From: Streptomyces sp. M92
GTDB taxonomy: Bacteria; Actinomycetota; Actinomycetes; Streptomycetales; Streptomycetaceae
Assembly: GCF_028473745.1 (NCBI RefSeq)
Contig: NZ_CP101137.1
Span: 4,464,001 to 4,528,000 of the forward strand
DNA: 64,000 nt
Direction: 5' to 3'
Shown here: piece by piece, positions 1 to 64,000 of the stretch
Layout: each line of letters begins with the position of its first letter
Position numbering within the stretch: the first letter of the stretch is position 1
Notes under the pieces: model-generated
What the model saw: the letters and a program-made list of their open reading frames with translations, nothing else
What the model was told of the DNA's origin: nothing
Databases searched by the model: none
Position numbers and translations under genes: made by a program

Positions 1-1628
1 GCACCGTCGACTACCAGGTGCAGAACGACTGGGGCAGCGGCTTCACCGCCGCCGTGACCGTCACCAACAACGGCGCCGCGACCTCCAGTTGGTCACTGGG
101 GTGGACGTTCACCGGCAGCCAGCAGGTCACCAACAGCTGGAACGCGAAGGTCAGCCAGAGCGGCGCCGCCGTCACCGCGACCAACGAGGCCTACAACGGC
201 ACGCTCTCCACGGGAGGTTCGGCGAGCTTCGGCTTCCAGGGCACCTACAGCGGAAGCAACGCGGTCCCCGGCACCTTCACCCTCAACGGCGCGACCTGCA
301 ACGTCGACGACGGCGGATCGACCGACCCCGACCCGACCGACCCGCCGGACCCGACCGATCCGCCGGAGCAGGGCGAGCGGGTGGACAACCCCTACGACGG
401 CGCCAAGGTCTACGTGAACCCCGAGTGGAGCGCCAACGCGGCGGCCGAGCCCGGGGGCGACCGCATCGCCGACCAGCCCACCGGTGTGTGGCTCGACCGG
501 ACCGCCGCCATCGAGGGCGTCAATGGCGGCATGGGACTGCGCGACCACCTCGACGAGGCGCTGACACAGAAGGGCTCCGGGGAACTCGTCGTCCAGCTCG
601 TCATCTACAACCTGCCCGGACGCGACTGCGCCGCCCTCGCCTCCAACGGCGAGCTGGGCCCGGACGAGATCGGCCGGTACAAGACCGAGTACATCGACCC
701 GATCGCCGAGATCCTCGCCGACCCCAAGTACGCGGACCTGAGGATCGTCACCACGGTCGAGATCGACTCGCTGCCCAACCTGGTCACCAACGTCTCCGGG
801 CGGCCGACCGCCACGGAGAACTGCGACATCATGAAGGCCAACGGCAACTACCAGAAGGGCGTCGGCTACGCCCTGAACAAGCTCGGCGACGTCGGCAACG
901 TCTACAACTACGTCGACGCCGGCCACCACGGCTGGCTCGGCTGGGACAGCAACTTCGACCCCTCCGCCGACATGTTCAAGACCGCCGCCACCACCGAGGG
1001 CGCGACCGTCGACGACGTGCACGGCTTCATCGTCAACACCGCCAACTACAGCGCCCTGAAGGAGGAGAACTTCAAGATCACGGACTCGGTCAACGGAACC
1101 ACCGTGCGCCAGTCCGACTGGATCGACTGGAACCAGTACACCGACGAGCTGTCCTACGCCCAGGCCATGCGCGACAAGCTGGTCTCGATCGGCTTCGACC
1201 AGAACCTCGGCATGCTGATCGACACCTCACGCAACGGCTGGGGCGGCGAGGCGCGGCCCAGCGGACCGGGCGCGATGACCGACGTGAACACCTACGTGGA
1301 CGGCGGCCGCTACGACCGCCGCATCAACCCCGGCAACTGGTGCAACCAGGCTGGAGCCGGTCTCGGTGAGCGTCCGCAGGCCAGCCCCGCCGCCGGGATC
1401 GACGCGTACGTGTGGATGAAGCCCCCGGGTGAGTCCGACGGCGCGAGCGAGGAGATCCCGAACGACGAGGGCAAGGGATTCGACCGCATGTGCGACCCGA
1501 CCTACGAGGGCAACCCGCGCAACGGCAACAGCCCCTCCGGCGCGCTGCCCGACGCCCCGATCTCCGGCCACTGGTTCTCCGCGCAGTTCCAGGAGCTGAT
1601 GAAGAACGCCTACCCGCCCCTGTCCTGA
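1..1628 (+). CDS. Secreted cellulase, CBM2 plus glycoside hydrolase family 6 (5' end missing)
   Basis: The gene is already open at the window edge (frame from base 3), so the signal peptide and part of the first domain lie outside. The visible part starts in a family 2 cellulose-binding module (Trp-rich, ending in a Cys near residue 95), runs through a Pro/Asp/Thr linker of repeated DPTDPP units, and continues into a GH6 catalytic domain. The motif LPGRDCAALAS carries the Asp expected as the GH6 general acid, and DAGHHGWLGW is the usual substrate-tunnel motif. Long loops and two late Cys residues fit an exo-acting cellobiohydrolase better than an endoglucanase, but that is an inference. It would act outside the cell, releasing cellobiose from cellulose. 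A strong hairpin terminator follows. Confidence 0.93.
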   Translation, partial: TVDYQVQNDWGSGFTAAVTVTNNGAATSSWSLGWTFTGSQQVTNSWNAKVSQSGAAVTATNEAYNGTLSTGGSASFGFQGTYSGSNAVPGTFTLNGATCNVDDGGSTDPDPTDPPDPTDPPEQGERVDNPYDGAKVYVNPEWSANAAAEPGGDRIADQPTGVWLDRTAAIEGVNGGMGLRDHLDEALTQKGSGELVVQLVIYNLPGRDCAALASNGELGPDEIGRYKTEYIDPIAEILADPKYADLRIVTTVEIDSLPNLVTNVSGRPTATENCDIMKANGNYQKGVGYALNKLGDVGNVYNYVDAGHHGWLGWDSNFDPSADMFKTAATTEGATVDDVHGFIVNTANYSALKEENFKITDSVNGTTVRQSDWIDWNQYTDELSYAQAMRDKLVSIGFDQNLGMLIDTSRNGWGGEARPSGPGAMTDVNTYVDGGRYDRRINPGNWCNQAGAGLGERPQASPAAGIDAYVWMKPPGESDGASEEIPNDEGKGFDRMCDPTYEGNPRNGNSPSGALPDAPISGHWFSAQFQELMKNAYPPLS

Positions 1629-1650
1629 GCGGACCGCGGCGTAGCTGACG

Positions 1651-1695
1651 CCGTCGGGGCCCGGACCTCCCGGCCGGGCCCCGACGGTACTTTTT
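1651..1695 (+). terminator. Rho-independent terminator after the cellulase gene
   Basis: A perfect 14-bp inverted repeat (CCGTCGGGGCCCGG at 1651-1664 and its complement at 1674-1687) is followed by TTTTT at 1691-1695, the classic terminator form and rare in such GC-rich DNA. Confidence 0.85.
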
Positions 1696-1774
1696 GCGAT
1701 CGCGGCAACTTCATTTGCCTCCGCGCGGTGCGTCGTCGCACCCTGACGGCACCGCGAACGGGAGGCTGATCACC

Positions 1775-2698
1775 ATGGCGCACGACCACCACGACACCCA
1801 CCGGCACGACACCGGGCACGGACACGGCCACGGACACGGCCACGACCACGACCACACCGACATGGACTGGGCCGAGATGGCCCCGCTGCTGGAGGCCCAG
1901 GCGGAGCTGTACACGCCGCTGTACCGGCAGGCCATGGCCTGGCTGGCACGCGAGGTGACCGACCCCGGCCTGGTCGTCGACGTCGGCAGCGGACCCGGCG
2001 TTGTCTCCTGCCTGTTCGCCGACACCTTCCCCGGCGCCCGCGTCCTCGCCGTCGACGGCGCCGAGCCCCTGCTGGAGCGGGCCCGCGACCGCGCCGCCCG
2101 CCTCGGTGCCGCCGACCGCTTCGGCACCCTCGCCGGAGAGCTGCCCGGGGTGCTGGGCGAGCTGGACTACCCGGCCGACCTGATGTGGGCGAGCCAGAGC
2201 CTGCACCACCTCGGCGACCAGCGAGCGGCCGTGGCCGCACTCGCCGGGCACCTCGCACCGGGCGGCACCCTGGCCGTCCTGGAGGGCGGGCTGCCCGCCC
2301 GGTTCCTGCCCCGCGACATCGGGATCGGGCGCCCGGGGCTGCAGGCCAGGATGCACGCCGTGGAGGAGGACGCCTTCGCGCAGATGCGCGCGGACACGCC
2401 CGGCTCCGTGCCCGAGACCGAGGACTGGCCGGCGATGCTGACCGCCGCGGGCCTCGAGCACACCGGCACCCGCAGCTTCCTGCTGGACCTGCCGGCGCCG
2501 CTGTCGGACGAGGCCCGCGCCTACGTCACCACGTCCCTGTCCCGACTGCGCGACCGCCTCGGCGACGGCCTCGACGCCGGCGACCGGGAGACCCTCGACC
2601 GACTGCTCGACCCCGCCGACGAGGCGAGCGCGTACCGGCGGCAGGACGTGTTCGTGCTGGTGGCGCACACGGTCTACACGGCGGTGCGGCCCGCCTGA
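1775..2698 (+). CDS. Class I SAM-dependent methyltransferase with a histidine-rich N-terminus
   Basis: The 307-residue protein starts at ATG 1775, which has GGGAGG upstream; an earlier in-frame start at 1694 would sit on the preceding terminator and is unlikely. Residues 1-30 are a His/Asp/Gly-rich run (alternating HGHGHGH and HDHDH) that could bind nickel or zinc. Next comes a Rossmann methyltransferase fold with motif I VVDVGSGPGVVS, an acidic end of strand 2 (AVDGAE) and a conserved SLHHLGD segment, as in UbiE/COQ5-like small-molecule methyltransferases. The substrate is unknown. It stands alone between two terminators, so neighbours give no hint. The family call is firm, the substrate open. 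Confidence 0.85.
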   Translation: MAHDHHDTHRHDTGHGHGHGHGHDHDHTDMDWAEMAPLLEAQAELYTPLYRQAMAWLAREVTDPGLVVDVGSGPGVVSCLFADTFPGARVLAVDGAEPLLERARDRAARLGAADRFGTLAGELPGVLGELDYPADLMWASQSLHHLGDQRAAVAALAGHLAPGGTLAVLEGGLPARFLPRDIGIGRPGLQARMHAVEEDAFAQMRADTPGSVPETEDWPAMLTAAGLEHTGTRSFLLDLPAPLSDEARAYVTTSLSRLRDRLGDGLDAGDRETLDRLLDPADEASAYRRQDVFVLVAHTVYTAVRPA

Positions 2699-2717
2699 CC
2701 GCACCGCCCGCACACAC

Positions 2718-2751
2718 GTGAGGGGCCCGGCGCGACGACCGGACCCCTCAC
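2718..2751. terminator. Bidirectional hairpin between convergent genes
   Basis: GTGAGGGG (2718-2725) pairs with CCCCTCAC (2744-2751), with further CCGG/CCGG pairing inside. It lies between the convergent methyltransferase and aldo/keto reductase genes and probably ends both transcripts. No T-run is present, which is normal for this genus. Confidence 0.65.
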
Positions 2752-2765
2752 CCGCGGGCGTCGCC

Positions 2766-3602
2766 TCACTCCCCGTTGAACTCCGCCGGGTCCGGGCCCG
2801 TGCGCCGGTCCTCGTTCAGCGCGCTGATCGCCGCGAGGTCCTCGGTGTCGAGGCTGAAGCCGAACACGTCGATGTTCTCCTTGATCCGCGACGGCGTCAC
2901 GGACTTCGGGATCACCACGTTGCCGACCTGGAGGTGCCAGCGCAGCACCACCTGGGCCGGGCTGCGGCCGTGCTTCTGGGCGATCGCCACGATCGCGGGG
3001 ATCTCCAGGATGCCCTTGCCGGAGCCGAGCGGGGACCACGCCTCGGTGGCGATGCCCTGCTCCGCGTGGTACTCGCGGGCGGCGTGCTGCTGGAGGTGCG
3101 GGTGCAGCTCGATCTGGTTGACGGCGGGGACGACCGACGTCTCGCCGATCAGCCGCTCCAAGTGCTCCGGCAGGAAGTTGGAGACGCCGATGGCCCGGAT
3201 GCGGCCGTCGGCGTGCAGCTTCTCGAACGCCTTGTACGTGTCGACGTAGCGCTCCTTGGCCGGCATCGGCCAGTGGATCAGGTACAGGTCCACGTACTCC
3301 AGGCCCAGCTTCGCCAGCGACGTGTCGAAGGCGCGGAGGGTGGAGTCGTACCCCTGGTCGCTGTTCCAGAGCTTGGTGGTGACGAACAGATCCTCGCGGG
3401 GGACGCCGGAGGCGGCGATCGCCTGGCCGGTGCCCTCCTCGTTGCCGTAGATCGCCGCTGTGTCGATGCTGCGGTACCCGGCCTCCAGCGCCTGGGCGAC
3501 GGCCGCCTGGGCCTCGTCGTCCGGCACCTGCCAGACGCCGAAGCCCAGCTGGGGCATCTCGACGCCGTTGTTCAGGATGATCGGGGGGACCTTGCTGCTC
3601 AC
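2766..3602 (-). CDS. Aldo/keto reductase (2,5-diketo-gluconate reductase type)
   Basis: This 278-residue protein is a complete aldo/keto reductase, an NADPH-dependent (beta/alpha)8 enzyme that reduces carbonyls to alcohols. The catalytic tetrad is visible: Asp and Tyr in SIDTAAIYGNEEG, Lys in VTTKLWNS and His in LIHWPMP. The C-terminal region with IPKSVTPSRIKEN is the usual NADPH-phosphate binding segment. It begins at GTG 3602 with AAGGA upstream. The gene is probably monocistronic; the acyl-CoA synthetase upstream is on the same strand with an 83-bp gap. The natural substrate cannot be read from sequence. Confidence 0.92.
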   Translation of the reverse strand: MSSKVPPIILNNGVEMPQLGFGVWQVPDDEAQAAVAQALEAGYRSIDTAAIYGNEEGTGQAIAASGVPREDLFVTTKLWNSDQGYDSTLRAFDTSLAKLGLEYVDLYLIHWPMPAKERYVDTYKAFEKLHADGRIRAIGVSNFLPEHLERLIGETSVVPAVNQIELHPHLQQHAAREYHAEQGIATEAWSPLGSGKGILEIPAIVAIAQKHGRSPAQVVLRWHLQVGNVVIPKSVTPSRIKENIDVFGFSLDTEDLAAISALNEDRRTGPDPAEFNGE

Positions 3603-3685
3603 GAGCTCTTGATCCTTCGGTTGTGGTCAGGTGGTACTCCCATCGTCAACGATCACGGGCCGTGACGCATTCCTGACCGGTGAAC

Positions 3686-5512
3686 TCACGCTTCGTAAAG
3701 CGCCTCGACCTCGGCGCCGTAGGCGTTCTCGATGGCCTTGCGCTTGAGCTTGAGCGACGGGGTGAGCAGCCCGTGCTCCTCGGTGAACGGCTGGGCCAGT
3801 ATGCGGAAGGTGCGGATCGACTCGGCCTGCGACACCAGCGTGTTGGCGGCGACGACCGCGCGCCGCACCTCCGTCTCCAGGTCGGCGTCGTGCACCAGCT
3901 CGGCCGGGGGCATCCGGGGTTTGTTGCGCATCGCCAGCCAGTGGTCGACCGCCTCGTTGTCCAGCGTGATGAGGGCGGCCACGTAGGGGCGGTCGTTGCC
4001 GACGACGATGCACTGGTTGACCAGCGGATGGTCCCGGACGCGCTCCTCCAGCAGCCCGGGGGACACGCTCTTGCCGCCGGAGGTCACCAGGATCTCCTTC
4101 TTGCGGCCGGTGATGGTGAGGTAGCCGTCCTCGTCCAGCGCGCCCAGGTCACCGGTGGCCAGCCAGCCCTCGTGCAGGGTCTCGTCGGTGGCCTTGGGGT
4201 TGTTGAGGTAGCCCTGGAAGACGTTGTCGCCGTTCAGCCAGATCTCGCCGTCGTCCGCGATGTGCACGGTGACGCCGGGGATCGGCCGGCCGACGGTGCC
4301 GTAGCGGGTGTGCTCGGGCGGGTTGGCGGTCGCCGCCGCGGTGGACTCGGTCAAGCCGTAGCCTTCGTAGATCTGCACGCCCGCGCCCGCGAAGAACAGT
4401 CCGAGCCGCCGGTCCATCGCCGAGCCGCCCGACATGGCGTTGCGGATGCGGCCGCCCATCGCGGCCCGCACCTTGGCGTAGACGACCTTGTCGAAGAACT
4501 GGTGCTGCACGCGCAGGGCCGCCGACGGTCCCGGCCCGATGCCCCAGGCCCTCGCCTCCACCGCCTCCGCGTACTTCACGGCCACGTCCACGGCCTTCTC
4601 GAAGGGGCCGCCCTTCCCCTCCTTCTCGGCCTTGCGCCGGGCCGCGTGGAACACCTTCTCGAAGATGTACGGCACGGCCAGGATGAACGTCGGCCGGAAC
4701 GCGGCCAGGTCGGGCAGCAGCGCGGCGGCGTTGAGCTGCGGCTGGTGGCCGAAGCGGACCCCGCCGCGGATCGCCGCGACCTCCACCATCCGCCCGAAGA
4801 CGTGGGCGAGCGGCAGGAACAGCAGCGTCGCCGCCTCGTCGCCCTTCTTGGAGTGGAAGACCGGCTCCCAGCGCTCTATGACGGTGTCCGCCTCGTACAT
4901 GAAGTTGCCGTGCGTCAGCACGCAGCCCTTGGGGCGGCCCGTGGTGCCCGAGGTGTAGATGACGGTGGCGACCGTGTCCGGTGTGACCGCCTTGCGGTGC
5001 CGGTGCACCACCTCGTCGTCGAGGTGGGCGCCCGCGTCGTACAGCTCCTGGACGGCGCCGGAGTCGAGCTGCCACAGGCCGCGCAGGCGCGGCAGCCGGT
5101 CGATGACGATGGCGATGGTCATCGCGTGGTCCTCGTGCTCGACGACCGCGGCCGTCACCTCGGCGTCGTGGAGCATCCACAGGCACTGCTCGGCCGAGGA
5201 GGTCGGGTAGACGGGTACCACCTGGGCGCCGATCGTCCACAGGGCGAAGTCGAAGAGCGTCCACTCGTAGCGGGTACGGGACATGATGGCGACCCGGTCA
5301 CCGAAGCGGACGCCCTGGGCGAGCAGCCCCTTGGCGAGGGCCAGCACCTCGTCGCGGAACGCGCCCGCGGTCACGTCCCGCCACTGCCCGGCGTCGTCCT
5401 TGCGGCCGAGCGCGATGTGTCCCGGGTCCTCCTGGGCATGCCGGAAGACGACGTCGGCCAGACCGCCCACCGGTGGCGCCGACGTCGACGGAGGACTGGT
5501 GAACTCGCGCAA
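3686..5512 (-). CDS. Long-chain acyl-CoA synthetase (FadD15-type AMP-forming ligase)
   Basis: AMP-forming ligase that activates a fatty acid with ATP and loads it on CoA. The P-loop-like motif YTSGTTGRPKG, the adenylate-binding motif YGLTES and the hinge segment TGDLGALDEDGYLTITGRKK are all present, as is the C-terminal catalytic-Lys domain. I place the start at TTG 5512 (GGGGAG just upstream), because the resulting LREFTSPP N-terminus matches the family pattern MREF; the open frame also allows GTG 5560, 16 residues longer. Length is about 608 residues, normal for bacterial long-chain synthetases. Inferred role: fatty-acid catabolism or lipid remodelling. A perfect inverted repeat lies upstream at 5701-5724. 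Confidence 0.9.
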   Translation of the reverse strand: MREFTSPPSTSAPPVGGLADVVFRHAQEDPGHIALGRKDDAGQWRDVTAGAFRDEVLALAKGLLAQGVRFGDRVAIMSRTRYEWTLFDFALWTIGAQVVPVYPTSSAEQCLWMLHDAEVTAAVVEHEDHAMTIAIVIDRLPRLRGLWQLDSGAVQELYDAGAHLDDEVVHRHRKAVTPDTVATVIYTSGTTGRPKGCVLTHGNFMYEADTVIERWEPVFHSKKGDEAATLLFLPLAHVFGRMVEVAAIRGGVRFGHQPQLNAAALLPDLAAFRPTFILAVPYIFEKVFHAARRKAEKEGKGGPFEKAVDVAVKYAEAVEARAWGIGPGPSAALRVQHQFFDKVVYAKVRAAMGGRIRNAMSGGSAMDRRLGLFFAGAGVQIYEGYGLTESTAAATANPPEHTRYGTVGRPIPGVTVHIADDGEIWLNGDNVFQGYLNNPKATDETLHEGWLATGDLGALDEDGYLTITGRKKEILVTSGGKSVSPGLLEERVRDHPLVNQCIVVGNDRPYVAALITLDNEAVDHWLAMRNKPRMPPAELVHDADLETEVRRAVVAANTLVSQAESIRTFRILAQPFTEEHGLLTPSLKLKRKAIENAYGAEVEALYEA

Positions 5513-5700
5513 ACCCCGCTCCCCGCTCCTGGCTCCCTGGTTCCGGGTGACGCCCCGCACAGCGCGGTGAAAGCTACCCCACGCGGAACGGCGGCGGCAG
5601 GGGCGCCGAACGCGAGCGGTGCTCAGGTCCGCGCTGGTCAGCGGGAGGAAATGCGCTCACATGGGGAAGGGTCGGACACGTTCCTGACGTTTGAGTAAGT

Positions 5701-5724
5701 TTCGGTGGCGTAATCTCCACCGAA
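5701..5724. promoter_or_regulatory. Perfect inverted repeat upstream of the acyl-CoA synthetase gene
   Basis: TTCGGTGG (5701-5708), an 8-base spacer and CCACCGAA (5717-5724) form an exact palindrome in the 300-bp gap between the acyl-CoA synthetase and LysR genes, both leftward. The AT-richer surroundings and the spacing suit a dimeric repressor operator. The cognate regulator is unknown; a terminator for the upstream LysR gene is the alternative. Confidence 0.4.
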
Positions 5725-5821
5725 TCTGTACGACCCGCTTACCGCCGGTCGCGGGGCGGCCGACGCCCTCCCCTCCTACAGCGCGGGCGGCGGGGAAGGT
5801 GTCACACCACGCGTCGCCCGG

Positions 5822-6703
5822 CTACCCGAGAGCGGCCCGTCTCGATCGGTGCAGACGGTCGCCGCCCGCCAGGATCGCGGCCGCCAGGGCGTCCGCCGCG
5901 CCCTGCGCCGAGGGACGCCGCCTGCCGTGCACCAGGACGAAGTCGACCCGGCCGAGCTCCGGCAGCCCGGCCCGGTCCGGCACCCGCACCAGGCCGGGCG
6001 GGATCAGTCCCCGCGAGTGCGCCATGACGCCGAGACCGGCGCGAGCGGCCGCGATCAGCCCGTTCAGGCTGCCGCTGGTGCAGGCGACGCGCCACTCGCG
6101 GCCCTGCCGTTGCAGGGCGTCGAAGGCCAGCGCGCGGGTGATGCCGGGCGGCGGGTAGACGATGAGCGGCACCGGACGGTCCGGGTCGAGACGCAGGCGC
6201 TCCGCGCCGATCCACACCAGCCGGTCGCGCCAGACCGGCTCGCCCCGCGGGTCCTCGGGCCGCCGCTTGGCCAGAACCAGGTCCAGCTTCCCGGCGGCCA
6301 GCTGCTCGTGCAGCGTCCCCGACAGTTCCACCGTCAGCTCCAGGTCGACCTCGGGGTGGTCGTGCCGGAAGCCCTCCAGGATCTCCGGCAGCCGGGTGAG
6401 CACGAAGTCCTCGGACGCCCCGAACCGCAGCCGCCCGCGCAGCCGCGTACCGGCGAAGAAGGCCGACGCCTGCTCGTGCACCTCCAGGATCCGGCGCGCG
6501 AACCCGAGCATCGCCTCGCCGTCCTCCGTCAGCTCCACGGAGTGGGTGTCGCGGCTGAAGAGCTGCCGGCCGGCGGCGTCCTCCAGCCGCCGCACGTGCT
6601 GGCTCACGGTCGACTGGCGCAGCCCCAGCCGCCGGGCCGCCTGGGTGAAGCTCAGCGTCTGTGCCACCGACAGGAAAGTACGCAGGTGGGACGGCTCGTA
6701 CAT
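5822..6703 (-). CDS. LysR-family transcriptional regulator
   Basis: Residues 1-60 form the LysR winged helix-turn-helix (LRTFLSVAQTLSFTQAARRLGLRQSTVSQHVRRLE), shown here only to name the region; the rest is the periplasmic-binding-like effector domain, for a normal total of 293 residues. It begins at ATG 6703 with GGCGGA upstream. It is divergent from the SBF-type transporter gene, with 176 bp between the starts, the standard arrangement in which a LysR protein controls its neighbour. A T-N11-A box lies just upstream of its start. The inducer is unknown; from context it may be the transporter substrate. Confidence 0.9.
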   Translation of the reverse strand: MYEPSHLRTFLSVAQTLSFTQAARRLGLRQSTVSQHVRRLEDAAGRQLFSRDTHSVELTEDGEAMLGFARRILEVHEQASAFFAGTRLRGRLRFGASEDFVLTRLPEILEGFRHDHPEVDLELTVELSGTLHEQLAAGKLDLVLAKRRPEDPRGEPVWRDRLVWIGAERLRLDPDRPVPLIVYPPPGITRALAFDALQRQGREWRVACTSGSLNGLIAAARAGLGVMAHSRGLIPPGLVRVPDRAGLPELGRVDFVLVHGRRRPSAQGAADALAAAILAGGDRLHRSRRAALG

Positions 6704-6714
6704 TCCGCCAGCCT

Positions 6715-6729
6715 ATCGCTGTTCGTGAT
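6715..6729. promoter_or_regulatory. Candidate LysR-type binding box
   Basis: ATCGCTGTTCGTGAT fits the T-N11-A rule for LysR regulators, with ATC/GAT symmetrical ends. It sits 11 bp from the LysR start in the divergent intergenic region, a common place for an autoregulatory site. Such short motifs also arise by chance. Confidence 0.4.
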
Positions 6730-6879
6730 GACAGTCAGAGCGGTGTACGGGATTCCCGATCGCGGGGCGGGGGAGCAGGATGGAGCGGGGACCCGTGAGC
6801 CCCGGGAACGCGACAGACGAGTACAACGAGCAGACAGAGCAGACAGAGTAGACAGAGCAGAACGAGCAAGTGGAGCACC

Positions 6880-7911
6880 GTGAGACGCCTGCGACGGCCG
6901 CGTTGGATGCCGATCGACCCGTACATCCTGCTGCTGCTCGGGACGGTGGGCCTCGCGGCACTGCTGCCGGCCCGGGGTGCGGGCGCGGACGTCGCCTCCG
7001 GTGCCTCCACGGCCGCGATCGCCTTCCTCTTCTTCCTCTACGGGGCCCGGCTCTCCACCCGTGAGGCGACGGACGGCCTGCGGCACTGGCGCCTCCACGT
7101 CACCGTGCTGGCCTGCACGTTCGTCGTCTTCCCGCTGCTGGGCCTCGCCTCACGGGGACTCGTCCCGGTCTTCCTGAGCGACCCCCTCTACCAGGGCCTG
7201 CTCTTCCTCACCCTGGTGCCGTCCACCATCCAGTCGTCGATCGCCTTCACCTCGATCGCCCGCGGCAACGTGCCCGCCGCGATCTGCGCGGGCTCCTTCT
7301 CCTCGCTGGTCGGCATCGTCGTGACGCCGCTGCTGGCGGCCGCGCTGCTGGGCGGCGACGGGGGCGGGTTCTCCGCCGACTCGGTGGTGGAGATCGTGCT
7401 GCAACTGCTGGTGCCGTTCGCCGCCGGGCAGGTGCTGCGCCGCTGGATCGGAGGGTTCGTCGCCCGGCACAAGAAGGTGCTCGGGCTCGTCGACCGCGGT
7501 TCGATCCTCCTCGTCGTGTACACGGCGTTCAGCGAGGGCATGGTCGAGGGTGTCTGGCACCAGGTGAGCCCGGCGCGGATGGCCGGGCTGCTGGCGGTCC
7601 AGGCCGTGCTGCTCGCCGTGATGCTGCTGCTGACCTGGTACGGGGCGAAGGCGCTGGGCTTCGGCCGGGCGGACCGGATCGCGATCCAGTTCGCCGGTTC
7701 GAAGAAGTCCCTCGCCGCCGGACTGCCGATGGCGAGCGTCCTGTTCGGTGCCCAGGCCTCGCTGGCCGTGCTGCCGCTGATGCTCTTCCACCAGATGCAG
7801 CTGATGGTGTGCGCGGTCATCGCCAAGCGCCGGTCGCACGACCCGGAGGCGGACGCCGAGGAGGGTGCCGCCCCTCCCGAACGCGCGGCGGCGGGCGCCG
7901 GAGGCCGCTGA
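6880..7911 (+). CDS. Bile acid:sodium symporter (SBF-like, YfeH/ACR3 superfamily) transporter
   Basis: A 343-residue integral membrane protein with about ten hydrophobic helices, beginning PIDPYILLLLGTVGLAALLP, as in the SBF-like family. Conserved features include FLFFLYGARLS in helix 2, LVPSTIQSSIAFTS in helix 4 and QFAGSKKSLAAGLPM late in the protein, which correspond to the sodium/substrate-binding crossover helices. The C-terminal 25 residues are charged and cytoplasmic. The start is GTG 6880 with GGAG upstream. Characterised members carry organic anions with sodium; the substrate here is unknown. It is divergent from the LysR gene, which probably regulates it. Confidence 0.87.
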   Translation: MRRLRRPRWMPIDPYILLLLGTVGLAALLPARGAGADVASGASTAAIAFLFFLYGARLSTREATDGLRHWRLHVTVLACTFVVFPLLGLASRGLVPVFLSDPLYQGLLFLTLVPSTIQSSIAFTSIARGNVPAAICAGSFSSLVGIVVTPLLAAALLGGDGGGFSADSVVEIVLQLLVPFAAGQVLRRWIGGFVARHKKVLGLVDRGSILLVVYTAFSEGMVEGVWHQVSPARMAGLLAVQAVLLAVMLLLTWYGAKALGFGRADRIAIQFAGSKKSLAAGLPMASVLFGAQASLAVLPLMLFHQMQLMVCAVIAKRRSHDPEADAEEGAAPPERAAAGAGGR

Positions 7912-7926
7912 CCCGGGGCGGTGGTC

Positions 7927-9813
7927 TCACCCGCCCGGCGACACCTCGTCCATGGGCAGGTGCAGCACGGTGTTCCCCAGCGCCGAGGGCGGGTTGCCGG
8001 CCGCGATCTCCTCGTCGGTCAGGGCCCGGTTCCACACGTGCACCTCGTCGATCGCGCCGGTGAAGCGGGCCCGGCCGTCCATCCGCTCGCCGATGTGCAC
8101 GCCGAACGGCGAGTAGCGGCTCACCGATCCGGGGACGTCCGCCGTGCCGACCGCCGCGCCGTCGAGGAAGAGGGTCAGCCGGCCGCCGCCGCGCCGGAGC
8201 GCCAGGTGGTGCCAGCGGCCGTCGTTGTGGGCACCGTCGGTACGCACCCACGCCGAGCGCGGGGCCGCCCCGCCGTCGCGCGCGGTGATCAGTCCCTGGA
8301 TCCGGTCGCTGCCGGGCTCGGCGCGCAACCACACCTGGGGCCGGCGGGTGCCGATCCCGCCCATCCACAGCAGCGGCTGCTCCCCGTCGTCCGCCGAGTA
8401 CCGGAACCACAGCGACGCCGTGAAGTCCCCGCTCCCCAGCGGCAGCCGCTCGTCGTACGGCAGGCGTACGGCGTCGTCGGCACCGTCGAGGGCGAGCGCG
8501 CCGCCCACCGCGCCCTCCGTCGTCCCGGCGCCCCCCAGCACGGCCGCGGGCGCGGCACCGAAGCCGAGGTCGGGGGTGGTGGGGCCGGCGTCCCGGCGCG
8601 GCTGGAGCCAGTCCTCGGTGAATCGGGCGAAGCGGATCTCGTCCCGGGCGTCCACCGGCCCGGCCTCGTACAGCAGGCCCACCGTCCCGTCGTCGTCCAC
8701 GGCCGCCATGTCGGAGTAGCCGGACCAGTCCCGGGTGACGACCGTGCCGCGGTCCACGCTGTCCCAGGTCGCCCCGCCGTCGTAGGAGGAGCGGACGGTC
8801 ATCGTGCGGCGGCGGTCGGGGTCGGCGGGGGCGGACAGCAGGAGGCGGTCGCCGAGCCGGAGCACGGCGCCCTGCACCTGCGGGGTGTACAGGTCAGGCA
8901 GGGCCCGGAACGGCGCGGCGAAGCTGTCGCCGCCGTCACGGCTGACGGCCTGGGTGCGGTGGCCGAGGTCGGTGCCGTTCTCCTCCCGGCCGCTGACCAG
9001 GAGCGAGCCGTCGGCGCGTTCGGCGAGGGTGAGTTCGGACGGCTTCTGCCGGAAGGTGCCGTCGGCGGCCACCGGCCAGGTGTCGGTGGCCCCGGCCTTC
9101 CAGTGCTCGCCGCCGTCGTCGCTGACCACGAGCGCCGCGTGGTTGGCGGTGACCCGGCCGTCGTCCCAGGTCTCGGCGTTGACGCCGATCACCAGCCGCC
9201 CGGCGTGGCTGCCGCCGGTGAGCTGGACGCCGTGCACGGGGCCGGTCGCGTACCAGGAGTTCCAGCCGGGCGGCAGGATCTGGTCGCTCAGGTCGCGGGG
9301 CGCGGACCAGGTACGGCCGTCGTCGTCGCTGTACTGGAGGTGGGGCGTGCGGGCGCAGGGCACCGCGCAGTTGCCGCCGTCCGTGCGGCCCGCGTTGTAC
9401 GTCTCGAGCAGCAGGACGCGCCCGGTGGCGCGGTCCACGACCGGCGCCGGGTTGCCGTGGGTGTCGCCGCCGCCCTCGTTGACGACCTGGAGCGGGCCCC
9501 AGGTGCGCCCGCCGTCCGTGGAGCGCTTGACGACGATGTCGATGTCGCCGGCGTCCCCGCAGTCGAGGACCCGCCCCTCGGCGAAGGCCAGCAGGGTGCC
9601 CTCCGTGGTCCGCACCATCGCCGGGATGCGGAAGCAGGCGTAGCCGCCGCGGTCCTGGTCGGCCCGGAAGAGGACCCGCTGCTCGAACTCCCCGGCCCTG
9701 CCCCGGCCTTCGGCGTGGACGGCGGGGGCGGGCAGCGCGGAGGCGGCCAGGGCGAACAGGGCGGCGAGTGCGAGCAGGGGGGAGCGCGGACGTGTGCGGG
9801 GAGGTGACGGCAT
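7927..9813 (-). CDS. Secreted exo-alpha-sialidase with C-terminal LamG-like domain
   Basis: A 628-residue secreted protein. Residues 1-35 are a signal peptide (basic start, Ala/Leu-rich core, AVHA cleavage region). A six-bladed sialidase propeller follows, with the FRIP motif (CFRIPAMV) that carries an arginine of the active-site triad, and five Asp-box repeats of the SxDxGxTW type (STDGGRTW, SDDDGRTW, SDDGGEHW, SRDGGDSF, SYDGGATW). GYSDMAAVDDDG holds the likely nucleophilic Tyr region. Residues from about 430 to 628 form a concanavalin/LamG-type jelly roll that probably binds carbohydrate. The enzyme would cleave terminal sialic acids from glycoconjugates outside the cell. The gene is convergent with the SBF transporter, only 15 bp away. 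Confidence 0.93.
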   Translation of the reverse strand: MPSPPRTRPRSPLLALAALFALAASALPAPAVHAEGRGRAGEFEQRVLFRADQDRGGYACFRIPAMVRTTEGTLLAFAEGRVLDCGDAGDIDIVVKRSTDGGRTWGPLQVVNEGGGDTHGNPAPVVDRATGRVLLLETYNAGRTDGGNCAVPCARTPHLQYSDDDGRTWSAPRDLSDQILPPGWNSWYATGPVHGVQLTGGSHAGRLVIGVNAETWDDGRVTANHAALVVSDDGGEHWKAGATDTWPVAADGTFRQKPSELTLAERADGSLLVSGREENGTDLGHRTQAVSRDGGDSFAAPFRALPDLYTPQVQGAVLRLGDRLLLSAPADPDRRRTMTVRSSYDGGATWDSVDRGTVVTRDWSGYSDMAAVDDDGTVGLLYEAGPVDARDEIRFARFTEDWLQPRRDAGPTTPDLGFGAAPAAVLGGAGTTEGAVGGALALDGADDAVRLPYDERLPLGSGDFTASLWFRYSADDGEQPLLWMGGIGTRRPQVWLRAEPGSDRIQGLITARDGGAAPRSAWVRTDGAHNDGRWHHLALRRGGGRLTLFLDGAAVGTADVPGSVSRYSPFGVHIGERMDGRARFTGAIDEVHVWNRALTDEEIAAGNPPSALGNTVLHLPMDEVSPGG

Positions 9814-9950
9814 GGAGCGGTCTGCCCTTCAGGCGGCTGGTCGGAGCCGGTCGTCAGGGCATCAGTAGATCAGGGCGTCAGGCGTCTGATACGCCCCATT
9901 CGTTCGCTCGCGTGTCGCCGTACGGCACCCGGGCTCCCGGGGGCCCGGAT

Positions 9951-10010
9951 CACGGCGGGGCCCCTGCGGCGCAGGGGGCGCTCCCCGCCGGTCGGGGCCC
10001 CGCCGCCGTG
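9951..10010 (-). terminator. GC-rich hairpin downstream of the formate dehydrogenase operon
   Basis: GGCGGGGCCCC near 9954-9964 pairs with GGGGCCCCGCC near 9994-10004, and a second small stem fills the loop. It lies 15-75 bp after the fdhD stop and should end the leftward formate dehydrogenase transcript. Confidence 0.6.
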
Positions 10011-10024
10011 CCGCGGGGAGCCGG

Positions 10025-10873
10025 TCAGCCCCGGACGGCCGCGGCCCCGAGGACGACGCGGTCCTCACCCGCGTACACGTTCATGGAGTCGCCGCGCAGG
10101 AAGCCCACCAGGGTCAGCCCCGTCTCGGCGGCCAGGTCCACCGCGAGCGAGGACGGCGCCGACACGGCGGCCAGCACCGGGATGCCCGCCATCACGGCCT
10201 TCTGCGCCAGCTCGAACGAGGCCCGGCCCGACACCAGCAGCACCGAGCGGGACAGCGGCAGGTCCCCGTTCCGCAGCGCACGGCCCACCAGCTTGTCGAC
10301 CGCGTTGTGCCGGCCCACGTCCTCCCGTACGTCGACCAGTTCACCGCCGTCGTCGAACAGGGCCGCCGCGTGCAGGCCCCCGGTGCGGTCGAAGACCCGC
10401 TGGGCGGCGCGCAGCCGGTCGGGCAGCCCCGCCAGCAGTCCGGGGGTGACGCGGACCGGGGGAGTGTCGGCGATGGGCCATCGGGCCGTCGTGCGCACCG
10501 CGTCCAGGCTCGCCTTGCCGCACAGGCCGCAGGAGGAAGTGGTGTAGACGTTCCGCTCCAGGGTGATGTCCGGGACCGGCACGTGCGCGGCGGTCCGCAC
10601 GTCCACCACGTTGTACGTGTTCGAGCCGTCCTCCTTCGCACCCGCGCAGTAGACGATGTTCCGCAGGTCGTCCTGGCCGGCGAGCACGCCCTCGCTCACC
10701 AGGAAGCCGGCCGCCAGCGCGAAGTCGTCACCCGGGGTGCGCATCGTGATCGCCAGCGGCTTGCCGTTCAGCCGGATCTCCAGTGGTTCCTCGGCGACGA
10801 GCGTGTCCGGCCGGGCGGAGACCGCCCCGCCCCGGATGCGGATGACCTTGCGTCGTTCCGTGACTCGTCCCAT
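10025..10873 (-). CDS. fdhD: Formate dehydrogenase accessory sulfurtransferase FdhD
   Basis: FdhD passes sulfur from a cysteine desulfurase to the molybdenum cofactor of formate dehydrogenase, which is inactive without it. The 282-residue protein shows the family start (EEPLEIRLNGKPLAITMRTP), the EDVGRHNAVDKLVG motif that binds the cofactor nucleotide, and the CGLCG CxxC loop that carries the persulfide. It begins at ATG 10873, 5 bp after the Fe-S subunit gene, and is the last gene of the operon. Its presence supports the identity of the upstream genes as formate dehydrogenase rather than complex I parts. Confidence 0.96.
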   Translation of the reverse strand: MGRVTERRKVIRIRGGAVSARPDTLVAEEPLEIRLNGKPLAITMRTPGDDFALAAGFLVSEGVLAGQDDLRNIVYCAGAKEDGSNTYNVVDVRTAAHVPVPDITLERNVYTTSSCGLCGKASLDAVRTTARWPIADTPPVRVTPGLLAGLPDRLRAAQRVFDRTGGLHAAALFDDGGELVDVREDVGRHNAVDKLVGRALRNGDLPLSRSVLLVSGRASFELAQKAVMAGIPVLAAVSAPSSLAVDLAAETGLTLVGFLRGDSMNVYAGEDRVVLGAAAVRG

Positions 10874-10878
10874 GTGTG

Positions 10879-11739
10879 TCAGTCCCGGTTCTGTACGTGC
10901 TGGTAGCCGAAGCGGCCCTTGATGCAGAGGTTGCCGTGGGTCACCGGATTGTCGTGCGGGGAGGTGACCTTCACGATCTCATTGTCCTGCACGTGGAGGG
11001 TGAGGTTGCAGCCCACACCGCAGTACGCGCACACGGTGGTCGTCTCCGTCTGCCGCTCCTCGTCCCAGGTGCCGGCCGCGCGCATGTCGAACTCCGACCT
11101 GAAGGACAGCGCCCCGGTGGGGCAGACCTCGATGCAGTTTCCGCAGTAGACGCACGCCGAGTCGGTCAGCGGGGCGTCGTGCTCGACGGAGATCCGGGCG
11201 TCGAAGCCGCGCCCCGAGACGGAGATCGCGAAGGAGTTCTGCCACTGGTCGCCGCAGGCGTCCACGCACTTGTAGCAGAGGATGCACTTGCCGTAGTCGC
11301 GGACGTACAGGTCGTTGTCGATCCGCGGTTCCTCGTCGACCCGGGCCGCGTCCGGGCCGAAGCGGCCGGGTTTCGCCTCGTACTCCTTCAGCCACCCGGC
11401 GGCCTGCGGGGTCGTGGACAGGTCGACGGAGGAGGCGAGCAGTTCGAGGACGACCTTGCGGCTGTGCCGGGCCCGCTCGGTGTCCGTGCGCACCACCATG
11501 CCCGGTTCCGCCCGTCGGGAGCAGGCGGGGGCGAGGGTGCGGGCGCCCTCGACCTCGACCACGCAGACCCGGCAGGCGTTCTTCGGGGTGAGCGTGTCGC
11601 CCTGGCACAGCGTCGGGACGTCCTTCCCGGCGGCCCGGCAGGCGTCGAGGATCGTCGAACCCTCGGGGACCCGGGCCTCCTGCCCGTCGAGGGTGAACTC
11701 CACCAGCCGGCGCGGCACGCCGAGCTCGATCGCGGTCAT
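10879..11739 (-). CDS. Formate dehydrogenase Fe-S subunit carrying the N-terminal part of the catalytic chain
   Basis: A 286-residue electron-transfer protein with no Mo-binding core of its own. In order: a ferredoxin-like [2Fe-2S] domain (Cys45, 56, 59, 73), two [4Fe-4S] sites (Cys152, 155, 158, 162 and Cys196, 199, 202, 206), and at the very end the Fe4S4 module that normally opens a molybdopterin oxidoreductase (CAYCGVGC at 237-244 and LCIKGRFGY at 271-279). In FdsA-type formate dehydrogenases all of this is the N-terminal third of one polypeptide; here it ends six residues after the Fe4S4 module, and the catalytic remainder is encoded at 13681-15603. The ATG overlaps the stop of the NuoE/F gene (ATGA). 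The open frame extends further upstream, but that part is out-of-frame NuoE/F sequence. Confidence 0.92.
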   Translation of the reverse strand: MTAIELGVPRRLVEFTLDGQEARVPEGSTILDACRAAGKDVPTLCQGDTLTPKNACRVCVVEVEGARTLAPACSRRAEPGMVVRTDTERARHSRKVVLELLASSVDLSTTPQAAGWLKEYEAKPGRFGPDAARVDEEPRIDNDLYVRDYGKCILCYKCVDACGDQWQNSFAISVSGRGFDARISVEHDAPLTDSACVYCGNCIEVCPTGALSFRSEFDMRAAGTWDEERQTETTTVCAYCGVGCNLTLHVQDNEIVKVTSPHDNPVTHGNLCIKGRFGYQHVQNRD

Positions 11740-13700
11740 TCGTAGGCCCCCAGACGGTCGATGGCGGATTCCACGGCGTTCCACGCGGTCTGCCCCAGGC
11801 CGCAGATCGAGGCGTCCCGCATCGCCCGGCCGACCTCGCGCAGAAGGGTGATGTCCAAGGAGGCGTCGGCTCCCGTGCGCTCGGCGATCCGGCGCAGCGC
11901 CTCCTCCTGGCGCACGGTCCCGACCCGGCAGGGCACGCACTGTCCGCACGACTCGTCGCGGAAGAACTCGGCGATGCGCAGCAGCAGGCGGGGGAGGGGC
12001 ACCGTGTCGTCGAAGGCCATCACGACCCCGGAGCCGAGTGTCGTGCCCGCCTCGCGGGTGCCCTCGAAGGTGAGGGGGATGCCGAGTTCGCCGGGGCGCA
12101 CGAAGCCGCCGGCGGCGCCGCCGAGCAGGACCGCGCGGAGGTTGTCCCGGGCGCCGGCGAGCGTGAGCAGTTCGCCCAGCGTCGCGCCGAAGGGGAGTTC
12201 GTAGACCCCGGGGCGGGCCACGCTGCCCGAGACGCAGAACAGCTTCGGGCCGGTGGAGGCGGGGGTGCCGATCGACGCGTACGCCTGGGCGCCCATGGTG
12301 AGGATCGGCAGGACGTTGACCAGCGTCTCGACGTTGTTCGCCACCGTGGGCCTGCCGAACAGCCCCTTCTCGACCGGGAACGGCGGCTTGGAACGCGGTT
12401 CGCCCCGGTGGCCCTCGATGGAGTTGAACAGGGCCGTCTCCTCGCCGCAGACGTACGCGCCCGCGCCGCGCCGGATCTCGATGTCGAAGGCGTAGCCCTG
12501 GCCCAGGACGTCGTCGCCGAGCAGCCCGCGGGCACGGGCCTGCGCGACGGCGTGGGTCAGGCGGGCGAGGGCGCGCGGGTACTCGCCGCGGAGATAGAGG
12601 TAGCCCCGGTGGGCGCCGGTCGCGTACGCGGCGACGGTCATCGCCTCGACGAGTGCGTACGGGTCGCCCTCCATGAGGACGCGGTCCTTGAAGGTGCCCG
12701 GTTCGGACTCGTCGGCGTTGCAGACGAGGTAGTGCGGGTGGTCGGGCCGGGCGGCGGTGGCCTGCCACTTGCGGCCGGTGGGGAAGGCGGCGCCGCCGCG
12801 GCCGAGCAGGCCGGCGTCGGTGACCTCGCGGATGACGCCGGCGGGGCCGAGGGCGAAGGCGCGGCGGAGGGCGGCGTAGCCGCCGTGGGCGCGGTAGTCG
12901 TCGAGGGAGGCGGGGTCGGTGGTGCCGATGCGGGCGAGGAGGGTGAGGGCGGCGTCGGGGTCGCCGGTCTGAGGGACGGCGAGGGCGGGGGCGGGCTCGG
13001 CGGGGGCCGATTCCGGGGCGGTGACCGCGTGGAGTGCGGTGGCCGGGGTTGCGGGGGCGCATACGGCGGTGGCGTGGAGGGTGTCTCGCCCCCGCCGCCC
13101 CTCCCCGTCCCGTCCCCGGGGGCTGCGCCCCCGCACCCCCGCTTCGGCCTGGACGGCCTCGTCCTCGAACGCCGGACGGGCTGGACAGCCACCCTGCGCC
13201 GGAAGGGCTGAGGGCCTGCCCGCTCGCACGACCAGTGCCGCCGGTGCCCGCTCGCACAGGCCCAGGCACGGGCTGCGTTCGACCTTCACCCCGCTCTCCG
13301 GACCCAGCCGCCGCTCCACGTCCGCGCACAGCTTTGCCGCGCCCGCCGCCGTGCACGCCAGGTCGGTGCAGACGTGGAGAACCGTGGCCGGGCGGGGGCG
13401 GACGGAGAACATCGCGTAGAAGGTCGCCACGCCGTAGGCCTCGGCCGGAGGGACCGTCAGACGGCGGCACACGTAGTCCAGGGCGCCCTCGCTGATCCAG
13501 CCGACCCGGTCGTTGACCGCGTGCAGGGCCGGGAGGAGCAGGTCGCGGCGGTCGCGGGCCTGCCTGCCGCCCCGCGCCCACCTGAGGTCCGCGTCGGTGC
13601 GGTCGGCGCCCTCCCAGGACGACTCGGGCGGGCCGAGCAGGGCGTCGACGGCCTCGCGCTCCTCGTCCGCGGGCTTGCTGTCACCGAAGCGCAGGTCCAC
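11736..13700 (-). CDS. NAD-dependent formate dehydrogenase diaphorase subunit, NuoE-NuoF fusion
   Basis: This 654-residue flavoprotein moves electrons from formate dehydrogenase to NAD. Residues about 30-165 are a NuoE-like thioredoxin-fold [2Fe-2S] domain (VCTDLACTAAGA and SPCLGLCERAP give the four Cys). Residues about 245-654 are NuoF-like: the FMN motif GRGGAAFPTGRKW, the NAD-loop segment GAGAYVCGEETALFNSIEG and the [4Fe-4S] ligands in SCGQCVPC and CGLGQTA. Between them is a 70-residue low-complexity linker, partly encoded by a sequence resembling an intergenic repeat (13111-13190). The start is GTG 13700, overlapping the catalytic subunit gene by 20 bp; its stop overlaps the Fe-S subunit start. 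Complex I is ruled out by the adjacent fdhD and Mo subunit. Confidence 0.92.
   Translation of the reverse strand: MDLRFGDSKPADEEREAVDALLGPPESSWEGADRTDADLRWARGGRQARDRRDLLLPALHAVNDRVGWISEGALDYVCRRLTVPPAEAYGVATFYAMFSVRPRPATVLHVCTDLACTAAGAAKLCADVERRLGPESGVKVERSPCLGLCERAPAALVVRAGRPSALPAQGGCPARPAFEDEAVQAEAGVRGRSPRGRDGEGRRGRDTLHATAVCAPATPATALHAVTAPESAPAEPAPALAVPQTGDPDAALTLLARIGTTDPASLDDYRAHGGYAALRRAFALGPAGVIREVTDAGLLGRGGAAFPTGRKWQATAARPDHPHYLVCNADESEPGTFKDRVLMEGDPYALVEAMTVAAYATGAHRGYLYLRGEYPRALARLTHAVAQARARGLLGDDVLGQGYAFDIEIRRGAGAYVCGEETALFNSIEGHRGEPRSKPPFPVEKGLFGRPTVANNVETLVNVLPILTMGAQAYASIGTPASTGPKLFCVSGSVARPGVYELPFGATLGELLTLAGARDNLRAVLLGGAAGGFVRPGELGIPLTFEGTREAGTTLGSGVVMAFDDTVPLPRLLLRIAEFFRDESCGQCVPCRVGTVRQEEALRRIAERTGADASLDITLLREVGRAMRDASICGLGQTAWNAVESAIDRLGAYE
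13111..13190. repeat. Intergenic-type GC-rich repeat embedded in the NuoE-NuoF linker
   Basis: The segment contains a GGGGGC-TGC-GCCCCC hairpin followed by CGCTTCGGCC and CGAACGCCGGACGGGCTG. From memory this resembles a short dispersed sequence often found between genes in Streptomyces. Here it is read in frame as linker residues roughly 170-196. The resemblance is recalled, not searched. Confidence 0.45.
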
Positions 13701-15603
13701 CGCTGCTCACCTTCTCGATCCGGACCGCCGAGGCCTTGAACTCCGCCGTCCCGGCGATCGGGCAGTTGGCCTCGATGGTCAGCTGGTTGGTGTCCACCTC
13801 GTCGGGGAAGTGGAAGCTCATGAAGGCCAGCCCGGGACGCAGCGCCGTGTCGACCCAGACGGGCGCGAGCAGCGACCCGCGCCGCGAGGTCACACGTACC
13901 TCCTCGCCCACCACGACCCCGTAGCGCTCGGCGTCCTCCGGGCACAGTTCGACGGACTCGCCGCGCCGCAGAGGAGAGGCGTAACCTCCGCTCTGTACAC
14001 CGGTGTTGTAGGAGTCGAGGCGCCGGCCCGTGGTCAGGCGGATCGGGTACTCCTCGTCGGTGAGGTCCACGGGCGGGTCGTGCCGGACGAGGCCGAAGGG
14101 CGCGCGGGGGCCGCGGCGTGCCGGGTCCGGGTCCCACAACCTGCCGTGCAGATACGTCGGTTCCAACTCCTCGGTGCTCGGGCACGGCCACTGGATGCCC
14201 TGGTGCTCCTCCAGGCGCGCGTAGGTCATGCCGTGGTGGTCGGGCGAGAGGGAGCGCAGCTCGTTCCAGACCGCCTCGGCGTCGGCGTACTTCCAGTCGT
14301 GGCCGAGGCGCGCCGCCAGGTCGCAGAGGATGTCGATGTCCTCGCGGGCCTCGCCGGGCGGGGTCACGGCCCGGCGCACGCGCTGGACGCGCCGCTCGCT
14401 GTTGGTGGTGGTGCCCTCGGTCTCCGCCCAGCCCGCGGTGGCCGGGAGGACCACGTCGGCCAGTTCGGCGGTGCGGGTGAGGAAGATGTCCTGGACGACG
14501 AGGAAGTCCAGCGACCGCAGGCGGCGCACCGCCTGGTCGCTGTCGGCCTCCGACTGGGCCGGGTTCTCGCCGATGCAGTACACGGCCCGCAGCGTGCCCT
14601 CGTCCATGGCCTCGAACATCTGGGTGAGGGTGAGGCCGTGGTGCGCCGGGACGGCCGTGTCCCAGGCCGTCTCGAACTTCCTGCGGACACCGTCGTCCAG
14701 GACGTCCTGGAAGCCGGGCAGCCGGTTGGGGATCGCACCCATGTCGCCGCCGCCCTGCACGTTGTTCTGCCCGCGCAGCGGCTGGAGACCGGAGCCGTAG
14801 CGGCCGACGTGGCCGGTGAGCAGGGCGAGGTTGATCAGCGCGCGGACGTTGTCGGTGCCGTTGTGGTGCTCGGTGATGCCGAGGGTCCAGCACAGCTGGG
14901 CGCGCTCGGCGCGGGCGTAGGCGTGCGCCAGGTCGCGGACGGCGGCCGCCGGCACGCCGGTCACCTTCTCCGCGAGGGAGAGCGTCCACGGTTCGACGAG
15001 GGCCCGGTACTCCTCGTAACCGGTGGTGGCCCGTTCGACGAACGCCTCGTTGACGAGCCCCGCGTGGATGATCTCGCGGCCGACCGCGTGCGCCAGCGGG
15101 ATGTCGGTGCCGACGTTCGGGCCGAGCCAGCTCTCCGCCCACTCGGCGGTGGAGGTGCGGCGCGGGTCGACGGCGTACATGCGGGCGCCGCCCCGGATTC
15201 CCTTCAGCACGTGCTGGAAGAAGATGGGGTGGGCGAAGCGGGCGTTGGAGCCCCACATCACGATGACGTCGGTGTGCTCGATCTCCTCGTACGAGGAGGT
15301 GCCGCCGCCCGAGCCGAAGGCGGCCGAGAGTCCGGCGACGCTCGGGGCGTGGCAGGTGCGGTTGCAGGAGTCGACGTTGTGGGTGCCCATGACCACCCGT
15401 GCGAACTTCTGGGCGACGTAGTTCATCTCGTTGGTCGCGCGGGCGCAGGAGAACAGGCCGAACGCGCCGCGCGCCGCGGCCAGGCCCCGGGCGGTGCGGT
15501 CCAGGGCCTCGTCCCAACAGGCGCGGCGGAAGGGCTCGTCGCGCGAGTCGCGGACCAGGGGATGGGTGAGGCGGGTGTAGGTCTTCGGTTGCCGTTTCCT
15601 CAT
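13681..15603 (-). CDS. Formate dehydrogenase catalytic subunit (molybdopterin domain only)
   Basis: A 640-residue molybdopterin oxidoreductase chain that oxidises formate to CO2. The motif VDSCNRTCHAPSVAGL places Cys84 and His85 at the molybdenum centre, the position held by Sec or Cys in known formate dehydrogenases; GQNNVQGGGDMG and the VVQDIFLTRTAELADVVLP segment bind the pterin-guanine dinucleotides, and the C-terminal beta-barrel starts near RLTTGRRLDSYNTG. It lacks the roughly 55-residue N-terminal Fe4S4 module; that module is at the end of the protein encoded at 10879-11739. The ATG at 15603 overlaps the stop of the PanE-like gene (ATGA). Probable partners are all in this operon. Confidence 0.93.
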   Translation of the reverse strand: MRKRQPKTYTRLTHPLVRDSRDEPFRRACWDEALDRTARGLAAARGAFGLFSCARATNEMNYVAQKFARVVMGTHNVDSCNRTCHAPSVAGLSAAFGSGGGTSSYEEIEHTDVIVMWGSNARFAHPIFFQHVLKGIRGGARMYAVDPRRTSTAEWAESWLGPNVGTDIPLAHAVGREIIHAGLVNEAFVERATTGYEEYRALVEPWTLSLAEKVTGVPAAAVRDLAHAYARAERAQLCWTLGITEHHNGTDNVRALINLALLTGHVGRYGSGLQPLRGQNNVQGGGDMGAIPNRLPGFQDVLDDGVRRKFETAWDTAVPAHHGLTLTQMFEAMDEGTLRAVYCIGENPAQSEADSDQAVRRLRSLDFLVVQDIFLTRTAELADVVLPATAGWAETEGTTTNSERRVQRVRRAVTPPGEAREDIDILCDLAARLGHDWKYADAEAVWNELRSLSPDHHGMTYARLEEHQGIQWPCPSTEELEPTYLHGRLWDPDPARRGPRAPFGLVRHDPPVDLTDEEYPIRLTTGRRLDSYNTGVQSGGYASPLRRGESVELCPEDAERYGVVVGEEVRVTSRRGSLLAPVWVDTALRPGLAFMSFHFPDEVDTNQLTIEANCPIAGTAEFKASAVRIEKVSSGGPALR

Positions 15604-16571
15604 GCGGCGCTCCTCAGCGCGAGCAGGTCGGACAGGGCGTGCACGGTGCGCAGGGTGGGCACCGGAACCCCGGTGATCTCCGCCAGTTCGACGACGGCGG
15701 CGAGCAGGACGTCGAGTTCGAGCGGCTTGCCGCGCTCCAGGTCCTGGAGCGTGGAGGTGCGGTGGTCGCCGACCCGTTCGGCGCCCGCGAGCCGGCGTTC
15801 GATGGAGACGCCGACCTCGCAGCCGAGGGCCGCGGCGACCGCGAGCGTCTCGGTCATCATCGTCTCGATGACCCGGCGGGTGCCGCCGTGCAGGCACATC
15901 TGGCGCATGGTGGCGCGGGCCAGGGCGCTGATCGGGTTGAAGGAGATGTTGCCCAGCAGCTTCAGCCAGATGTCCTGGCGCAGGTCCGGTTCGACCGGGC
16001 ACTTCAGGCCGCCCGCGCGCATCGCCCCGCTCAGCGCCAGGCAGCGCGCGGAGACGCCGCGGCCCGGTTCGCCGACCGAGAAGCGGGTGCCCTCCACGTG
16101 GCGTACGACGCCGGGCTGTTCGAGTTCGGTGGCCGCGTAGACGACGCAGCCGACGGCGCGTTCGGGCGCGAGCACGGCGCTGACCGCGCCGCCGGGGTCG
16201 ACGCTCTCCAGGCGGCGGCCGTCGTAAGGACCGCCGTGCCGGTGGAAGTACCACCAGGGAATGCCGTTCTGGGCGGCCACGATCGCCGTGGTGCCGTGCA
16301 GCAGCGGCTCGATCAGCGGCCCGCACGCCGCGTACGAGGTCGCCTTGAGGCCCAGGAACACGTAGTCGGCCGGGCCGACTTCGGCGGGGTCGTCGGTGGC
16401 GCGGGGGTGCGCGGTGAAGTCGCCGCGCGGACTGCGCACCCGTACTCCGTACTGCCTCATGGCCGCGAGATGCGGTCCGCGGGCGATGAGGTGCACGTCG
16501 GCGCCCGCACGATGGAGCGCGGCACCGACGTAGGCGCCGATCGCCCCGGCGCCGAGGACTGCGACTTTCAT
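15600..16571 (-). CDS. 2-Dehydropantoate 2-reductase (PanE/ApbA) family; possible oxalyl-CoA or glyoxylate reductase
   Basis: The 323-residue protein is a complete ketopantoate-reductase-type enzyme: Rossmann motif VAVLGAGAIGAYVGAAL at the start, a conserved Lys in GLKATSY, the AAQNG motif, and a C-terminal helical domain with KLLGNISFNPISALARATM holding the catalytic Lys and substrate Asn. Normal PanE makes pantoate for CoA synthesis. Here it is the first gene of the formate dehydrogenase operon, translationally coupled to it and divergent from an OFA transporter. A PanE paralogue (PanE2) in Methylobacterium extorquens is known to reduce oxalyl-CoA to glyoxylate, so an oxalate role is a reasonable inference. 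Housekeeping pantoate synthesis is not excluded. Confidence 0.85.
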   Translation of the reverse strand: MKVAVLGAGAIGAYVGAALHRAGADVHLIARGPHLAAMRQYGVRVRSPRGDFTAHPRATDDPAEVGPADYVFLGLKATSYAACGPLIEPLLHGTTAIVAAQNGIPWWYFHRHGGPYDGRRLESVDPGGAVSAVLAPERAVGCVVYAATELEQPGVVRHVEGTRFSVGEPGRGVSARCLALSGAMRAGGLKCPVEPDLRQDIWLKLLGNISFNPISALARATMRQMCLHGGTRRVIETMMTETLAVAAALGCEVGVSIERRLAGAERVGDHRTSTLQDLERGKPLELDVLLAAVVELAEITGVPVPTLRTVHALSDLLALRSAA

Positions 16572-16650
16572 GGTGGGCGAGCTCCGTCCGGTCGAGGGAT
16601 ACCGCGGAACTGTCGATGAGGGAGGCGGCGTCGATGATGATGTCGACGAA

Positions 16651-16666
16651 ATATTGTCTACAGTAT
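16651..16666. promoter_or_regulatory. Candidate GntR/FCD operator in the fdh/OFA divergent promoter
   Basis: ATATTGTCTACAGTAT is an imperfect palindrome (six of eight pairs match) in a GC-rich background. It shares GTCTACAGT with the site before the GntR gene (reverse orientation, 19366-19374). It lies 80 bp upstream of the PanE-like start and 94 bp upstream of the transporter start, where one regulator could act on both. TTGT-n-ACAA-type palindromes are known for FCD-domain GntR regulators. Confidence 0.6.
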
Positions 16667-16759
16667 GGAAGTTGGCCCGGCAAGGCTTTGTGCAAGGACG
16701 GTGGTTGTCCGCTCAACCGTCTTCTCAACCGCTTTCCATGTCCCTACGGTTGGGGACCC

Positions 16760-18100
16760 ATGAGTCCCCCCGTCGCGCCCCCGGGCTGGAGCCGCTGGCT
16801 CGTTCCCCCCGCCGCGCTCTCCGTCCACCTCTCCATCGGCCAGGCCTACGCCTGGTCCGTGTTCAAGCCGCCCCTGGAGTCCGCGCTCGGCCTCAGCGGC
16901 ACGCAGAGCGCGCTGCCCTTCCAGCTCGGCATCGTCATGCTCGGGCTGTCCGCCGCCTTCGGCGGCACGCTCGTGGAACGGCACGGCCCGCGCTGGGCGA
17001 TGACCGTCGCCCTGGTCTGCTTCTCGTCCGGCTTCCTGCTCTCCGCGCTCGGCGCGGCGGTGGAGCAGTACTGGCTGATCGTCCTCGGCTACGGCTTCGT
17101 CGGCGGCATCGGCCTCGGCATCGGCTACATCTCGCCCGTCTCGACACTCATCAAGTGGTTCCCGGACCGCCCCGGCATGGCCACCGGCATCGCCATCATG
17201 GGCTTCGGCGGCGGCGCGCTCATCGCCTCGCCCTGGTCCGCGCAGATGCTGAAGTCCTTCGGCACCGACAACTCCGGGATCGCCCTCGCCTTCCTCGTGC
17301 ACGGGCTCGCGTACGCCGTCTTCATGCTGCTGGGCGTGCTGCTGGTGCGGGTGCCGCGCCCGGAGGAACGGGCGGACGGCGGCCCGGTCGCCCTCGAAGG
17401 CGTCCAGGTCTCGGCGCGCGGCGCCATGCGCACCCCGCAGTTCTGGCTGCTGTGGGTCGTGCTCTGCATGAACGTCACGGCGGGCATCGGCATCCTGGAG
17501 AAGGCCGCGCCGATGATCACCGACTTCTTCGCCGACACCTCCGCACCGGTCTCGGTGACGGCCGCCGCAGGGTTCGTGGCGCTGCTGTCGGCGGCCAACA
17601 TGGCGGGCCGCATCGGCTGGTCCTCGGCCTCCGACCTGATCGGACGCAAGAACATCTACCGCGTCTACCTGGGCGTCGGCGCGCTGATGTACACGCTGAT
17701 CGCCCTGTTCGGCGACTCCTCCAAGCCGCTGTTCGTGCTGTGCGCCCTCGTCGTCCTCTCCTTCTACGGCGGCGGCTTCGCCGCGGCCCCCGCCTATCTG
17801 AAGGACCTCTTCGGCACCTACCAGGTCGGCGCGATCCACGGCCGGCTGCTGACCGCCTGGTCCGCGGCCGGCGTCCTCGGGCCGCTGATCGTGAACTGGA
17901 TCGCCGACCGGCAGGAGGAGGCCGGCAAGCACGGCGCCGCCCTGTACGGCACCTCCTTCGTCATCATGATCGGGCTGCTGGTCGTCGGCTTCGTCGCCAA
18001 CGAGCTCGTCCGCCCCGTCCACCCCCGCCACCACGTGTCCGCCGCCCCGGCGCGGAAGGAGGCCGTCGATGTCCCACGACAGCAGCCAGAGTCCGCCTGA
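16760..18100 (+). CDS. OFA-family MFS transporter (oxalate/formate antiporter type)
   Basis: A 446-residue major facilitator protein with twelve predicted helices. The N-terminus (SVHLSIGQAYAWSVFKPPLE) and helix 4-5 region (GIGLGIGYISPVSTLIKWFPDR, including the Arg/Pro/Gly loop and the MATGIAIMGFGGGA helix) are the signature of the oxalate:formate antiporter family. The start at ATG 16760 is chosen because upstream in-frame sequence is promoter DNA containing the operator. Inferred role: oxalate entry with formate exit, next to a formate dehydrogenase operon. The last 32 bases overlap a 47-codon gene with its own strong ribosome site, a probable small transporter partner. Confidence 0.88.
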   Translation: MSPPVAPPGWSRWLVPPAALSVHLSIGQAYAWSVFKPPLESALGLSGTQSALPFQLGIVMLGLSAAFGGTLVERHGPRWAMTVALVCFSSGFLLSALGAAVEQYWLIVLGYGFVGGIGLGIGYISPVSTLIKWFPDRPGMATGIAIMGFGGGALIASPWSAQMLKSFGTDNSGIALAFLVHGLAYAVFMLLGVLLVRVPRPEERADGGPVALEGVQVSARGAMRTPQFWLLWVVLCMNVTAGIGILEKAAPMITDFFADTSAPVSVTAAAGFVALLSAANMAGRIGWSSASDLIGRKNIYRVYLGVGALMYTLIALFGDSSKPLFVLCALVVLSFYGGGFAAAPAYLKDLFGTYQVGAIHGRLLTAWSAAGVLGPLIVNWIADRQEEAGKHGAALYGTSFVIMIGLLVVGFVANELVRPVHPRHHVSAAPARKEAVDVPRQQPESA

Positions 18101-18212
18101 CCTCCCCTCCCGGCGGCCGCTGATCGCCTTCACCTGGCTGTGGGTGGGGGCGCCGCTCGCCTACGGTCTGTACGAACTCGTCCGCAAGGCCACCCAGCTG
18201 TTCACCGGGTGA
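18069..18212 (+). CDS. MFS transporter small subunit, single-helix partner of the OFA transporter
   Basis: A 47-residue gene beginning at ATG 18069, inside the end of the transporter gene but in another frame, with an excellent ribosome site (GGAAGGAGG, six bases from the ATG). The product has a polar 16-residue start, one hydrophobic helix (LIAFTWLWVGAPLAYGLYEL, residues 18-37) and a short basic tail. Small proteins of this kind are annotated next to OFA transporters in other actinobacteria as MFS small subunits. It probably packs against the transporter in the membrane; its exact task is not established. The second OFA transporter in the window (41088-42467) has no such partner. Confidence 0.8.
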   Translation: MSHDSSQSPPDLPSRRPLIAFTWLWVGAPLAYGLYELVRKATQLFTG

Positions 18213-18349
18213 CGCCCCGGAAGCGTCCGGGATGCTGACCGAAGCCGACAAGGCGGACGGCCGTTTCCTGTCGCTTCACCTGCCCTCGTACCCGTCGGTC
18301 ACTGATCACACTGGTGGATCCCGTACCCGAGGCAGCGAGGACTCCACCC

Positions 18350-19300
18350 ATGCACCACGGCTCCCGGATCACCGCCGTCGGCCACTACCAGCCCGCCGGA
18401 ATCCTCACCAACGAGGACCTGGCGGGCATGGTCGACACCAGCGACGAGTGGATCAGGAGCCGGGTCGGCATTAGTTCCCGCCGTATCGCCGGGCCCGACG
18501 AGCCGGTCGACGAGCTGGCCGGCCACGCCGCCGCCAAGGCGCTCGCGGCGGCCGGGGTGACGCCCGCCGACGTGGACATGGTCGTGGTCGCCACCTCCAC
18601 GGCGATCGACCGCTCCCCGAACACCGCCGCCCGCGTCGCGGCCCGCCTCGGCATCCCCGGGCCCGCCGCGCTGGACGTGAACGTGGTCTGCGCGGGCTTC
18701 ACCCACGCCCTGGCCACCGCCGACCACGCCGTCCGGGCCGGCTCGGCCGGCCGGGCACTGGTCATCGGCGCCGACAAGATGTCCGAGGTGACCGACTGGT
18801 CCGACCGCACCACCTGCGTGCTGGTCGGCGACGGGGCGGGGGCGGTCGTGGTGGAGGCCTGCGCGCCGGGCGAGGAGGCCGGGATCGGGCCCGTGCTGTG
18901 GGGGTCGGTGCCCGAGATGGGCAACGCGGTCCGTATCGAGGGCACCCCGCCGAGGTTCGCGCAGGAGGGCCAGAGCGTCTACCGCTGGGCCACCACGAAG
19001 CTGCCCGCCATCGCCCGCCAGGCCTGCGAGCGGTCCGGGCTCGCGCCCTCCGACCTCGCCGCGGTCGTCCTGCACCAGGCCAACCTGCGCATCATCGAAC
19101 CCCTGGCCGCGAAGATCGGCGCCGTGAACGCCGTCGTCGCCCGCGATGTCGTGGAGTCCGGCAACACCTCGGCGGCGAGCATCCCCCTCGCCCTCGCCAA
19201 GCTGGTCGAGCGGGGCGAGATCACCAGCGGCGACCCGGTGCTGCTCTTCGGCTTCGGCGGCAACCTCTCCTACGCCGGACAGGTCGTCCGCTGCCCCTGA
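18350..19300 (+). CDS. fabH: 3-Oxoacyl-ACP synthase III (FabH-type ketosynthase)
   Basis: A 316-residue KAS III protein. The catalytic triad is intact: Cys114 in VNVVCAGFTHA, His242 in VLHQANLRI and Asn272 in ESGNTSAAS; the C-terminal GFGGNLSYAGQVV is also typical. Such enzymes condense a CoA-bound starter with malonyl-ACP to start fatty acid or polyketide synthesis. The start is ATG 18350 with GAGG upstream. No acyl carrier protein or other fatty-acid gene is adjacent, so it is not the housekeeping fab operon copy; it lies between the oxalate transporter pair and the GntR gene. Its link to oxalate metabolism, if any, is unknown. Confidence 0.9.
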   Translation: MHHGSRITAVGHYQPAGILTNEDLAGMVDTSDEWIRSRVGISSRRIAGPDEPVDELAGHAAAKALAAAGVTPADVDMVVVATSTAIDRSPNTAARVAARLGIPGPAALDVNVVCAGFTHALATADHAVRAGSAGRALVIGADKMSEVTDWSDRTTCVLVGDGAGAVVVEACAPGEEAGIGPVLWGSVPEMGNAVRIEGTPPRFAQEGQSVYRWATTKLPAIARQACERSGLAPSDLAAVVLHQANLRIIEPLAAKIGAVNAVVARDVVESGNTSAASIPLALAKLVERGEITSGDPVLLFGFGGNLSYAGQVVRCP

Positions 19301-19360
19301 ACACCGCCTGCACGGCCCGGGTGTGACGTACCACACCCCTCTCCGCCGGGACATGCGCGC

Positions 19361-19387
19361 CGTAGACTGTAGACGAAAGACAATCAC
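19361..19387. promoter_or_regulatory. Candidate autoregulatory operator upstream of the GntR gene
   Basis: This AT-richer stretch contains ACTGTAGAC at 19366-19374, the exact reverse complement of GTCTACAGT at 16656-16664, followed by AGACAAT at 19378-19384. It ends 30 bp before the regulator start, a position from which the regulator would repress its own gene. Confidence 0.5.
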
Positions 19388-19417
19388 TGCCCGGCGTCAC
19401 GCTTCCGAGGGGGACCG

Positions 19418-20095
19418 ATGTTGTCCGCAGGACTGCCGCAGGGCGCGGTGCCCAGACTCGAACGGCCCGGCCCGCTGCGCGACCGCGTCTACGAGGCGCT
19501 GCTGGAACTCATCACGACCCGGGCCCTCCGGCCCGGCCAGCACCTCGTCGAGAGCGAACTCGCCGGCCACCTCGGGGTGTCGAGGCAGCCCGTGCGGGAA
19601 GCCCTGCAGCGGCTCAACACCGAGGGCTGGGTCGATCTGCGGCCCGCGCAGGGGGCCTTCGTGCACGAGCCGACGGAGGAGGAGGCCGACCAGCTGCTGA
19701 CGGTCCGTACGCTGCTGGAGGCCGAGGCCGCCCGGCTCGCCGCCGCGAACGCCTCCAGTGTGGGCGTGGCGGCCCTGGAGGAGCTGTGCGAGGAGGGGGA
19801 GGCGGCCGTCGCCGCGGACGACGTGGACGCGGCCGTGGCCGCCAACGCCCGCTTCCACGCGAAGATCATGGAGCTGGCCGGCAACGCCGTCCTGGCCGAG
19901 CTCGCCGCGCAGGTCGACCGCCGGGTCCGCTGGTACTACACGCCCATCGCCCGCCAGCGCGGCCGGCAGTCCTGGATCGAGCACCGTCGGCTGATCACCG
20001 CGATCACCGACCGGGACGAGCAGACGGCGACGCGGCTCATGCGCGAGCACACCGAACACACCCGGCGTTCCTACCACGCACGCGGTGAAGCGTAG
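19418..20095 (+). CDS. GntR-family regulator with FCD effector domain
   Basis: A 225-residue FadR-subfamily regulator. Residues about 20-85 are the GntR winged helix (LRDRVYEALLELI, HLGVSRQPVREALQRL); residues about 95-215 are an all-helical FCD domain with the expected metal/ligand residues (His in NARFHAKIM, EHRRLI and REHTEH). FCD regulators sense small carboxylates or sugar acids and usually repress. It starts at ATG 19418 with AGGGGG upstream. Inferred: it senses oxalate, glyoxylate, formate or a CoA ester, and controls the oxalate/formate genes, because sequences like the one in front of it occur in both divergent oxalate promoters (16651 and 47724). Confidence 0.92.
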   Translation: MLSAGLPQGAVPRLERPGPLRDRVYEALLELITTRALRPGQHLVESELAGHLGVSRQPVREALQRLNTEGWVDLRPAQGAFVHEPTEEEADQLLTVRTLLEAEAARLAAANASSVGVAALEELCEEGEAAVAADDVDAAVAANARFHAKIMELAGNAVLAELAAQVDRRVRWYYTPIARQRGRQSWIEHRRLITAITDRDEQTATRLMREHTEHTRRSYHARGEA

Positions 20096-20202
20096 GGATC
20101 GCGGAGGAGAACACGAGGTCAGCGGCTGTCCACGGGCCGCCCGGCGCGATGGCCGGGCGGCTCTGCCGCGTTCCGGGCCCGCGAACACCCGACCCGTCTT
20201 TG

Positions 20203-20215
20203 TCCACTCAGTGGA
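20203..20215. promoter_or_regulatory. Candidate operator upstream of the ROK regulator
   Basis: TCCACTCAGTGGA is a perfect 13-base palindrome in the 252-bp gap before the ROK gene, within an AT-richer region of likely promoter. ROK regulators commonly bind inverted repeats in front of the sugar operon they head. No other notable feature is visible in the gap. Confidence 0.4.
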
Positions 20216-20347
20216 GAAAGTTCGCAGGAATTCGTGCGTGACTTCTTCCCACGCCGGGCGCCCACTGCTACGTTCCCTCCGAAAGCAAGCCAAGGAACGT
20301 GGCCGGAAACCGGTACACTCAAGGCCGATTGAGGCGGGGAGGGGCTC

Positions 20348-21538
20348 GTGAGACGCATGACCGCACGACCCGCCAACACCCACCAGGCGCGACTGCTCCA
20401 GCTGCTGCGCGACTCGGGACCCAACTCCCGCGCCCAGCTCGGCGACCAGGTCGACCTCTCCCGGTCGAAGCTGGCCGTCGAGGTGGACCGGCTGCTGGAG
20501 ACCGGGCTGGTCGTGGCCGACGGGCTCGCCGCCTCGCGCGGCGGACGCCGCAGCCACAACGTCCGGCTCAATCCCGAACTGCGCTTCCTCGGCGTCGACA
20601 TCGGCGCGACCTCGGTCGACGTCGCCGTCACCAACGCCGAGCTGGAGATCCTCGGGCACATCAACCAGCCCATGGACGTACGCGAGGGACCGGTCGCGGT
20701 CTTCGAGCAGGTGCTGGCCATGGCCGCCAAGTTGCGTGCCTCGGGGCTCGCGGAGGGTTTCGACGGCGCCGGCATCGGCGTCCCGGGGCCGGTCCGCTTC
20801 CCCGAGGGCGTGCCGGTGGCCCCGCCGATCATGCCGGGCTGGGACGGCTTTCCCGTGCGGGAGGCGCTCAGCCAGGAACTCGGCTGCCCGGTCATGGTCG
20901 ACAACGACGTGAACCTGATGGCGCTGGGGGAGCAGCACGCGGGCGTCGCCCGCACCGTGCACGACTTCCTCGTCGTCAAGATCGGTACCGGCATCGGCTG
21001 CGGCATCGTCGTCGGCGGTGAGGTCTACCGCGGTACGACGGGCAGCGCGGGCGACATCGGGCACATCCAGGCCGTGCCCGACGGCCGCCCGTGCGCCTGC
21101 GGCAACCGGGGCTGCCTGGAGGCCCACTTCAGCGGCGCGGCCCTGGCCCGCGACGCCACCGAGGCCGCCCAGCAGGGGCGGTCGGCCGAACTCGCGGGCC
21201 GGCTGGAGGCGAGCGGGGGCCTCAGCGCCGCCGACGTCGCCGCGGCGGCCGCCGCGGGCGACGCCACCGCGCTCGACCTGATCCGGGAGGGCGGCCGGAG
21301 CACCGGCCAGGTCATCGCCGGTCTGGTCAGCTTCTTCAACCCGGGCCTGGTGGTGATCGGCGGCGGGGTGACCGGCCTCGGCCACAATCTGCTCGCCGCG
21401 ATCCGCACCCAGGTCTACCGCCAGTCGCTGCCACTGGCGACCGGCAACCTGCCCATCGTCCTGGGCGAGCTGGGCCCCTCCGCCGGAGTCATCGGCGGAG
21501 CCCGGCTGATCAGCGACCACCTGTTCTCACCCGCGTAG
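20348..21538 (+). CDS. ROK-family transcriptional regulator (NagC/XylR type)
   Basis: A 396-residue repressor-type ROK protein: an N-terminal winged helix (residues about 10-70, SRAQLGDQVDLSRSKLAVEV) and a sugar-kinase-like fold. The ATP-fold motifs VDIGATSVDVAV and GTGIGCGIV and the acidic DNDVNLMALGE are conserved, as is the zinc site CACGNRGCLEAH. The start is GTG 20348 with GGGGAGGGG. It is followed after 152 bp by a sugar ABC transporter, so it probably senses the transported sugar or a derivative and regulates this operon. Confidence 0.92.
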   Translation: MRRMTARPANTHQARLLQLLRDSGPNSRAQLGDQVDLSRSKLAVEVDRLLETGLVVADGLAASRGGRRSHNVRLNPELRFLGVDIGATSVDVAVTNAELEILGHINQPMDVREGPVAVFEQVLAMAAKLRASGLAEGFDGAGIGVPGPVRFPEGVPVAPPIMPGWDGFPVREALSQELGCPVMVDNDVNLMALGEQHAGVARTVHDFLVVKIGTGIGCGIVVGGEVYRGTTGSAGDIGHIQAVPDGRPCACGNRGCLEAHFSGAALARDATEAAQQGRSAELAGRLEASGGLSAADVAAAAAAGDATALDLIREGGRSTGQVIAGLVSFFNPGLVVIGGGVTGLGHNLLAAIRTQVYRQSLPLATGNLPIVLGELGPSAGVIGGARLISDHLFSPA

Positions 21539-21691
21539 GCACCACCGTCCGCCTTCACGGCCCGCACAGCACCACCCGGCACAGCGCCCTACCCCGGTAT
21601 GCCCTGTTCCATCCCGTCCTGTCCATGATCTGCTCAGCCCTGCCCTGCTCTGCCCTGACACCGGCCCGCATGCCCGCCGAGGGGACCTCAC

Positions 21692-23209
21692 ATGGCACCA
21701 GAACCACCGCTGCTCAGCATGTCCGGCATCACCAAGTCGTTCCCCGGAGTCCGGGCCCTGGACGGCGTCGACCTCGACGTCCAGGCCGGCGAGGTGCACT
21801 GCCTGCTCGGCCAGAACGGCGCCGGCAAGTCCACCCTCATCAAGGTGCTGGCCGGCGCCCACCAGCCCGACACCGGCACCATCAGCTGGCGCGGCGAGGA
21901 CGTCACGCTGCGCTCGCCCATCGCGGCCATGCGCCTCGGCATCGCCACCATCTACCAGGAACTCGACCTGGTGGAGCACATGTCCGTCGCCGAGAACGTC
22001 CACCTCGGCCACGAGCCGACCTCGGCCGGTTTCGTCGTACGCGGGAAGGCCGCCAAGGAGTCGACGGCCGCGCTGCTGAAGCGGCTCGGGCACCCGGAGG
22101 TCGACCCCGGGCGGCTCGTCGGGGAGCTCTCGGCGGCGCAGCAGCAGATCGTGTCCATGGCGCGTGCGCTCTCGCACGACGTACGGCTGATCGTGATGGA
22201 CGAGCCGTCCGCCGCGCTCGACCCGGACGAGGTCGACAACCTCTTCCGCATCGTCGCCGACCTCACCGCCGACGGCGTCGCCGTCGTCTACATCTCGCAC
22301 CGCCTGGAGGAGATCCGCCGCATCGGCGACCGGGTCACCGTCCTCAAGGACGGCCGGGCCGTCGCGGGCGGGCTGCCCGCCGAGTCGACGCCCACCCGCG
22401 ACGTCGTGGCGCTGATGACCGGCCGCAACGTCGAGTACGTCTTCCCGGAACGGCCGGCCGCGCCGCCCGCGGGCGAGCCCGTGCTGAGCGTCAGGGGACT
22501 GTCCCGCGAGGGCGAGTTCGAGGCCCTCGACCTGGAGGTCCGGCCCGGCGAGATCGTCGGCCTCGCCGGACTCGTCGGCTCCGGCCGCTCCGAGATCCTG
22601 GAGACGGTCTACGGCGCCCGCAAGGCGGGCACCGGCCAGGTCCTCGTCGAGGGACGCCCGCTCAGGCCGGGCAGCGTGCGCGCCGCCGTCCGCGCCGGGC
22701 TCGGGCTCGCCCCCGAGGAGCGCAAGGCGCAGGCCCTGCTGATGCTGGAGTCCGTCACCCGCAACGTGTCGGTCTCCGCCATGTCCCGCTTCTCGCGCGG
22801 CGGCTGGCTCGACCGCGGCGCCGAACTGGACGCGGCGCGCGCGGCGACCCGGGAGCTGTCCCTGCGGCCCGACAACCCCTCCGTGCCCGTGCGCACCCTG
22901 TCCGGCGGCAACCAGCAGAAGGCGGTCCTGGCCCGCTGGCTGCTGCGCGGCTGCAAGGTCCTGCTGCTCGACGAACCCACCCGCGGCGTCGACGTCGGCG
23001 CCCGCGCCGAGCTCTACGCGGTCGTCCGCCGCCTCGCCGACGAGGGCCTCGCCGTCCTGCTGGTCTCCAGCGAGGTGCCCGAGGTACTCGGCCTCGCCGA
23101 CCGCGTGCTGGTACTGCGCGAGGGCCGGGTCGTGCACGAGGCCCCCGCCCGCGAACTCGACGAACACCGCGTACTCGACCTCGTGATGGAAGGAAGCCCG
23201 GCGTCATGA
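21692..23209 (+). CDS. Sugar ABC transporter ATP-binding protein (RbsA-type, double NBD)
   Basis: The 505-residue protein has two nucleotide-binding domains. The first has Walker A GQNGAGKST, signature LSAAQQQ and Walker B LIVMDEPSAALD; the second has the degenerate P-loop GLVGSGRSE usual for ribose-type ATPases, signature LSGGNQQK and Walker B LLLDEPTRGVD. It energises uptake of a monosaccharide through the permease encoded next. The start is ATG 21692 with GAGGGG upstream; its stop overlaps the permease ATG (ATGA), so the two are translated together. Confidence 0.96.
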   Translation: MAPEPPLLSMSGITKSFPGVRALDGVDLDVQAGEVHCLLGQNGAGKSTLIKVLAGAHQPDTGTISWRGEDVTLRSPIAAMRLGIATIYQELDLVEHMSVAENVHLGHEPTSAGFVVRGKAAKESTAALLKRLGHPEVDPGRLVGELSAAQQQIVSMARALSHDVRLIVMDEPSAALDPDEVDNLFRIVADLTADGVAVVYISHRLEEIRRIGDRVTVLKDGRAVAGGLPAESTPTRDVVALMTGRNVEYVFPERPAAPPAGEPVLSVRGLSREGEFEALDLEVRPGEIVGLAGLVGSGRSEILETVYGARKAGTGQVLVEGRPLRPGSVRAAVRAGLGLAPEERKAQALLMLESVTRNVSVSAMSRFSRGGWLDRGAELDAARAATRELSLRPDNPSVPVRTLSGGNQQKAVLARWLLRGCKVLLLDEPTRGVDVGARAELYAVVRRLADEGLAVLLVSSEVPEVLGLADRVLVLREGRVVHEAPARELDEHRVLDLVMEGSPAS

Positions 23210-24225
23210 CGCAGCACGTGTCCCCGCCCCGGGACGGCACCGGCAAGGCGGCACCGGTGGACGGTCCGCCCGCCTGGCGGGTCCAGTTGGGCCGCGCCGA
23301 CGTCCGCACCCTCACCCTGCTCGGCGTGCTCGCCGCACTGGTCCTCATCGGCGGCATCACCCAGCCCGACTCGTTCCTCGACACCCGCAACCTCCAACTG
23401 GTGCTCACCCAGGCGTCCGTGATCGGTGTCGTCACCGTCGGCATGACCTTCGTGATCATCTCCGGGGGCATCGACCTGTCCGTGGGCGCCATCGTCGCCC
23501 TGGCGTCGGTGTGGGCGACCACCGTCGCCACCCAGGAGTTCGGCTTCTTCGGCATCCTCTTCACGGCGATCGTGGTGGGAGTGGGCTGCGGACTGGTCAA
23601 CGGGGTGCTCATCGCCTTCGGCCGCATGGTCCCGTTCATCGCCACCCTCGCCATGCTGGCCTCGGCCCGCGGTCTCGCGCTCCAGATCACCGACGGACGC
23701 ACCCAGGTCGTCACGGTCCCCAGTGTCCTGGACCTCGCCGAGCGCGACTACTACGTCCTCGGCGTCCCGCCGCTGGTCCTGGTCTTCGCGGCCGTCACCG
23801 TCATCGGCTGGCTGGTGCTCAACCGGACCACCTTCGGCCGCCGCACCGTCGCCGTCGGCGGCAACCCGGAGGCCGCACGCCTCGCCGGTATCGACGTCCG
23901 CCGCCAGCGGCTCTACCTCTACCTGCTGTCCGGGCTGTGCTGCGGCATCGCCGCCTTCCTGCTGATCTCCCTGGCCGGCTCCGGCCAGAACACCAACGGC
24001 AACCTCTACGAACTCGACGCCATCGCCGCCGCGATCATCGGCGGCACCCTGCTCAGCGGCGGCCGCGGCACCATCGTCGGCTCCGTGCTCGGGGTCCTGA
24101 TCTTCACCACCATCACCAACATCTTCGCCCTGAACAACCTCGAGACCGCCGTCCAGCAGATCGCCAAGGGAGCGATCATCGTCGCCGCCGTGCTGGTCCA
24201 GCGCCGTACCGCAAGCACGCATTGA
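23206..24225 (+). CDS. Sugar ABC transporter permease (RbsC-type)
   Basis: A 339-residue permease with an N-terminal cytoplasmic stretch of about 35 residues and eight to ten hydrophobic helices. GGIDLSVGAIVALASV and the later AVGGNPEAARLAGI (the ATPase-coupling loop) and ELDAIAAAIIGGTLLSGGRGT are signature segments of the ribose/xylose permease family. It starts at ATG 23206, which is preceded by GGAAGGA and overlaps the ATPase gene. The binding-protein gene follows after 17 bp. Which sugar it carries cannot be told; nearby Gfo/Idh/MocA and TIM-barrel genes suggest a cyclitol, keto-sugar or disaccharide. Confidence 0.95.
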   Translation: MTQHVSPPRDGTGKAAPVDGPPAWRVQLGRADVRTLTLLGVLAALVLIGGITQPDSFLDTRNLQLVLTQASVIGVVTVGMTFVIISGGIDLSVGAIVALASVWATTVATQEFGFFGILFTAIVVGVGCGLVNGVLIAFGRMVPFIATLAMLASARGLALQITDGRTQVVTVPSVLDLAERDYYVLGVPPLVLVFAAVTVIGWLVLNRTTFGRRTVAVGGNPEAARLAGIDVRRQRLYLYLLSGLCCGIAAFLLISLAGSGQNTNGNLYELDAIAAAIIGGTLLSGGRGTIVGSVLGVLIFTTITNIFALNNLETAVQQIAKGAIIVAAVLVQRRTASTH

Positions 24226-24242
24226 GGAAAGGGTCCACCGTC

Positions 24243-25286
24243 ATGACGAACCTCACGAGCCGCAGAGGGCTGCTCTTCGGAGCCGCCGCCGTGTCCGCCG
24301 GTGCCGTCCTCACCGGGTGCACGAGCAACGAACCCGACGACGGCGGCGACAAGGCCGCGGACACCCAGCCGGCCGCCGACGACAAGCCGGGCAAGCAGGT
24401 CACCATCGGCTACGCCGGCCCGCTGGCCGACCACGGCTGGCTCAACGCCGTCAACGACCAGGCCGAGAAGCGCGCCGAGAAGTACTCCGACGTCACCATG
24501 GAGGTGACCGAGGGTTCCAACGACACCGCCCAGCAGATCGGCCAGATCGAGACCCTCATCAACAAGAAGGTCGACGTCCTGGTCATCCTGCCCGCCGACG
24601 GCAAGGCGCTGACCCAGATCGGACTCAAGGCGATGCGCGCCGGGATACCGGTCGTCAACCTCGACCGCATCTTCAACAGCCCGCAGGCCTACCGCTGCTG
24701 GATCGGCGGCGACAACTACGGCATGGGCCTCAACGCCGCCCACTACATCGGCGAGAAGCTCAAGGACAAGCAGAACGCCAAGGTCATCGAGCTGGCCGGC
24801 CTCGACAACCTGGAGCTGACCCAGCAGCGCACCAAGGGCTTCGACGACGGCCTGAAGAACTACCCGAACATCCAGAAGGTGGCCCGCCAGGCCGCCGAGT
24901 TCACCGTCGAGTCGGGACAGGCCAAGATGGCGCAGCTGCTCCAGGCCCAGTCCCAGTTCGACGCCCTGTGGAACCACGACGACGACCAGGGCGTGGGCGC
25001 GCTGCGCGCCATCGAGCAGGCCGGGCGCGACGACTTCCTGATGGTCGGCGGCGCGGGCGCGCTCTCCGCCTTCCAGGCCATCAAGGCGGACAGCGGCGTG
25101 CTGAAGGCGACCGTGCTGTACCCGCCGACCATGGCCGCCTCCGCCATCGACCTCGCCCGTGCGCTCGGCCAGGGCAAGGGGGTCAGCGGCCTCGCCGAGT
25201 TCGAGATCCCGTCGACCGTCACCTGCTACTCGGCCGTCGTCGACAAGGAGAACGTCGACCAGTACATGTCCACGGGCTTCAAGTGA
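24243..25286 (+). CDS. Sugar ABC transporter substrate-binding lipoprotein
   Basis: A 347-residue periplasmic-binding-protein-like domain of the RbsB type, anchored outside the membrane. The N-terminus has a twin-arginine-like TSRRGLLFG, a hydrophobic core and the lipobox LTGC with Cys26 as the lipid site, then a 25-residue acidic linker. QIETLINKKVDVLVILPAD and DALWNHDDDQGVGALRAI are typical of the family. The start is ATG 24243 with AGGAAAGG. It delivers the sugar to the permease encoded just upstream. Confidence 0.95.
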   Translation: MTNLTSRRGLLFGAAAVSAGAVLTGCTSNEPDDGGDKAADTQPAADDKPGKQVTIGYAGPLADHGWLNAVNDQAEKRAEKYSDVTMEVTEGSNDTAQQIGQIETLINKKVDVLVILPADGKALTQIGLKAMRAGIPVVNLDRIFNSPQAYRCWIGGDNYGMGLNAAHYIGEKLKDKQNAKVIELAGLDNLELTQQRTKGFDDGLKNYPNIQKVARQAAEFTVESGQAKMAQLLQAQSQFDALWNHDDDQGVGALRAIEQAGRDDFLMVGGAGALSAFQAIKADSGVLKATVLYPPTMAASAIDLARALGQGKGVSGLAEFEIPSTVTCYSAVVDKENVDQYMSTGFK

Positions 25287-25371
25287 GGGCCGCCGCCCCG
25301 GACCGGCCCGACCAGCCGGCCGGGGCGGAGCCCACCCCCCACCGCGCCACGACGACGAGGAGGACATCCGC

Positions 25372-26649
25372 ATGGGACAGCCGCAGCAGCCCGAGGGGGC
25401 CGGGGAACACCGGTCGGCCACCGGGAGCGGGGCCGGCAACGGAACCGGGACCGGAGCGACGGGGGCGTCCGCGACCAGACCGCCACTGCGCGTCGGCATG
25501 GTCGGCTACGCCTTCATGGGCGCCGCACACTCCCAGGGCTGGCGCACCGCCGGCCGGGTCTTCGACCTGCCGCTGAACCCGGTACAGGCGGCCATCTGCG
25601 GCCGGGACGCCGACGCCGTCCGCACGGCTGCCGACCGGCACGGCTGGGAGAGCACCGAGACCGACTGGCGGACCCTGGTGGCACGGGACGACATCGACCT
25701 CGTCGACATCTGCACCCCCGGCGACAGCCACGCCGAGATCGCGCTGGCCGCGCTCGCCGCCGGCAAGCACGTGCTGTGCGAGAAGCCGCTGGCCAACACG
25801 GTCGCGGAGGCGGAGGCGATGACCCGGGCCGCCGAGGAGGCCGGCGCCCGCGGCCAACTGGCCATGGCCGGCTTCAACTACCGCCGGGTACCCGCCACCG
25901 CCCTGGCCCGGCGGATGGTGGCCGAGGGCCGCGTCGGCCGGCTGCGGCACGTGCGGGTCACGTACCTCCAGGACTGGCTGGTCGACCCGAAGGCGCCGCT
26001 GACCTGGCGGCTGCGCAAGGAACTGGCCGGCTCGGGAGCCCTCGGCGACCTGGGCGCCCACATCGTCGACCTCGCGCAGTACCTGACGGGGGAGCGGATC
26101 GCGGGCGTCTCCGCCCTCACCGAGACCTTCGTACGGGAACGCCCGCTGCCCGAGGGCGCCGCCCGGGGCCTGTCGGCGGGCTCCGCCGACGGCCGCACCG
26201 GGCAGGTCACCGTGGACGACGCCGCCGTGTTCACCGGCCGCCTCACCTCCGGCGCCCTGGTCTCCTTCGAGGCCACCCGCTACGCCACCGGCCGCAAGAA
26301 CGCCCTGCGCATCGAACTCAACGGTGAGCGCGGATCGCTCGCCTTCGACCTGGAGCGGCTCAACGAGCTGGAGTACCACGACGGTACGGAACCGGCGGAG
26401 CACGCCGGTTTCCGCCGCATCCTTGTCACCGAACCCGAGCACCCCTACCTGGACGCCTGGTGGCCGCCGGGCCACGGCCTCGGCTACGAGCACACCTTCG
26501 TCCACCAGGTGCGCGACCTCGTCCACGCCGTCGCCGAGGGCCGCCGGCCCGAACCGTCCTTCGCCGACGGGCTGCAGGTGCAGCGCGTGCTGGCGGCGGT
26601 CGAGGAGAGCGCCGAGAAGAACTCCGTCTACACCCCCGTAGTGGTCTGA
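25372..26649 (+). CDS. Gfo/Idh/MocA-family NAD(P)-dependent oxidoreductase
   Basis: A 425-residue dehydrogenase. After a 35-residue Gly/Thr-rich N-terminal extension, the Rossmann domain opens with [14 protein letters not shown] and includes the family signature CEKPLANT, whose Lys contacts the substrate; [16 protein letters not shown] holds the expected Asp and His. These enzymes oxidise a sugar or cyclitol hydroxyl to a ketone, for example inositol to 2-keto-inositol or glucosides to 3-keto-glucosides. The start is ATG 25372 with GAGGAGG. It lies in the sugar transport operon and just before a TIM-barrel partner, a pairing seen in keto-sugar pathways. Confidence 0.92.
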
Positions 26650-26662
26650 ACAGGAGCGTCCC

Positions 26663-27661
26663 GTGCCACGCAATTTCACTCTCTTCACCGGCCAGTGGGC
26701 GGACCTGCCGCTGGAGGAGGTCTGCCGGCTCGCCCGCGACTTCGGTTACGACGGTCTGGAACTCGCCTGCTGGGGCGACCACTTCGAGGTCGACAAGGCG
26801 CTGGCCGACCCGTCCTACGTGGACTCGCGCCACCAGCTGCTCGACAAGTACGGGCTGAAGTGCTGGGCGATCTCCAACCACCTGGTCGGCCAGGCCGTCT
26901 GCGACGCGATCATCGACGAACGCCACGAGGCCATCCTGCCCGCCCGCATCTGGGGCGACGGCGACGCCGAGGGCGTACGGCAGCGGGCCGCGGCCGAGAT
27001 CAAGGACACCGCGCGGGCCGCCGCGCGCTTCGGCGTCGACACCGTCATCGGCTTCACCGGATCGGCGATCTGGCACCTGGTCGCCATGTTCCCGCCCGCC
27101 CCGGATTCCATGATCGAACGGGGTTACCAGGACTTCGCCGACCGCTGGAACCCCATCCTCGACGTCTTCGACGCCGAGGGCGTGCGGTTCGCCCACGAGG
27201 TCCACCCCAGCGAGATCGCCTACGACTACTGGACGACCCAGCGGGCGCTGGAGGCGGTGGACCACCGCCCGGCCTTCGGTCTCAACTTCGACCCCTCGCA
27301 CTTCGTGTGGCAGGACCTCGACCCGGTCGGCTTCCTGTGGGACTTCCGCGACCGGATCTACCACGTCGACTGCAAGGAGGCCCGCAGGCGCCTCGACGGC
27401 CGCAACGGGCGGCTCGGCTCCCACCTGCCGTGGGGCGACCCGCGCCGCGGCTGGGACTTCGTGTCGGCCGGCCACGGCGACGTCCCCTGGGAGGACGTCT
27501 TCCGGATGCTGCGCTCCATCGACTACCAGGGCCCCGTCTCCGTGGAGTGGGAGGACGCCGGCATGGACCGCCTCCAGGGCGCCCCCGAGGCCCTCACCCG
27601 GCTCAAGGCATTCGACTTCGAGCCGCCGACCGCGTCCTTCGACGCCGCGTTCAACAGCTGA
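26663..27661 (+). CDS. Sugar phosphate isomerase/epimerase (xylose isomerase-like TIM barrel)
   Basis: A 332-residue AP-endonuclease-2/xylose isomerase-like barrel. Metal ligands are visible: Glu in FAHEVHPSE, Asp and His in [10 protein letters not shown] and HVDCKEA, and Glu in VEWEDAG. Family members isomerise or epimerise keto-sugars and some cleave 3-keto-glycosides. The start is GTG 26663 with CAGGAG upstream, 13 bp after the dehydrogenase gene, so it is probably the last gene of the ABC-transporter operon. Product and substrate are not predictable beyond keto-sugar or keto-cyclitol. Confidence 0.9.
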
Positions 27662-27679
27662 TCCGCAGGCCCGGCAGCA

Positions 27680-27735
27680 GGCCGGGGCGGGGACCGGGAG
27701 GCCCGGAAGCGCCCCTGCCGGTCCCCGGTCCGGCC
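27680..27735 (+). terminator. Hairpin terminator after the sugar operon
   Basis: GGCCGG (27680-27685) pairs with CCGGCC (27730-27735), and GGGGACCGG (27689-27697) pairs with CCGGTCCCC (27718-27726). It starts about 20 bp after the last operon stop. The remaining 220 bp to the next gene contain AT-richer DNA (for example around 27751-27790), probably the promoter of the secreted protein gene. Confidence 0.5.
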
Positions 27736-27958
27736 TGCCCGGATGCCGCTTTGTCCTGTGATGAGATGAAGTTCAACTATTTCCGGCCCTGGGGCTGTTG
27801 GCTCAGGACGAACGCGGCTACCGTCGCTGAAGTGTTCAGGACACTCACGCCTCCGGGGTGACGGCGCACCCCGGCGCCCGCACCGCACGTCTCCTCTCGC
27901 ACGTACCGCACGTCTTCGCACCATCCCGTACGGCCCATCCCGTTCCCGGAGGGACTTC

Positions 27959-30900
27959 GTGCACAGAAGCAGACCCAGAGGCACCCGCACCACGAGGCGT
28001 CCCGCGTTCCGTACCGCCCTCGCCCTGGCCACCGGCCTGATGCTGGCCGTGGGCACCCCGGCGACCGTCGCCGGAGCCCAGCCGGCGGCCGACGCGCCGG
28101 CCGCCGCCGAGGGGCGGTTCCAGCAGGTACCGCTCGCCAAGGGCGAGCCCGAGACGGGCGAGCCGATGTCGCTCGCCGTCCTCCCGAACCGCAGCGTCCT
28201 GCACACCTCGCGCGACGGCACCCTGCGCATCACCGACCAGGGCGGCGTCACCAAGGTCGCCGGCAGGCTCGACGTCTACAGCCACGACGAGGAGGGCCTG
28301 CAGGGCGTAGGTGTAGACCCGGACTTCGAGAACAACCGGGCGATCTACCTCTACTACGCCCCGCCGCTCGACACCCCCGCGGGCGACGCCCCCGAGACCG
28401 GCACCGCCGAGGACTTCGAGAAGTTCGACGGCGTCAACCGCCTCTCCCGCTTCGTCCTCAACCCCAACGGCACGCTGGACATGGCCAGCGAGAAGAAGGT
28501 CCTGGACGTCGCGGCCTCCCGCGGCACCTGCTGCCACGTCGGCGGCGACATCGACTTCGACGCCGAGGGCAACCTCTACCTGTCCACCGGCGACGACACC
28601 AACCCCTTCGCCTCCGACGGCTACACGCCGATCGACGAGCGGGAGAACCGCAACCCGGCCTTCGACGCCCGCCGCAGCTCCGGCAACACCAACGACCTGC
28701 GCGGCAAGATCCTGCGCATCAAGGTCGCCGAGGACGGCTCGTACACGGTCCCGGACGGAAACCTCTTCGCCCCCGGCACCGAGAAGACCCGCCCCGAGAT
28801 CTACGCGATGGGCTTTCGCAACCCGTTCCGGATGAGCGTCGACGACAAGACCGGCACCGTCTACGTCGGTGACTACGGCCCCGACGCCGGCACCGCCGAC
28901 CCGAACCGGGGCCCGGCGGGCCAGGTCGAGTTCGCCAAGGTCACCGAGGCCGCCAACTTCGGCTGGCCGTTCTGCACCGGCGCCAACGACGCCTACGTCG
29001 ACCACGACTTCGCCACCGGTGCTTCCGGCGAGAAGTTCGACTGCGCCGCCCCGAAGAACACCTCGCGGCACAACACCGGTCTGGTCGACCTGCCGCCCGC
29101 CCAGCCCGCCTGGATCCCGTACGACGGCGGCAGCGTCCCCGAGTTCGGCAGCGGCTCCGAGTCCCCGATGGCCGGCCCGGTCTACCGCTACGACCCGGAG
29201 CTGGACTCCTCGGTGAAGTTCCCGGAGGAGTTCGACGGCGACTTCTTCGCGGGCGAGTTCGGCCGCCGCTGGATCAAGCGGATCGAGCAGACCGAAGACG
29301 GACCTGACGGTACGGTCGCGAAGATCAACGACTTCCCGTGGACCGGCACCCAGATCATGGACATGGAGTTCGGCCCCGACGGCGCGCTCTACGTCCTCGA
29401 CTACGGTGTCTCCTGGTTCCAGGGCGACGAGCACTCCGCGCTGTACCGGATCGAGAACGCCGAGGACGGCTTCTCACCGATCGCGGAAGTCAGCGCCGAC
29501 AAGACGTCCGGCGCGGCCGGCCTGAAGGTCGGGTTCACCGCCTCCGCCAAGGACGCCGACTCGCCGGACCTCACCTACAGCTGGGACTTCGGCGACGGCA
29601 CCGAGGGCGAGGGCCTGGCCCCCACCCACAAGTACAAGAAGGTCGGTACCTACACCGCGACCTTCACCGCCGAGGACCCCGAGGGCAACACCGGCAACGC
29701 CAGCGTCCGCGTCGTCGTCGGCAACACCGAGCCCAAGGTGAAGATCGAGGTCCCGGGCAACGGAACCCTGCTGCCCATGGGGGAGCCCGTCCCCTTCAAG
29801 GTGAAGGTCACCGACCCCGAGGAGACGGTCGACTGCTCCAAGGTCAAGGTCGTCTACAGCCTCGGCCACGACTCCCACGCCCACGAGCTGACCAGCGAGA
29901 CGGGCTGTCAGGGCACCCTCAACCCGCCGCCCGGCGACGGCGGCCACGACCCCAACGCCAACATCTACGGCGTCGTCGGCGCGAGCTACACCGACGGCGG
30001 GGCAGGCGGCCAGGAAGCCCTGACCGGCACCGCGCGCACCGTGATCCAGCCGCCGCACCGCCAGGCCGAGCACTTCACCACCCAGTCGGGCATCAGGACG
30101 TACGACAAGTCCGGCGCCAACGGCGGCAAGACCGTCGGCGACATCAACGACGGCGACTGGATCTCCTTCAGCCCCTACAAGTTCGACGGGCAGAAGAAGC
30201 TGACCGTTCGCGCCTCCTCCGGCGGCTCCGGCGGCTTCATCGAGCTGCGCACCGGCTCGCCCACCGGCAAGCTGCACGGCTCCGCGTACATTCCGCCGAC
30301 CGGCAGCTGGGAGACGTTCCAGAACGTCGACGTGCCGCTGCGGTCGCTCCCGGGACGCACCACGGAGATCTACCTGGTCTTCCGCGGCGGGGACGGCGCG
30401 CTCTACGACGTGGACGACTTCGAGTTCTCCAAGGAGCCGTTCAAGAAGGGCAAGAAGGTCCTGGTCTTCTCCAAGACGGCCGGCTTCCGCCACGACTCCA
30501 TCCCGGAGGGCATCGCCGCCCTGAAGGAACTGGGCGCCCCGGCCGGCATCTCGGTCACGGCCACCGAGGAGGCCCGCCAGTTCACCGCGGCCAACCTCGC
30601 CAAGTACGACGCGGTCGCCTTCCTGTCGACGACCGGTGACGTGCTCAACGCCGACCAGCAGAAGGCGTTCGAGAGCTACGTCGAGAACGGCGGCGGCTAC
30701 ATGGGCATCCACGCCGCCGCCGACACCGAGTACGACTGGGAGTTCTACGGCGGCCTGGTCGGCGCCTACTTCGACTCGCACCCGGCCATCCAGAAGGCCA
30801 CCGTGCGCGTCCACGACCACGACCATCCGTCCACCGCGCACCTCGGCGACACCTGGGAGCGCACCGACGAGTGGTACAACTACCGCACCAACCCCCGCGA

Positions 30901-31672
30901 GCAGGCCAAGGTCCTCGCCACCCTCGACGAGACCAGCTACGACGGCGGGAACATGAAGGGCGACCACCCGATCGCCTGGTGCCAGAGCTACGGCGGCGGC
31001 CGCTCCTTCTACACCGGTATGGGCCACACCAAGGAGTCCTACGCCGACGAGGCCTTCCGCGCCCACCTGCTCGGCGGCATGCGGTACGCCACCGGCCAGG
31101 TCAAGGCCGACTGCAAGCCGGCCAAGGGCTACCGGGACATCTTCAACGGCGAGACCCTGGACGGCTGGAAGCAGGGCGGCCCCGGCCAGTTCACCGTCAA
31201 GGACGGCACCATGCGGTCCGAGGGCGGCATGGGCCTGCTCTGGTACCAGGCCAAGGAGCTGGAGTCGTACTCCCTCAAGCTCGACTGGAAGATGCGGGGC
31301 GACGACAACTCCGGGATCTTCGTGGGCTTCCCGGCCTCCGACGACCCCTGGTCCGCGGTGAACAAGGGCTACGAGATCCAGATCGACGCCACCGACGCGC
31401 CCGACCGCACCACGGGCTCCGTCTACTCGTTCAAGTCGGCGAACATCAAGGCCCGTGACCAGGTCCTGCGGCCACCCGGCCAGTGGAACTCCTACGAGAT
31501 CAAGGTCCGCGGCGAACGCCTCCAGGTGTTCCTCAACGGAGTAAAGATCAACGACTTCACCAACAAGGACCCCGAGCGGAGCCTGACCGACGGCTACATC
31601 GGCCTGCAGAACCACGGCGCCGACGACCAGGTCTCCTTCCGCAATATCCAGCTGAAGGAACTGCCCTCCTAG
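27959..31672 (+). CDS. Secreted multidomain protein: sugar dehydrogenase propeller, PKD, CBM6-like, ThuA and DUF1080
   Basis: A 1237-residue exported protein. Residues 1-40 are a signal peptide with an Arg-rich start. About 55-500 is a PQQ-type glucose/sorbosone dehydrogenase propeller (EEGLQGVGVDPDFENN, GFRNPFRMSVD, GPDGALYVLDYG). About 510-590 is a PKD domain (YSWDFGDGT). About 700-820 is a carbohydrate-binding module of the CBM6 type (QAEHFTTQSG, INDGDWISFSP). About 830-1050 is a ThuA domain (VLVFSKTAGFRHDSI, YMGIHAAADTEYDW, FYTGMGHT). About 1055-1237 is DUF1080 (3-keto-disaccharide hydrolase family; FNGETLDGWKQ, DDNSGIFVGF). It may oxidise and cleave bound saccharides outside the cell, feeding the transporter upstream. 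GTG 27959 is the start, with GGAGGG upstream. Confidence 0.9.
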   Translation: MHRSRPRGTRTTRRPAFRTALALATGLMLAVGTPATVAGAQPAADAPAAAEGRFQQVPLAKGEPETGEPMSLAVLPNRSVLHTSRDGTLRITDQGGVTKVAGRLDVYSHDEEGLQGVGVDPDFENNRAIYLYYAPPLDTPAGDAPETGTAEDFEKFDGVNRLSRFVLNPNGTLDMASEKKVLDVAASRGTCCHVGGDIDFDAEGNLYLSTGDDTNPFASDGYTPIDERENRNPAFDARRSSGNTNDLRGKILRIKVAEDGSYTVPDGNLFAPGTEKTRPEIYAMGFRNPFRMSVDDKTGTVYVGDYGPDAGTADPNRGPAGQVEFAKVTEAANFGWPFCTGANDAYVDHDFATGASGEKFDCAAPKNTSRHNTGLVDLPPAQPAWIPYDGGSVPEFGSGSESPMAGPVYRYDPELDSSVKFPEEFDGDFFAGEFGRRWIKRIEQTEDGPDGTVAKINDFPWTGTQIMDMEFGPDGALYVLDYGVSWFQGDEHSALYRIENAEDGFSPIAEVSADKTSGAAGLKVGFTASAKDADSPDLTYSWDFGDGTEGEGLAPTHKYKKVGTYTATFTAEDPEGNTGNASVRVVVGNTEPKVKIEVPGNGTLLPMGEPVPFKVKVTDPEETVDCSKVKVVYSLGHDSHAHELTSETGCQGTLNPPPGDGGHDPNANIYGVVGASYTDGGAGGQEALTGTARTVIQPPHRQAEHFTTQSGIRTYDKSGANGGKTVGDINDGDWISFSPYKFDGQKKLTVRASSGGSGGFIELRTGSPTGKLHGSAYIPPTGSWETFQNVDVPLRSLPGRTTEIYLVFRGGDGALYDVDDFEFSKEPFKKGKKVLVFSKTAGFRHDSIPEGIAALKELGAPAGISVTATEEARQFTAANLAKYDAVAFLSTTGDVLNADQQKAFESYVENGGGYMGIHAAADTEYDWEFYGGLVGAYFDSHPAIQKATVRVHDHDHPSTAHLGDTWERTDEWYNYRTNPREQAKVLATLDETSYDGGNMKGDHPIAWCQSYGGGRSFYTGMGHTKESYADEAFRAHLLGGMRYATGQVKADCKPAKGYRDIFNGETLDGWKQGGPGQFTVKDGTMRSEGGMGLLWYQAKELESYSLKLDWKMRGDDNSGIFVGFPASDDPWSAVNKGYEIQIDATDAPDRTTGSVYSFKSANIKARDQVLRPPGQWNSYEIKVRGERLQVFLNGVKINDFTNKDPERSLTDGYIGLQNHGADDQVSFRNIQLKELPS

Positions 31673-31679
31673 GGCTGCC

Positions 31680-31770
31680 CGCCCCTTCGGGGCAACCGCC
31701 CTCCGGGGTAATCGCCCCTCGGGGCAACCGGAACGGCGGCGGGCGGAGGACGCCGGACCTCCGCCCGCCG
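31680..31770 (+). terminator. Three tandem mini-hairpins followed by a strong hairpin terminator
   Basis: From 31680 three similar units of about 17 bases repeat (CCCCTTCGGGG, CCTCCGGGG and CCCCTCGGGG, each followed by CAACCG or TAATCG). Then CGGCGGGCGGAGG (31737-31749) and its exact complement (31758-31770) form a 13-bp stem with an 8-base loop. This ends the transcript of the multidomain protein and separates it from the ebo-type cluster. Confidence 0.65.
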
Positions 31771-31847
31771 TCCCGCCGGGGCCACCGCGCCCGGCACCCC
31801 CTCTTCCGGCGCTCGCACCGGGTTCGCGTACGACAAGGAGGCTGCCC

Positions 31848-33401
31848 ATGTCCGCCGAACCGTCCCCGCCCGTCCCCTCCACGGCCCCGCGCTTCGGCGT
31901 CTGGCTCATCGGGGCGCGCGGCTCCGTGGCCACGACCGCGATCGCGGGCTGTGCCGCCGTCGCCGCCGGGCTCCACCCGCCGACCGGTATGGTCACCGAG
32001 ACCCCGGACTTCGCCGGGTGCGGTCTGCCATCGTTGTCGTCCCTCGTCTTCGGCGGTCACGACACCCTCGACTGCCCGCTGCCCAAGCGTGCCGAGCACC
32101 TCGCCGCCGGCGGTGTGCTGCCGCACGGCCTGCCCTCCGCCGTCCACGCCGAACTCGTCGCCGCCGACCGGGAGATCAGGCCCGGCGGCCCCCTGCCCGG
32201 CGACCTGGACGGCGGGCCCGCCCGCACCGACGACGACTGGATCGACGTGTTCGCGGCCGACATCCGCGACTTCGTCCGCCGTCACGACCTCACGGGCGCC
32301 GTCGTGGTGAACGTCGCCTCCACCGAGCCGGCCCCCACCGACGGCTCGCTGCCGCCCAGCTCCCTCTACGCGGCGGCGGCCCTGCGCGCCGACTGCCCCT
32401 ACGTCAACTTCACCCCCTCCACGGGCCTGCACCACCCGGCGCTGGCCCCGCTCGCCGAGGCCTCGGGCCTGCCGTACGCGGGCCGCGACGGCAAGACCGG
32501 GCAGACCCTGCTGCGCTCGGTGCTGGGCCCGATGTTCGCGCAGCGGGCGCTGACGGTCCGGGCCTGGTCGGGCACGAACCTGCTGGGCGGCGGCGACGGT
32601 GCCGCACTCGCCGACCCGGCGGCGGCCGCCGCGAAGAACGCCGGCAAGGAACGCGTCCTCGCCGACACCCTCGGTGCCGTGCCCGAGGGCGAGGTCCACA
32701 TCGACGACGTGCCCTCGCTCGGCGACTGGAAGACCGCCTGGGACCACATCGCCTTCGACGGCTTCCTCGGCGCCCGCATGATCCTCCAGACCACCTGGCA
32801 GGGCTGCGACTCGGCGCTCGCCGCCCCGCTCGTCCTCGACCTGGCCCGGCTGGCGGCCCGCGCCCGGGAGCGGGGCCTGTCCGGTCCGCTGGGCGGACTG
32901 GGCTTCTACTTCAAGGACCCGGTCGGTGACGGCCCCGCGTCGCTGGCGGGGCAGTACGCCGAGCTGAAACGCTTCGCCGGGCGCCTGCGGGACGGCGCGG
33001 GCGTGCGGGCGGACGACGTCGGCGTCCAGGGGGACGGCTCGGACGTCCGGGGCGCCGCCGGGGCCCTGGGTGCCGCCGGGACCGACGCGTACCGGGACGC
33101 GCCCCGCGATGGTGCGTTCGGGGACGGTGTGTCCGGGGACGGCGCGCCCCGCGATGGTGCGTTCGGGGACGGTGTGTCCGGGGACGGCGCGCCCCGCGAT
33201 GGTGCGTTCGGGGACGGTGTGTCCGGGGACGGCACGCCCCGCGATGGTGCGTTCGGGGACGGTGTGTCCGGGGACGGCACGCCCCGCGACGGCGTGTCCG
33301 GGGACGGTGGGGCCGGCGGCCGGAAGGCCGGAGACCCGGGGGCGGACGCGGGGGCCGGCGGATCCCGGCCGGGCGCCGCCGAGCGCGGGGAGCAGCGATG
33401 A
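31848..33401 (+). CDS. myo-Inositol-1-phosphate synthase family protein with tandem-repeat tail (ebo-type cluster)
   Basis: The first 383 residues are an archaeal/actinobacterial-type inositol-phosphate synthase: NAD-binding start GVWLIGARGSVATTAIAGC, SGTNLLGGGDG, the catalytic-Lys segment GDWKTAWDHI and the core TTWQGCDSALAAPLVLDL, with a further Lys in FYFKDPVG. The classic enzyme cyclises glucose-6-phosphate. Residues 384-517 are an acidic Gly/Asp-rich tail with four and a half 15-residue repeats. The start is ATG 31848 behind AAGGAGG; the stop overlaps the UbiA gene (ATGA). It heads the ebo-type cluster, taking the slot where other ebo clusters have EboD, a dehydroquinate-synthase-like sugar phosphate cyclase. 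The exact product is unknown. Confidence 0.87.
   Translation: MSAEPSPPVPSTAPRFGVWLIGARGSVATTAIAGCAAVAAGLHPPTGMVTETPDFAGCGLPSLSSLVFGGHDTLDCPLPKRAEHLAAGGVLPHGLPSAVHAELVAADREIRPGGPLPGDLDGGPARTDDDWIDVFAADIRDFVRRHDLTGAVVVNVASTEPAPTDGSLPPSSLYAAAALRADCPYVNFTPSTGLHHPALAPLAEASGLPYAGRDGKTGQTLLRSVLGPMFAQRALTVRAWSGTNLLGGGDGAALADPAAAAAKNAGKERVLADTLGAVPEGEVHIDDVPSLGDWKTAWDHIAFDGFLGARMILQTTWQGCDSALAAPLVLDLARLAARARERGLSGPLGGLGFYFKDPVGDGPASLAGQYAELKRFAGRLRDGAGVRADDVGVQGDGSDVRGAAGALGAAGTDAYRDAPRDGAFGDGVSGDGAPRDGAFGDGVSGDGAPRDGAFGDGVSGDGTPRDGAFGDGVSGDGTPRDGVSGDGGAGGRKAGDPGADAGAGGSRPGAAERGEQR
33108..33311 (+). repeat. 45-bp tandem repeat inside the inositol-phosphate synthase gene
   Basis: Four near-identical 45-base units begin at 33108, 33153, 33198 and 33243, with a partial fifth from 33288. 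Each encodes DGAFGDGVSGDGAPR or DGAFGDGVSGDGTPR. Copies differ at a single base in the Ala/Thr codon, so the array is recent and likely to vary in copy number while keeping frame. Confidence 0.95.
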
Positions 33402-34483
33402 GCCGCACGGCAGCCGCGGCGCGGGCCGGGGTCGCGGCGGACCCGTCCGCTCCGGGGCAGCGCCCGACGTCCGGCGCCGTCACCCCGACGGCCTCGGCCG
33501 GCGCCCTGTCCCGCGCTTCCCGCCACCGCCCGGGACACGGCGGCGCCGGCGCCTGGGCCGAGCTGCTCCGCCTGCCCGCCCTGTTCACCGTCCCCGGCGA
33601 CGCCCTGGCCGGCGCGGCGGCGGCCGGTGCGCGGCCGAGCCCCCGGACCTTGCTCGCCATCGGCTCCTCCCTGTGCCTGTACGAGGCCGGCATGGCCCTG
33701 AACGACTGGGCGGACCGCGCCGAGGACGCCGTGGAACGCCCGCACCGCCCCCTGCCGTCCGGCCGCATCCGCCCGCCGGCCGCCCTCGCGGCGGCCGGCG
33801 CCCTCACCGGCGCCGGACTGGCGCTGGCCGCCGGTGCCGGACGCCCCGCGCTCGCGGTGGCCGCGCCCCTGGCGGCGACAGTCTGGGCCTACGACCTCGC
33901 CCTGAAGCGCACTCCCGCCGGACCGGCGGCCATGGCCGCCGCCCGCGGACTGGACCTGCTCCTGGGCGCCGCCGCCACCGGGGGCGGCACCCGCGCCGCA
34001 CTGCCGTCCGCCGCGCTGCTCGGCAGCCACACCCTCGCGGTCACGGCCGTGTCCCGGCGGGAGACGACCGGCGGTTCGGTCCTGGCCCCGCTCGCGGCCC
34101 TGGCGACGACCGGAGCGCTGACCCGGCTGGTCACCGACGGCCGCATCCGACTCCCGGCAGGCCGGCGGGCAGCAGCCGCCCCCGGCCTGCCGGGCCCGAC
34201 CCCGGCCGCCCGGCCGTCCCGGACCACCGGCGCCCTCACCACCGCACTGGCCGCCGCCTACGCCGCCACCGCCGCCCGCCCCTACTTCCACGCCACGCTC
34301 AACCCCTCACCCCCACTCACCCAACGCGCCGTCGGCGGCGGCATCCGGGCCACCGTCCCGCTCCAGGCCGCACTGGCCGCCCGCTCCGGCGCGCCCGTCA
34401 CCTCCCTGCTGGTCGCCGCACTGGCCCCGGCGGGCCGGATGTTCGCGCGAAGGGCCGGCATGAGGAAGGTGAGCATCACGTGA
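33398..34483 (+). CDS. eboC: UbiA-family prenyltransferase EboC
   Basis: A 361-residue membrane prenyltransferase. After a disordered N-terminal 50 residues, the protein has seven to nine hydrophobic helices. The first Mg-diphosphate motif is intact (ALNDWADRAEDAVERPHRPLPSG region, residues about 100-120, with Asn, Asp and Asp), and WAYDLALKRT is the second conserved loop. It would attach an isoprenoid chain to the cluster's small-molecule product within the membrane. Start and stop both overlap neighbours by four bases (ATGA and GTGA), so expression is coupled to the synthase and the TIM-barrel gene. Confidence 0.9.
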   Translation: MSRTAAAARAGVAADPSAPGQRPTSGAVTPTASAGALSRASRHRPGHGGAGAWAELLRLPALFTVPGDALAGAAAAGARPSPRTLLAIGSSLCLYEAGMALNDWADRAEDAVERPHRPLPSGRIRPPAALAAAGALTGAGLALAAGAGRPALAVAAPLAATVWAYDLALKRTPAGPAAMAAARGLDLLLGAAATGGGTRAALPSAALLGSHTLAVTAVSRRETTGGSVLAPLAALATTGALTRLVTDGRIRLPAGRRAAAAPGLPGPTPAARPSRTTGALTTALAAAYAATAARPYFHATLNPSPPLTQRAVGGGIRATVPLQAALAARSGAPVTSLLVAALAPAGRMFARRAGMRKVSIT

Positions 34484-35466
34484 GCACGCACCCCGCTCGA
34501 GGACCGCAGGGGCGGACGGCGCCCGGCCCGCGAACAAACCGGGACGGGGCCGGGGACCCCACGCACGCCCTCCGCTTCGGCTACGGCACCAACGGACTGG
34601 CCGACCTCCGTCTCGACGACGCCCTCGCCCTCCTCGCCGACCTCGGCTACGACGGCGTCGGCCTGACCCTCGACCACATGCACCTCGACCCGCTCGCTCC
34701 CGGCCTGGCCGCCCGCACCCGGCGGGTCGCGCACCGGCTGGCGGAGCTCGGACTCGGCGTCACCGTGGAGACCGGCGCCCGCTACGTCCTCGACCCGCGC
34801 CGCAAGCACGGTCCCTCGCTCCTCGACCCCGACCCCGGGGACCGGGCGCTCCGCACGGACCTGCTGCTGCGAGCCGTGCGCGTCGCCGCCGACCTCGGTG
34901 CGCACGCCGTGCACTGCTTCAGCGGCATCACCCCGCCCGGGACGGACGAGGAGACGGCCTGGAAGCGCCTGGCGGAAGCCCTCACCCCGGTCCTCGCCGC
35001 CGCCGAAGCCGCCGGCGTCCCGCTCGCGGTGGAGCCCGAACCGGGGCACCTCCTGGCCGACCTCGACGGCTTCCACCGGCTGCGGCGCGCCCTCGGTGAC
35101 CCCGAGCCCCTCGGTCTCACCCTCGACATCGGCCACTGCCAGTGCCTCGAACCCCTCTCTCCCGCCGACTGCGTACGCGCCGCCGCTCCCTGGCTGCGGC
35201 ACGTCCAGATCGAGGACATGCGCCGCGGCGTCCACGAACACCTTCCCTTCGGTGACGGCGAGATCGACTTCCCGCCCGTCCTCGAGGCCCTCGCCGCCAC
35301 CGGCTACCAGGGCCTGACCGTCGTCGAACTGCCCCGCCACTCCCACGCGGGCCCCCACTTCGCCGAACGCTCCCTCCCCTTCCTCCACCGGGCCGCCGCC
35401 CCCGCACCCCGCACGAGCCGCTCGGGCGAGCCCGCCGCCACCCACCGAAGGGAGCCACATCCATGA
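34480..35466 (+). CDS. Xylose isomerase-like TIM-barrel protein of the ebo-type cluster
   Basis: A 328-residue sugar phosphate isomerase/epimerase fold. After about 30 disordered residues the barrel begins RFGYGTNGLADLRLDDALALLADLGYDGVGL. Likely metal ligands are Glu in VEPEPGHLL, Asp/His in LDIGHCQCLEP, His/Glu in HVQIEDMRRG and Glu in VVELPRHSH. It starts at GTG 34480 overlapping EboC and ends overlapping EboA by four bases. It is a second TIM barrel in addition to EboE, probably acting on the cyclitol or sugar phosphate intermediate. Reaction unknown. Confidence 0.87.
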   Translation: MSTHPARGPQGRTAPGPRTNRDGAGDPTHALRFGYGTNGLADLRLDDALALLADLGYDGVGLTLDHMHLDPLAPGLAARTRRVAHRLAELGLGVTVETGARYVLDPRRKHGPSLLDPDPGDRALRTDLLLRAVRVAADLGAHAVHCFSGITPPGTDEETAWKRLAEALTPVLAAAEAAGVPLAVEPEPGHLLADLDGFHRLRRALGDPEPLGLTLDIGHCQCLEPLSPADCVRAAAPWLRHVQIEDMRRGVHEHLPFGDGEIDFPPVLEALAATGYQGLTVVELPRHSHAGPHFAERSLPFLHRAAAPAPRTSRSGEPAATHRREPHP

Positions 35467-36215
35467 CGCAGCCACACGCCACCCACGGCACATCACGAAC
35501 CCGGTCCGCGGACGGCCCCCTCGACGAGCGGAACCCCCAGGGCACCACCCTCGCCCACATGTCGCCCGCCCACACCCCGCCCGCCGACCTGCGCGCCGCC
35601 CTCACCGCCGTACTCGACCCAGCCGCCCGCGCCTGGCTGGACCAGGCCCTGGACGAGGCCGCCGCCCACCCCGGCACCCACGGCCCCATCTCGGTGTGGG
35701 AGCTGCGCCTGGCCGAGGCCGGCCGCCGCTGCGGTCCCGCCCACGCGGACGCCGCCCGCGTCCTGGTCCTGCACGCCGCCCGCGCCGGCACCGACGCCCT
35801 GACCCGGGTCTACTCCCAGGGCACCGCCGACGAACGCCGCGCCGTCCTGCACGCCCTGCCGCACCTCGTCCCCGGCCCGGACGCCCTCGCGCTCGTCGAG
35901 GACGCCCTGCGCACCAACGACACCCGGCTGGTCGCCGCCGCACTCGGTCCGTACGCCGCCCGGCACCTCGACGCCCACCAGTGGCGGCACGCCGTGCTCA
36001 AGTGCCTGTTCACCGGCGTCCCCGTCGACCACGTGGCGGACCTCGACCGACGGGCCGCCGCCGACGCGGAACTCGCCCGCATGCTCGCCGACTACGCCGC
36101 CGAACGCACCGCCGCCGGCCGCGCCGTCCCCGAAGACCTCCACCGCGTCCTGGCCCTGACCGAGTCCGAGCCTCCGGCTCCCGGCCCGGTCGACCCCCAC
36201 GGCAAGGAGTCCTGA
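35463..36215 (+). CDS. eboA: EboA-domain protein
   Basis: A 250-residue, mostly helical, probably cytoplasmic protein without recognised catalytic motifs. The central segment RLVAAALGPYAARHLDAHQW and the following VLKCLFTGVPV are what I recognise as the conserved core of EboA-domain proteins, including the Lys-Cys-Leu-Phe step. The first 40 residues are low complexity. The ATG at 35463 has GGGAG in front and overlaps the upstream stop; its own stop shares one base with the EboB start (TGATG). Function is unknown in all organisms; it may be an assembly or carrier factor for the ebo metabolite. Confidence 0.8.
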   Translation: MTQPHATHGTSRTRSADGPLDERNPQGTTLAHMSPAHTPPADLRAALTAVLDPAARAWLDQALDEAAAHPGTHGPISVWELRLAEAGRRCGPAHADAARVLVLHAARAGTDALTRVYSQGTADERRAVLHALPHLVPGPDALALVEDALRTNDTRLVAAALGPYAARHLDAHQWRHAVLKCLFTGVPVDHVADLDRRAAADAELARMLADYAAERTAAGRAVPEDLHRVLALTESEPPAPGPVDPHGKES

Positions 36216-37063
36216 TGCGCATCTTCGACCCCCACATCCACATGACCTCCCGCACCACCGACGACTACGAGGCCATGCACGCCGCCGGTGTCCGCGCCGT
36301 CGTCGAACCCTCCTTCTGGCTCGGCCAGCCCCGCACCTCTCCCGACTCCTTCCGCGACTACTTCGACGCCCTGCTCGGCTGGGAGCCCTTCCGCGCCGCC
36401 CAGTACGGCATCGCCCACCACTGCACGATCGCCCTCAACCCCAAGGAGGCGAACGACCCGCGCTGCGCCCCCGTCCTCGACGAACTGCCCCGCTACCTCG
36501 TCAAGGACCGCGTCGTGGCCGTCGGTGAGATCGGCTACGACTCGATGACCGCCGCCGAGGACACCGCCCTGGCCGCCCAGCTCCAGCTCGCCGCCGACCA
36601 CGGCCTGCCCGCCCTCGTGCACACCCCGCACCGCGACAAGCTCGCCGGCCTGCGCCGCACCCTGGACGCCGTGCGCGAGTCCGCGCTGCCCACGGACCGG
36701 GTGCTGGTCGACCACCTCAACGAGACCACCGTGAAGGAGGCTAAGGACAGCGGCGCCTGGCTCGGCTTCTCCGTCTACCCGGACACCAAGATGGACGAGG
36801 CCCGCATGGTCGCCCTGCTGCGCGAGTACGGCCCGGAACGGGTCCTGGTGAACTCCGCCGCCGACTGGGGCAGGAGCGACCCGCTCAAGACCCGAAAGGT
36901 CGGCGACCTGATGCTCGACGAGGGCTTCACCGAGGACGACGTGGACCGCGTGCTGTGGCGCAATCCCGTCGCCTTCTACGGCCTCAGCGGACGCCTGAGC
37001 CTGGACGTCACCTCGCAGGACGCCACGCACGAGGGCAACTCCATCCTGCGCGGCGGTGAGTGA
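36215..37063 (+). CDS. eboB: TatD-family metal-dependent hydrolase EboB
   Basis: A 282-residue amidohydrolase-superfamily barrel. Metal ligands appear as HxH in FDPHIHM, Glu in AVGEIGYDS, His in VHTPHRD and DHLNE, and a late Asp in NSAADWG. Classical TatD proteins are DNases; within ebo clusters the real substrate is thought to be a small molecule. It begins at ATG 36215 with AAGGAG and is followed three bases after its stop by EboE. Family and cluster membership are secure, the substrate is not. Confidence 0.88.
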   Translation: MRIFDPHIHMTSRTTDDYEAMHAAGVRAVVEPSFWLGQPRTSPDSFRDYFDALLGWEPFRAAQYGIAHHCTIALNPKEANDPRCAPVLDELPRYLVKDRVVAVGEIGYDSMTAAEDTALAAQLQLAADHGLPALVHTPHRDKLAGLRRTLDAVRESALPTDRVLVDHLNETTVKEAKDSGAWLGFSVYPDTKMDEARMVALLREYGPERVLVNSAADWGRSDPLKTRKVGDLMLDEGFTEDDVDRVLWRNPVAFYGLSGRLSLDVTSQDATHEGNSILRGGE

Positions 37064-37066
37064 GCG

Positions 37067-38266
37067 ATGCGCTTCCGGCACCCGGACGGCTCCACCGTCC
37101 ACCTCGCCTACTGCACCAACGTCCACCCCGCCGAGACCCTCGACGGCGTCCTCGCCCAGCTCCGCGACCACTGCGAGCCGGTCCGCCGCCGCCTCGGCCG
37201 CGACCGCCTCGGCATCGGGCTGTGGCTCGCCAGGGACGCCGCCCACGCCCTGGTCACCGACCCCTCCGCGCTGCGCGGCCTGCGCTCCGAACTCGACCGG
37301 CGCGGCCTGGAGGTCGTCACCCTCAACGGCTTCCCCTATGAGGGTTTCGGCGCCGAGAAGGTCAAGTACCGCGTCTACAAGCCGGACTGGGCCGACCCCG
37401 AACGCCTCGAGCACACCACCTCCCTGGCCCGTGTCCTGGCCGGACTGCTGCCCGACGACGTCACGGACGGCTCCCTCTCCACCCTGCCGCTCGCCTGGCG
37501 CACCGCCTACGACGAGACCCGTGCCGACAAGGCCCGCGCCGCCCTGGTCACCCTCGCCGAACGCCTCGACGCCCTCCAGGATCTGACCGGCCGCTCCATC
37601 CGCGTCGGCCTGGAACCCGAACCCGGCTGTGTCGTCGAGACCACCCGCGACGCCATCGCCCCGCTGACCGCGATCGCCCACGACCGCATCGGCATCTGCG
37701 TCGACACCTGCCACCTCGCCACCTCCTTCGAAGACCCGCGCACCGCCCTGGACGCGCTGACCGCGGCCCGCGTCCCCGTGGTCAAGTCCCAGCTCTCCGC
37801 CGCCCTGCACGCCGAACACCCCTCCCGTCCCGAAGTACGCGACGCCCTCGCAGCCTTCGCCGAACCCCGCTTCCTGCACCAGACCCGCACCGTCACCCCG
37901 ACGGACCCCGCCGCCACGGCGGCCACGGCCGGCTTGCGCGGCACCGACGACCTCGACGAGGCCCTGGCCGACGACAGCCCGCTGCCCGCCACCGCGCCCT
38001 GGCGCGCCCACTTCCACGTCCCCCTGCACGCGGCGCCCGCCGCGCCCCTCACCTCCACCCTGTCCGTGCTCAAGGCCGCGCTGACCCGCCTCGTCGGCGG
38101 CCCGCACCCGCTCACCCGCCACCTGGAGGTCGAGACCTACACCTGGCAGGCCCTCCCGCCCGAGCTGCGGCCCCGCGCCCGCGCCCAGCTCACCGACGGC
38201 ATCGCCGCCGAGCTCACCCTCGCCCGCGACCTGCTGACCGACCTCGGCCTCAAGGAACTGCCATGA
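37067..38266 (+). CDS. eboE: EboE, TIM-barrel metabolite traffic protein
   Basis: A 399-residue xylose isomerase-like protein, longer than ordinary isomerases. Its conserved N-terminus (HLAYCTNVHPAETLDGVL) and GFPYEGFGAEKVKYRVYKPDW segment are characteristic of EboE. Barrel metal ligands are seen in LEPEPGCVVE (Glu), CVDTCHLATSFED (Asp, His) and VVKSQLSAAL, and the C-terminal HLEVETYTW adds Glu. In cyanobacteria ebo genes are needed to move a pigment precursor to the periplasm, hence the traffic name; the chemistry is not known. The start is ATG 37067; the stop overlaps EboF by four bases. Confidence 0.9.
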   Translation: MRFRHPDGSTVHLAYCTNVHPAETLDGVLAQLRDHCEPVRRRLGRDRLGIGLWLARDAAHALVTDPSALRGLRSELDRRGLEVVTLNGFPYEGFGAEKVKYRVYKPDWADPERLEHTTSLARVLAGLLPDDVTDGSLSTLPLAWRTAYDETRADKARAALVTLAERLDALQDLTGRSIRVGLEPEPGCVVETTRDAIAPLTAIAHDRIGICVDTCHLATSFEDPRTALDALTAARVPVVKSQLSAALHAEHPSRPEVRDALAAFAEPRFLHQTRTVTPTDPAATAATAGLRGTDDLDEALADDSPLPATAPWRAHFHVPLHAAPAAPLTSTLSVLKAALTRLVGGPHPLTRHLEVETYTWQALPPELRPRARAQLTDGIAAELTLARDLLTDLGLKELP

Positions 38267-39687
38267 CCTCCACCACCTCCACCACCTCCTCCGGCACACC
38301 GGCACCCTCCGGGCAACCGACCCCTCTCCTCGTCCTCGACGTCGTCGGCCTCACCCCCCGTCTCCTCGACCACATGCCCCACCTCAAGGCGCTCGGCCAG
38401 TCCGGCTCCCGGGCCCCGCTCGGCACCGTCCTGCCCGCCGTGACCTGCGCCGCCCAGTCCACCTTCCTCACCGGAACCCGCCCTTCCCAGCACGGCATCG
38501 TCGGCAACGGCTGGTACTTCCGCGAACTCGGCGACGTCCTGCTGTGGCGCCAGCACAACGGACTCGTCGCCGGCGACAAACTCTGGGACGCCGCCCGCCG
38601 CGCCCACCCCGGCTACACCGTCGCCAACATCTGCTGGTGGTACGCCATGGGCGCCGACACCGACATCACCGTCACCCCCCGTCCCGTCTACTACGCCGAC
38701 GGCCGCAAGGAACCCGACTGCTACACCCGCCCTGCGGCCCTGCACGACGAACTCACGGAAAAACTCGGCACCTTCCCCCTCTTCCACTTCTGGGGACCCG
38801 GCGCGGACCTGGTCTCCAGCCAGTGGATCATCGACGCCACCCGCCACATCATGGCGACCCGCCACCCCGACCTGACGCTCTGCTACCTCCCTCACCTCGA
38901 CTACGACCTGCAGCGCTTCGGCCCCGACGACCCGCGCTCCCTGAAGGCGGCGGCCGACCTGGACGCCGCCCTGGCCCCCCTCCTCGACGACGCCCGCGCC
39001 GAGGGGCGCACCGTCGTCGCACTGTCCGAGTACGGCATCACCCCCGTCAGCCGGCCCGTGGACATCAACCGCGCCCTGCGCCGCGCCGGACTGCTCGAGG
39101 TGCACACCCAGGACGGCATGGAGTACCTCGACCCGATGGCCTCCCGCGCCTTCGCGGTCGCCGACCACCAGATCGCCCACGTGTACGTCCGGCGCCCCGA
39201 GGACCTGGACGCCACCCGGGCGGCCCTCGACGGGCTGCCGGGCATCGAGCAACTCCTCGACGACGAGGGCAAGAAGGCCCACGACCTCGACCACCCCCGC
39301 TCCGGCGAACTCGTCGCCGTCGCGGAGCCCGACGCCTGGTTCACGTACTACTACTGGCTCGACGACGACCGAGCGCCCGACTTCGCGCAACTCGTCGAGA
39401 TCCACCGCAAACCCGGCTACGACCCGGTCGAGCTGTTCATGGATCCGCTCGACCCCTACGTCAAGGTCAAGGCGGCAACCGCTCTGGCCCGCAAGAAGCT
39501 CGGCATGCGCTACCGCATGGCGGTCGTGCCCCTGGACGCCTCACCCATTCGAGGCAGCCACGGCCGCCTCCCAGCGAGCGACGACGACGGTCCGCTCCTC
39601 ATCTGCTCCACCCCCCGCGCTGTCGGAGACCGCGTCGCGGCCACCGACGTGAAACAACTCCTGCTCCGGCTGGCCGGACTCGGCTGA
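38263..39687 (+). CDS. eboF: EboF, alkaline phosphatase-superfamily nucleotide pyrophosphatase/phosphodiesterase
   Basis: A 474-residue NPP-type phosphohydrolase. LLVLDVVGL gives the first metal Asp and AVTCAAQSTFLTGTRPSQHG the nucleophilic Thr. LPHLDYDLQRFGP supplies Asp and His ligands, and HDLDHPRSGEL a late His. The usual SDHG metal pair is changed to SEYG in VALSEYGITPV. No signal peptide is evident; the first 20 residues are Ser/Thr-rich. It would hydrolyse a phosphodiester or pyrophosphate in the ebo product or its prenyl-diphosphate precursor. ATG 38263 overlaps the EboE stop; it is the last gene of the coupled cluster. Confidence 0.88.
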   Translation: MTSTTSTTSSGTPAPSGQPTPLLVLDVVGLTPRLLDHMPHLKALGQSGSRAPLGTVLPAVTCAAQSTFLTGTRPSQHGIVGNGWYFRELGDVLLWRQHNGLVAGDKLWDAARRAHPGYTVANICWWYAMGADTDITVTPRPVYYADGRKEPDCYTRPAALHDELTEKLGTFPLFHFWGPGADLVSSQWIIDATRHIMATRHPDLTLCYLPHLDYDLQRFGPDDPRSLKAAADLDAALAPLLDDARAEGRTVVALSEYGITPVSRPVDINRALRRAGLLEVHTQDGMEYLDPMASRAFAVADHQIAHVYVRRPEDLDATRAALDGLPGIEQLLDDEGKKAHDLDHPRSGELVAVAEPDAWFTYYYWLDDDRAPDFAQLVEIHRKPGYDPVELFMDPLDPYVKVKAATALARKKLGMRYRMAVVPLDASPIRGSHGRLPASDDDGPLLICSTPRAVGDRVAATDVKQLLLRLAGLG

Positions 39688-39800
39688 CGCACCACCCGGC
39701 AACCCGCCGAGATCCGACTACTGAGAGTGAAACACACGGCACTGACAACGGCCCGCTCCAGCCGCATCGGAGCAGGCCACGACCCAGAAGGCAGGCACCC

Positions 39801-41009
39801 GTGACCCTGTTCTCAGACCCCGCCCGCACCGGCGCCACCGCGGACCCGTCCGCCGACGGCCCGGACGAGGGCCTGCGCCGCACCCTCGGAGTGGGCCGGC
39901 GCCGCTTCCTCAGCACCTGCACCGCCGTAGCCGCCGGGGCGGTCGCGGCGCCCGTATTCGGCGCCGCACCGGCCCTGGCGCACGACCGGGACAGAGACCA
40001 CGACCACGACCGGGACCACGGACGCGGACACGTACTCGTCCCGGCGGACAAGCGCGGCATCATCCTCTACACGGTCCGCGACGCGACCGGCCGCGACCCC
40101 CTCGCCACCCACCTGCCCTCCGGCTTCCGCGAGGTGTTCAAGCAGCTCTCCCGCCACGGCTACCGCCAGGTGGAGTTCGCCGGCTACCGCCAGCACGCCA
40201 ACGCCCCCGGCGGCGCCAGTCTGGAATCCGTCGAGGGCGCCAGGCTGCTCCGCCGCTGGCTCGACGACTACGGGCTGCGCGCCCAGGGCAACCACGGCTT
40301 CATACCGCCCTCCTGGCCGCTCACCACGGCGGACAAGGACACCTTCAAGAAGCACCTGGAGATCGCGAACATCATCGGCATGGACCACATGGGCACCGGT
40401 GGCGACCCCACGGGCAGCTCCTACCGCGCCGACTGGGACGTCGCCGCCGACAAGTGGAACGCGCTCGGTGAGATAGCCCGCCGTGAGGGCATCAAGCTCT
40501 ACACCCACAACCACGACAGCGCCTACGGCTTCCTGCTCGACGGCGGCCCGCTGGACGACCAGGGCCGGCCGACCCGCAGCTCGGGCATCCGCAAGCTCGA
40601 GTACTTCCTGAAGGTCACCGACCCGAGGCTGGTCTGGCTGGAGATGGACATCTTCTGGGCGCACGTCGCCCAGTACAAGTTCCACACCTACACCGCCCAC
40701 GACGGCTCGACCCGGAGGAACGTCTTCGACCCGGCCGGTCTCGTCGCCCGCCACAACAGGCGCTACCCGCTGTTCCACGCCAAGGACGGCGTCGTCAGCA
40801 CGACCAACGGCATGGGCTACGACATGGTGCCCTTCGGGACCGGCGTCATCGACTACACGACGTTCTTCTCGCGGGTCGGACAGCGGAACTACCACAACCC
40901 GATGGTCGAGGACGACAACTCCCCGAGCGCCACCGACCCGGCGCAGTCACTGCGCGAAGCCAAGATCAGCTACGACAACCTGGCGGCCCTGCGCAGGCGT
41001 TGCCGCTGA
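39801..41009 (+). CDS. Tat-exported sugar phosphate isomerase/epimerase-like protein
   Basis: A 402-residue protein beginning at GTG 39801. A Tat signal (GVGRRRFLSTCTAVAAGAVAA) ends near APALA, followed by a striking His/Asp/Arg-rich linker (DHDHDRDHGRGH). The rest is a xylose isomerase-like TIM barrel: YRQVEFAGYRQH, THNHDSAYGF, WLEMDIFWAH and LFHAKDG provide the expected Glu, His, Asp and Lys-type ligands. Export through Tat means it folds with its metal in the cytoplasm. It lies 113 bp after EboF on the same strand and before a strong terminator, so it may share the transcript. It may act on an exported keto-sugar. Confidence 0.87.
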   Translation: MTLFSDPARTGATADPSADGPDEGLRRTLGVGRRRFLSTCTAVAAGAVAAPVFGAAPALAHDRDRDHDHDRDHGRGHVLVPADKRGIILYTVRDATGRDPLATHLPSGFREVFKQLSRHGYRQVEFAGYRQHANAPGGASLESVEGARLLRRWLDDYGLRAQGNHGFIPPSWPLTTADKDTFKKHLEIANIIGMDHMGTGGDPTGSSYRADWDVAADKWNALGEIARREGIKLYTHNHDSAYGFLLDGGPLDDQGRPTRSSGIRKLEYFLKVTDPRLVWLEMDIFWAHVAQYKFHTYTAHDGSTRRNVFDPAGLVARHNRRYPLFHAKDGVVSTTNGMGYDMVPFGTGVIDYTTFFSRVGQRNYHNPMVEDDNSPSATDPAQSLREAKISYDNLAALRRRCR

Positions 41010-41020
41010 CCTGGAACACA

Positions 41021-41065
41021 GACCGGGCGGCCCCTCCCGCATGCTGACGGAGGGGCCGCCCGGTC
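41021..41065. terminator. Strong bidirectional terminator between convergent genes
   Basis: Two exact 17-base arms (GACCGGGCGGCCCCTCC at 41021-41037 and its complement at 41049-41065) with an 11-base loop lie between the convergent Tat isomerase and OFA transporter genes. They should end both transcripts. Confidence 0.85.
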
Positions 41066-41087
41066 CGTGCGAGGAGGCGCCGTCGTC

Positions 41088-42467
41088 TCACCCCTCGCCC
41101 AGTGGCCGGGGGTTGGGTGTGACGCGCTTGGTCCTCGGGCGGCCCGGAGGCCGCAGGAACAGGGCCATGAAGCCGGCGAAGATCGAGATGCAGCCCGCCA
41201 GGGTGAAGGCGCCGTTGTAGCCCCAGGCACCGACGACCACGGAGCCCGTGCCCGCACCCAGCCCGGAGACGAGCTTCGAGCTGTAGACCATGCCGTAGTT
41301 CGTGGCGTTGTTGTTCTCGCCGAAGTAGTCCGCCGTCAGCGCCGCGAACATCGGGAAGATGGCACCGCCGCCGAATCCGGAGACGGCGGAGAAGACCAGG
41401 AACAGCGGCAGGTTCTTGATCTCGGCCGACCAGATGATGCCGAACTGGGCGAGGCCCAGGATCGCGCACACGTAGAGCAGGCACTGCTTGCGGCCGTACA
41501 GGTCGGAGAGCCAGCCGATGACGCCGCGCCCGGTGCCGTTGACGATCGCCTTCAGCGACATCGCGGTGGCCACGATGCCGGCCGCGAAGCCCGCATCCTC
41601 ACCGATGTCCACCTGGAAGGCGATGCCGAAGATGTTCACGCCGGAGGTGCAGGCGAGACAGAACCACATCAGCGCCACCCGGCCGGTACGCCAGGCCTCC
41701 ATGGGGGAGTACTGCCTGACGGCCGGGGGATTCTTCTCCAGCGAACGCCGGGCCCGGGGGTCGGCCGGCGGGTTCAGCGGATCGACGGCCGCCGGCCACC
41801 AGTTCTTCGGCGGGTCCCGGAAGTAGAACCCGGCGACCGCCACCGTGGCGGCGAGGAAGACACCCGCGGACACGAGCACCCAACGGAAGTTGGAGGTGTC
41901 CATGTAGCCGTGGAAGATGAAGACGAACGGCACCGAGCCGTAGGCGAAACCGCCGTTGACGAAGCCGGTCTTCCCGCCCCTGCGCTCCGGGTACCACTTG
42001 CCGACCATGTTGACGCAGGTCGCGTACACCATGCCCGCGCCCATGCCGCTGAACACGCCGAACCCGATGAAGGCGAGCGTGACGTGCGGCGCGAACGCCA
42101 GCGACAGGTAGCCGAGCAGGGTGCCGACCGAACCCAGCATCATCGCCCAGCGCGCCGGCAGTCTGCCGCTCTCCCGCAGCCGCCCCGCCGGAAAGGCGAC
42201 CGCGGCCTGGCAGAACACCCAGGCGGTCATCATCCAGTAGATGCTGCCGCTGGACCAGTGGTGGGCCTCGTGGAGCGTGTCCTCGGCGGACGCGAACGCG
42301 TACTCCGCGGAGGAGATGCCCATCATGCCGACCCACGGCAGGATCACCATCCACTTGCGCTTGCGCCCCATGATGTCGATGTCGGACTCGCCCACGCGGT
42401 AGACGCGCCCGTTCCTGTCGGTCACCTCCCGGTAGGCGGTGACCCGTGTGGCATCGGTGGTTGTCAT
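41088..42467 (-). CDS. Second OFA-family MFS transporter (oxalate/formate antiporter type)
   Basis: A 459-residue MFS protein with twelve predicted helices. An N-terminal cytoplasmic segment (RKRKWMVILPWVGMMG) leads into helix 1; GAGMVYATCVNMVGKWYPERRGGKTG and GRGVIGWLSDLYGRK are family motifs, and a long central loop of about 60 residues is rich in Pro and charged residues. It starts at ATG 42467; the open frame runs further upstream but without coding character. It is the last gene of the leftward operon with the ThDP enzyme, Frc and acyl-CoA synthetase, the best evidence for oxalate as substrate. Unlike the transporter at 16760 it has no small-subunit gene. Confidence 0.88.
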   Translation of the reverse strand: MTTTDATRVTAYREVTDRNGRVYRVGESDIDIMGRKRKWMVILPWVGMMGISSAEYAFASAEDTLHEAHHWSSGSIYWMMTAWVFCQAAVAFPAGRLRESGRLPARWAMMLGSVGTLLGYLSLAFAPHVTLAFIGFGVFSGMGAGMVYATCVNMVGKWYPERRGGKTGFVNGGFAYGSVPFVFIFHGYMDTSNFRWVLVSAGVFLAATVAVAGFYFRDPPKNWWPAAVDPLNPPADPRARRSLEKNPPAVRQYSPMEAWRTGRVALMWFCLACTSGVNIFGIAFQVDIGEDAGFAAGIVATAMSLKAIVNGTGRGVIGWLSDLYGRKQCLLYVCAILGLAQFGIIWSAEIKNLPLFLVFSAVSGFGGGAIFPMFAALTADYFGENNNATNYGMVYSSKLVSGLGAGTGSVVVGAWGYNGAFTLAGCISIFAGFMALFLRPPGRPRTKRVTPNPRPLGEG

Positions 42468-42588
42468 GTCGTTTGCACCCCTAGCGTCGAAAGTTCTGGC
42501 CAGCGCCCCCTGTCCAATGCCTTTCGTGCGCGCGCGGGTCCCGGGCCGGCCGACGCGCACCCGTCGGCCGGTCCCTCGCTGCCTCAGC

Positions 42589-44736
42589 TCATGAACCGCC
42601 CCCCAGCAGCCCCGCGGCCCGTGCCCACCGGTACTTCGCGCCCAGCACGGCCACCGGCTTCTCCGTCGTGTACGGGTACGCCACGACCCCGCGCTCGAAG
42701 AGGTACTGGCACGCCTCCTCCACCTCCACGTCACCCGCGAGGGAGGCCACCACGGGTTTCTCGATCCCGCGCTCGCGGAACTCGGCCACCACGCGCGCGG
42801 TGAGTTCGGCGAACACCATGGGAGGCGTGACGATGGTGTGCCAGTAGCCGAGGACCAGCGCGTGGATGCGCGGGTCCTGAAGACCGAGCCGGATCGTCGC
42901 CTCGTACGTCGACGGCGGCTCGCCCCCGGTGATGTCCACCGGGTTGCCCGCCGCCCCGAACGGCGGGATGAACGCGCGGAACGCCGCGTCCAGGTCCGGC
43001 GGTATCTCCATCAGCGACAGCCCGTTGTCCGTCACCGCGTCGGAGAGCAGCACCCCGCTTCCGCCGGCCCCGGTGATGATCACCACGTTGTCGCCCTCCG
43101 GGGCGGGCAGCACCGGCAACGCGCGCGCGTACTCGAGCATTTCGTTGAGCCCGGGCGCCCGGATGACACCGGCCTGCCTGAGTACGTCGTCGTACACGGC
43201 GTCGTCCCCGGCGAGCGCCCCGGTGTGCGAGCCCGCGGCCCTGGCGCCCGCCGCCGTGCGCCCGGCCTTGAGCACCACGACCGGTTTCCTCGGCACGGTC
43301 GCCCGCGCGGCGTCCACGAAGGCGCGCCCGTCCTTGAGGTCCTCCAGGTGCATCGCGACGCACTCGGTGCGCGGGTCCTCGGCGAACCAGGTCAGCAGGT
43401 CGTCCTCGTCCAGGTCCGACTTGTTGCCCAGGCCGACGATCGCCGACACGCCGGTCCTCGTGGCCCGCGCGAAGCCCAGGATCGCCATCCCGATGCCGCC
43501 CGACTGCGAGGTCAGCGCGACGCCGCCCTTCACGTCGTACGGCGTGCAGAACGTGGCGCACAGGTCCTGCCAGGTGGAGTAGTAGCCGTAGATGTTCGGC
43601 CCCAGCAGGCGGATGCCGTGCCGCTCGGCGACCGCCATGATCTCCTCCTGGAGGGCGTGCTCACCGGTCTCCGCGAACCCGGAGGGGATCAGCACGGCGT
43701 TGGGTATCCTCTTCCGCCCCACCTCCTCCAGCGCCGCCGCCACGAACCGCGCGGGGATCGCGAAGACCGCCACATCCACCTCGCCGGGAACGTCGGTGAC
43801 ACTCTTGTACGCCTTGCGGCCCAAGATGTCATCGGCCTTGGGGTTCACCGGATGGATCTCGCCCGCGAAACCGCCGTCGACGAGGTTGCGCATCACCGAG
43901 TTGCCGATCTTGCCGATCTCGCCCGACGCACCGATCACCGCGACCGACGAGGGCTGCATCAGGCGGCGCATCGAGGTGAGGATCTCCTCGCGCGTGTACC
44001 GGCGCCGTTCCCTCGGCAGACCGGTCGCGAGGATCACCCGGGTGTCGGCGGCGACCGCACCCTCGGGAGTGGCGATCACGGGGTTCAGGTCCACCTCGGC
44101 GATCTCCGGGAAGTCGGCGACCAGCTCGGAGACCCGGCGGATCTGCTCCGCCACCGCCCACCGGTCCACGCCGGCCCGCCCGCGCACCCCGCGCAGCACC
44201 TCGGCCGCCCGGACCGAGTCGAGCATGGACAGCGCCTCGCCGGCGTCCACGGGGGCGAGCCGGAAGGTGACGTCCTTCAGCACCTCCACCAGCACTCCGC
44301 CGAGCCCGAACGCCACCACCTTCCCGAACGTCGGATCGGTGACCGCGCCGACGATGACCTCCACCCCCGGTGGCAGCAGCTCCTGGATCTGCACGCCCTC
44401 GATCCGCGCGGAGGCGTCGTACGCCCGCGCGTTGCCGACGATCCGGCGGAACGCGGCCCGCACGTCCGCCGCGCCCTCCACCCCGACGACCACCCCGCCG
44501 GCGTCGGACTTGTGCAGGATGTCCGGCGACACGATCTTCATCACCACCGGCCCGCCGAAGCGCGCCGCGCACGCCACCGCCTCGTCGACGTCCCGCGCCA
44601 GCTCCTCGCCCGGCACGGCGATCCCGTAGGCGTCGGCGAGCACCTTCCCCTCCGGCGCCGTCAGGGCGGTGCGTCCGTCGGCGCGCACGGAGTCCAGCAG
44701 CCGGCGCACCCGCTGCGCGCGGTCCTCGGCCATCAC
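42589..44736 (-). CDS. ADP-forming acyl-CoA synthetase (acetate-CoA ligase family, ATP-grasp first)
   Basis: A 715-residue fusion with the domain order ATP-grasp (residues about 10-230; VVMKIVSPDILHKSDAGGV), CoA-binding (about 255-380; SSVAVIGASGEIGKIGNSVMRNL) and ligase domain with the active-site SHTGALAGDDAV. Enzymes of this type join a carboxylate to CoA with formation of ADP and phosphate through a phosphohistidine. It lies immediately after frc (one base between stop and GTG; ATG 44733 is an equal alternative). In this operon a likely acid is oxalate or formate, which would prime the CoA-transferase cycle; acetate or another acid is possible. Confidence 0.88.
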   Translation of the reverse strand: MMAEDRAQRVRRLLDSVRADGRTALTAPEGKVLADAYGIAVPGEELARDVDEAVACAARFGGPVVMKIVSPDILHKSDAGGVVVGVEGAADVRAAFRRIVGNARAYDASARIEGVQIQELLPPGVEVIVGAVTDPTFGKVVAFGLGGVLVEVLKDVTFRLAPVDAGEALSMLDSVRAAEVLRGVRGRAGVDRWAVAEQIRRVSELVADFPEIAEVDLNPVIATPEGAVAADTRVILATGLPRERRRYTREEILTSMRRLMQPSSVAVIGASGEIGKIGNSVMRNLVDGGFAGEIHPVNPKADDILGRKAYKSVTDVPGEVDVAVFAIPARFVAAALEEVGRKRIPNAVLIPSGFAETGEHALQEEIMAVAERHGIRLLGPNIYGYYSTWQDLCATFCTPYDVKGGVALTSQSGGIGMAILGFARATRTGVSAIVGLGNKSDLDEDDLLTWFAEDPRTECVAMHLEDLKDGRAFVDAARATVPRKPVVVLKAGRTAAGARAAGSHTGALAGDDAVYDDVLRQAGVIRAPGLNEMLEYARALPVLPAPEGDNVVIITGAGGSGVLLSDAVTDNGLSLMEIPPDLDAAFRAFIPPFGAAGNPVDITGGEPPSTYEATIRLGLQDPRIHALVLGYWHTIVTPPMVFAELTARVVAEFRERGIEKPVVASLAGDVEVEEACQYLFERGVVAYPYTTEKPVAVLGAKYRWARAAGLLGGGS

Positions 44737-44737
44737 C

Positions 44738-45979
44738 TCAGACCACCCCGTTCGACTTGAGCAGGCGCAGCTCCTCGTCGCCGAGGCCCAGCTCGCCGAC
44801 GTAGACCTCTTCGTTGTGCTCGCCGAGCAGCGGGGAACTGGTGACCTCCACCGGTGAGTCGGAGAGTTTGAGCGGACTGCCGACCGTCACGAACTCGCCC
44901 CGCTCGGGGTGCGGGACGGTGACGATCATCTCGTTGGCCGCCAGCGACCGGTCCTCGATGATCTCCTTGGTGGACAGGATCGGCCCGCACGGGATGTTGT
45001 GGGCGTTCAGCCGCTCCAGCACCTCCCACTTGGGAAGGGTGGACGACCACTCCTCGATCAGCTGGAACATCTTGTTCAGCTTCGGCAGCCGTGCCTGAGG
45101 AGTCGCCCACTCGGGGTCGTCGGCCAGCTCGGGCCGGCCGATCAGCTCGCTCAGCGGCCGCCAGCCGACCGGCTGGACGATGACGTACACGTAGTCGTTG
45201 GGGCCGCCCGGCGCGCACTTGACCGCCCAGCCGGGCTGCCCGCCGCCGGAGGCGTTGCCGGACCTGGGAACCTCCTCGCCGAAGTCCTCGTTGGGATATT
45301 CGGCGAGTGGACCATGGGTCAGGCGCTGCTGGTCGCGCAGCTTCACCCGGCAGAGGTTGAGCACCGCGTGCTGCATGGCCACGTTCACCCGCTGACCGCG
45401 TCCGGTGCGCTCCCGCTGGTACAGCGCGGCGAGGATGCCCGCCACGACGTGGACGCCCGTGCCCGAGTCCCCGATCTGGGCCCCCGTCGCCAGCGGCGGC
45501 CCGTCCTCGAAACCGGTGGTGGACATCGATCCGCCCATGGCCTGCGCGACGACCTCGTACGCCTTGAAGTCGGTGTACGGGCCCTCGCCGAACCCCTTGA
45601 CGGAGGCGTAGACGATCCGTGGATTGATCTCCTTGACGCGGTCCCAGGTGAATCCCATCCGGTCGACCGCGCCCGGCCCGAAGTTCTCGACCATGACGTC
45701 CGAGCGCCGGATCAGCTCGGTGAGGATCTCCTTGCCGCGCTCGGTCTTGGTGTTGAGCGTGATGCTCCGCTTGTTGCAGTTGAGCATCGTGAAGTAGAGG
45801 GAGTCGACGTCCGGCAGATCCCGCAGCTGTTTGCGGGTGATGTCACCGGTCGGCGCCTCCAGCTTGACCACGTCCGCGCCGAGCCAGGCGAGCAGCTGGG
45901 TCGCCGAGGGGCCCGACTGCACATGCGTCATGTCCAGGACGCGGATGCCCTCAAGAGCCTTCGCTGGCGTTCCCGTCAT
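44738..45979 (-). CDS. frc: Formyl-CoA:oxalate CoA-transferase (Frc)
   Basis: A class III CoA-transferase of 413 residues that moves CoA from formyl-CoA to oxalate. It matches what I remember of E. coli YfdW over its full length: [20 protein letters not shown] at the start, [20 protein letters not shown], the catalytic Asp in [24 protein letters not shown] and the mobile Gly loop [11 protein letters not shown] choose ATG 45979 because GAGGTG lies six bases upstream; GTG 45988 would add three residues. The preceding ThDP gene ends ten bases earlier, so the two are coupled. This is the most specific oxalate gene in the window. Confidence 0.94.
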
Positions 45980-45989
45980 GGGTTCCACC

Positions 45990-47672
45990 TCACTTGTACA
46001 TCGTCTGGTTCATGGTTCCGGGGGCGTACGCGTCCGGGTCGACCCAGACGTTGATCAACGACGGCTTGCCGGACTCGCGGGCCCGGCGCAGCGCGGGTCC
46101 GATGTCGGCGGGGTCGCGGACCTCCTCACCGTGGCCGCCCAGCATCCGCGCGAACCGGTCGTACGGGACGTCGCCGAGGGTGTTGCCGACCCGCTCGCGG
46201 TCCTTGCCGTACTTCGCGGCCTGCCCGTAGCGGATCTGGTTCATGGAGGAGTTGTTGCCGACGATGCCGACGAAGGGGAGGCCGTAGCGGACGAGGGTCT
46301 CGAAGTCCCAGCCGGTGAGCGAGAAGGCGCCGTCGCCGAAGAGGGCGACGACCTCCTTGTCGGGCCGGGCCTGCTTGGCCGCCAGCACGAAGGGGACGCC
46401 GACCCCGAGCGTGCCCAGCGGACCCGGGTCCATCCAGTGGCCCGGTGACTTGGGCTGCACGACCTGCCCGGAGAAGGTGACGATGTCGCCGCCGTCGCCG
46501 ATGTAGACCGAGTCCTCGGTGAGGAAGTCGTTGATCTCACTGACCAGCCGGTACGGGTGGATGGGGGAGGCGTCCGACCTGAGCTGCGGCAGCCGCTTGT
46601 CCAGGGCGGTCCGCTCGGCCGCGCGCAGTTCGTCCAGCCACTCCTTGCGCTTCGACGCGCCGCCGTTGATCCGTCCCGACGCCGCATCGGTCACCGACTT
46701 GAGCACGAGACCTGCGTCGCCGACGATGCCGAGGTCGATGTCGCGGTTCTTGCCGACGGTGCGGTAGTCGAGGTCGATCTGCACCACGGTCGCGTCGGGG
46801 GAGAGTCGCTTGCCGTAGCCCATGCGGAAGTCGAAGGGTGTTCCGACGATGACGATGACGTCGGCATTGGAGAAGGCGTACCGGCGCGAGAGCTGGAAGT
46901 GGTGCGGGTCGCCGGGCGGCAGGGTGCCGCGTCCGGCGCCGTTCATGTACGCCGGGACGTTCAGCGTGCGGACGAGTCCGACGGCGGCCTCCGTGGCGCG
47001 CGTCGTCCACACCTGGCTGCCGAGCAGGATGGCCGGCTTCTCGGCGTGGACCAGCAGATCGGCCAGCCGCTCGACGGCGTCGGGGTCGCCCGGGGAGCGG
47101 GTCGAGGCTCGGTAGGCCCCGGCTTTCGGCACCCGGGCCCGGTCCGTCGCCACCTTGGCGTCCAGCACGTCGCGCGGGATCTCCAGGAAGGAGGGGCCGG
47201 GCGCGCCGTGGTAGCACTCGCGGAACGCCATCGACACCATGTCCGCCGCCCGCGCGGTGTCCGGTACGGTCGCCGCGAACTTGGTGATCGGCGTCATCAT
47301 GTCGACGTGCGGCAGGTCCTGGAGGGATCCCATCTTGTGCTGGGTGTGCGCGCCCTGACCACCGATCAGCAGCATCGGTGACTCGGCGCGGAAGGCGTTG
47401 GCGACACCGGTGACGGCGTCGGTCGTACCCGGTCCCGCGGTGACCACCGCGCAGCCGGGCTTGCCGGTGACGCGGGCGTAGCCGTCGGCGGCGTGCGCGG
47501 CGACCTGCTCGTGGCGTACGTCGACGACCTCGATGCCCTCGTCGACGCAGCCGTCGTAGATGTCGATGATGTGGCCGCCGCACAAGGTGTAGATGCGGTC
47601 GACCCCCTCGGCCTTGAGTGCCTTGGCGACGAGGTGACCGCCGGAGATGACGTCCTGGGTGTCGTCGGGCAT
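45990..47672 (-). CDS. ThDP-dependent enzyme, oxalyl-CoA decarboxylase/acetolactate synthase superfamily
   Basis: A 560-residue thiamine diphosphate enzyme with the full three-domain plan: the activating Glu in [19 protein letters not shown], a central nucleotide-fold domain, and the ThDP/Mg motif [21 protein letters not shown] ending in GNNSS. By position (directly before frc) it should be oxalyl-CoA decarboxylase. However, the Tyr-Glu pair (DYEE) that I recall from characterised Oxc is absent; the equivalent place reads [13 protein letters not shown], closer to 2-hydroxyacyl-CoA lyase or acetolactate synthase-like proteins. I therefore call the superfamily firmly and the decarboxylase role tentatively. 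ATG 47672 has AGGGACAGGA upstream; an earlier in-frame start would cover the operator. Confidence 0.85.
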
Positions 47673-47723
47673 GGCGAAGTCCTGTCCCTTCACGAGGGGT
47701 TGGAGCGCTCTCGCGGTAGATTG

Positions 47724-47747
47724 CATACAGTCGACGAATACTGTATG
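47724..47747. promoter_or_regulatory. Candidate GntR/FCD operator between the oxalate operon and sucCD
   Basis: CATACAGT (47724-47731) and ACTGTATG (47740-47747) form a perfect 8-bp inverted repeat with an 8-base spacer, 52 bp from the ThDP-enzyme start and 69 bp from the sucC start. The spacer plus flank (GTCGACGAA) also occurs beside the 16651 site, where GTCGACGAA is followed by ATATTGT. This supports one regulator for both divergent regions. Confidence 0.65.
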
Positions 47748-47815
47748 AAGGTTGTTATCCCGCATCCGGTGGGTGGTGTCCAGGGGGCGTGCGGCACTTT
47801 CAGACAGGAGCCGGA

Positions 47816-48946
47816 ATGGACCTGTACGAACACCAGGCGAGGGAACTCTTCGAGGAGCACGGCATTCTGGTGCCGAGGGCCGAGGTCACCGCCTCGCCCG
47901 CACGCGCCGGCGAGATCGCCCGCGCCCTCGGCGGACGTGCCGTCGTCAAGGCGCAGGTGAAGACCGGCGGGCGCGGCAAGGCGGGCGGAGTGCGGCTCGC
48001 CGCCGACCCGGCCGAGGCCGAGCAGGCCGCCCGGCACATCCTCGGCATGGACATCAAGGGCCACACGGCCGAGACGGTCATGGTCGCCGAACCGGTCGAC
48101 GTCGAGGGCGAGTTCTATGTCTCCTACGTCCTCGTCCGCGCGGCCGGCCGCTTCCTCGCCGTCGCCTCCGCCGAGGGCGGAACCGAGATCGAGAGGGTTG
48201 CGGCCGAACGGCCCGAGGCCGTCGTGCGCATCCCCGTCGACCCGGCCGTGGGGGTGACCACGGCCACGGCGGTACGCATCGCGGACGCGGCCGGACTGCC
48301 CCCGCAGACCGTAGACGCCCTCGTACGGCTCTGGCAGGTCCTGGTCCGCCAGGACGCCCTGCTCGTCGAGGTCAACCCCCTGGTCCGGACGGCCGACGGA
48401 AGGACGATGGCCCTCGACGGCAAGGTGACCCTCGACGACAACGCCCTCTTCCGCCAGGCGCGCTGGGAGGACGAACGCGCGATGTCCGCCGACCCGTTGG
48501 AGGCGCGGGCCGCCGCCAAGGGCCTCAACTACGTGAAGCTCCACGGCGAGGTCGGTGTCATCGGCAACGGCGCCGGACTGGTCATGTCGACGCTCGACGT
48601 GGTCGCCGGCTGCGGCGCCCACCCCGCCAACTTCCTCGACATCGGCGGCGGCGCCTCCGCGCGGGTCATGGCCGACGGACTGTCGGTCGTCCTCTCCGAC
48701 CCCGCCGTGAAGTCCGTCCTCGTGAACGTCTTCGGCGGCATCACCGCCTGCGACGCCGTCGCCGACGGCATCGTCCGGGCCCTGGAGGAGGTCCGGCCGA
48801 CGAAGCCGCTCGTCGTGCGCCTCGACGGCAACAACGCGGCCCGCGGCCGGGCCCTCCTCGACGCACGCGCGCACCCTCTGGTCGAACAGGCCACCACCAT
48901 GGACGGCGCCGCCCGCCGTGCCGCCCGACTCGCCACCACGGCGTGA
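47816..48946 (+). CDS. sucC: Succinyl-CoA synthetase beta-subunit paralogue
   Basis: A 376-residue ATP-grasp subunit: the start [34 protein letters not shown] (nucleotide site), LLVEVNPLV, and the C-terminal [11 protein letters not shown] and [11 protein letters not shown] loops are all standard. With the alpha subunit it makes an acyl-CoA from a dicarboxylate, CoA and ATP. The start is ATG 47816 with AGGAG five bases upstream. It is divergent from the oxalate operon, not in a TCA-cycle context. Inferred: it may supply succinyl-CoA as CoA donor for oxalate or activate another acid such as malate. Confidence 0.92.
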
Positions 48947-48960
48947 GGAGACAGACCGAC

Positions 48961-49872
48961 ATGGCGATATACCTCACCAAGGAGAGCAGGGTCCTCGTCC
49001 AGGGCATGACCGGAGCCGAGGGCATGAAGCACACCCGCCGGATGCTGGCCGCAGGCACCGACGTGGCGGGCGGCGTCAACCCGCGCAAGGCCGGCCGCAC
49101 CGTGACCTTCGACGGACGATCCGTCCCCGTCTTCGGTTCGGTGAGCGAAGGAGTGGAGCGCACCGGCGCGGACGTGACCGTCGTCTTCGTACCGCCCGCC
49201 TTCGCCAAGGCCGCGGTCCTCGAGGCCGCCGACGCGGGCATCGGCCTCACCGTCGTCATCACCGAGGGCATCCCGGTCCACGACTCCGTCGCGTTCACCG
49301 CGTACGCCGGGGCCAGGGGCACCCGGGTCATCGGCCCCAACTGCCCCGGCCTGATCAGCCCCGGGCAGTCCGACGCGGGCATCATCCCGCCCGACATCGC
49401 CAAGCCGGGCCCCGTCGGCCTGGTCTCCAAGTCGGGCACCCTCACCTACCAGCTCATGCACGAACTGCGCGACACCGGCTTCTCCACCTGCGTCGGCATC
49501 GGCGGCGACCCGGTGGCCGGCACCACCCACATCGACTGCCTCACCGCCTTCCAGGAGGACCCCGACACCGAACTGATCGTCCTCATCGGCGAGATCGGCG
49601 GCGACGCCGAGGAACGCGCGGCGGCCCACATCCGCGACCACGTCACCAAGCCGGTCGTCGGCTACGTCGCCGGATTCACCGCCCCCGAGGGCCGCACCAT
49701 GGGCCACGCCGGCGCGATCGTGTCCGGCTCCTCGGGCACCGCCCGTGCCAAGAAGGAAGCCCTGGAGGCCGCCGGCGTGCTGGTCGGCTCCACCCCGACC
49801 GAGACGGCGCGGCACGTCCTCGCCGTCCTCGCCGGCCTCGGCGGCGGGACACGGGAAGGAGCCCCCGTGTGA
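48961..49872 (+). CDS. sucD: Succinyl-CoA synthetase alpha-subunit paralogue
   Basis: A 303-residue alpha subunit: the CoA-binding start [55 protein letters not shown] and the phosphorylated His in [13 protein letters not shown] are all conserved. It pairs with the beta subunit encoded 14 bp upstream. Its stop overlaps the next start (GTGTGA), coupling it to the aldehyde dehydrogenase gene. The pair is a second, accessory sucCD judging from its neighbours; the substrate may differ from succinate. Confidence 0.93.
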
Positions 49873-51446
49873 CGGCACGACACCCCCGCACCACGACCGG
49901 AGCCGGACCCGCCGCCCTCACCCTCAAGTCCGGCACCTCCTGGGCCGACCTCTGGCGCCGCTGCCTCGCCGTCGCCCCCGAGGCGTTCCGGGACGACCGG
50001 GTCCTCAACCTCTGGGACGCCCGGTGGCGGGCCGACGGCCGGGTCCTGCCCGCCACCAGCCCCGTCGACGGCACCCCGGTCGCCGGCCCGCCCCGCCTGG
50101 ACGGGGCCACCGCCCACCGGGCCGTACGCGCCTCCCTCGACCAGCACCGTGCCTGGCGCCACGTACCCCTGCCCGAACGCCGTGCCCGCGTCACCGCCAC
50201 CCTCGACGCCCTCGCCCAGCACCGCGAACTCCTCGCGCTGCTCCTCGTCCGGGAGATCGGCAAGCCCTGGCGGCTCGCGCAGGCCGACGTCGACCGCGCG
50301 GTGGACGGCGTGCGCTGGTACGCCGACGGCATCGGCCGGATGACCGAGGGCCGCGCGCCGCTGGACGGGCCGGTGTCCAACATCGCCAGCTGGAACTACC
50401 CGATGAGCGTGCTCGTTCACGCATTGCTGGTACAGGCACTGGCGGGCAACGCGGTCATCGCCAAGACCCCGACCGACGGCGGCGTCGCCTGTCTGACCCT
50501 GGCCTGCGCACTCGCCGCCCGCGAGGGGATACCCGTCTCCCTCGTCAGCGGCAGCGGGGGCGAGCTGTCCCAGGCGCTGGTCCGGGCGCCCGAGATCGGC
50601 TGCGTCTCCTTCGTCGGCGGCCGCGACACCGGCGCCGCCGTCGCCACGGCCCTCGCCGACCTCGGCAAGCGACACATCCTCGAACAGGAAGGACTCAACA
50701 CCTGGGGCATCTGGAACTTCACGGACTGGGCCACGCTCGCCGCGGTCATCCCCAAGCTCTTCGACTACGGCAAGCAGCGCTGCACCGCCTACCCGCGCTT
50801 CGTCGTCCAGCGGCACCTGTTCGACGCGTTCCTCGCGGCGTACCTCCCGGCGGTCCGCACACTGCGCGTCGGCCACCCGCTCGCCGTCGCGGCACCGGAC
50901 GACCCGTACCCGGAGCTGGACTTCGGGCCGGTGATCAACGCGGCCAAGGCCAAGGAGCTGGGCGACCAGGTCGCCGATGCCGTCGAGCGCGGCGCCGTAC
51001 CCCTGCACCGCGGCAGCGCGGCCGACGCGCGGTTCCTGCCCGGCCAGGACACCTCCGCCTACATCCAGCCGGTCACGCTGCTGAACCCGCCGCGGTCCTC
51101 ACCGCTGCACCACGCCGAACCGTTCGGTCCGGTCGACACCGTCGTCCTCGTCGACACCGAGGCCGAGCTGCTCGCCGCGATGAACGCCTCCAACGGCGCG
51201 CTGGTCGCCACGCTCTCCACGGACGACCGGGCGACGTTCGACAGGCTGGCGCCGCAGATCCGGGCGTTCAAGGTCGGCCACGGCGTTCCCCGCTCCCGGG
51301 GCGACCGTGACGAGCTGTTCGGCGGACACGGCGGGTCCTGGCGCGGCGCCTTCGTCGGCGGCGAACTGCTGGTGCGCGCCGTCACGCGGGGCCCGGCGGG
51401 GGAGCGGCTGCCGGGGAACTTCCCGGACCACCACCTCATGCCGTGA
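49869..51446 (+). CDS. Aldehyde dehydrogenase superfamily protein, divergent
   Basis: A 525-residue ALDH-fold protein starting at GTG 49869. The oxyanion Asn is in [11 protein letters not shown], the cofactor Lys in [10 protein letters not shown], and the catalytic Cys in [11 protein letters not shown]. The usual LELGGK motif is altered to ILEQEGLN, keeping the first Glu but losing both glycines, and the first 60 residues are family-atypical. It is translationally coupled to sucD. Joined to CoA-ester genes it could be a CoA-acylating reductase or a glyoxylate/semialdehyde dehydrogenase; this is inference only. A GC-rich hairpin (GCCCGGG at 51508-51514, CCCGGGC at 51522-51528) after the gene may be its terminator. 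Confidence 0.83.
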
Positions 51447-51549
51447 CGTCCACCGTCCGCGCTGCCCGCAGCTGCCCGGCGCGCGGTGCCCCGCAGCACC
51501 GCCGCGTGCCCGGGGCCCGGTCCCGGGCTCCGCGCGGGGCGTTCGCGGG

Positions 51550-52881
51550 TCAGCCGATGCCCTGACGGTCCGGGAGCAGGGCGAAGGCCCGGTCCGCCGG
51601 AGCCGGTGCGTTCCGCTCGACGGCCTGCCGCAGCAGCTCGCGGTGGCGCCACAGCGGCTCGCGCCGCTCCGGCGGGGCGAGCCGCAGCAGATCGTCGAGC
51701 CCGGCCAGCATCCGCCGCGTGACCTGCGCGTTCCCCGCCCCGCAGGACCGGACCTCGGTGAATGCGAGGTCCACCAGTTCCACCCAGCCCGGCACGGGCT
51801 GCACCAGCCGGACGGCTCCGCGCCGGTCCCGGTGCGCGACGGCGTCCAGCGGCCGGCGGGACAGAGAGGCCAGGATCTGGACGATCCGGTCCAGGGCCTG
51901 GACGGCGGTGGTGGGATCGTTGACCGCGCTGGACAGGGCCCGCAGCGCGATGTCGGACAGCTGGCGCAGCCCGAACGCCAGGTCCTGGTGGAAGGTGCGC
52001 TCCACCCCCACACTCAGCGCGTACCGCAGAACCCGGCGCGGGGGCGCCTGCCCGCCGTACACCGCCAGAACGGGGGTGCCCGGCACCAGGAAGTCACCGA
52101 TGCGCGGGACGAGCCGCAGCACCACCCCGTGTTTGCGCGCCACCCGCACCAGACGCGGGATGTGCACGTCCCGCAGCACACCGGCATGCCCTCCGTGGTC
52201 GACCCACGCGGTCACCGGCCCGAGAGCGTGCCCCCGCCCGTCCTCCGCCGGCGCGGGCATCAGCGCCGCCACCCGGAAGGACTCCGCGGCGATCCGGGCG
52301 ATCACATGACTGACCCGCATCAGGCGCAGCGTCCCGTTCACGTACATCACGAAGAGCAGCAGGCTCAGCGCGACCATGACGAGCGTGAGCACCGACTGCA
52401 CCAGCGGGACGGAGGACGTGGCCCGGGGATCGGGGGTGCTGTCGTAACTCGTCAGGACCAGCAGCGTCAGCACGAAGGTGGCGAGGAAGACCGCGAACGT
52501 CGCCTTCGTGATCCGGCTGCGCACGAAGAGCCGCACCACCCGCGGCGTGAACTGCCCGCTCGCCATCTGCACGGCCACCAGCGAGATGCTGAACACCACA
52601 CCGATGAACGTCATCATCGCCGAGCCGACCGCCGACACCACCGTCTTCGCGTCGTCCGCGAACCGCAGCAGTTCGGCGACCGTCTCGAAGTCACCGTCGT
52701 CCTGCAGCGACCGGACGAGGGCGGCGTCGAGCTCCTGGGCCACCAGCCACACCGCGAAGATACCCACCATGGCGGCGGTGGGCGCGAACCAGAACGTGTC
52801 CCGCAGATGCTCCCTGAGCGGCGACAACGCGCGCGGCCGCCGACCCGGGAGCGGGCTCTGGGTAACCGACCAGTCACTCAT
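51550..52881 (-). CDS. DUF2254 family membrane protein
   Basis: A 443-residue protein with about four hydrophobic helices in the first 190 residues (around AAMVGIFAVWLVAQ, MMTFIGVVFSISLVAVQM, AVFLATFVLTLLVL and VMVALSLLLFVMYV) and a soluble C-terminal half. SISLVAVQMASGQFTPRV and DQDLAFGLRQLSDIALRALS are features I associate with DUF2254; HVDQD-type text seen here is DLAFGLRQLSDIAL. The function is unknown for the family; a channel or envelope role is only a guess. The start is ATG 52881. The gene is alone, convergent with the aldehyde dehydrogenase and divergent from tRNA-Leu. Confidence 0.85.
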   Translation of the reverse strand: MSDWSVTQSPLPGRRPRALSPLREHLRDTFWFAPTAAMVGIFAVWLVAQELDAALVRSLQDDGDFETVAELLRFADDAKTVVSAVGSAMMTFIGVVFSISLVAVQMASGQFTPRVVRLFVRSRITKATFAVFLATFVLTLLVLTSYDSTPDPRATSSVPLVQSVLTLVMVALSLLLFVMYVNGTLRLMRVSHVIARIAAESFRVAALMPAPAEDGRGHALGPVTAWVDHGGHAGVLRDVHIPRLVRVARKHGVVLRLVPRIGDFLVPGTPVLAVYGGQAPPRRVLRYALSVGVERTFHQDLAFGLRQLSDIALRALSSAVNDPTTAVQALDRIVQILASLSRRPLDAVAHRDRRGAVRLVQPVPGWVELVDLAFTEVRSCGAGNAQVTRRMLAGLDDLLRLAPPERREPLWRHRELLRQAVERNAPAPADRAFALLPDRQGIG

Positions 52882-53020
52882 GGTGCGACCTTAGGCGCAA
52901 TGGGGCCGCTGGCCCCGGACCGGCGCTCAGGGGAAGGAAACGCAGGTGAAAGGCACTGCGAAACCTTGGTATGGTTGTCCATGTCGCCGCGAGGGAAGCC
53001 CGCGCAGCGGCAGACACCTA

Positions 53021-53105
53021 GTCCGGGTGGCGGAATGGCAGACGCGCTAGCTTGAGGTGCTAGTGCCCTTTATCGGGCGTGGGGGTTCAAGTCCCCCCTC
53101 GGACA
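53021..53105 (+). tRNA. tRNA-Leu, anticodon GAG
   Basis: An 85-nt cloverleaf: acceptor GTCCGGG pairs with CTCGGAC (one G-T), anticodon stem CTAGC/GCTAG encloses the loop TTGAGGT (anticodon GAG), there is a long class II variable arm with CCC/GGG pairing, and the T arm GGGGG-TTCAAGT-CCCCC. The discriminator base is A and CCA is not encoded. A TATGGT -10-like element lies 45 bp upstream at 52970-52975. It reads CUC/CUU leucine codons. Confidence 0.97.
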
Positions 53106-53147
53106 CAGAAACAGAACGACAGAACAGATCAACAGATCAGGTCGAAC

Positions 53148-53183
53148 GAGATGCCGGCCGGGAGAGATCCCGGTCGGCATCTC
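53148..53183 (+). terminator. Hairpin terminator after tRNA-Leu
   Basis: A 16-bp stem (GAGATGCCGGCCGGGA, 53148-53163, against 53168-53183 with one G-T pair) with a 4-base loop, 43 bp after the tRNA. It probably ends the tRNA precursor. The A/C-rich spacer between them has no other feature. Confidence 0.75.
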
Positions 53184-53246
53184 GCGTTGTGCGCGCCGTA
53201 CGGCGCCGTGGGGTGCGGACGACGCAGCCGGTGCCGCGAAAATGCG

Positions 53247-53276
53247 CTGCGGTGCCCCGCCCCGCTTCCCTACACT
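53247..53276 (+). promoter_or_regulatory. Candidate promoter for the EF-G paralogue leader
   Basis: TACACT at 53271-53276 fits the TAnnnT vegetative -10 box, with CTGCGG 18 bases upstream as a weak -35. Transcription from here would give a leader of about 250 nt before the EF-G-like gene. It is part of a 427-bp stretch between the tRNA and that gene that otherwise holds the tRNA terminator and a possible leader ORF. Confidence 0.4.
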
Positions 53277-53313
53277 CATCACGACATCGAGAACGAGTGA
53301 GGGGAGCCGGGCC

Positions 53314-53430
53314 GTGCGCATCCGCACCGCTGCCGTCGTTCCCCCGTCCCGTCACGAGGTGATCCTCGTGTCCCGGGCCGTCCGGTGTCCGCAGCGCGGC
53401 CGGCACCGGAAGCCCGCGACGAGCATCTGA
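53314..53430 (+). CDS. Possible 38-residue leader peptide upstream of the EF-G paralogue
   Basis: A short open frame from GTG 53314 with a good ribosome site (GGGGAG at 53301-53306, 7-base spacing). The predicted peptide is basic, with seven Arg and a HEVILVSRAV stretch, and resembles nothing I know. It ends about 100 bases before the EF-G-like start; GC-rich hairpins (for example GCCGC/GCGGC near 53449-53461) follow. Ribosome-linked GTPase genes are often controlled by leader translation, so attenuation is conceivable. It could equally be a chance frame. Confidence 0.3.
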   Translation: MRIRTAAVVPPSRHEVILVSRAVRCPQRGRHRKPATSI

Positions 53431-53532
53431 CGAGCGACCGCTCCCGCCGCCGCGCGGCGAGCCCCGTCCTCGCTCCGTCCTCCTCCCGGGAATCGCGCCG
53501 CCCTGCTCACCCACAGCGAAAGGCCACGGGCC

Positions 53533-55578
53533 GTGCGCACCAGCACCAACCCCCTCACCACCGTCCGCAACCTGGGCATCCTCGCCCACGTCGACGCCGG
53601 CAAGACCACCGTCACCGAGCGGATCCTCTACACCACCGGCACCACCTACAAACGCGGCGAGGTCCATGACGGCACAACCGTCACCGACTTCGACCCGCAG
53701 GAGCGCGACCGCGGCATCACCATCTTCGCCGCGGCCGTCAGCTGCTCCTGGGACGGCCACCGGATCGACCTGATCGACACCCCGGGGCACGTCGACTTCG
53801 CCGACGAGGTCGAACGCTCCCTGCGGGTACTGGACGGGGCGGTCGCCGTGTTCGACGCCGTCGCGGGCGTGGAACCGCAGAGCGAGTCCGTGTGGCGGCA
53901 GGCCGACCGGCACGGTGTGCCGAGGATCGCGTTCGTCAACAAGATGGACCGCGCGGGCGCCGACCTCGACACCGCCGTCGCCTCGATCCGCGAGCGGCTG
54001 CACCCGGTCCCCCTGGTCGTGCAGCTGCCCATCGGCGCCGAGGACGAGTTCACCGGCGTCGTCGACCTGCTGCGCATGCGGGCCCTGGTGTGGACGGACG
54101 GTGCGGAGACGGCCGAGGAGGGGCCGGTGCCCGACGCCCTGCGCGAAGAGGCGGCCCGCAGGCGGCGCCTGCTGGTGGAGGCGGTGGCGGAACGGCACCC
54201 GGCCGCGCTGGAGGAGTTCTGCGACCGGGAGACGCTCACCGCGGACACCCTCGCCGGCGCACTGCGCGACCTGACCCGCGAAGGCGACGGCGTGGTGGTG
54301 CTGTGCGGCTCGGCCTACCGCAACCGCGGTGTCGAACCGCTGCTGGACGCCGTGGTCGCCTACCTGCCGTCCCCACTGGACGTACCTCCAGTACGAGGCA
54401 CCCTCGACGGCACGGAGCAGGAACGGCCCGCCGACCCGGCGGCACCGATGGCGGCCCTGGCGTTCAAGGTGAACGCCACTCCGACAGGACGGCTGACGTA
54501 CCTGAGGGTGTACTCGGGCACGATCGAGAAGGGAGACACCGTGCGGGACACGGGCACCGGCCGCACCGAGCGCGTCGGCCGCCTCCTGCGGGTGCGGGCC
54601 GACCGCCACGACCCGCTGGAACGCGCGGTGGCCGGGGACATCGTCGCGGTGATCGGACTGAAGGCCGCCCGCGCCGGTTCGACCCTGTGCGCGCCGGGCG
54701 CTCCGCTCGTCCTGGAACCGCCGGGCGTCGCCGAGCCGGTCGTGCACGTCGCGGTCGAGGCCCGGCGTGCCACCGACACCGACCGGCTGGCCTCGGCGCT
54801 GGCACGGCTGACCGAGGAGGACCCCTCGCTGGCCGTGCGGTCCGACCCGGAGACCGGGCAGACCGTCCTGTCGGGCATGGGCGAACTGCACCTCGAGGTC
54901 GCGGTGGAGCGGGTGCGCCGCGAGCACGGCCTCGAGGTCACCGTCGGACGGCCGGGCGTGGCTTACCGCGAGTCGGTCGGCGAGGGCGTGACCGGGTTCG
55001 TCCACCGGCACGTCAAGCAGGACGGCGGGGCCGGACAGTTCGCGCACGTCGTCCTCGACGTGGAGCCCAGGGAGGAGGGCGGATTCGAGTTCCGTTCCAC
55101 GGTGGTCGGCGGGCGCGTGCCGCAGGAGTTCGTGCGGGCCGTCGAGGCGGGCTGCCGGGACGCCCTGGCCGAGGGACCCCTCGGCGGCCACCCGGTGACC
55201 GGCCTGAGGGTCACGCTCACCGACGGCCAGACCCATGTGAAGGACTCCTCGGACACCGCCTTCCGCACCGCCGGCCGGTTCGGTCTCCGCGACGCCCTGC
55301 GCGCCTCGGCGATGGTCCTGCTGGAGCCGGTCGTCGAGGTCACGGTCACCGTGCCCGAGGACGCGGTCGGCGGCGTACTGGGCGACCTCGCCGCCCGCCG
55401 CGGCCGGGTCACCGGCTCCGACACGCGGGGCGGCGCGGCGGTCGTCACGGCCACCGTGCCGCTGGCCGAACTGTTCGGCTACGCGACCCGGCTGCGCAGC
55501 CGCACCCAGGGCCGCGGCACCTTCACGGCACGCCCGACCGGCTACGCACCGGCGCCGGCCGCGGTGCCGGCGCGGTAG
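53533..55578 (+). CDS. Elongation factor G paralogue (translational GTPase)
   Basis: A 681-residue translational GTPase. G-motifs: [13 protein letters not shown] (P-loop, residues 17-29), RGITIFAAA (switch I), [12 protein letters not shown] (switch II), NKMDRAG, and CGSAYRN. Domains III-V follow; domain IV has [13 protein letters not shown] and [11 protein letters not shown], and the C-terminus [15 protein letters not shown] is EF-G-like. Tet(M)-type ribosome protection proteins share the P-loop but not these domain IV features. It is not in the str operon, so it is probably an accessory EF-G (FusA2/FusB-like) acting in stress, recycling or antibiotic tolerance. The start is GTG 53533. No terminator T-run is obvious in the 180 bp after it. 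Confidence 0.9.
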
Positions 55579-55757
55579 CGCACGGGGCTGTCCCCGCGCA
55601 CTCCCGCGACGCCGTTGACGCAACCGGGGCTCCTGCGTGACGCCGGTCGCCGGGCCGCAAGACCCGGGGCCGCGACCGTACGTCACCCCCGGCGGCACTT
55701 CGCCCCGCCGAGCGAGAACTCGGCGGGCCGAAGGCGCTGTTGGCTGCCGCCCGCCCG

Positions 55758-58754
55758 TCACACGCCCGTCAGGAGCGACTCGAGCGCCTCCGACGCCACC
55801 GGATGCCGGCGCGTCAGCACGGCACCCGTCGCGTGCGCGCCGCCCGCCGGTGCCGCCCACTCCCCGTCGCAGCCGAGCAGCTCCGCCACCGCGTCGCAGG
55901 CCGCCGGATGAGCTACCAGCAGCTCGACTCCCGGCCGAGCCGCCGCCCCGGCCGGGTCCCCGGGGCTCGCCCACTCCTCCGTACAGCCCAGCAGGCCGGC
56001 CACCGCGTCGCAGGTCGCCGGATGGGCCGGGAGCAGCGCCGCGCCCCGGGGGCGCTCCTCCCCGGCGCCTGCCCGGCGCGCCGACGGCGTGACCGGGGGC
56101 GTCCGCCACGGCGGCACCCACGCGTCCAGCGTTTCCAGCCGGCCGGGGAAAATCCGCCCGGCCTCGCGGATCAGCAACGGGGCGAGTTCCGCGGCGCCGG
56201 ACCGCAGGGTGGTGATCAGCAGCGGCAGCCACGGCAGCAGCACCTGGTCCGGCAGCCGCCCGAACGCGTTCGACACCGCCTCCACCACCACGTCCGCCAG
56301 CCCCGGAACGGGCTCCAGCGCGTGGACGAAGCCGCTGAGATAGCGCGGATACGAGGGCACCACCAGCGGGTTGTCCAGCAACTCGTCGCACCGGGCCCGC
56401 AGCTCGGCCCGCGACAGCGTGCCCAGTTGCACCTGTGCCGCCCACAACAGGGCCGTCTTGGACGGGTCCTCCGGATGCGACTGGGCGACCGCCAGCTCCA
56501 GCTGGGCGCGGTCGCACCCCAGCGACAGGGCGAGGCCCTCCATGCTGAACAGGAAGCCCAGCATCGCCGCGACCTGCCCGACCGCCGCGTCCTCGTCCCG
56601 GAACGCCGTCGGCAGCAGCGTGCAGTAGTGCGCGTACCCGGTCTTGACGAACGACTCGATCCACGCCGGCAGCACCGGTTCGCCGGTCCGGTAGTACGCC
56701 AGCAGCGCGCGCACCCGGCGCAGCACCTCCGGCGCGCCGTCGACGCTGCGTTCGGTGGCGAGCACCTTCAGCGCGTGGGTGCCGAGCTCGTCGGCGAGGC
56801 GGCGGCTGCCCAGGTACAGGGTCGCGTCCTCGACGGCGGCCAGCACGGTCGCCGTCGTCGCCCGCGGCCCGTAGGCGTCGCGCCGCAGCCGCTGCTCCAG
56901 GACCTGCTCGATGCTGACGCCCTCGTAGCCCAGCTCGATGAGCGCCCGCTGATGGGTGCCGAGCGCCAGGTCCCAGGACTCCTGGATCGACCGCTCGCCG
57001 AGCTTGCGCTCGCCCATGATCGGCCGCGCCGTGCCGTGCGGCATCAGGCGCCGCAGCATCCACAGCACGTCGGAACACGCCTCGAGCTCCGGCCGGGACG
57101 CCATGTCGAGCAGCGCCCGCTGCACCCCGCGCTGCTGGAGCTTCAGTCCGAGCGGCGCCAGCCGGTCGTGCACGTCACGGGCGAGCGGCGGCAGCGCCTC
57201 GTAGCCGACCTGGCCGATCCGGTCGCCGCCCATCATGATCTCGACGAGCCGCCGCACGTCCCGCCGCCCGGGTACGACGTCCTTCTCGATGCAGGTGACC
57301 GCCGCGTCCTGGAAGTCGTACGGCGTCGGCTTGGCCCGGTCCCGCATGCCGGCGAGCAGGATCGACGTCTCGAAGACGGCGATGGCGTCGGCGGTGGAGG
57401 CGAGGTAGCCGGCCCGCCGGGCGGCCCGCACGATGTCCACGGACCAGCCGAGCAGCTCCGCCTCGTCCAGCGTGTCGATCACCGGCGGCCGCCGCAGGAA
57501 CCCGGACAGCCGGTCCCCGGCGGCGGAGTCCGGCGCCGCGGCGGGCGAGGGCTGCGCCGGCCGGGCCGCCACCGCCTTCTTGGCCGTGCGCTTCTTCGCC
57601 CCCGCCTGCCCCTCCAGCCGGTACGCCCGCACGCGGGTGCGCTTCAGGCTCTTCGCCCACTCCGTCGCCGCGATCGACACCGAACCCGCGGCGAGGCCGA
57701 ACTGCGCCTCGATCGCCGCGTGACTCGACGGGATCAGCCCGTACTGCCAGGTCGTGCCGGTGCGCGGCGAGACGGTGAACGTGTCGCTGCCGTCCACCCC
57801 GAACTCGTCCACCCGGCTGGCCGCGTGGAACGCCCCGCACACGTACAGCGCGTCCGCCGGGTCGGTCCCGGTCGCGCTCATGTGCTCGCGCATCCGCGTC
57901 CACATGTACCGCTCGCGGTCCTCGTCCACGCGGACCCGGGCCCCGTCACCGGGGGCGAGCCGCCGGAAGAGGCTGCCGATGAGGAACATGACCTGGCGGT
58001 AGGTGTCGTGGTCGGCCGCGCTGTCGCCGAGCGGCACCTCGACGTACTGGTGCCACCACTCCGACCAGTGCCGCACCTTGCCGTGGCGCAGAAGGTGCTC
58101 CTCCAGCTCCGCGAAGCGCGGCCGCAGGTCGCCGATCTCGACGCCGACGGCCTCGCCGTGCAGGGCGGCCTCGGGTTCCTCCGGCGCCTGGGGGGTCTCG
58201 CCGCCCTCGGCGGGCGTCTCGCCCCTGCTGTCCCACTGGAAGACGTGGTCCGCCGACCGGTCCACGAGGACCAGCTCCACGCCCGGGGTGTCGAGGGCGT
58301 ACGCGATCGCCTGATACTCGGCGGACGCCTCGGTGATCGGCGCGACGACCGACAACGGTGCCCACTCCTGGGGGAAGCCGTCGACGTCACCGGCGAACGC
58401 CTGCACCGCCACCGGCAGCCGGCAGTTGCGCAGCTCGGTCAGGAGCGGCGCCATGTCCTCGCACAGCTCCAGGTACACGACCTTGGGCTGCTTCTCGCGC
58501 AGCCGGCGGGCCATGGCGGTCGCCGAGGCGGGGGAGTGGTGGCAGACGGGAAATATCTCCAGCGGCTCGCGCACCGCCCGGTCGACGTCGTCGACCAGTC
58601 CGAGGAGGATGCCCTCCAGCGCGTCCGGCCCGCCCGCGAAGGTGGTGGCGGCCTCCTGCAACTGCCCGCGCAGCGCCGCGAACGACGTGTCCTCCTGGGG
58701 GCCACTCTGCTGGGGGCCGCTCTTCTCTGGCCTGCTCTCCCGGGGCCCGCTCAT
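55758..58754 (-). CDS. DUF5682 family protein
   Basis: A 998-residue soluble protein, last gene of the MoxR/VWA operon. After a short Gln/Ser/Pro-rich start, conserved motifs EIFPVCHHSPASA, VYLELCEDM and YVCGAFHAASRVDEF are recognisable DUF5682 features; the paired HHSP and GAFH histidines with nearby acidic residues look like an enzymatic site similar to TraB/erythromycin-esterase-like folds. A Lys/Arg/Ala-rich hinge near residues 385-400 is followed by a long helical C-terminal half. The ATG overlaps the MoxR stop (ATGA). Inferred: an effector or substrate-handling partner of the MoxR ATPase. Molecular function unknown. Confidence 0.85.
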   Translation of the reverse strand: MSGPRESRPEKSGPQQSGPQEDTSFAALRGQLQEAATTFAGGPDALEGILLGLVDDVDRAVREPLEIFPVCHHSPASATAMARRLREKQPKVVYLELCEDMAPLLTELRNCRLPVAVQAFAGDVDGFPQEWAPLSVVAPITEASAEYQAIAYALDTPGVELVLVDRSADHVFQWDSRGETPAEGGETPQAPEEPEAALHGEAVGVEIGDLRPRFAELEEHLLRHGKVRHWSEWWHQYVEVPLGDSAADHDTYRQVMFLIGSLFRRLAPGDGARVRVDEDRERYMWTRMREHMSATGTDPADALYVCGAFHAASRVDEFGVDGSDTFTVSPRTGTTWQYGLIPSSHAAIEAQFGLAAGSVSIAATEWAKSLKRTRVRAYRLEGQAGAKKRTAKKAVAARPAQPSPAAAPDSAAGDRLSGFLRRPPVIDTLDEAELLGWSVDIVRAARRAGYLASTADAIAVFETSILLAGMRDRAKPTPYDFQDAAVTCIEKDVVPGRRDVRRLVEIMMGGDRIGQVGYEALPPLARDVHDRLAPLGLKLQQRGVQRALLDMASRPELEACSDVLWMLRRLMPHGTARPIMGERKLGERSIQESWDLALGTHQRALIELGYEGVSIEQVLEQRLRRDAYGPRATTATVLAAVEDATLYLGSRRLADELGTHALKVLATERSVDGAPEVLRRVRALLAYYRTGEPVLPAWIESFVKTGYAHYCTLLPTAFRDEDAAVGQVAAMLGFLFSMEGLALSLGCDRAQLELAVAQSHPEDPSKTALLWAAQVQLGTLSRAELRARCDELLDNPLVVPSYPRYLSGFVHALEPVPGLADVVVEAVSNAFGRLPDQVLLPWLPLLITTLRSGAAELAPLLIREAGRIFPGRLETLDAWVPPWRTPPVTPSARRAGAGEERPRGAALLPAHPATCDAVAGLLGCTEEWASPGDPAGAAARPGVELLVAHPAACDAVAELLGCDGEWAAPAGGAHATGAVLTRRHPVASEALESLLTGV

Positions 58755-59875
58755 GACAGCGTGGCGATCGCGTCGCGGCCGCCCTCCAGGAACTCGGGCC
58801 AGGAGCCGCCCTCCTCCTTGCTGCGCGGCTCGACGACGCCGTGCAGGTACTTGTTGAGGATGGCCAGGTCCTCGGGCTCGCGGCGGGTGAGGGAACCGAC
58901 GAGCGACGAGGCGAGCGTACGGGCGGTCAGCGCGCGCTCGCCGAAGAAGTTGCTGTGCAGGACGGCGTCCTCCAGCACGCCGATCTGCTCGGCCGTCGAG
59001 AGGGCGGACTCCAGCTTCTCGTCGTCGCTGCCGGCCGCGGCGGCGGAGGCGCGCAGGTCGGCGAAGCTCTGCAGGAGCACGTCCAGCAGGGTCGGCGGCA
59101 CGTCCAGGTCGATGGAGTGCCGGCGCAGCAGCTCCTCCGTGCGGAAGCGGACGATCTCCGCCTCGCTCTTCTTGTTCGTCACGACCGGGATGCGTACGAA
59201 GTTGAAACGGCGCTTGAGCGCGGAGGACAGGTCGTTGACGCCCCGGTCGCGGCTGTTGGCCGTGGCGATGATCGAGAAGCCGGGCTTGGCGAAGACGATG
59301 TTGTCGTCCCCGCCGCCGCTCTCCAGTTCGGGAACGGAGATGTACTTCTCGGAGAGGATCGAGATCAGCGCGTCCTGGACGTCACTGGTCGACCGGGTCA
59401 GCTCCTCGAACCGCCCGATGGAACCGGCCTCCATCGCGGTCATGATCGGCGAGGGGATCATCGACTCGCGCGACTGCCCCTTGGCGATGACCATGGAGAC
59501 GTTCCACGAGTACTTGATGTGGTCCTCGGTGGTGCCGGCCGTGCCCTGCACCACCAGAGTGGAGTTGCGGGAGATCGCGGCGGACAGCAGCTCGGCCAGC
59601 CAGCTCTTGCCCGTGCCGGGGTCGCCGATGAGCAGCAGCCCGCGGTCGGAGGCGAGGGTGACGATCGACCGCTCCACGAAACTGCGGTCACCGAACCACT
59701 TCTGCGAGACCTCCCGGTCCAGACCGTCGGACCGCTCGGAACCGAGGATGAACAGCCGGACCATCTTCGGCGACAGACGCCACGAGAACGGCTTGGGGTT
59801 GTCGTCGATCGACTCCAGCCAGTCGAGCTCCTCGGCGTACTTGATCTCGGCGGGCGCGCGCAGCAGGTCGGACAT
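58751..59875 (-). CDS. MoxR-type AAA+ ATPase
   Basis: A 374-residue AAA+ chaperone ATPase. Walker A is GDPGTGKSWLAELL (residues about 83-96), Walker B/sensor regions lie around EAGSIGRFEELTRS and ATANSRDRGVNDLS, and FNFVRIPVVTNKKSEAE leads into the lid domain. I place the start at ATG 59875 (MSDLLRAPAE) with a GGAAAGG ribosome site; the frame extends to TTG 59905. MoxR proteins remodel or load cofactors on partners carrying VWA domains, and such a partner is encoded just upstream, 85 bp away. The ATPase gene overlaps DUF5682 by four bases. Confidence 0.92.
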   Translation of the reverse strand: MSDLLRAPAEIKYAEELDWLESIDDNPKPFSWRLSPKMVRLFILGSERSDGLDREVSQKWFGDRSFVERSIVTLASDRGLLLIGDPGTGKSWLAELLSAAISRNSTLVVQGTAGTTEDHIKYSWNVSMVIAKGQSRESMIPSPIMTAMEAGSIGRFEELTRSTSDVQDALISILSEKYISVPELESGGGDDNIVFAKPGFSIIATANSRDRGVNDLSSALKRRFNFVRIPVVTNKKSEAEIVRFRTEELLRRHSIDLDVPPTLLDVLLQSFADLRASAAAAGSDDEKLESALSTAEQIGVLEDAVLHSNFFGERALTARTLASSLVGSLTRREPEDLAILNKYLHGVVEPRSKEEGGSWPEFLEGGRDAIATLS

Positions 59876-59960
59876 GAGGGAAGGGCCTTTCCGTACGGTG
59901 ATCAATACGAGACGAAGGAGAGGAAGGGGGTGCAGGAGACGAAGGAGATGTACTCGGTGA

Positions 59961-61412
59961 TCAGGCGAGAAACGTCTTGAGTTCGTGCACGAGCTTCTTG
60001 ATGTGGCCGGAGATCACCGGTGCGCCGAGGTCCTTGAACCGCTCCCGGAACCAAGGGTTGACGCTGCCGCGTCCGGAGCTGGTCACCGACCCGACCGGGA
60101 TGAACTTCGCGCCGGAGCGGTGGACGGCGGCCATGCTGTCGAACAGCTCCTGCTGCCGCCACTCGTAGAAGTCGGAGATCCACACCACCACGGTGTTGCG
60201 CGGCTCGGCGATCTTCGGCTGGGCGAGTGCCATGGCGACCGTGCCGTCGGTGCCGCCGCCGAGCTTGGTGCGCAGCAGCGTCTCGAACGGGTCGTGCGCC
60301 CACGGAGTGAGGTCCAGCGCCTGAGTGTCGTACGCGATCAGGTGGACGTCCACCTTCGGCAGCCCGGCGAAGATCGACGCCAGGATGGTGCAGTTGACCA
60401 TCGAGTCGACCATCGACCCCGACTGGTCCACCACGACGATCAGCCGCTGGGGCGTCGTCTTGCGGCTGGTGTGCCGGTAGTAGAGCCGGTCGACGTAGAG
60501 CCGCTCCTCCTCCGGACTCCAGTTGGTCAGGTTCTTCCAGATGGTGCGGTCGATGTCGAGGTTACGGAAGACCCGCTTCGGCGGCACGGACCGGTCGAGC
60601 ACGCCGACCGTGGATTTCTCCACCTGGGTGCGCAGAACCTCGGTGACCTCGTCGACGTAACGCCGGATCAACGCCTTGGCGTTGCTGAGGGCCACCCCGG
60701 ACAGATTGTCCTTGTCCCGCAGCAACTGCTCGATCAGCGACATGCTCGGCGTCAGCCGCGCCGCCAGCGCGGGATCGGCCAGCACCTCACGCAGGTGCAT
60801 GCGTTTGACGAGACCCGCCTCGATGGAGCCGAGCTCCGGACCGATCGCGGGGATCAGGCGGCTGAGGTCGGGCGTGGGCCCGACGACGCCGGTGCCCGTC
60901 GGGACGACACCGGCACCGCCCCCGGCACCCGCCCGTCCCGCACTGCCCCGCCCGCCCCGCAGCTCGCCGGGCCGGCAGCCGAGGGCCCGCTCCAGCCACT
61001 CCGCGTCCGACTGCCAGCGGGCCAGCTGCTCGGCGGTGACCGTGCCGGGGCTGGAGGCGAAGACGTTCAGCAGCACCTTCGACGCCAGCGCCGCGCGCCG
61101 CACCTCGGCGGCCCGGTCACGCTCACCGTCCTCCTCCGGCTCGGGCGTCATCAATCCGTCGAACTCGGCGGCGAGCTCCGGATGCCGCTGCACGACGGAG
61201 CCGACGGACGCCCCCGGGTCGAGCAGGGCGGACGGCAGGCCGATGTCCTCGACGACGGCGAGACTCGCCGACTCCAGGGCGGGCTGTTCCTCGTGGTCGA
61301 AGAGGCGGGCGAGCAGACGCCAGTAGAGCACCTGCCGACGGTTGTCGTCCGCGTCGGGGACGCCGGCCGCGGCGTCCGCGCCCGCTCCGTGTTCGCCAGT
61401 CTGGTGGGTCAT
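59961..61412 (-). CDS. VWA-domain protein (MoxR partner)
   Basis: A 483-residue protein. The first 290 residues are helical, with an acidic stretch (PEPEEDGERDR) and a Gly/Ala-rich linker near 165-185; the C-terminal 200 residues are a von Willebrand A domain with a complete MIDAS: DQSGSM (residues about 328-333), a Thr in KLGGGTDGT and Asp in WISDFYEW. It is cytoplasmic, with no signal peptide. VWA/MoxR pairs assemble or activate protein complexes. The ATG overlaps the stop of the upstream hypothetical gene (ATGA), and the stop is 85 bp before the MoxR start. Confidence 0.9.
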   Translation of the reverse strand: MTHQTGEHGAGADAAAGVPDADDNRRQVLYWRLLARLFDHEEQPALESASLAVVEDIGLPSALLDPGASVGSVVQRHPELAAEFDGLMTPEPEEDGERDRAAEVRRAALASKVLLNVFASSPGTVTAEQLARWQSDAEWLERALGCRPGELRGGRGSAGRAGAGGGAGVVPTGTGVVGPTPDLSRLIPAIGPELGSIEAGLVKRMHLREVLADPALAARLTPSMSLIEQLLRDKDNLSGVALSNAKALIRRYVDEVTEVLRTQVEKSTVGVLDRSVPPKRVFRNLDIDRTIWKNLTNWSPEEERLYVDRLYYRHTSRKTTPQRLIVVVDQSGSMVDSMVNCTILASIFAGLPKVDVHLIAYDTQALDLTPWAHDPFETLLRTKLGGGTDGTVAMALAQPKIAEPRNTVVVWISDFYEWRQQELFDSMAAVHRSGAKFIPVGSVTSSGRGSVNPWFRERFKDLGAPVISGHIKKLVHELKTFLA

Positions 61413-62812
61413 TTCCGCAGCAGCTTCCCCGCGCGTTCGCGCAGTACCTTGACGGCGTCGGTGGCGGCCTTCTCGGCCCGGACCCCCGCCTTGTCGGTCG
61501 TACCCCCGGCCCAGGCCCCGGCGTGCACGGCGACGGCCTTCTTCCGCACCGTCCGCTCCACGGCGAGCGGCTGGAGCAGGAACGCCCCGGCGTCCCAGCG
61601 CAGCAGCCCGAGGCAGGCCCCGGACGAGGCGACCACCTCCGGCGTCAGCGGCCCGGCGGCCGGCACCCGCCCGGCGTCGACCCCGATGCGGCACCCGGCG
61701 ACCTCGAACACGAGCCCGCCGCCCCCTTCGGCTTCCTCCACGCCGTACCCCTCCAGCAGGACGGGCACCGCGACCCGGGCCGGATGCCGGTCGAGCGGCG
61801 ACACGGCGAACGCGGCGGCGGCCGGCAAGGCCACCCGGGCGGTGACGAACGCGTCGGCGGGCTCGCCCGCCCGGGCGCGGGCGTCGTCCCATATGAGGTC
61901 GCCCTCGGCGGTGACCGGCATCGCGTCGAGCTCCATGGAGCGTCCTTCGCTCACGGCCCCCAACAGGGACATGTGCGGCCGCAGCAACTGCCACAGACCG
62001 GCCCCGACGACCGTGTCGGGCTTGGGTGCGGACACCGACGCCCGCACCAGCCGCGACGCACCCCCGTCCGACGGCTCGAACACCGCGTGCACCTGCGCCT
62101 GAACGGCGGTGGCGTGCTCCTGGACGTCGACGCCGAGCGGCAGCAGACGCCCGCTCACCTCACCCACCGCGGGCGCGGAACCCGCCCCGGGCAGCGTCAG
62201 CAACAGGGCCCGCGACCACAGATCCGCCCAGCGACGCAGCGGCACCCGCTCCAGGGACGCCCCGGGACAGGACGCGGCCAGCTCGGCGGCGAACCCGTCG
62301 AGCAGCGTCGCGAGCCGGCGCAGCGCCGGGTCGGGCAGCATCGCGGAGACAACGGACGCGGCACCGCCGACGAGGTCGTGATCAATGCCCTGCCAGCCGG
62401 CCCGCGCCAGATCACACAGCCAACTGCGCGCGGCGGCACAGAGGTTGCCCGCGTGCTCCTCACCGGCGACCGAGCCGCCATCCGTGTCGGCCACGACCCC
62501 CGACCGCCCGGTGGCCTCCTCCACCCGGGCGACGAGCGCGTCGTGCACGGACCCGAACAGCGCCGTACGAGCCGCGGCGAGCGCGACGAAGTGCCCCTCG
62601 TCACCGGCCCCGGCGGCCGTCTTGTCGGCGGCCTCGGCCACCCGCGACGCGAGCGGCGTCCCCGCGACGGCGTCGGCGAGCCCCGCCAACCCCTCGGCCT
62701 GCGCGGGCTGCGGACGCAGCAGCCCACCCACGAGGACGGCATCGAAACCGTCCACCGCGGCAAGCGCCTCGTCGAGCCCGTCCACGACATCGGCAAGCAG
62801 GTCAGCACGCAT
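61409..62812 (-). CDS. Hypothetical protein of the MoxR/VWA/DUF5682 operon
   Basis: A 467-residue, Ala/Leu-rich protein I cannot assign to a named family. The N-terminal half is helical (RADLLADVVDGLDEALAAVDG, WLCDLARAGWQGIDHDLVGG); the C-terminal half has beta-rich segments (VHAVFEPSDGG, LIWDDARARAGEPADAFVTARVALP) and ends in a Lys-rich helix (VKVLRERAGKLLRK). No signal peptide or membrane helix is seen. It shares one base with the zinc-finger gene upstream (TGATG) and overlaps the VWA gene by four, so it is an integral part of the system, perhaps a scaffold. ATG 62812 is chosen over an upstream frame opening at 62845. Confidence 0.75.
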   Translation of the reverse strand: MRADLLADVVDGLDEALAAVDGFDAVLVGGLLRPQPAQAEGLAGLADAVAGTPLASRVAEAADKTAAGAGDEGHFVALAAARTALFGSVHDALVARVEEATGRSGVVADTDGGSVAGEEHAGNLCAAARSWLCDLARAGWQGIDHDLVGGAASVVSAMLPDPALRRLATLLDGFAAELAASCPGASLERVPLRRWADLWSRALLLTLPGAGSAPAVGEVSGRLLPLGVDVQEHATAVQAQVHAVFEPSDGGASRLVRASVSAPKPDTVVGAGLWQLLRPHMSLLGAVSEGRSMELDAMPVTAEGDLIWDDARARAGEPADAFVTARVALPAAAAFAVSPLDRHPARVAVPVLLEGYGVEEAEGGGGLVFEVAGCRIGVDAGRVPAAGPLTPEVVASSGACLGLLRWDAGAFLLQPLAVERTVRKKAVAVHAGAWAGGTTDKAGVRAEKAATDAVKVLRERAGKLLRK

Positions 62813-63330
62813 CAGGCCGCCACCGCCCCGCCCGTCGGGAACCACTGCATCTCCGGCAACGGGTCGGTACTGGTCGGCAGTTCGAGGTAGGCGAGATGCC
62901 GCAGGAACCGGCTGAACACCTGCGCCGCGGCCGACCCGTCGTCCGTCCCCGGCCGCGTGGCCGTCATGGCGGACGTGAGGACATGCGCGTCGGCAGCCTC
63001 TTCGGCGTCGACCTTCAGATACCGGCCCACACGCTCGGCCCCGTACTGCAGCACCGCCTCACCGACGAGCGCCCGGATGTGGTTGCAGAACGAGCCCCGC
63101 GCCCCACCACACGGACGGTTGTTGTTCGTACTGCACGAGTACGCGTACGACCCCGCCGCGATCGACGACACGTACACGCGCCCGATGTCCGACCCACTGG
63201 ACACCACACCCTGCAACCGCCCGTCCGCCAACTCGACGAACGGCACCTTGGCGAGCTTCCGCGGCCGCGCGGACGGCACCACCCGAACCGTGCTCGACTT
63301 CTCCCAGACCGACAACGCACCATCTCCCAT
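62812..63330 (-). CDS. Small SWIM-like zinc-finger protein, first gene of the MoxR operon
   Basis: A 172-residue protein from ATG 63330; an open frame extends to 63447 but would run into the start of the divergent gene. The central segment from YSCS to CNHI has ligands C-x7-C-x7-C-x-H, a SWIM-like CxH ending without the usual initial CxC. RVYVSSIAAGSYAYSCSTNN and ALVGEAVLQYGAERVGRYL flank it. SWIM proteins in related operons are usually larger, so this may be a reduced form. SWIM fingers bind DNA or proteins; here it probably targets the MoxR complex. The stop shares one base with the next gene. Confidence 0.65.
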   Translation of the reverse strand: MGDGALSVWEKSSTVRVVPSARPRKLAKVPFVELADGRLQGVVSSGSDIGRVYVSSIAAGSYAYSCSTNNNRPCGGARGSFCNHIRALVGEAVLQYGAERVGRYLKVDAEEAADAHVLTSAMTATRPGTDDGSAAAQVFSRFLRHLAYLELPTSTDPLPEMQWFPTGGAVAA

Positions 63331-63445
63331 GCAGGCGAAGGGGGCGTCCACGCCACCTCGGCGGAACGAGATCGAATCTATCGGCGACCACTGACAACGA
63401 GGTCCCCGACGGACGCCGGGAAGCCGTCCTCGTAGCCTGGCGGCC

Positions 63446-63943
63446 ATGGCCGACCTCTACGAACTCCAGCTCACGCTCAACCTGCCCGGCTCCCTCCCGA
63501 GCGAGGAAGCGGACCTGCTCCGCTGGCACCTGGGCCACGAGAACGGCCGATGCGACGGGGACGCGTACGACTACCCGCTCTTGAAGGCCCGAGGGCCGGC
63601 GCACCGCATCGAAGGCGCCCTGGTGGGAGAGCTGTGCCCGAACGGGAGGGGCTGGTCTCTGACCGTCCGACAGGAAGTGCACCCGGACGAGTCCGACGAC
63701 ATCCGAAGGCTGGTGGAGTGGCTGAGCGCACGCACGACGAGCCGGGGAGCGATCGGCTACCTCCGCTTCTACGAGTCCATTGTGCCCGACGTACTGATCG
63801 CTCAGGAGGAAGCGGCGGAGGAAGCGGCAGAGGAAGCGGCGGAGGGAGCGGCGGAGGGAGCGGCGAGGGGAGCGGTGAGCTGCTTCGTCCTCCGGGGGGA
63901 CAAGGTCGTCGGCACGTTCGCCGAGGCGGTCGCCGGGCTCTGA
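63446..63943 (+). CDS. Hypothetical protein with Glu/Ala tandem repeats
   Basis: A 165-residue protein, divergent from the MoxR operon and starting 115 bp away at ATG 63446. The N-terminal 115 residues look like a compact alpha/beta domain (LYELQLTLNLPGSLP, YLRFYESIVPDVLIAQ). Residues 121-144 are a charged helical run of EEAA, EGAA and RGAA units from a 12-base repeat, and the last 20 (SCFVLRGDKVVGTFAEAVAG) return to ordinary sequence. I do not recognise the family. The 57 bases after it contain a weak hairpin (GTGCCCCC/GGGGCCAC). Confidence 0.7.
   Translation: MADLYELQLTLNLPGSLPSEEADLLRWHLGHENGRCDGDAYDYPLLKARGPAHRIEGALVGELCPNGRGWSLTVRQEVHPDESDDIRRLVEWLSARTTSRGAIGYLRFYESIVPDVLIAQEEAAEEAAEEAAEGAAEGAARGAVSCFVLRGDKVVGTFAEAVAGL
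63806..63877 (+). repeat. 12-bp tandem repeat in the hypothetical gene
   Basis: Six 12-base units (GAGGAAGCGGCG, then GAGGGAGCGGCG, last AGGGGAGCGGTG) run from 63806 to 63877 in frame. Each adds four residues of an acidic Ala-rich helix. Copy-number change would alter length without a frameshift. Confidence 0.9.
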
Positions 63944-64000
63944 CGGAGAAGGCCGCGACCTTGACGGTGCCCCCGAAGGGGCCACTACTTGTGCAGTGAG

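Follow-up and report, generated by a model that had tools for sequence, protein, structure and literature searches.

The canonical ebo cluster, eboABCDEF, has been described in cyanobacteria, Bacteroidota and eustigmatophyte plastids (PMC5133447, PMC6282210). Ever since its first definition its metabolite has eluded identification, and for the substrate of EboD, the sugar phosphate cyclase that it normally carries, there is only a guess, a heptose-derived cyclitol being proposed for this enzyme (PMC5133447) and a lipid carrier for the Nostoc cluster as a whole (PMC6282210). As regards Actinobacteria, PMC5133447 speaks only of an EboA fused to a xylose-isomerase-like domain, while PMC9235831 aligns loci from Saccharomonospora and makes no mention of inositol. 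In Streptomyces coelicolor, SCO3243 and SCO3242 have been listed with the CDA cluster as a myo-inositol phosphate synthase and a putative transferase (PMC3610822). Our literature search found no paper on an actinobacterial ebo cluster with an inositol-phosphate-synthase-like cyclase (hereafter INO). According to the literature found, this INO-type cluster is a widespread and previously undescribed form of ebo.

The INO-type operon and its neighbours

The window analysed here is a stretch of 64,000 nucleotides from the 7.79-Mb genome of Streptomyces sp. M92. An initial annotation of this DNA had recognised a seven-gene operon encoding INO, a UbiA prenyltransferase, a TIM barrel, EboA, TatD, EboE and an NPP-type phosphodiesterase, and both this content and its position (31848-39687, plus strand) were re-confirmed (Table 1). 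The genes had been said to overlap by 4 bases or 1 base throughout. This is correct for five junctions (4 bases at INO/UbiA, UbiA/TIM, TIM/EboA and EboE/NPP; 1 base at EboA/TatD), whereas TatD and EboE are separated by a 3-base gap. A chance origin of the grouping is excluded, since the same order (INO-UbiA-TIM-EboA-TatD-EboE-NPP) recurs in nearly all actinobacterial EboE clusters that we fetched, from some 14 families.

Table 1. Features of the INO-type operon and its two neighbours (positions in the window)
Feature	Position	Strand	Evidence
Large apparently secreted protein, GSDH propeller + PKD + CBM6 + ThuA + 3-keto-disaccharide hydrolase (upstream neighbour)	27959..31672	+	Pfam
INO, inositol-phosphate-synthase-like cyclase, archaeal Ino1 type	31848..33401	+	Pfam PF07994 and PF01658 (Ino1 domains, 117 and 101 bits); PDB sequence and fold matches; catalytic residues
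UbiA prenyltransferase, SCO3242 family, EboC-related	33398..34483	+	NF045897, 389 bits (cut-off 260); motifs common with EboC
TIM, xylose-isomerase-like barrel, INO companion	34480..35466	+	PF01261, 147 bits
EboA	35463..36215	+	NF035938, 165 bits (cut-off 50)
TatD-family hydrolase, EboB position	36215..37063	+	PF01026, 49.5 bits
EboE	37067..38266	+	NF035939, 424 bits (cut-off 250)
NPP-type phosphodiesterase, EboF position	38263..39687	+	PF01663 (Phosphodiest), 237.5 bits
Xylose-isomerase-like TIM barrel, Tat-like N-terminus (RRRFLSTC) (downstream neighbour)	39801..41009	+	PF01261, 82 bits

Profile searches upheld the assignment to the ebo families in part. EboA and EboE, the latter present as a single copy in the genome, score above the curated NCBIfam cut-offs, whereas the prenyltransferase falls below that of the EboC equivalog (NF035940, 115 bits against 250), which comes second to the SCO3242 family. 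The UbiA proteins of INO-type and EboD-type clusters have in common a first Asp-rich motif, NDxxDxxxDxxERPxRPxPSG, and many of both types carry SRxExxG in the second motif region. The TatD protein scores above the cut-off of a Pfam family model that is not specific to EboB. The TIM barrel of the cluster displays a weak kinship to hydroxypyruvate isomerase, IolO and IolE. As for EboA, its predicted structure is all-helical and confident (pLDDT 89), and a fold search in the PDB returned zero significant relatives.

The upstream neighbour is a single protein of 1237 residues, conserved beside the cluster and likely to be an extracellular 3-keto-sugar enzyme. GSDH-like neighbours are found at 29 of 37 Streptomyces INO loci, 22 of 51 other INO loci and 13 of 62 EboD loci, and relatives of the downstream Tat-like barrel at 30 of 37, 14 of 51 and 1 of 62, respectively. 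These flanking proteins may be what the pathway serves outside the cytoplasm. In a cluster carried by a Streptomyces plasmid, the gene directly upstream of INO (L183:3026-4225) is annotated as a member of the ScyD/ScyE family, a name borne by proteins of the scytonemin cluster.

The INO enzyme and the absence of EboD

Both by sequence (~35% identity) and by predicted fold (TM 0.84-0.86), the best PDB relative of INO is the myo-inositol-1-phosphate synthase (MIPS) Ino1 of Archaeoglobus fulgidus (1u1i). Six MIPS positions, D225, K274, K278, K306, D332 and K367, which we take from established MIPS work to be the catalytic residues, are present in the INO of the window, and each is found in 89 or 90 of 90 aligned INO sequences, the remainder being an undetermined residue. 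K278, K367 and N255, all conserved in INO, are the residues named in the PDB titles of A. fulgidus mutant structures (K278A, K367A and N255A). As INO retains these residues and has the Archaeoglobus enzyme as its nearest relative in sequence and predicted fold, it is expected to carry out MIPS chemistry. Alternatively, INO could be a MIPS paralogue with altered chemistry, similar to Ari2 (aristeromycin), and yield a cyclitol phosphate with a five-membered ring or some other unusual structure. Ari2 is indeed a relative in sequence and fold, and some INO positions differ from classic MIPS, such as that of A. fulgidus D259, which is a glycine in 89 of 90 INO sequences. However, the retention of all catalytic residues and the far greater proximity of true MIPS (TM 0.85, compared with ~20% identity and a TM of 0.64-0.68 for Ari2) make such a shift in chemistry unlikely.

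The INO of the window also carries a strain-specific C-terminal tail of ~130 residues starting at about residue 387, much of which is encoded by a 45-base tandem repeat (33098-33316; 4.9 copies, 95% matches). In comparison, 15 sampled relatives terminate at 380-435 residues.

The initial annotation had left room for INO being the only housekeeping Ino1 of the organism. The genome holds a true mycothiol Ino1 at C1:1718684 (735 bits with the equivalog TIGR03450, for which INO reaches 31 bits against a cut-off of 638), and INO is therefore not the housekeeping enzyme. Given the ordinary MIPS fold and active site of INO, it could still be argued that it is simply carried along in the operon and, rather than supplying the Ebo enzymes, adds to the free inositol available for mycothiol, phosphatidylinositol or an osmolyte. 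This is hard to reconcile with a dedicated mycothiol Ino1 in the same genome, with the near absence of INO from genomes devoid of EboE (see below), and with a gene that overlaps UbiA by 4 bases and stands first in the operon across many families; we thus regard a mere pool function as improbable.

EboD had been reported missing from the cluster, which we confirm and extend to the whole genome. A genome-wide DHQ_synthase search returned only AroB (146 bits) and, below the threshold, a dehydrogenase (21.7 bits) that adjoins a CDP-alcohol phosphotransferase-like gene. In the same vein, an EboD-specific profile found only AroB (143 bits) in the host genome. Three genomes that do have an EboD cluster score 538-550 bits with this profile, whereas no score exceeds 186 bits across 48 further genomes, the host among them. 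The eventuality of an EboD encoded elsewhere in the genome, also raised initially, is thus not borne out.

Distribution and probable exchange of the two cyclases

We fetched some 100 loci from actinobacteria and 80 named loci, most of them from other phyla, typed each by tblastn and counted those in which EboE is accompanied by two or more of EboA, TatD and NPP (n = 162). Among these, 88 carry INO, 62 carry EboD, 12 carry neither and none carries both. INO is the usual form in actinobacteria, where a single EboD locus was found (L132); in the EboE tree, this locus groups with clusters from Deinococcus, Chloroflexota and Acidobacteriota. An extra TIM barrel accompanies INO in 84 of 88 loci and EboD in 0 of 62, and the unit that replaces EboD therefore looks like INO together with this barrel. 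The initial proposal of INO standing in for EboD is well supported, with the amendments that the replacing unit seems to include this barrel and that the cluster is the standard actinobacterial form of ebo and not an oddity of one strain.

EboE is present in 270 of 394 sampled Streptomyces genomes; sampling at the level of the class found it in 97 of 395 genomes, and at that of the phylum in 18 of 397. INO is absent from 59 of 61 Streptomyces genomes negative for EboE; the two exceptions are an INO beside an NPP fragment, which is a remnant (G587), and a cluster that hits a contig end (G527). Conversely, INO is missing from seven second clusters, which make up a single clade in the EboE tree, and six of the seven genomes have INO elsewhere. 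The seventh (G461), which harbours the INO-less cluster L141, has no INO anywhere. Among the genes found upstream of the seven INO-less second clusters, where a cyclase was sought, none is cyclase-like. The 12 clusters with neither cyclase, including the one in G461, count against a replacement of EboD by INO.

Besides, several features of these loci deserve mention. Three of the seven INO-less clusters (L142, L171 and L174) have a FAD-dependent oxidoreductase gene immediately upstream of UbiA and, farther upstream, a gene that resembles an inositol monophosphatase when its sequence is judged by eye. A further DHQS-like cyclase of full length (158 bits) is encoded in G461, far from L141. Full-length EboE genes with the other ebo genes absent nearby occur at L098, L116, L119, L129 and L131.

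Gemmatimonadota clusters carry one cyclase or the other. Gemmatirosa (L187, L286) and a second genome (G1197, L285) display the arrangement TatD-NPP-UbiA-INO-TIM with EboE, whereas a third genome (L189, L287) has EboD with EboE, UbiA and NPP. Between Gemmatirosa and L189, identity reaches 75% for NPP, 62% for UbiA and 61% for EboE. In the UbiA tree, the proteins of Gemmatirosa and L189 are sisters with a support of 100, and the EboD profile found no EboD elsewhere in the Gemmatirosa genome (G1206). Since NPP, UbiA and EboE are close kin while the cyclase differs, the cyclase seems to have been exchanged, in one direction or the other, at least once inside an otherwise conserved cluster. Caution is called for, as L189 is a contig of only 4.6 kb and the EboE of G1197 is split over two frames.

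A competing explanation is that INO-type clusters belong to a different pathway built on a shared processing and transport chassis (EboA/B/E/F and UbiA), in which INO does not replace EboD and both the head group and the cargo are others. The prenyltransferase of a distinct subfamily (SCO3242, under the EboC cut-off), the added TIM barrel, and the differing flanks, with ThuA/3-keto-disaccharide hydrolase neighbours mainly at INO loci, all speak in its favour, as does the EboE tree, in which the INO and EboD types are split by a long, fully supported branch. In addition, EboD-type and MIPS rings would differ in size (C7 versus C6); this is established chemistry, although for EboD itself it is a published guess. 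On the other hand, GSDH neighbours occur at both cluster types, and the close kinship of UbiA, NPP and EboE across the two cyclases in Gemmatimonadota suggests that either one is acceptable to the downstream enzymes. We consider a different pathway as a serious contender, somewhat short of even odds; it overlaps with the replacement reading, and the two estimates are not exclusive.

A point against replacement is that the mutual exclusion of INO and EboD is largely one old event, the types being mostly split by phylum. The Gemmatirosa INO cluster is drawn inside the EboD group in the EboE tree, but a single grouping of the INO clusters is not rejected by AU tests on a subset (p 0.78 for EboE and 0.24 for NPP). 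As one INO grouping is allowed, we do not claim any count of independent switches.

Proposed role and relation to known systems

We favour the view, with a probability of about 0.72, that in the actinobacterial form of ebo the NAD-dependent INO, a cyclase unrelated to EboD, supplies, with the extra TIM barrel, the cyclitol head group in the place of EboD, as a functional replacement of this step. This view is well supported by the lack of any co-occurrence in 162 loci, the absence of EboD from the 48 genomes searched outside the three of EboD type, the way INO tracks EboE in Streptomyces, and the related Gemmatimonadota clusters with either cyclase. INO would act on glucose 6-phosphate or a closely related sugar phosphate to give an inositol phosphate, which the TIM barrel may isomerise, epimerise or dehydrate. 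The SCO3242/EboC-type UbiA would then, at the membrane, prenylate the inositol phosphate or a derivative of it, and EboA, EboB, EboE and EboF might process or release the prenylated product. By analogy with the proposal for Nostoc, the cell would thereby obtain a prenylated cyclitol lipid with which to transport or handle a small molecule beyond the cytoplasm. Any exact structure, such as the prenylated, phosphorylated cyclitol put forward initially, deserves considerably less confidence, the substrate of the prenyltransferase and the retention of the phosphate being predicted features. That the only EboC-type enzymes assayed farnesylated quinolines (PMC9235831) counts against a cyclitol product.

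More speculatively, and less likely than not, the ebo pathway could make a family of prenylated cyclitol lipids with an interchangeable head group, which EboD would provide in most phyla, whereas actinobacteria, haloarchaea and some Gemmatimonadota would use INO with the TIM barrel. Such lipids would serve extracytoplasmic chemistry, for instance that of the adjoining secreted GSDH/ThuA/3-keto-sugar enzymes. If INO does the job of EboD, the actinobacterial head group becomes predictable, because MIPS chemistry is known, and could be traced by feeding labelled inositol in tractable hosts, among whose sampled species roughly two thirds carry the cluster. In that case, light would also be shed on how the pathway works in general, from a cyanobacterial sunscreen and nematode repellence to archaea.

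Two haloarchaeal plasmids (Halobaculum, L276, and Halocatena, L277) bear a cluster with INO, TatD, NPP, UbiA and TIM homologous to those of the window, arranged as TIM-UbiA-TIM-TatD divergent from INO-NPP. The Halobaculum INO is 50% identical to that of Gemmatirosa and 46% to that of the window; its TatD and NPP are 42-46% and 37-38% identical to their ebo relatives. The haloarchaeal UbiA scores 178 with the EboC model and 170 with the SCO3242 model, below both cut-offs. Unlike in the window, transcription is divergent and neither EboA nor a true EboE is present in these plasmid clusters, which are therefore related but not ebo. Ino1-like genes of Hymenobacter (L278) and Roseomonas (L279) lie in another type of cluster, with YcaO, Gfo/Idh/MocA and sugar isomerase genes.

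The SCO3243/SCO3242 pair of S. coelicolor, compared here by published annotation, resembles INO and UbiA in that annotation, and NCBIfam names the UbiA family after SCO3242; in PMC3610822, it was not recognised as part of an ebo-type cluster. Archaeal-type MIPS, as exemplified by A. fulgidus Ino1, resembles INO in fold, cofactor domain and the six catalytic residues, but INO, known here from sequence and model, sits in a dedicated ebo-type operon rather than serving general inositol supply. Finally, the window shares with canonical eboABCDEF the grouping in one operon of EboA, TatD (EboB), a UbiA with EboC motifs, EboE and NPP (EboF). It differs in that EboD gives way to an inositol-phosphate synthase with an additional TIM barrel, in that its UbiA is of the SCO3242 family, and in the fixed order INO-UbiA-TIM-A-B-E-F.
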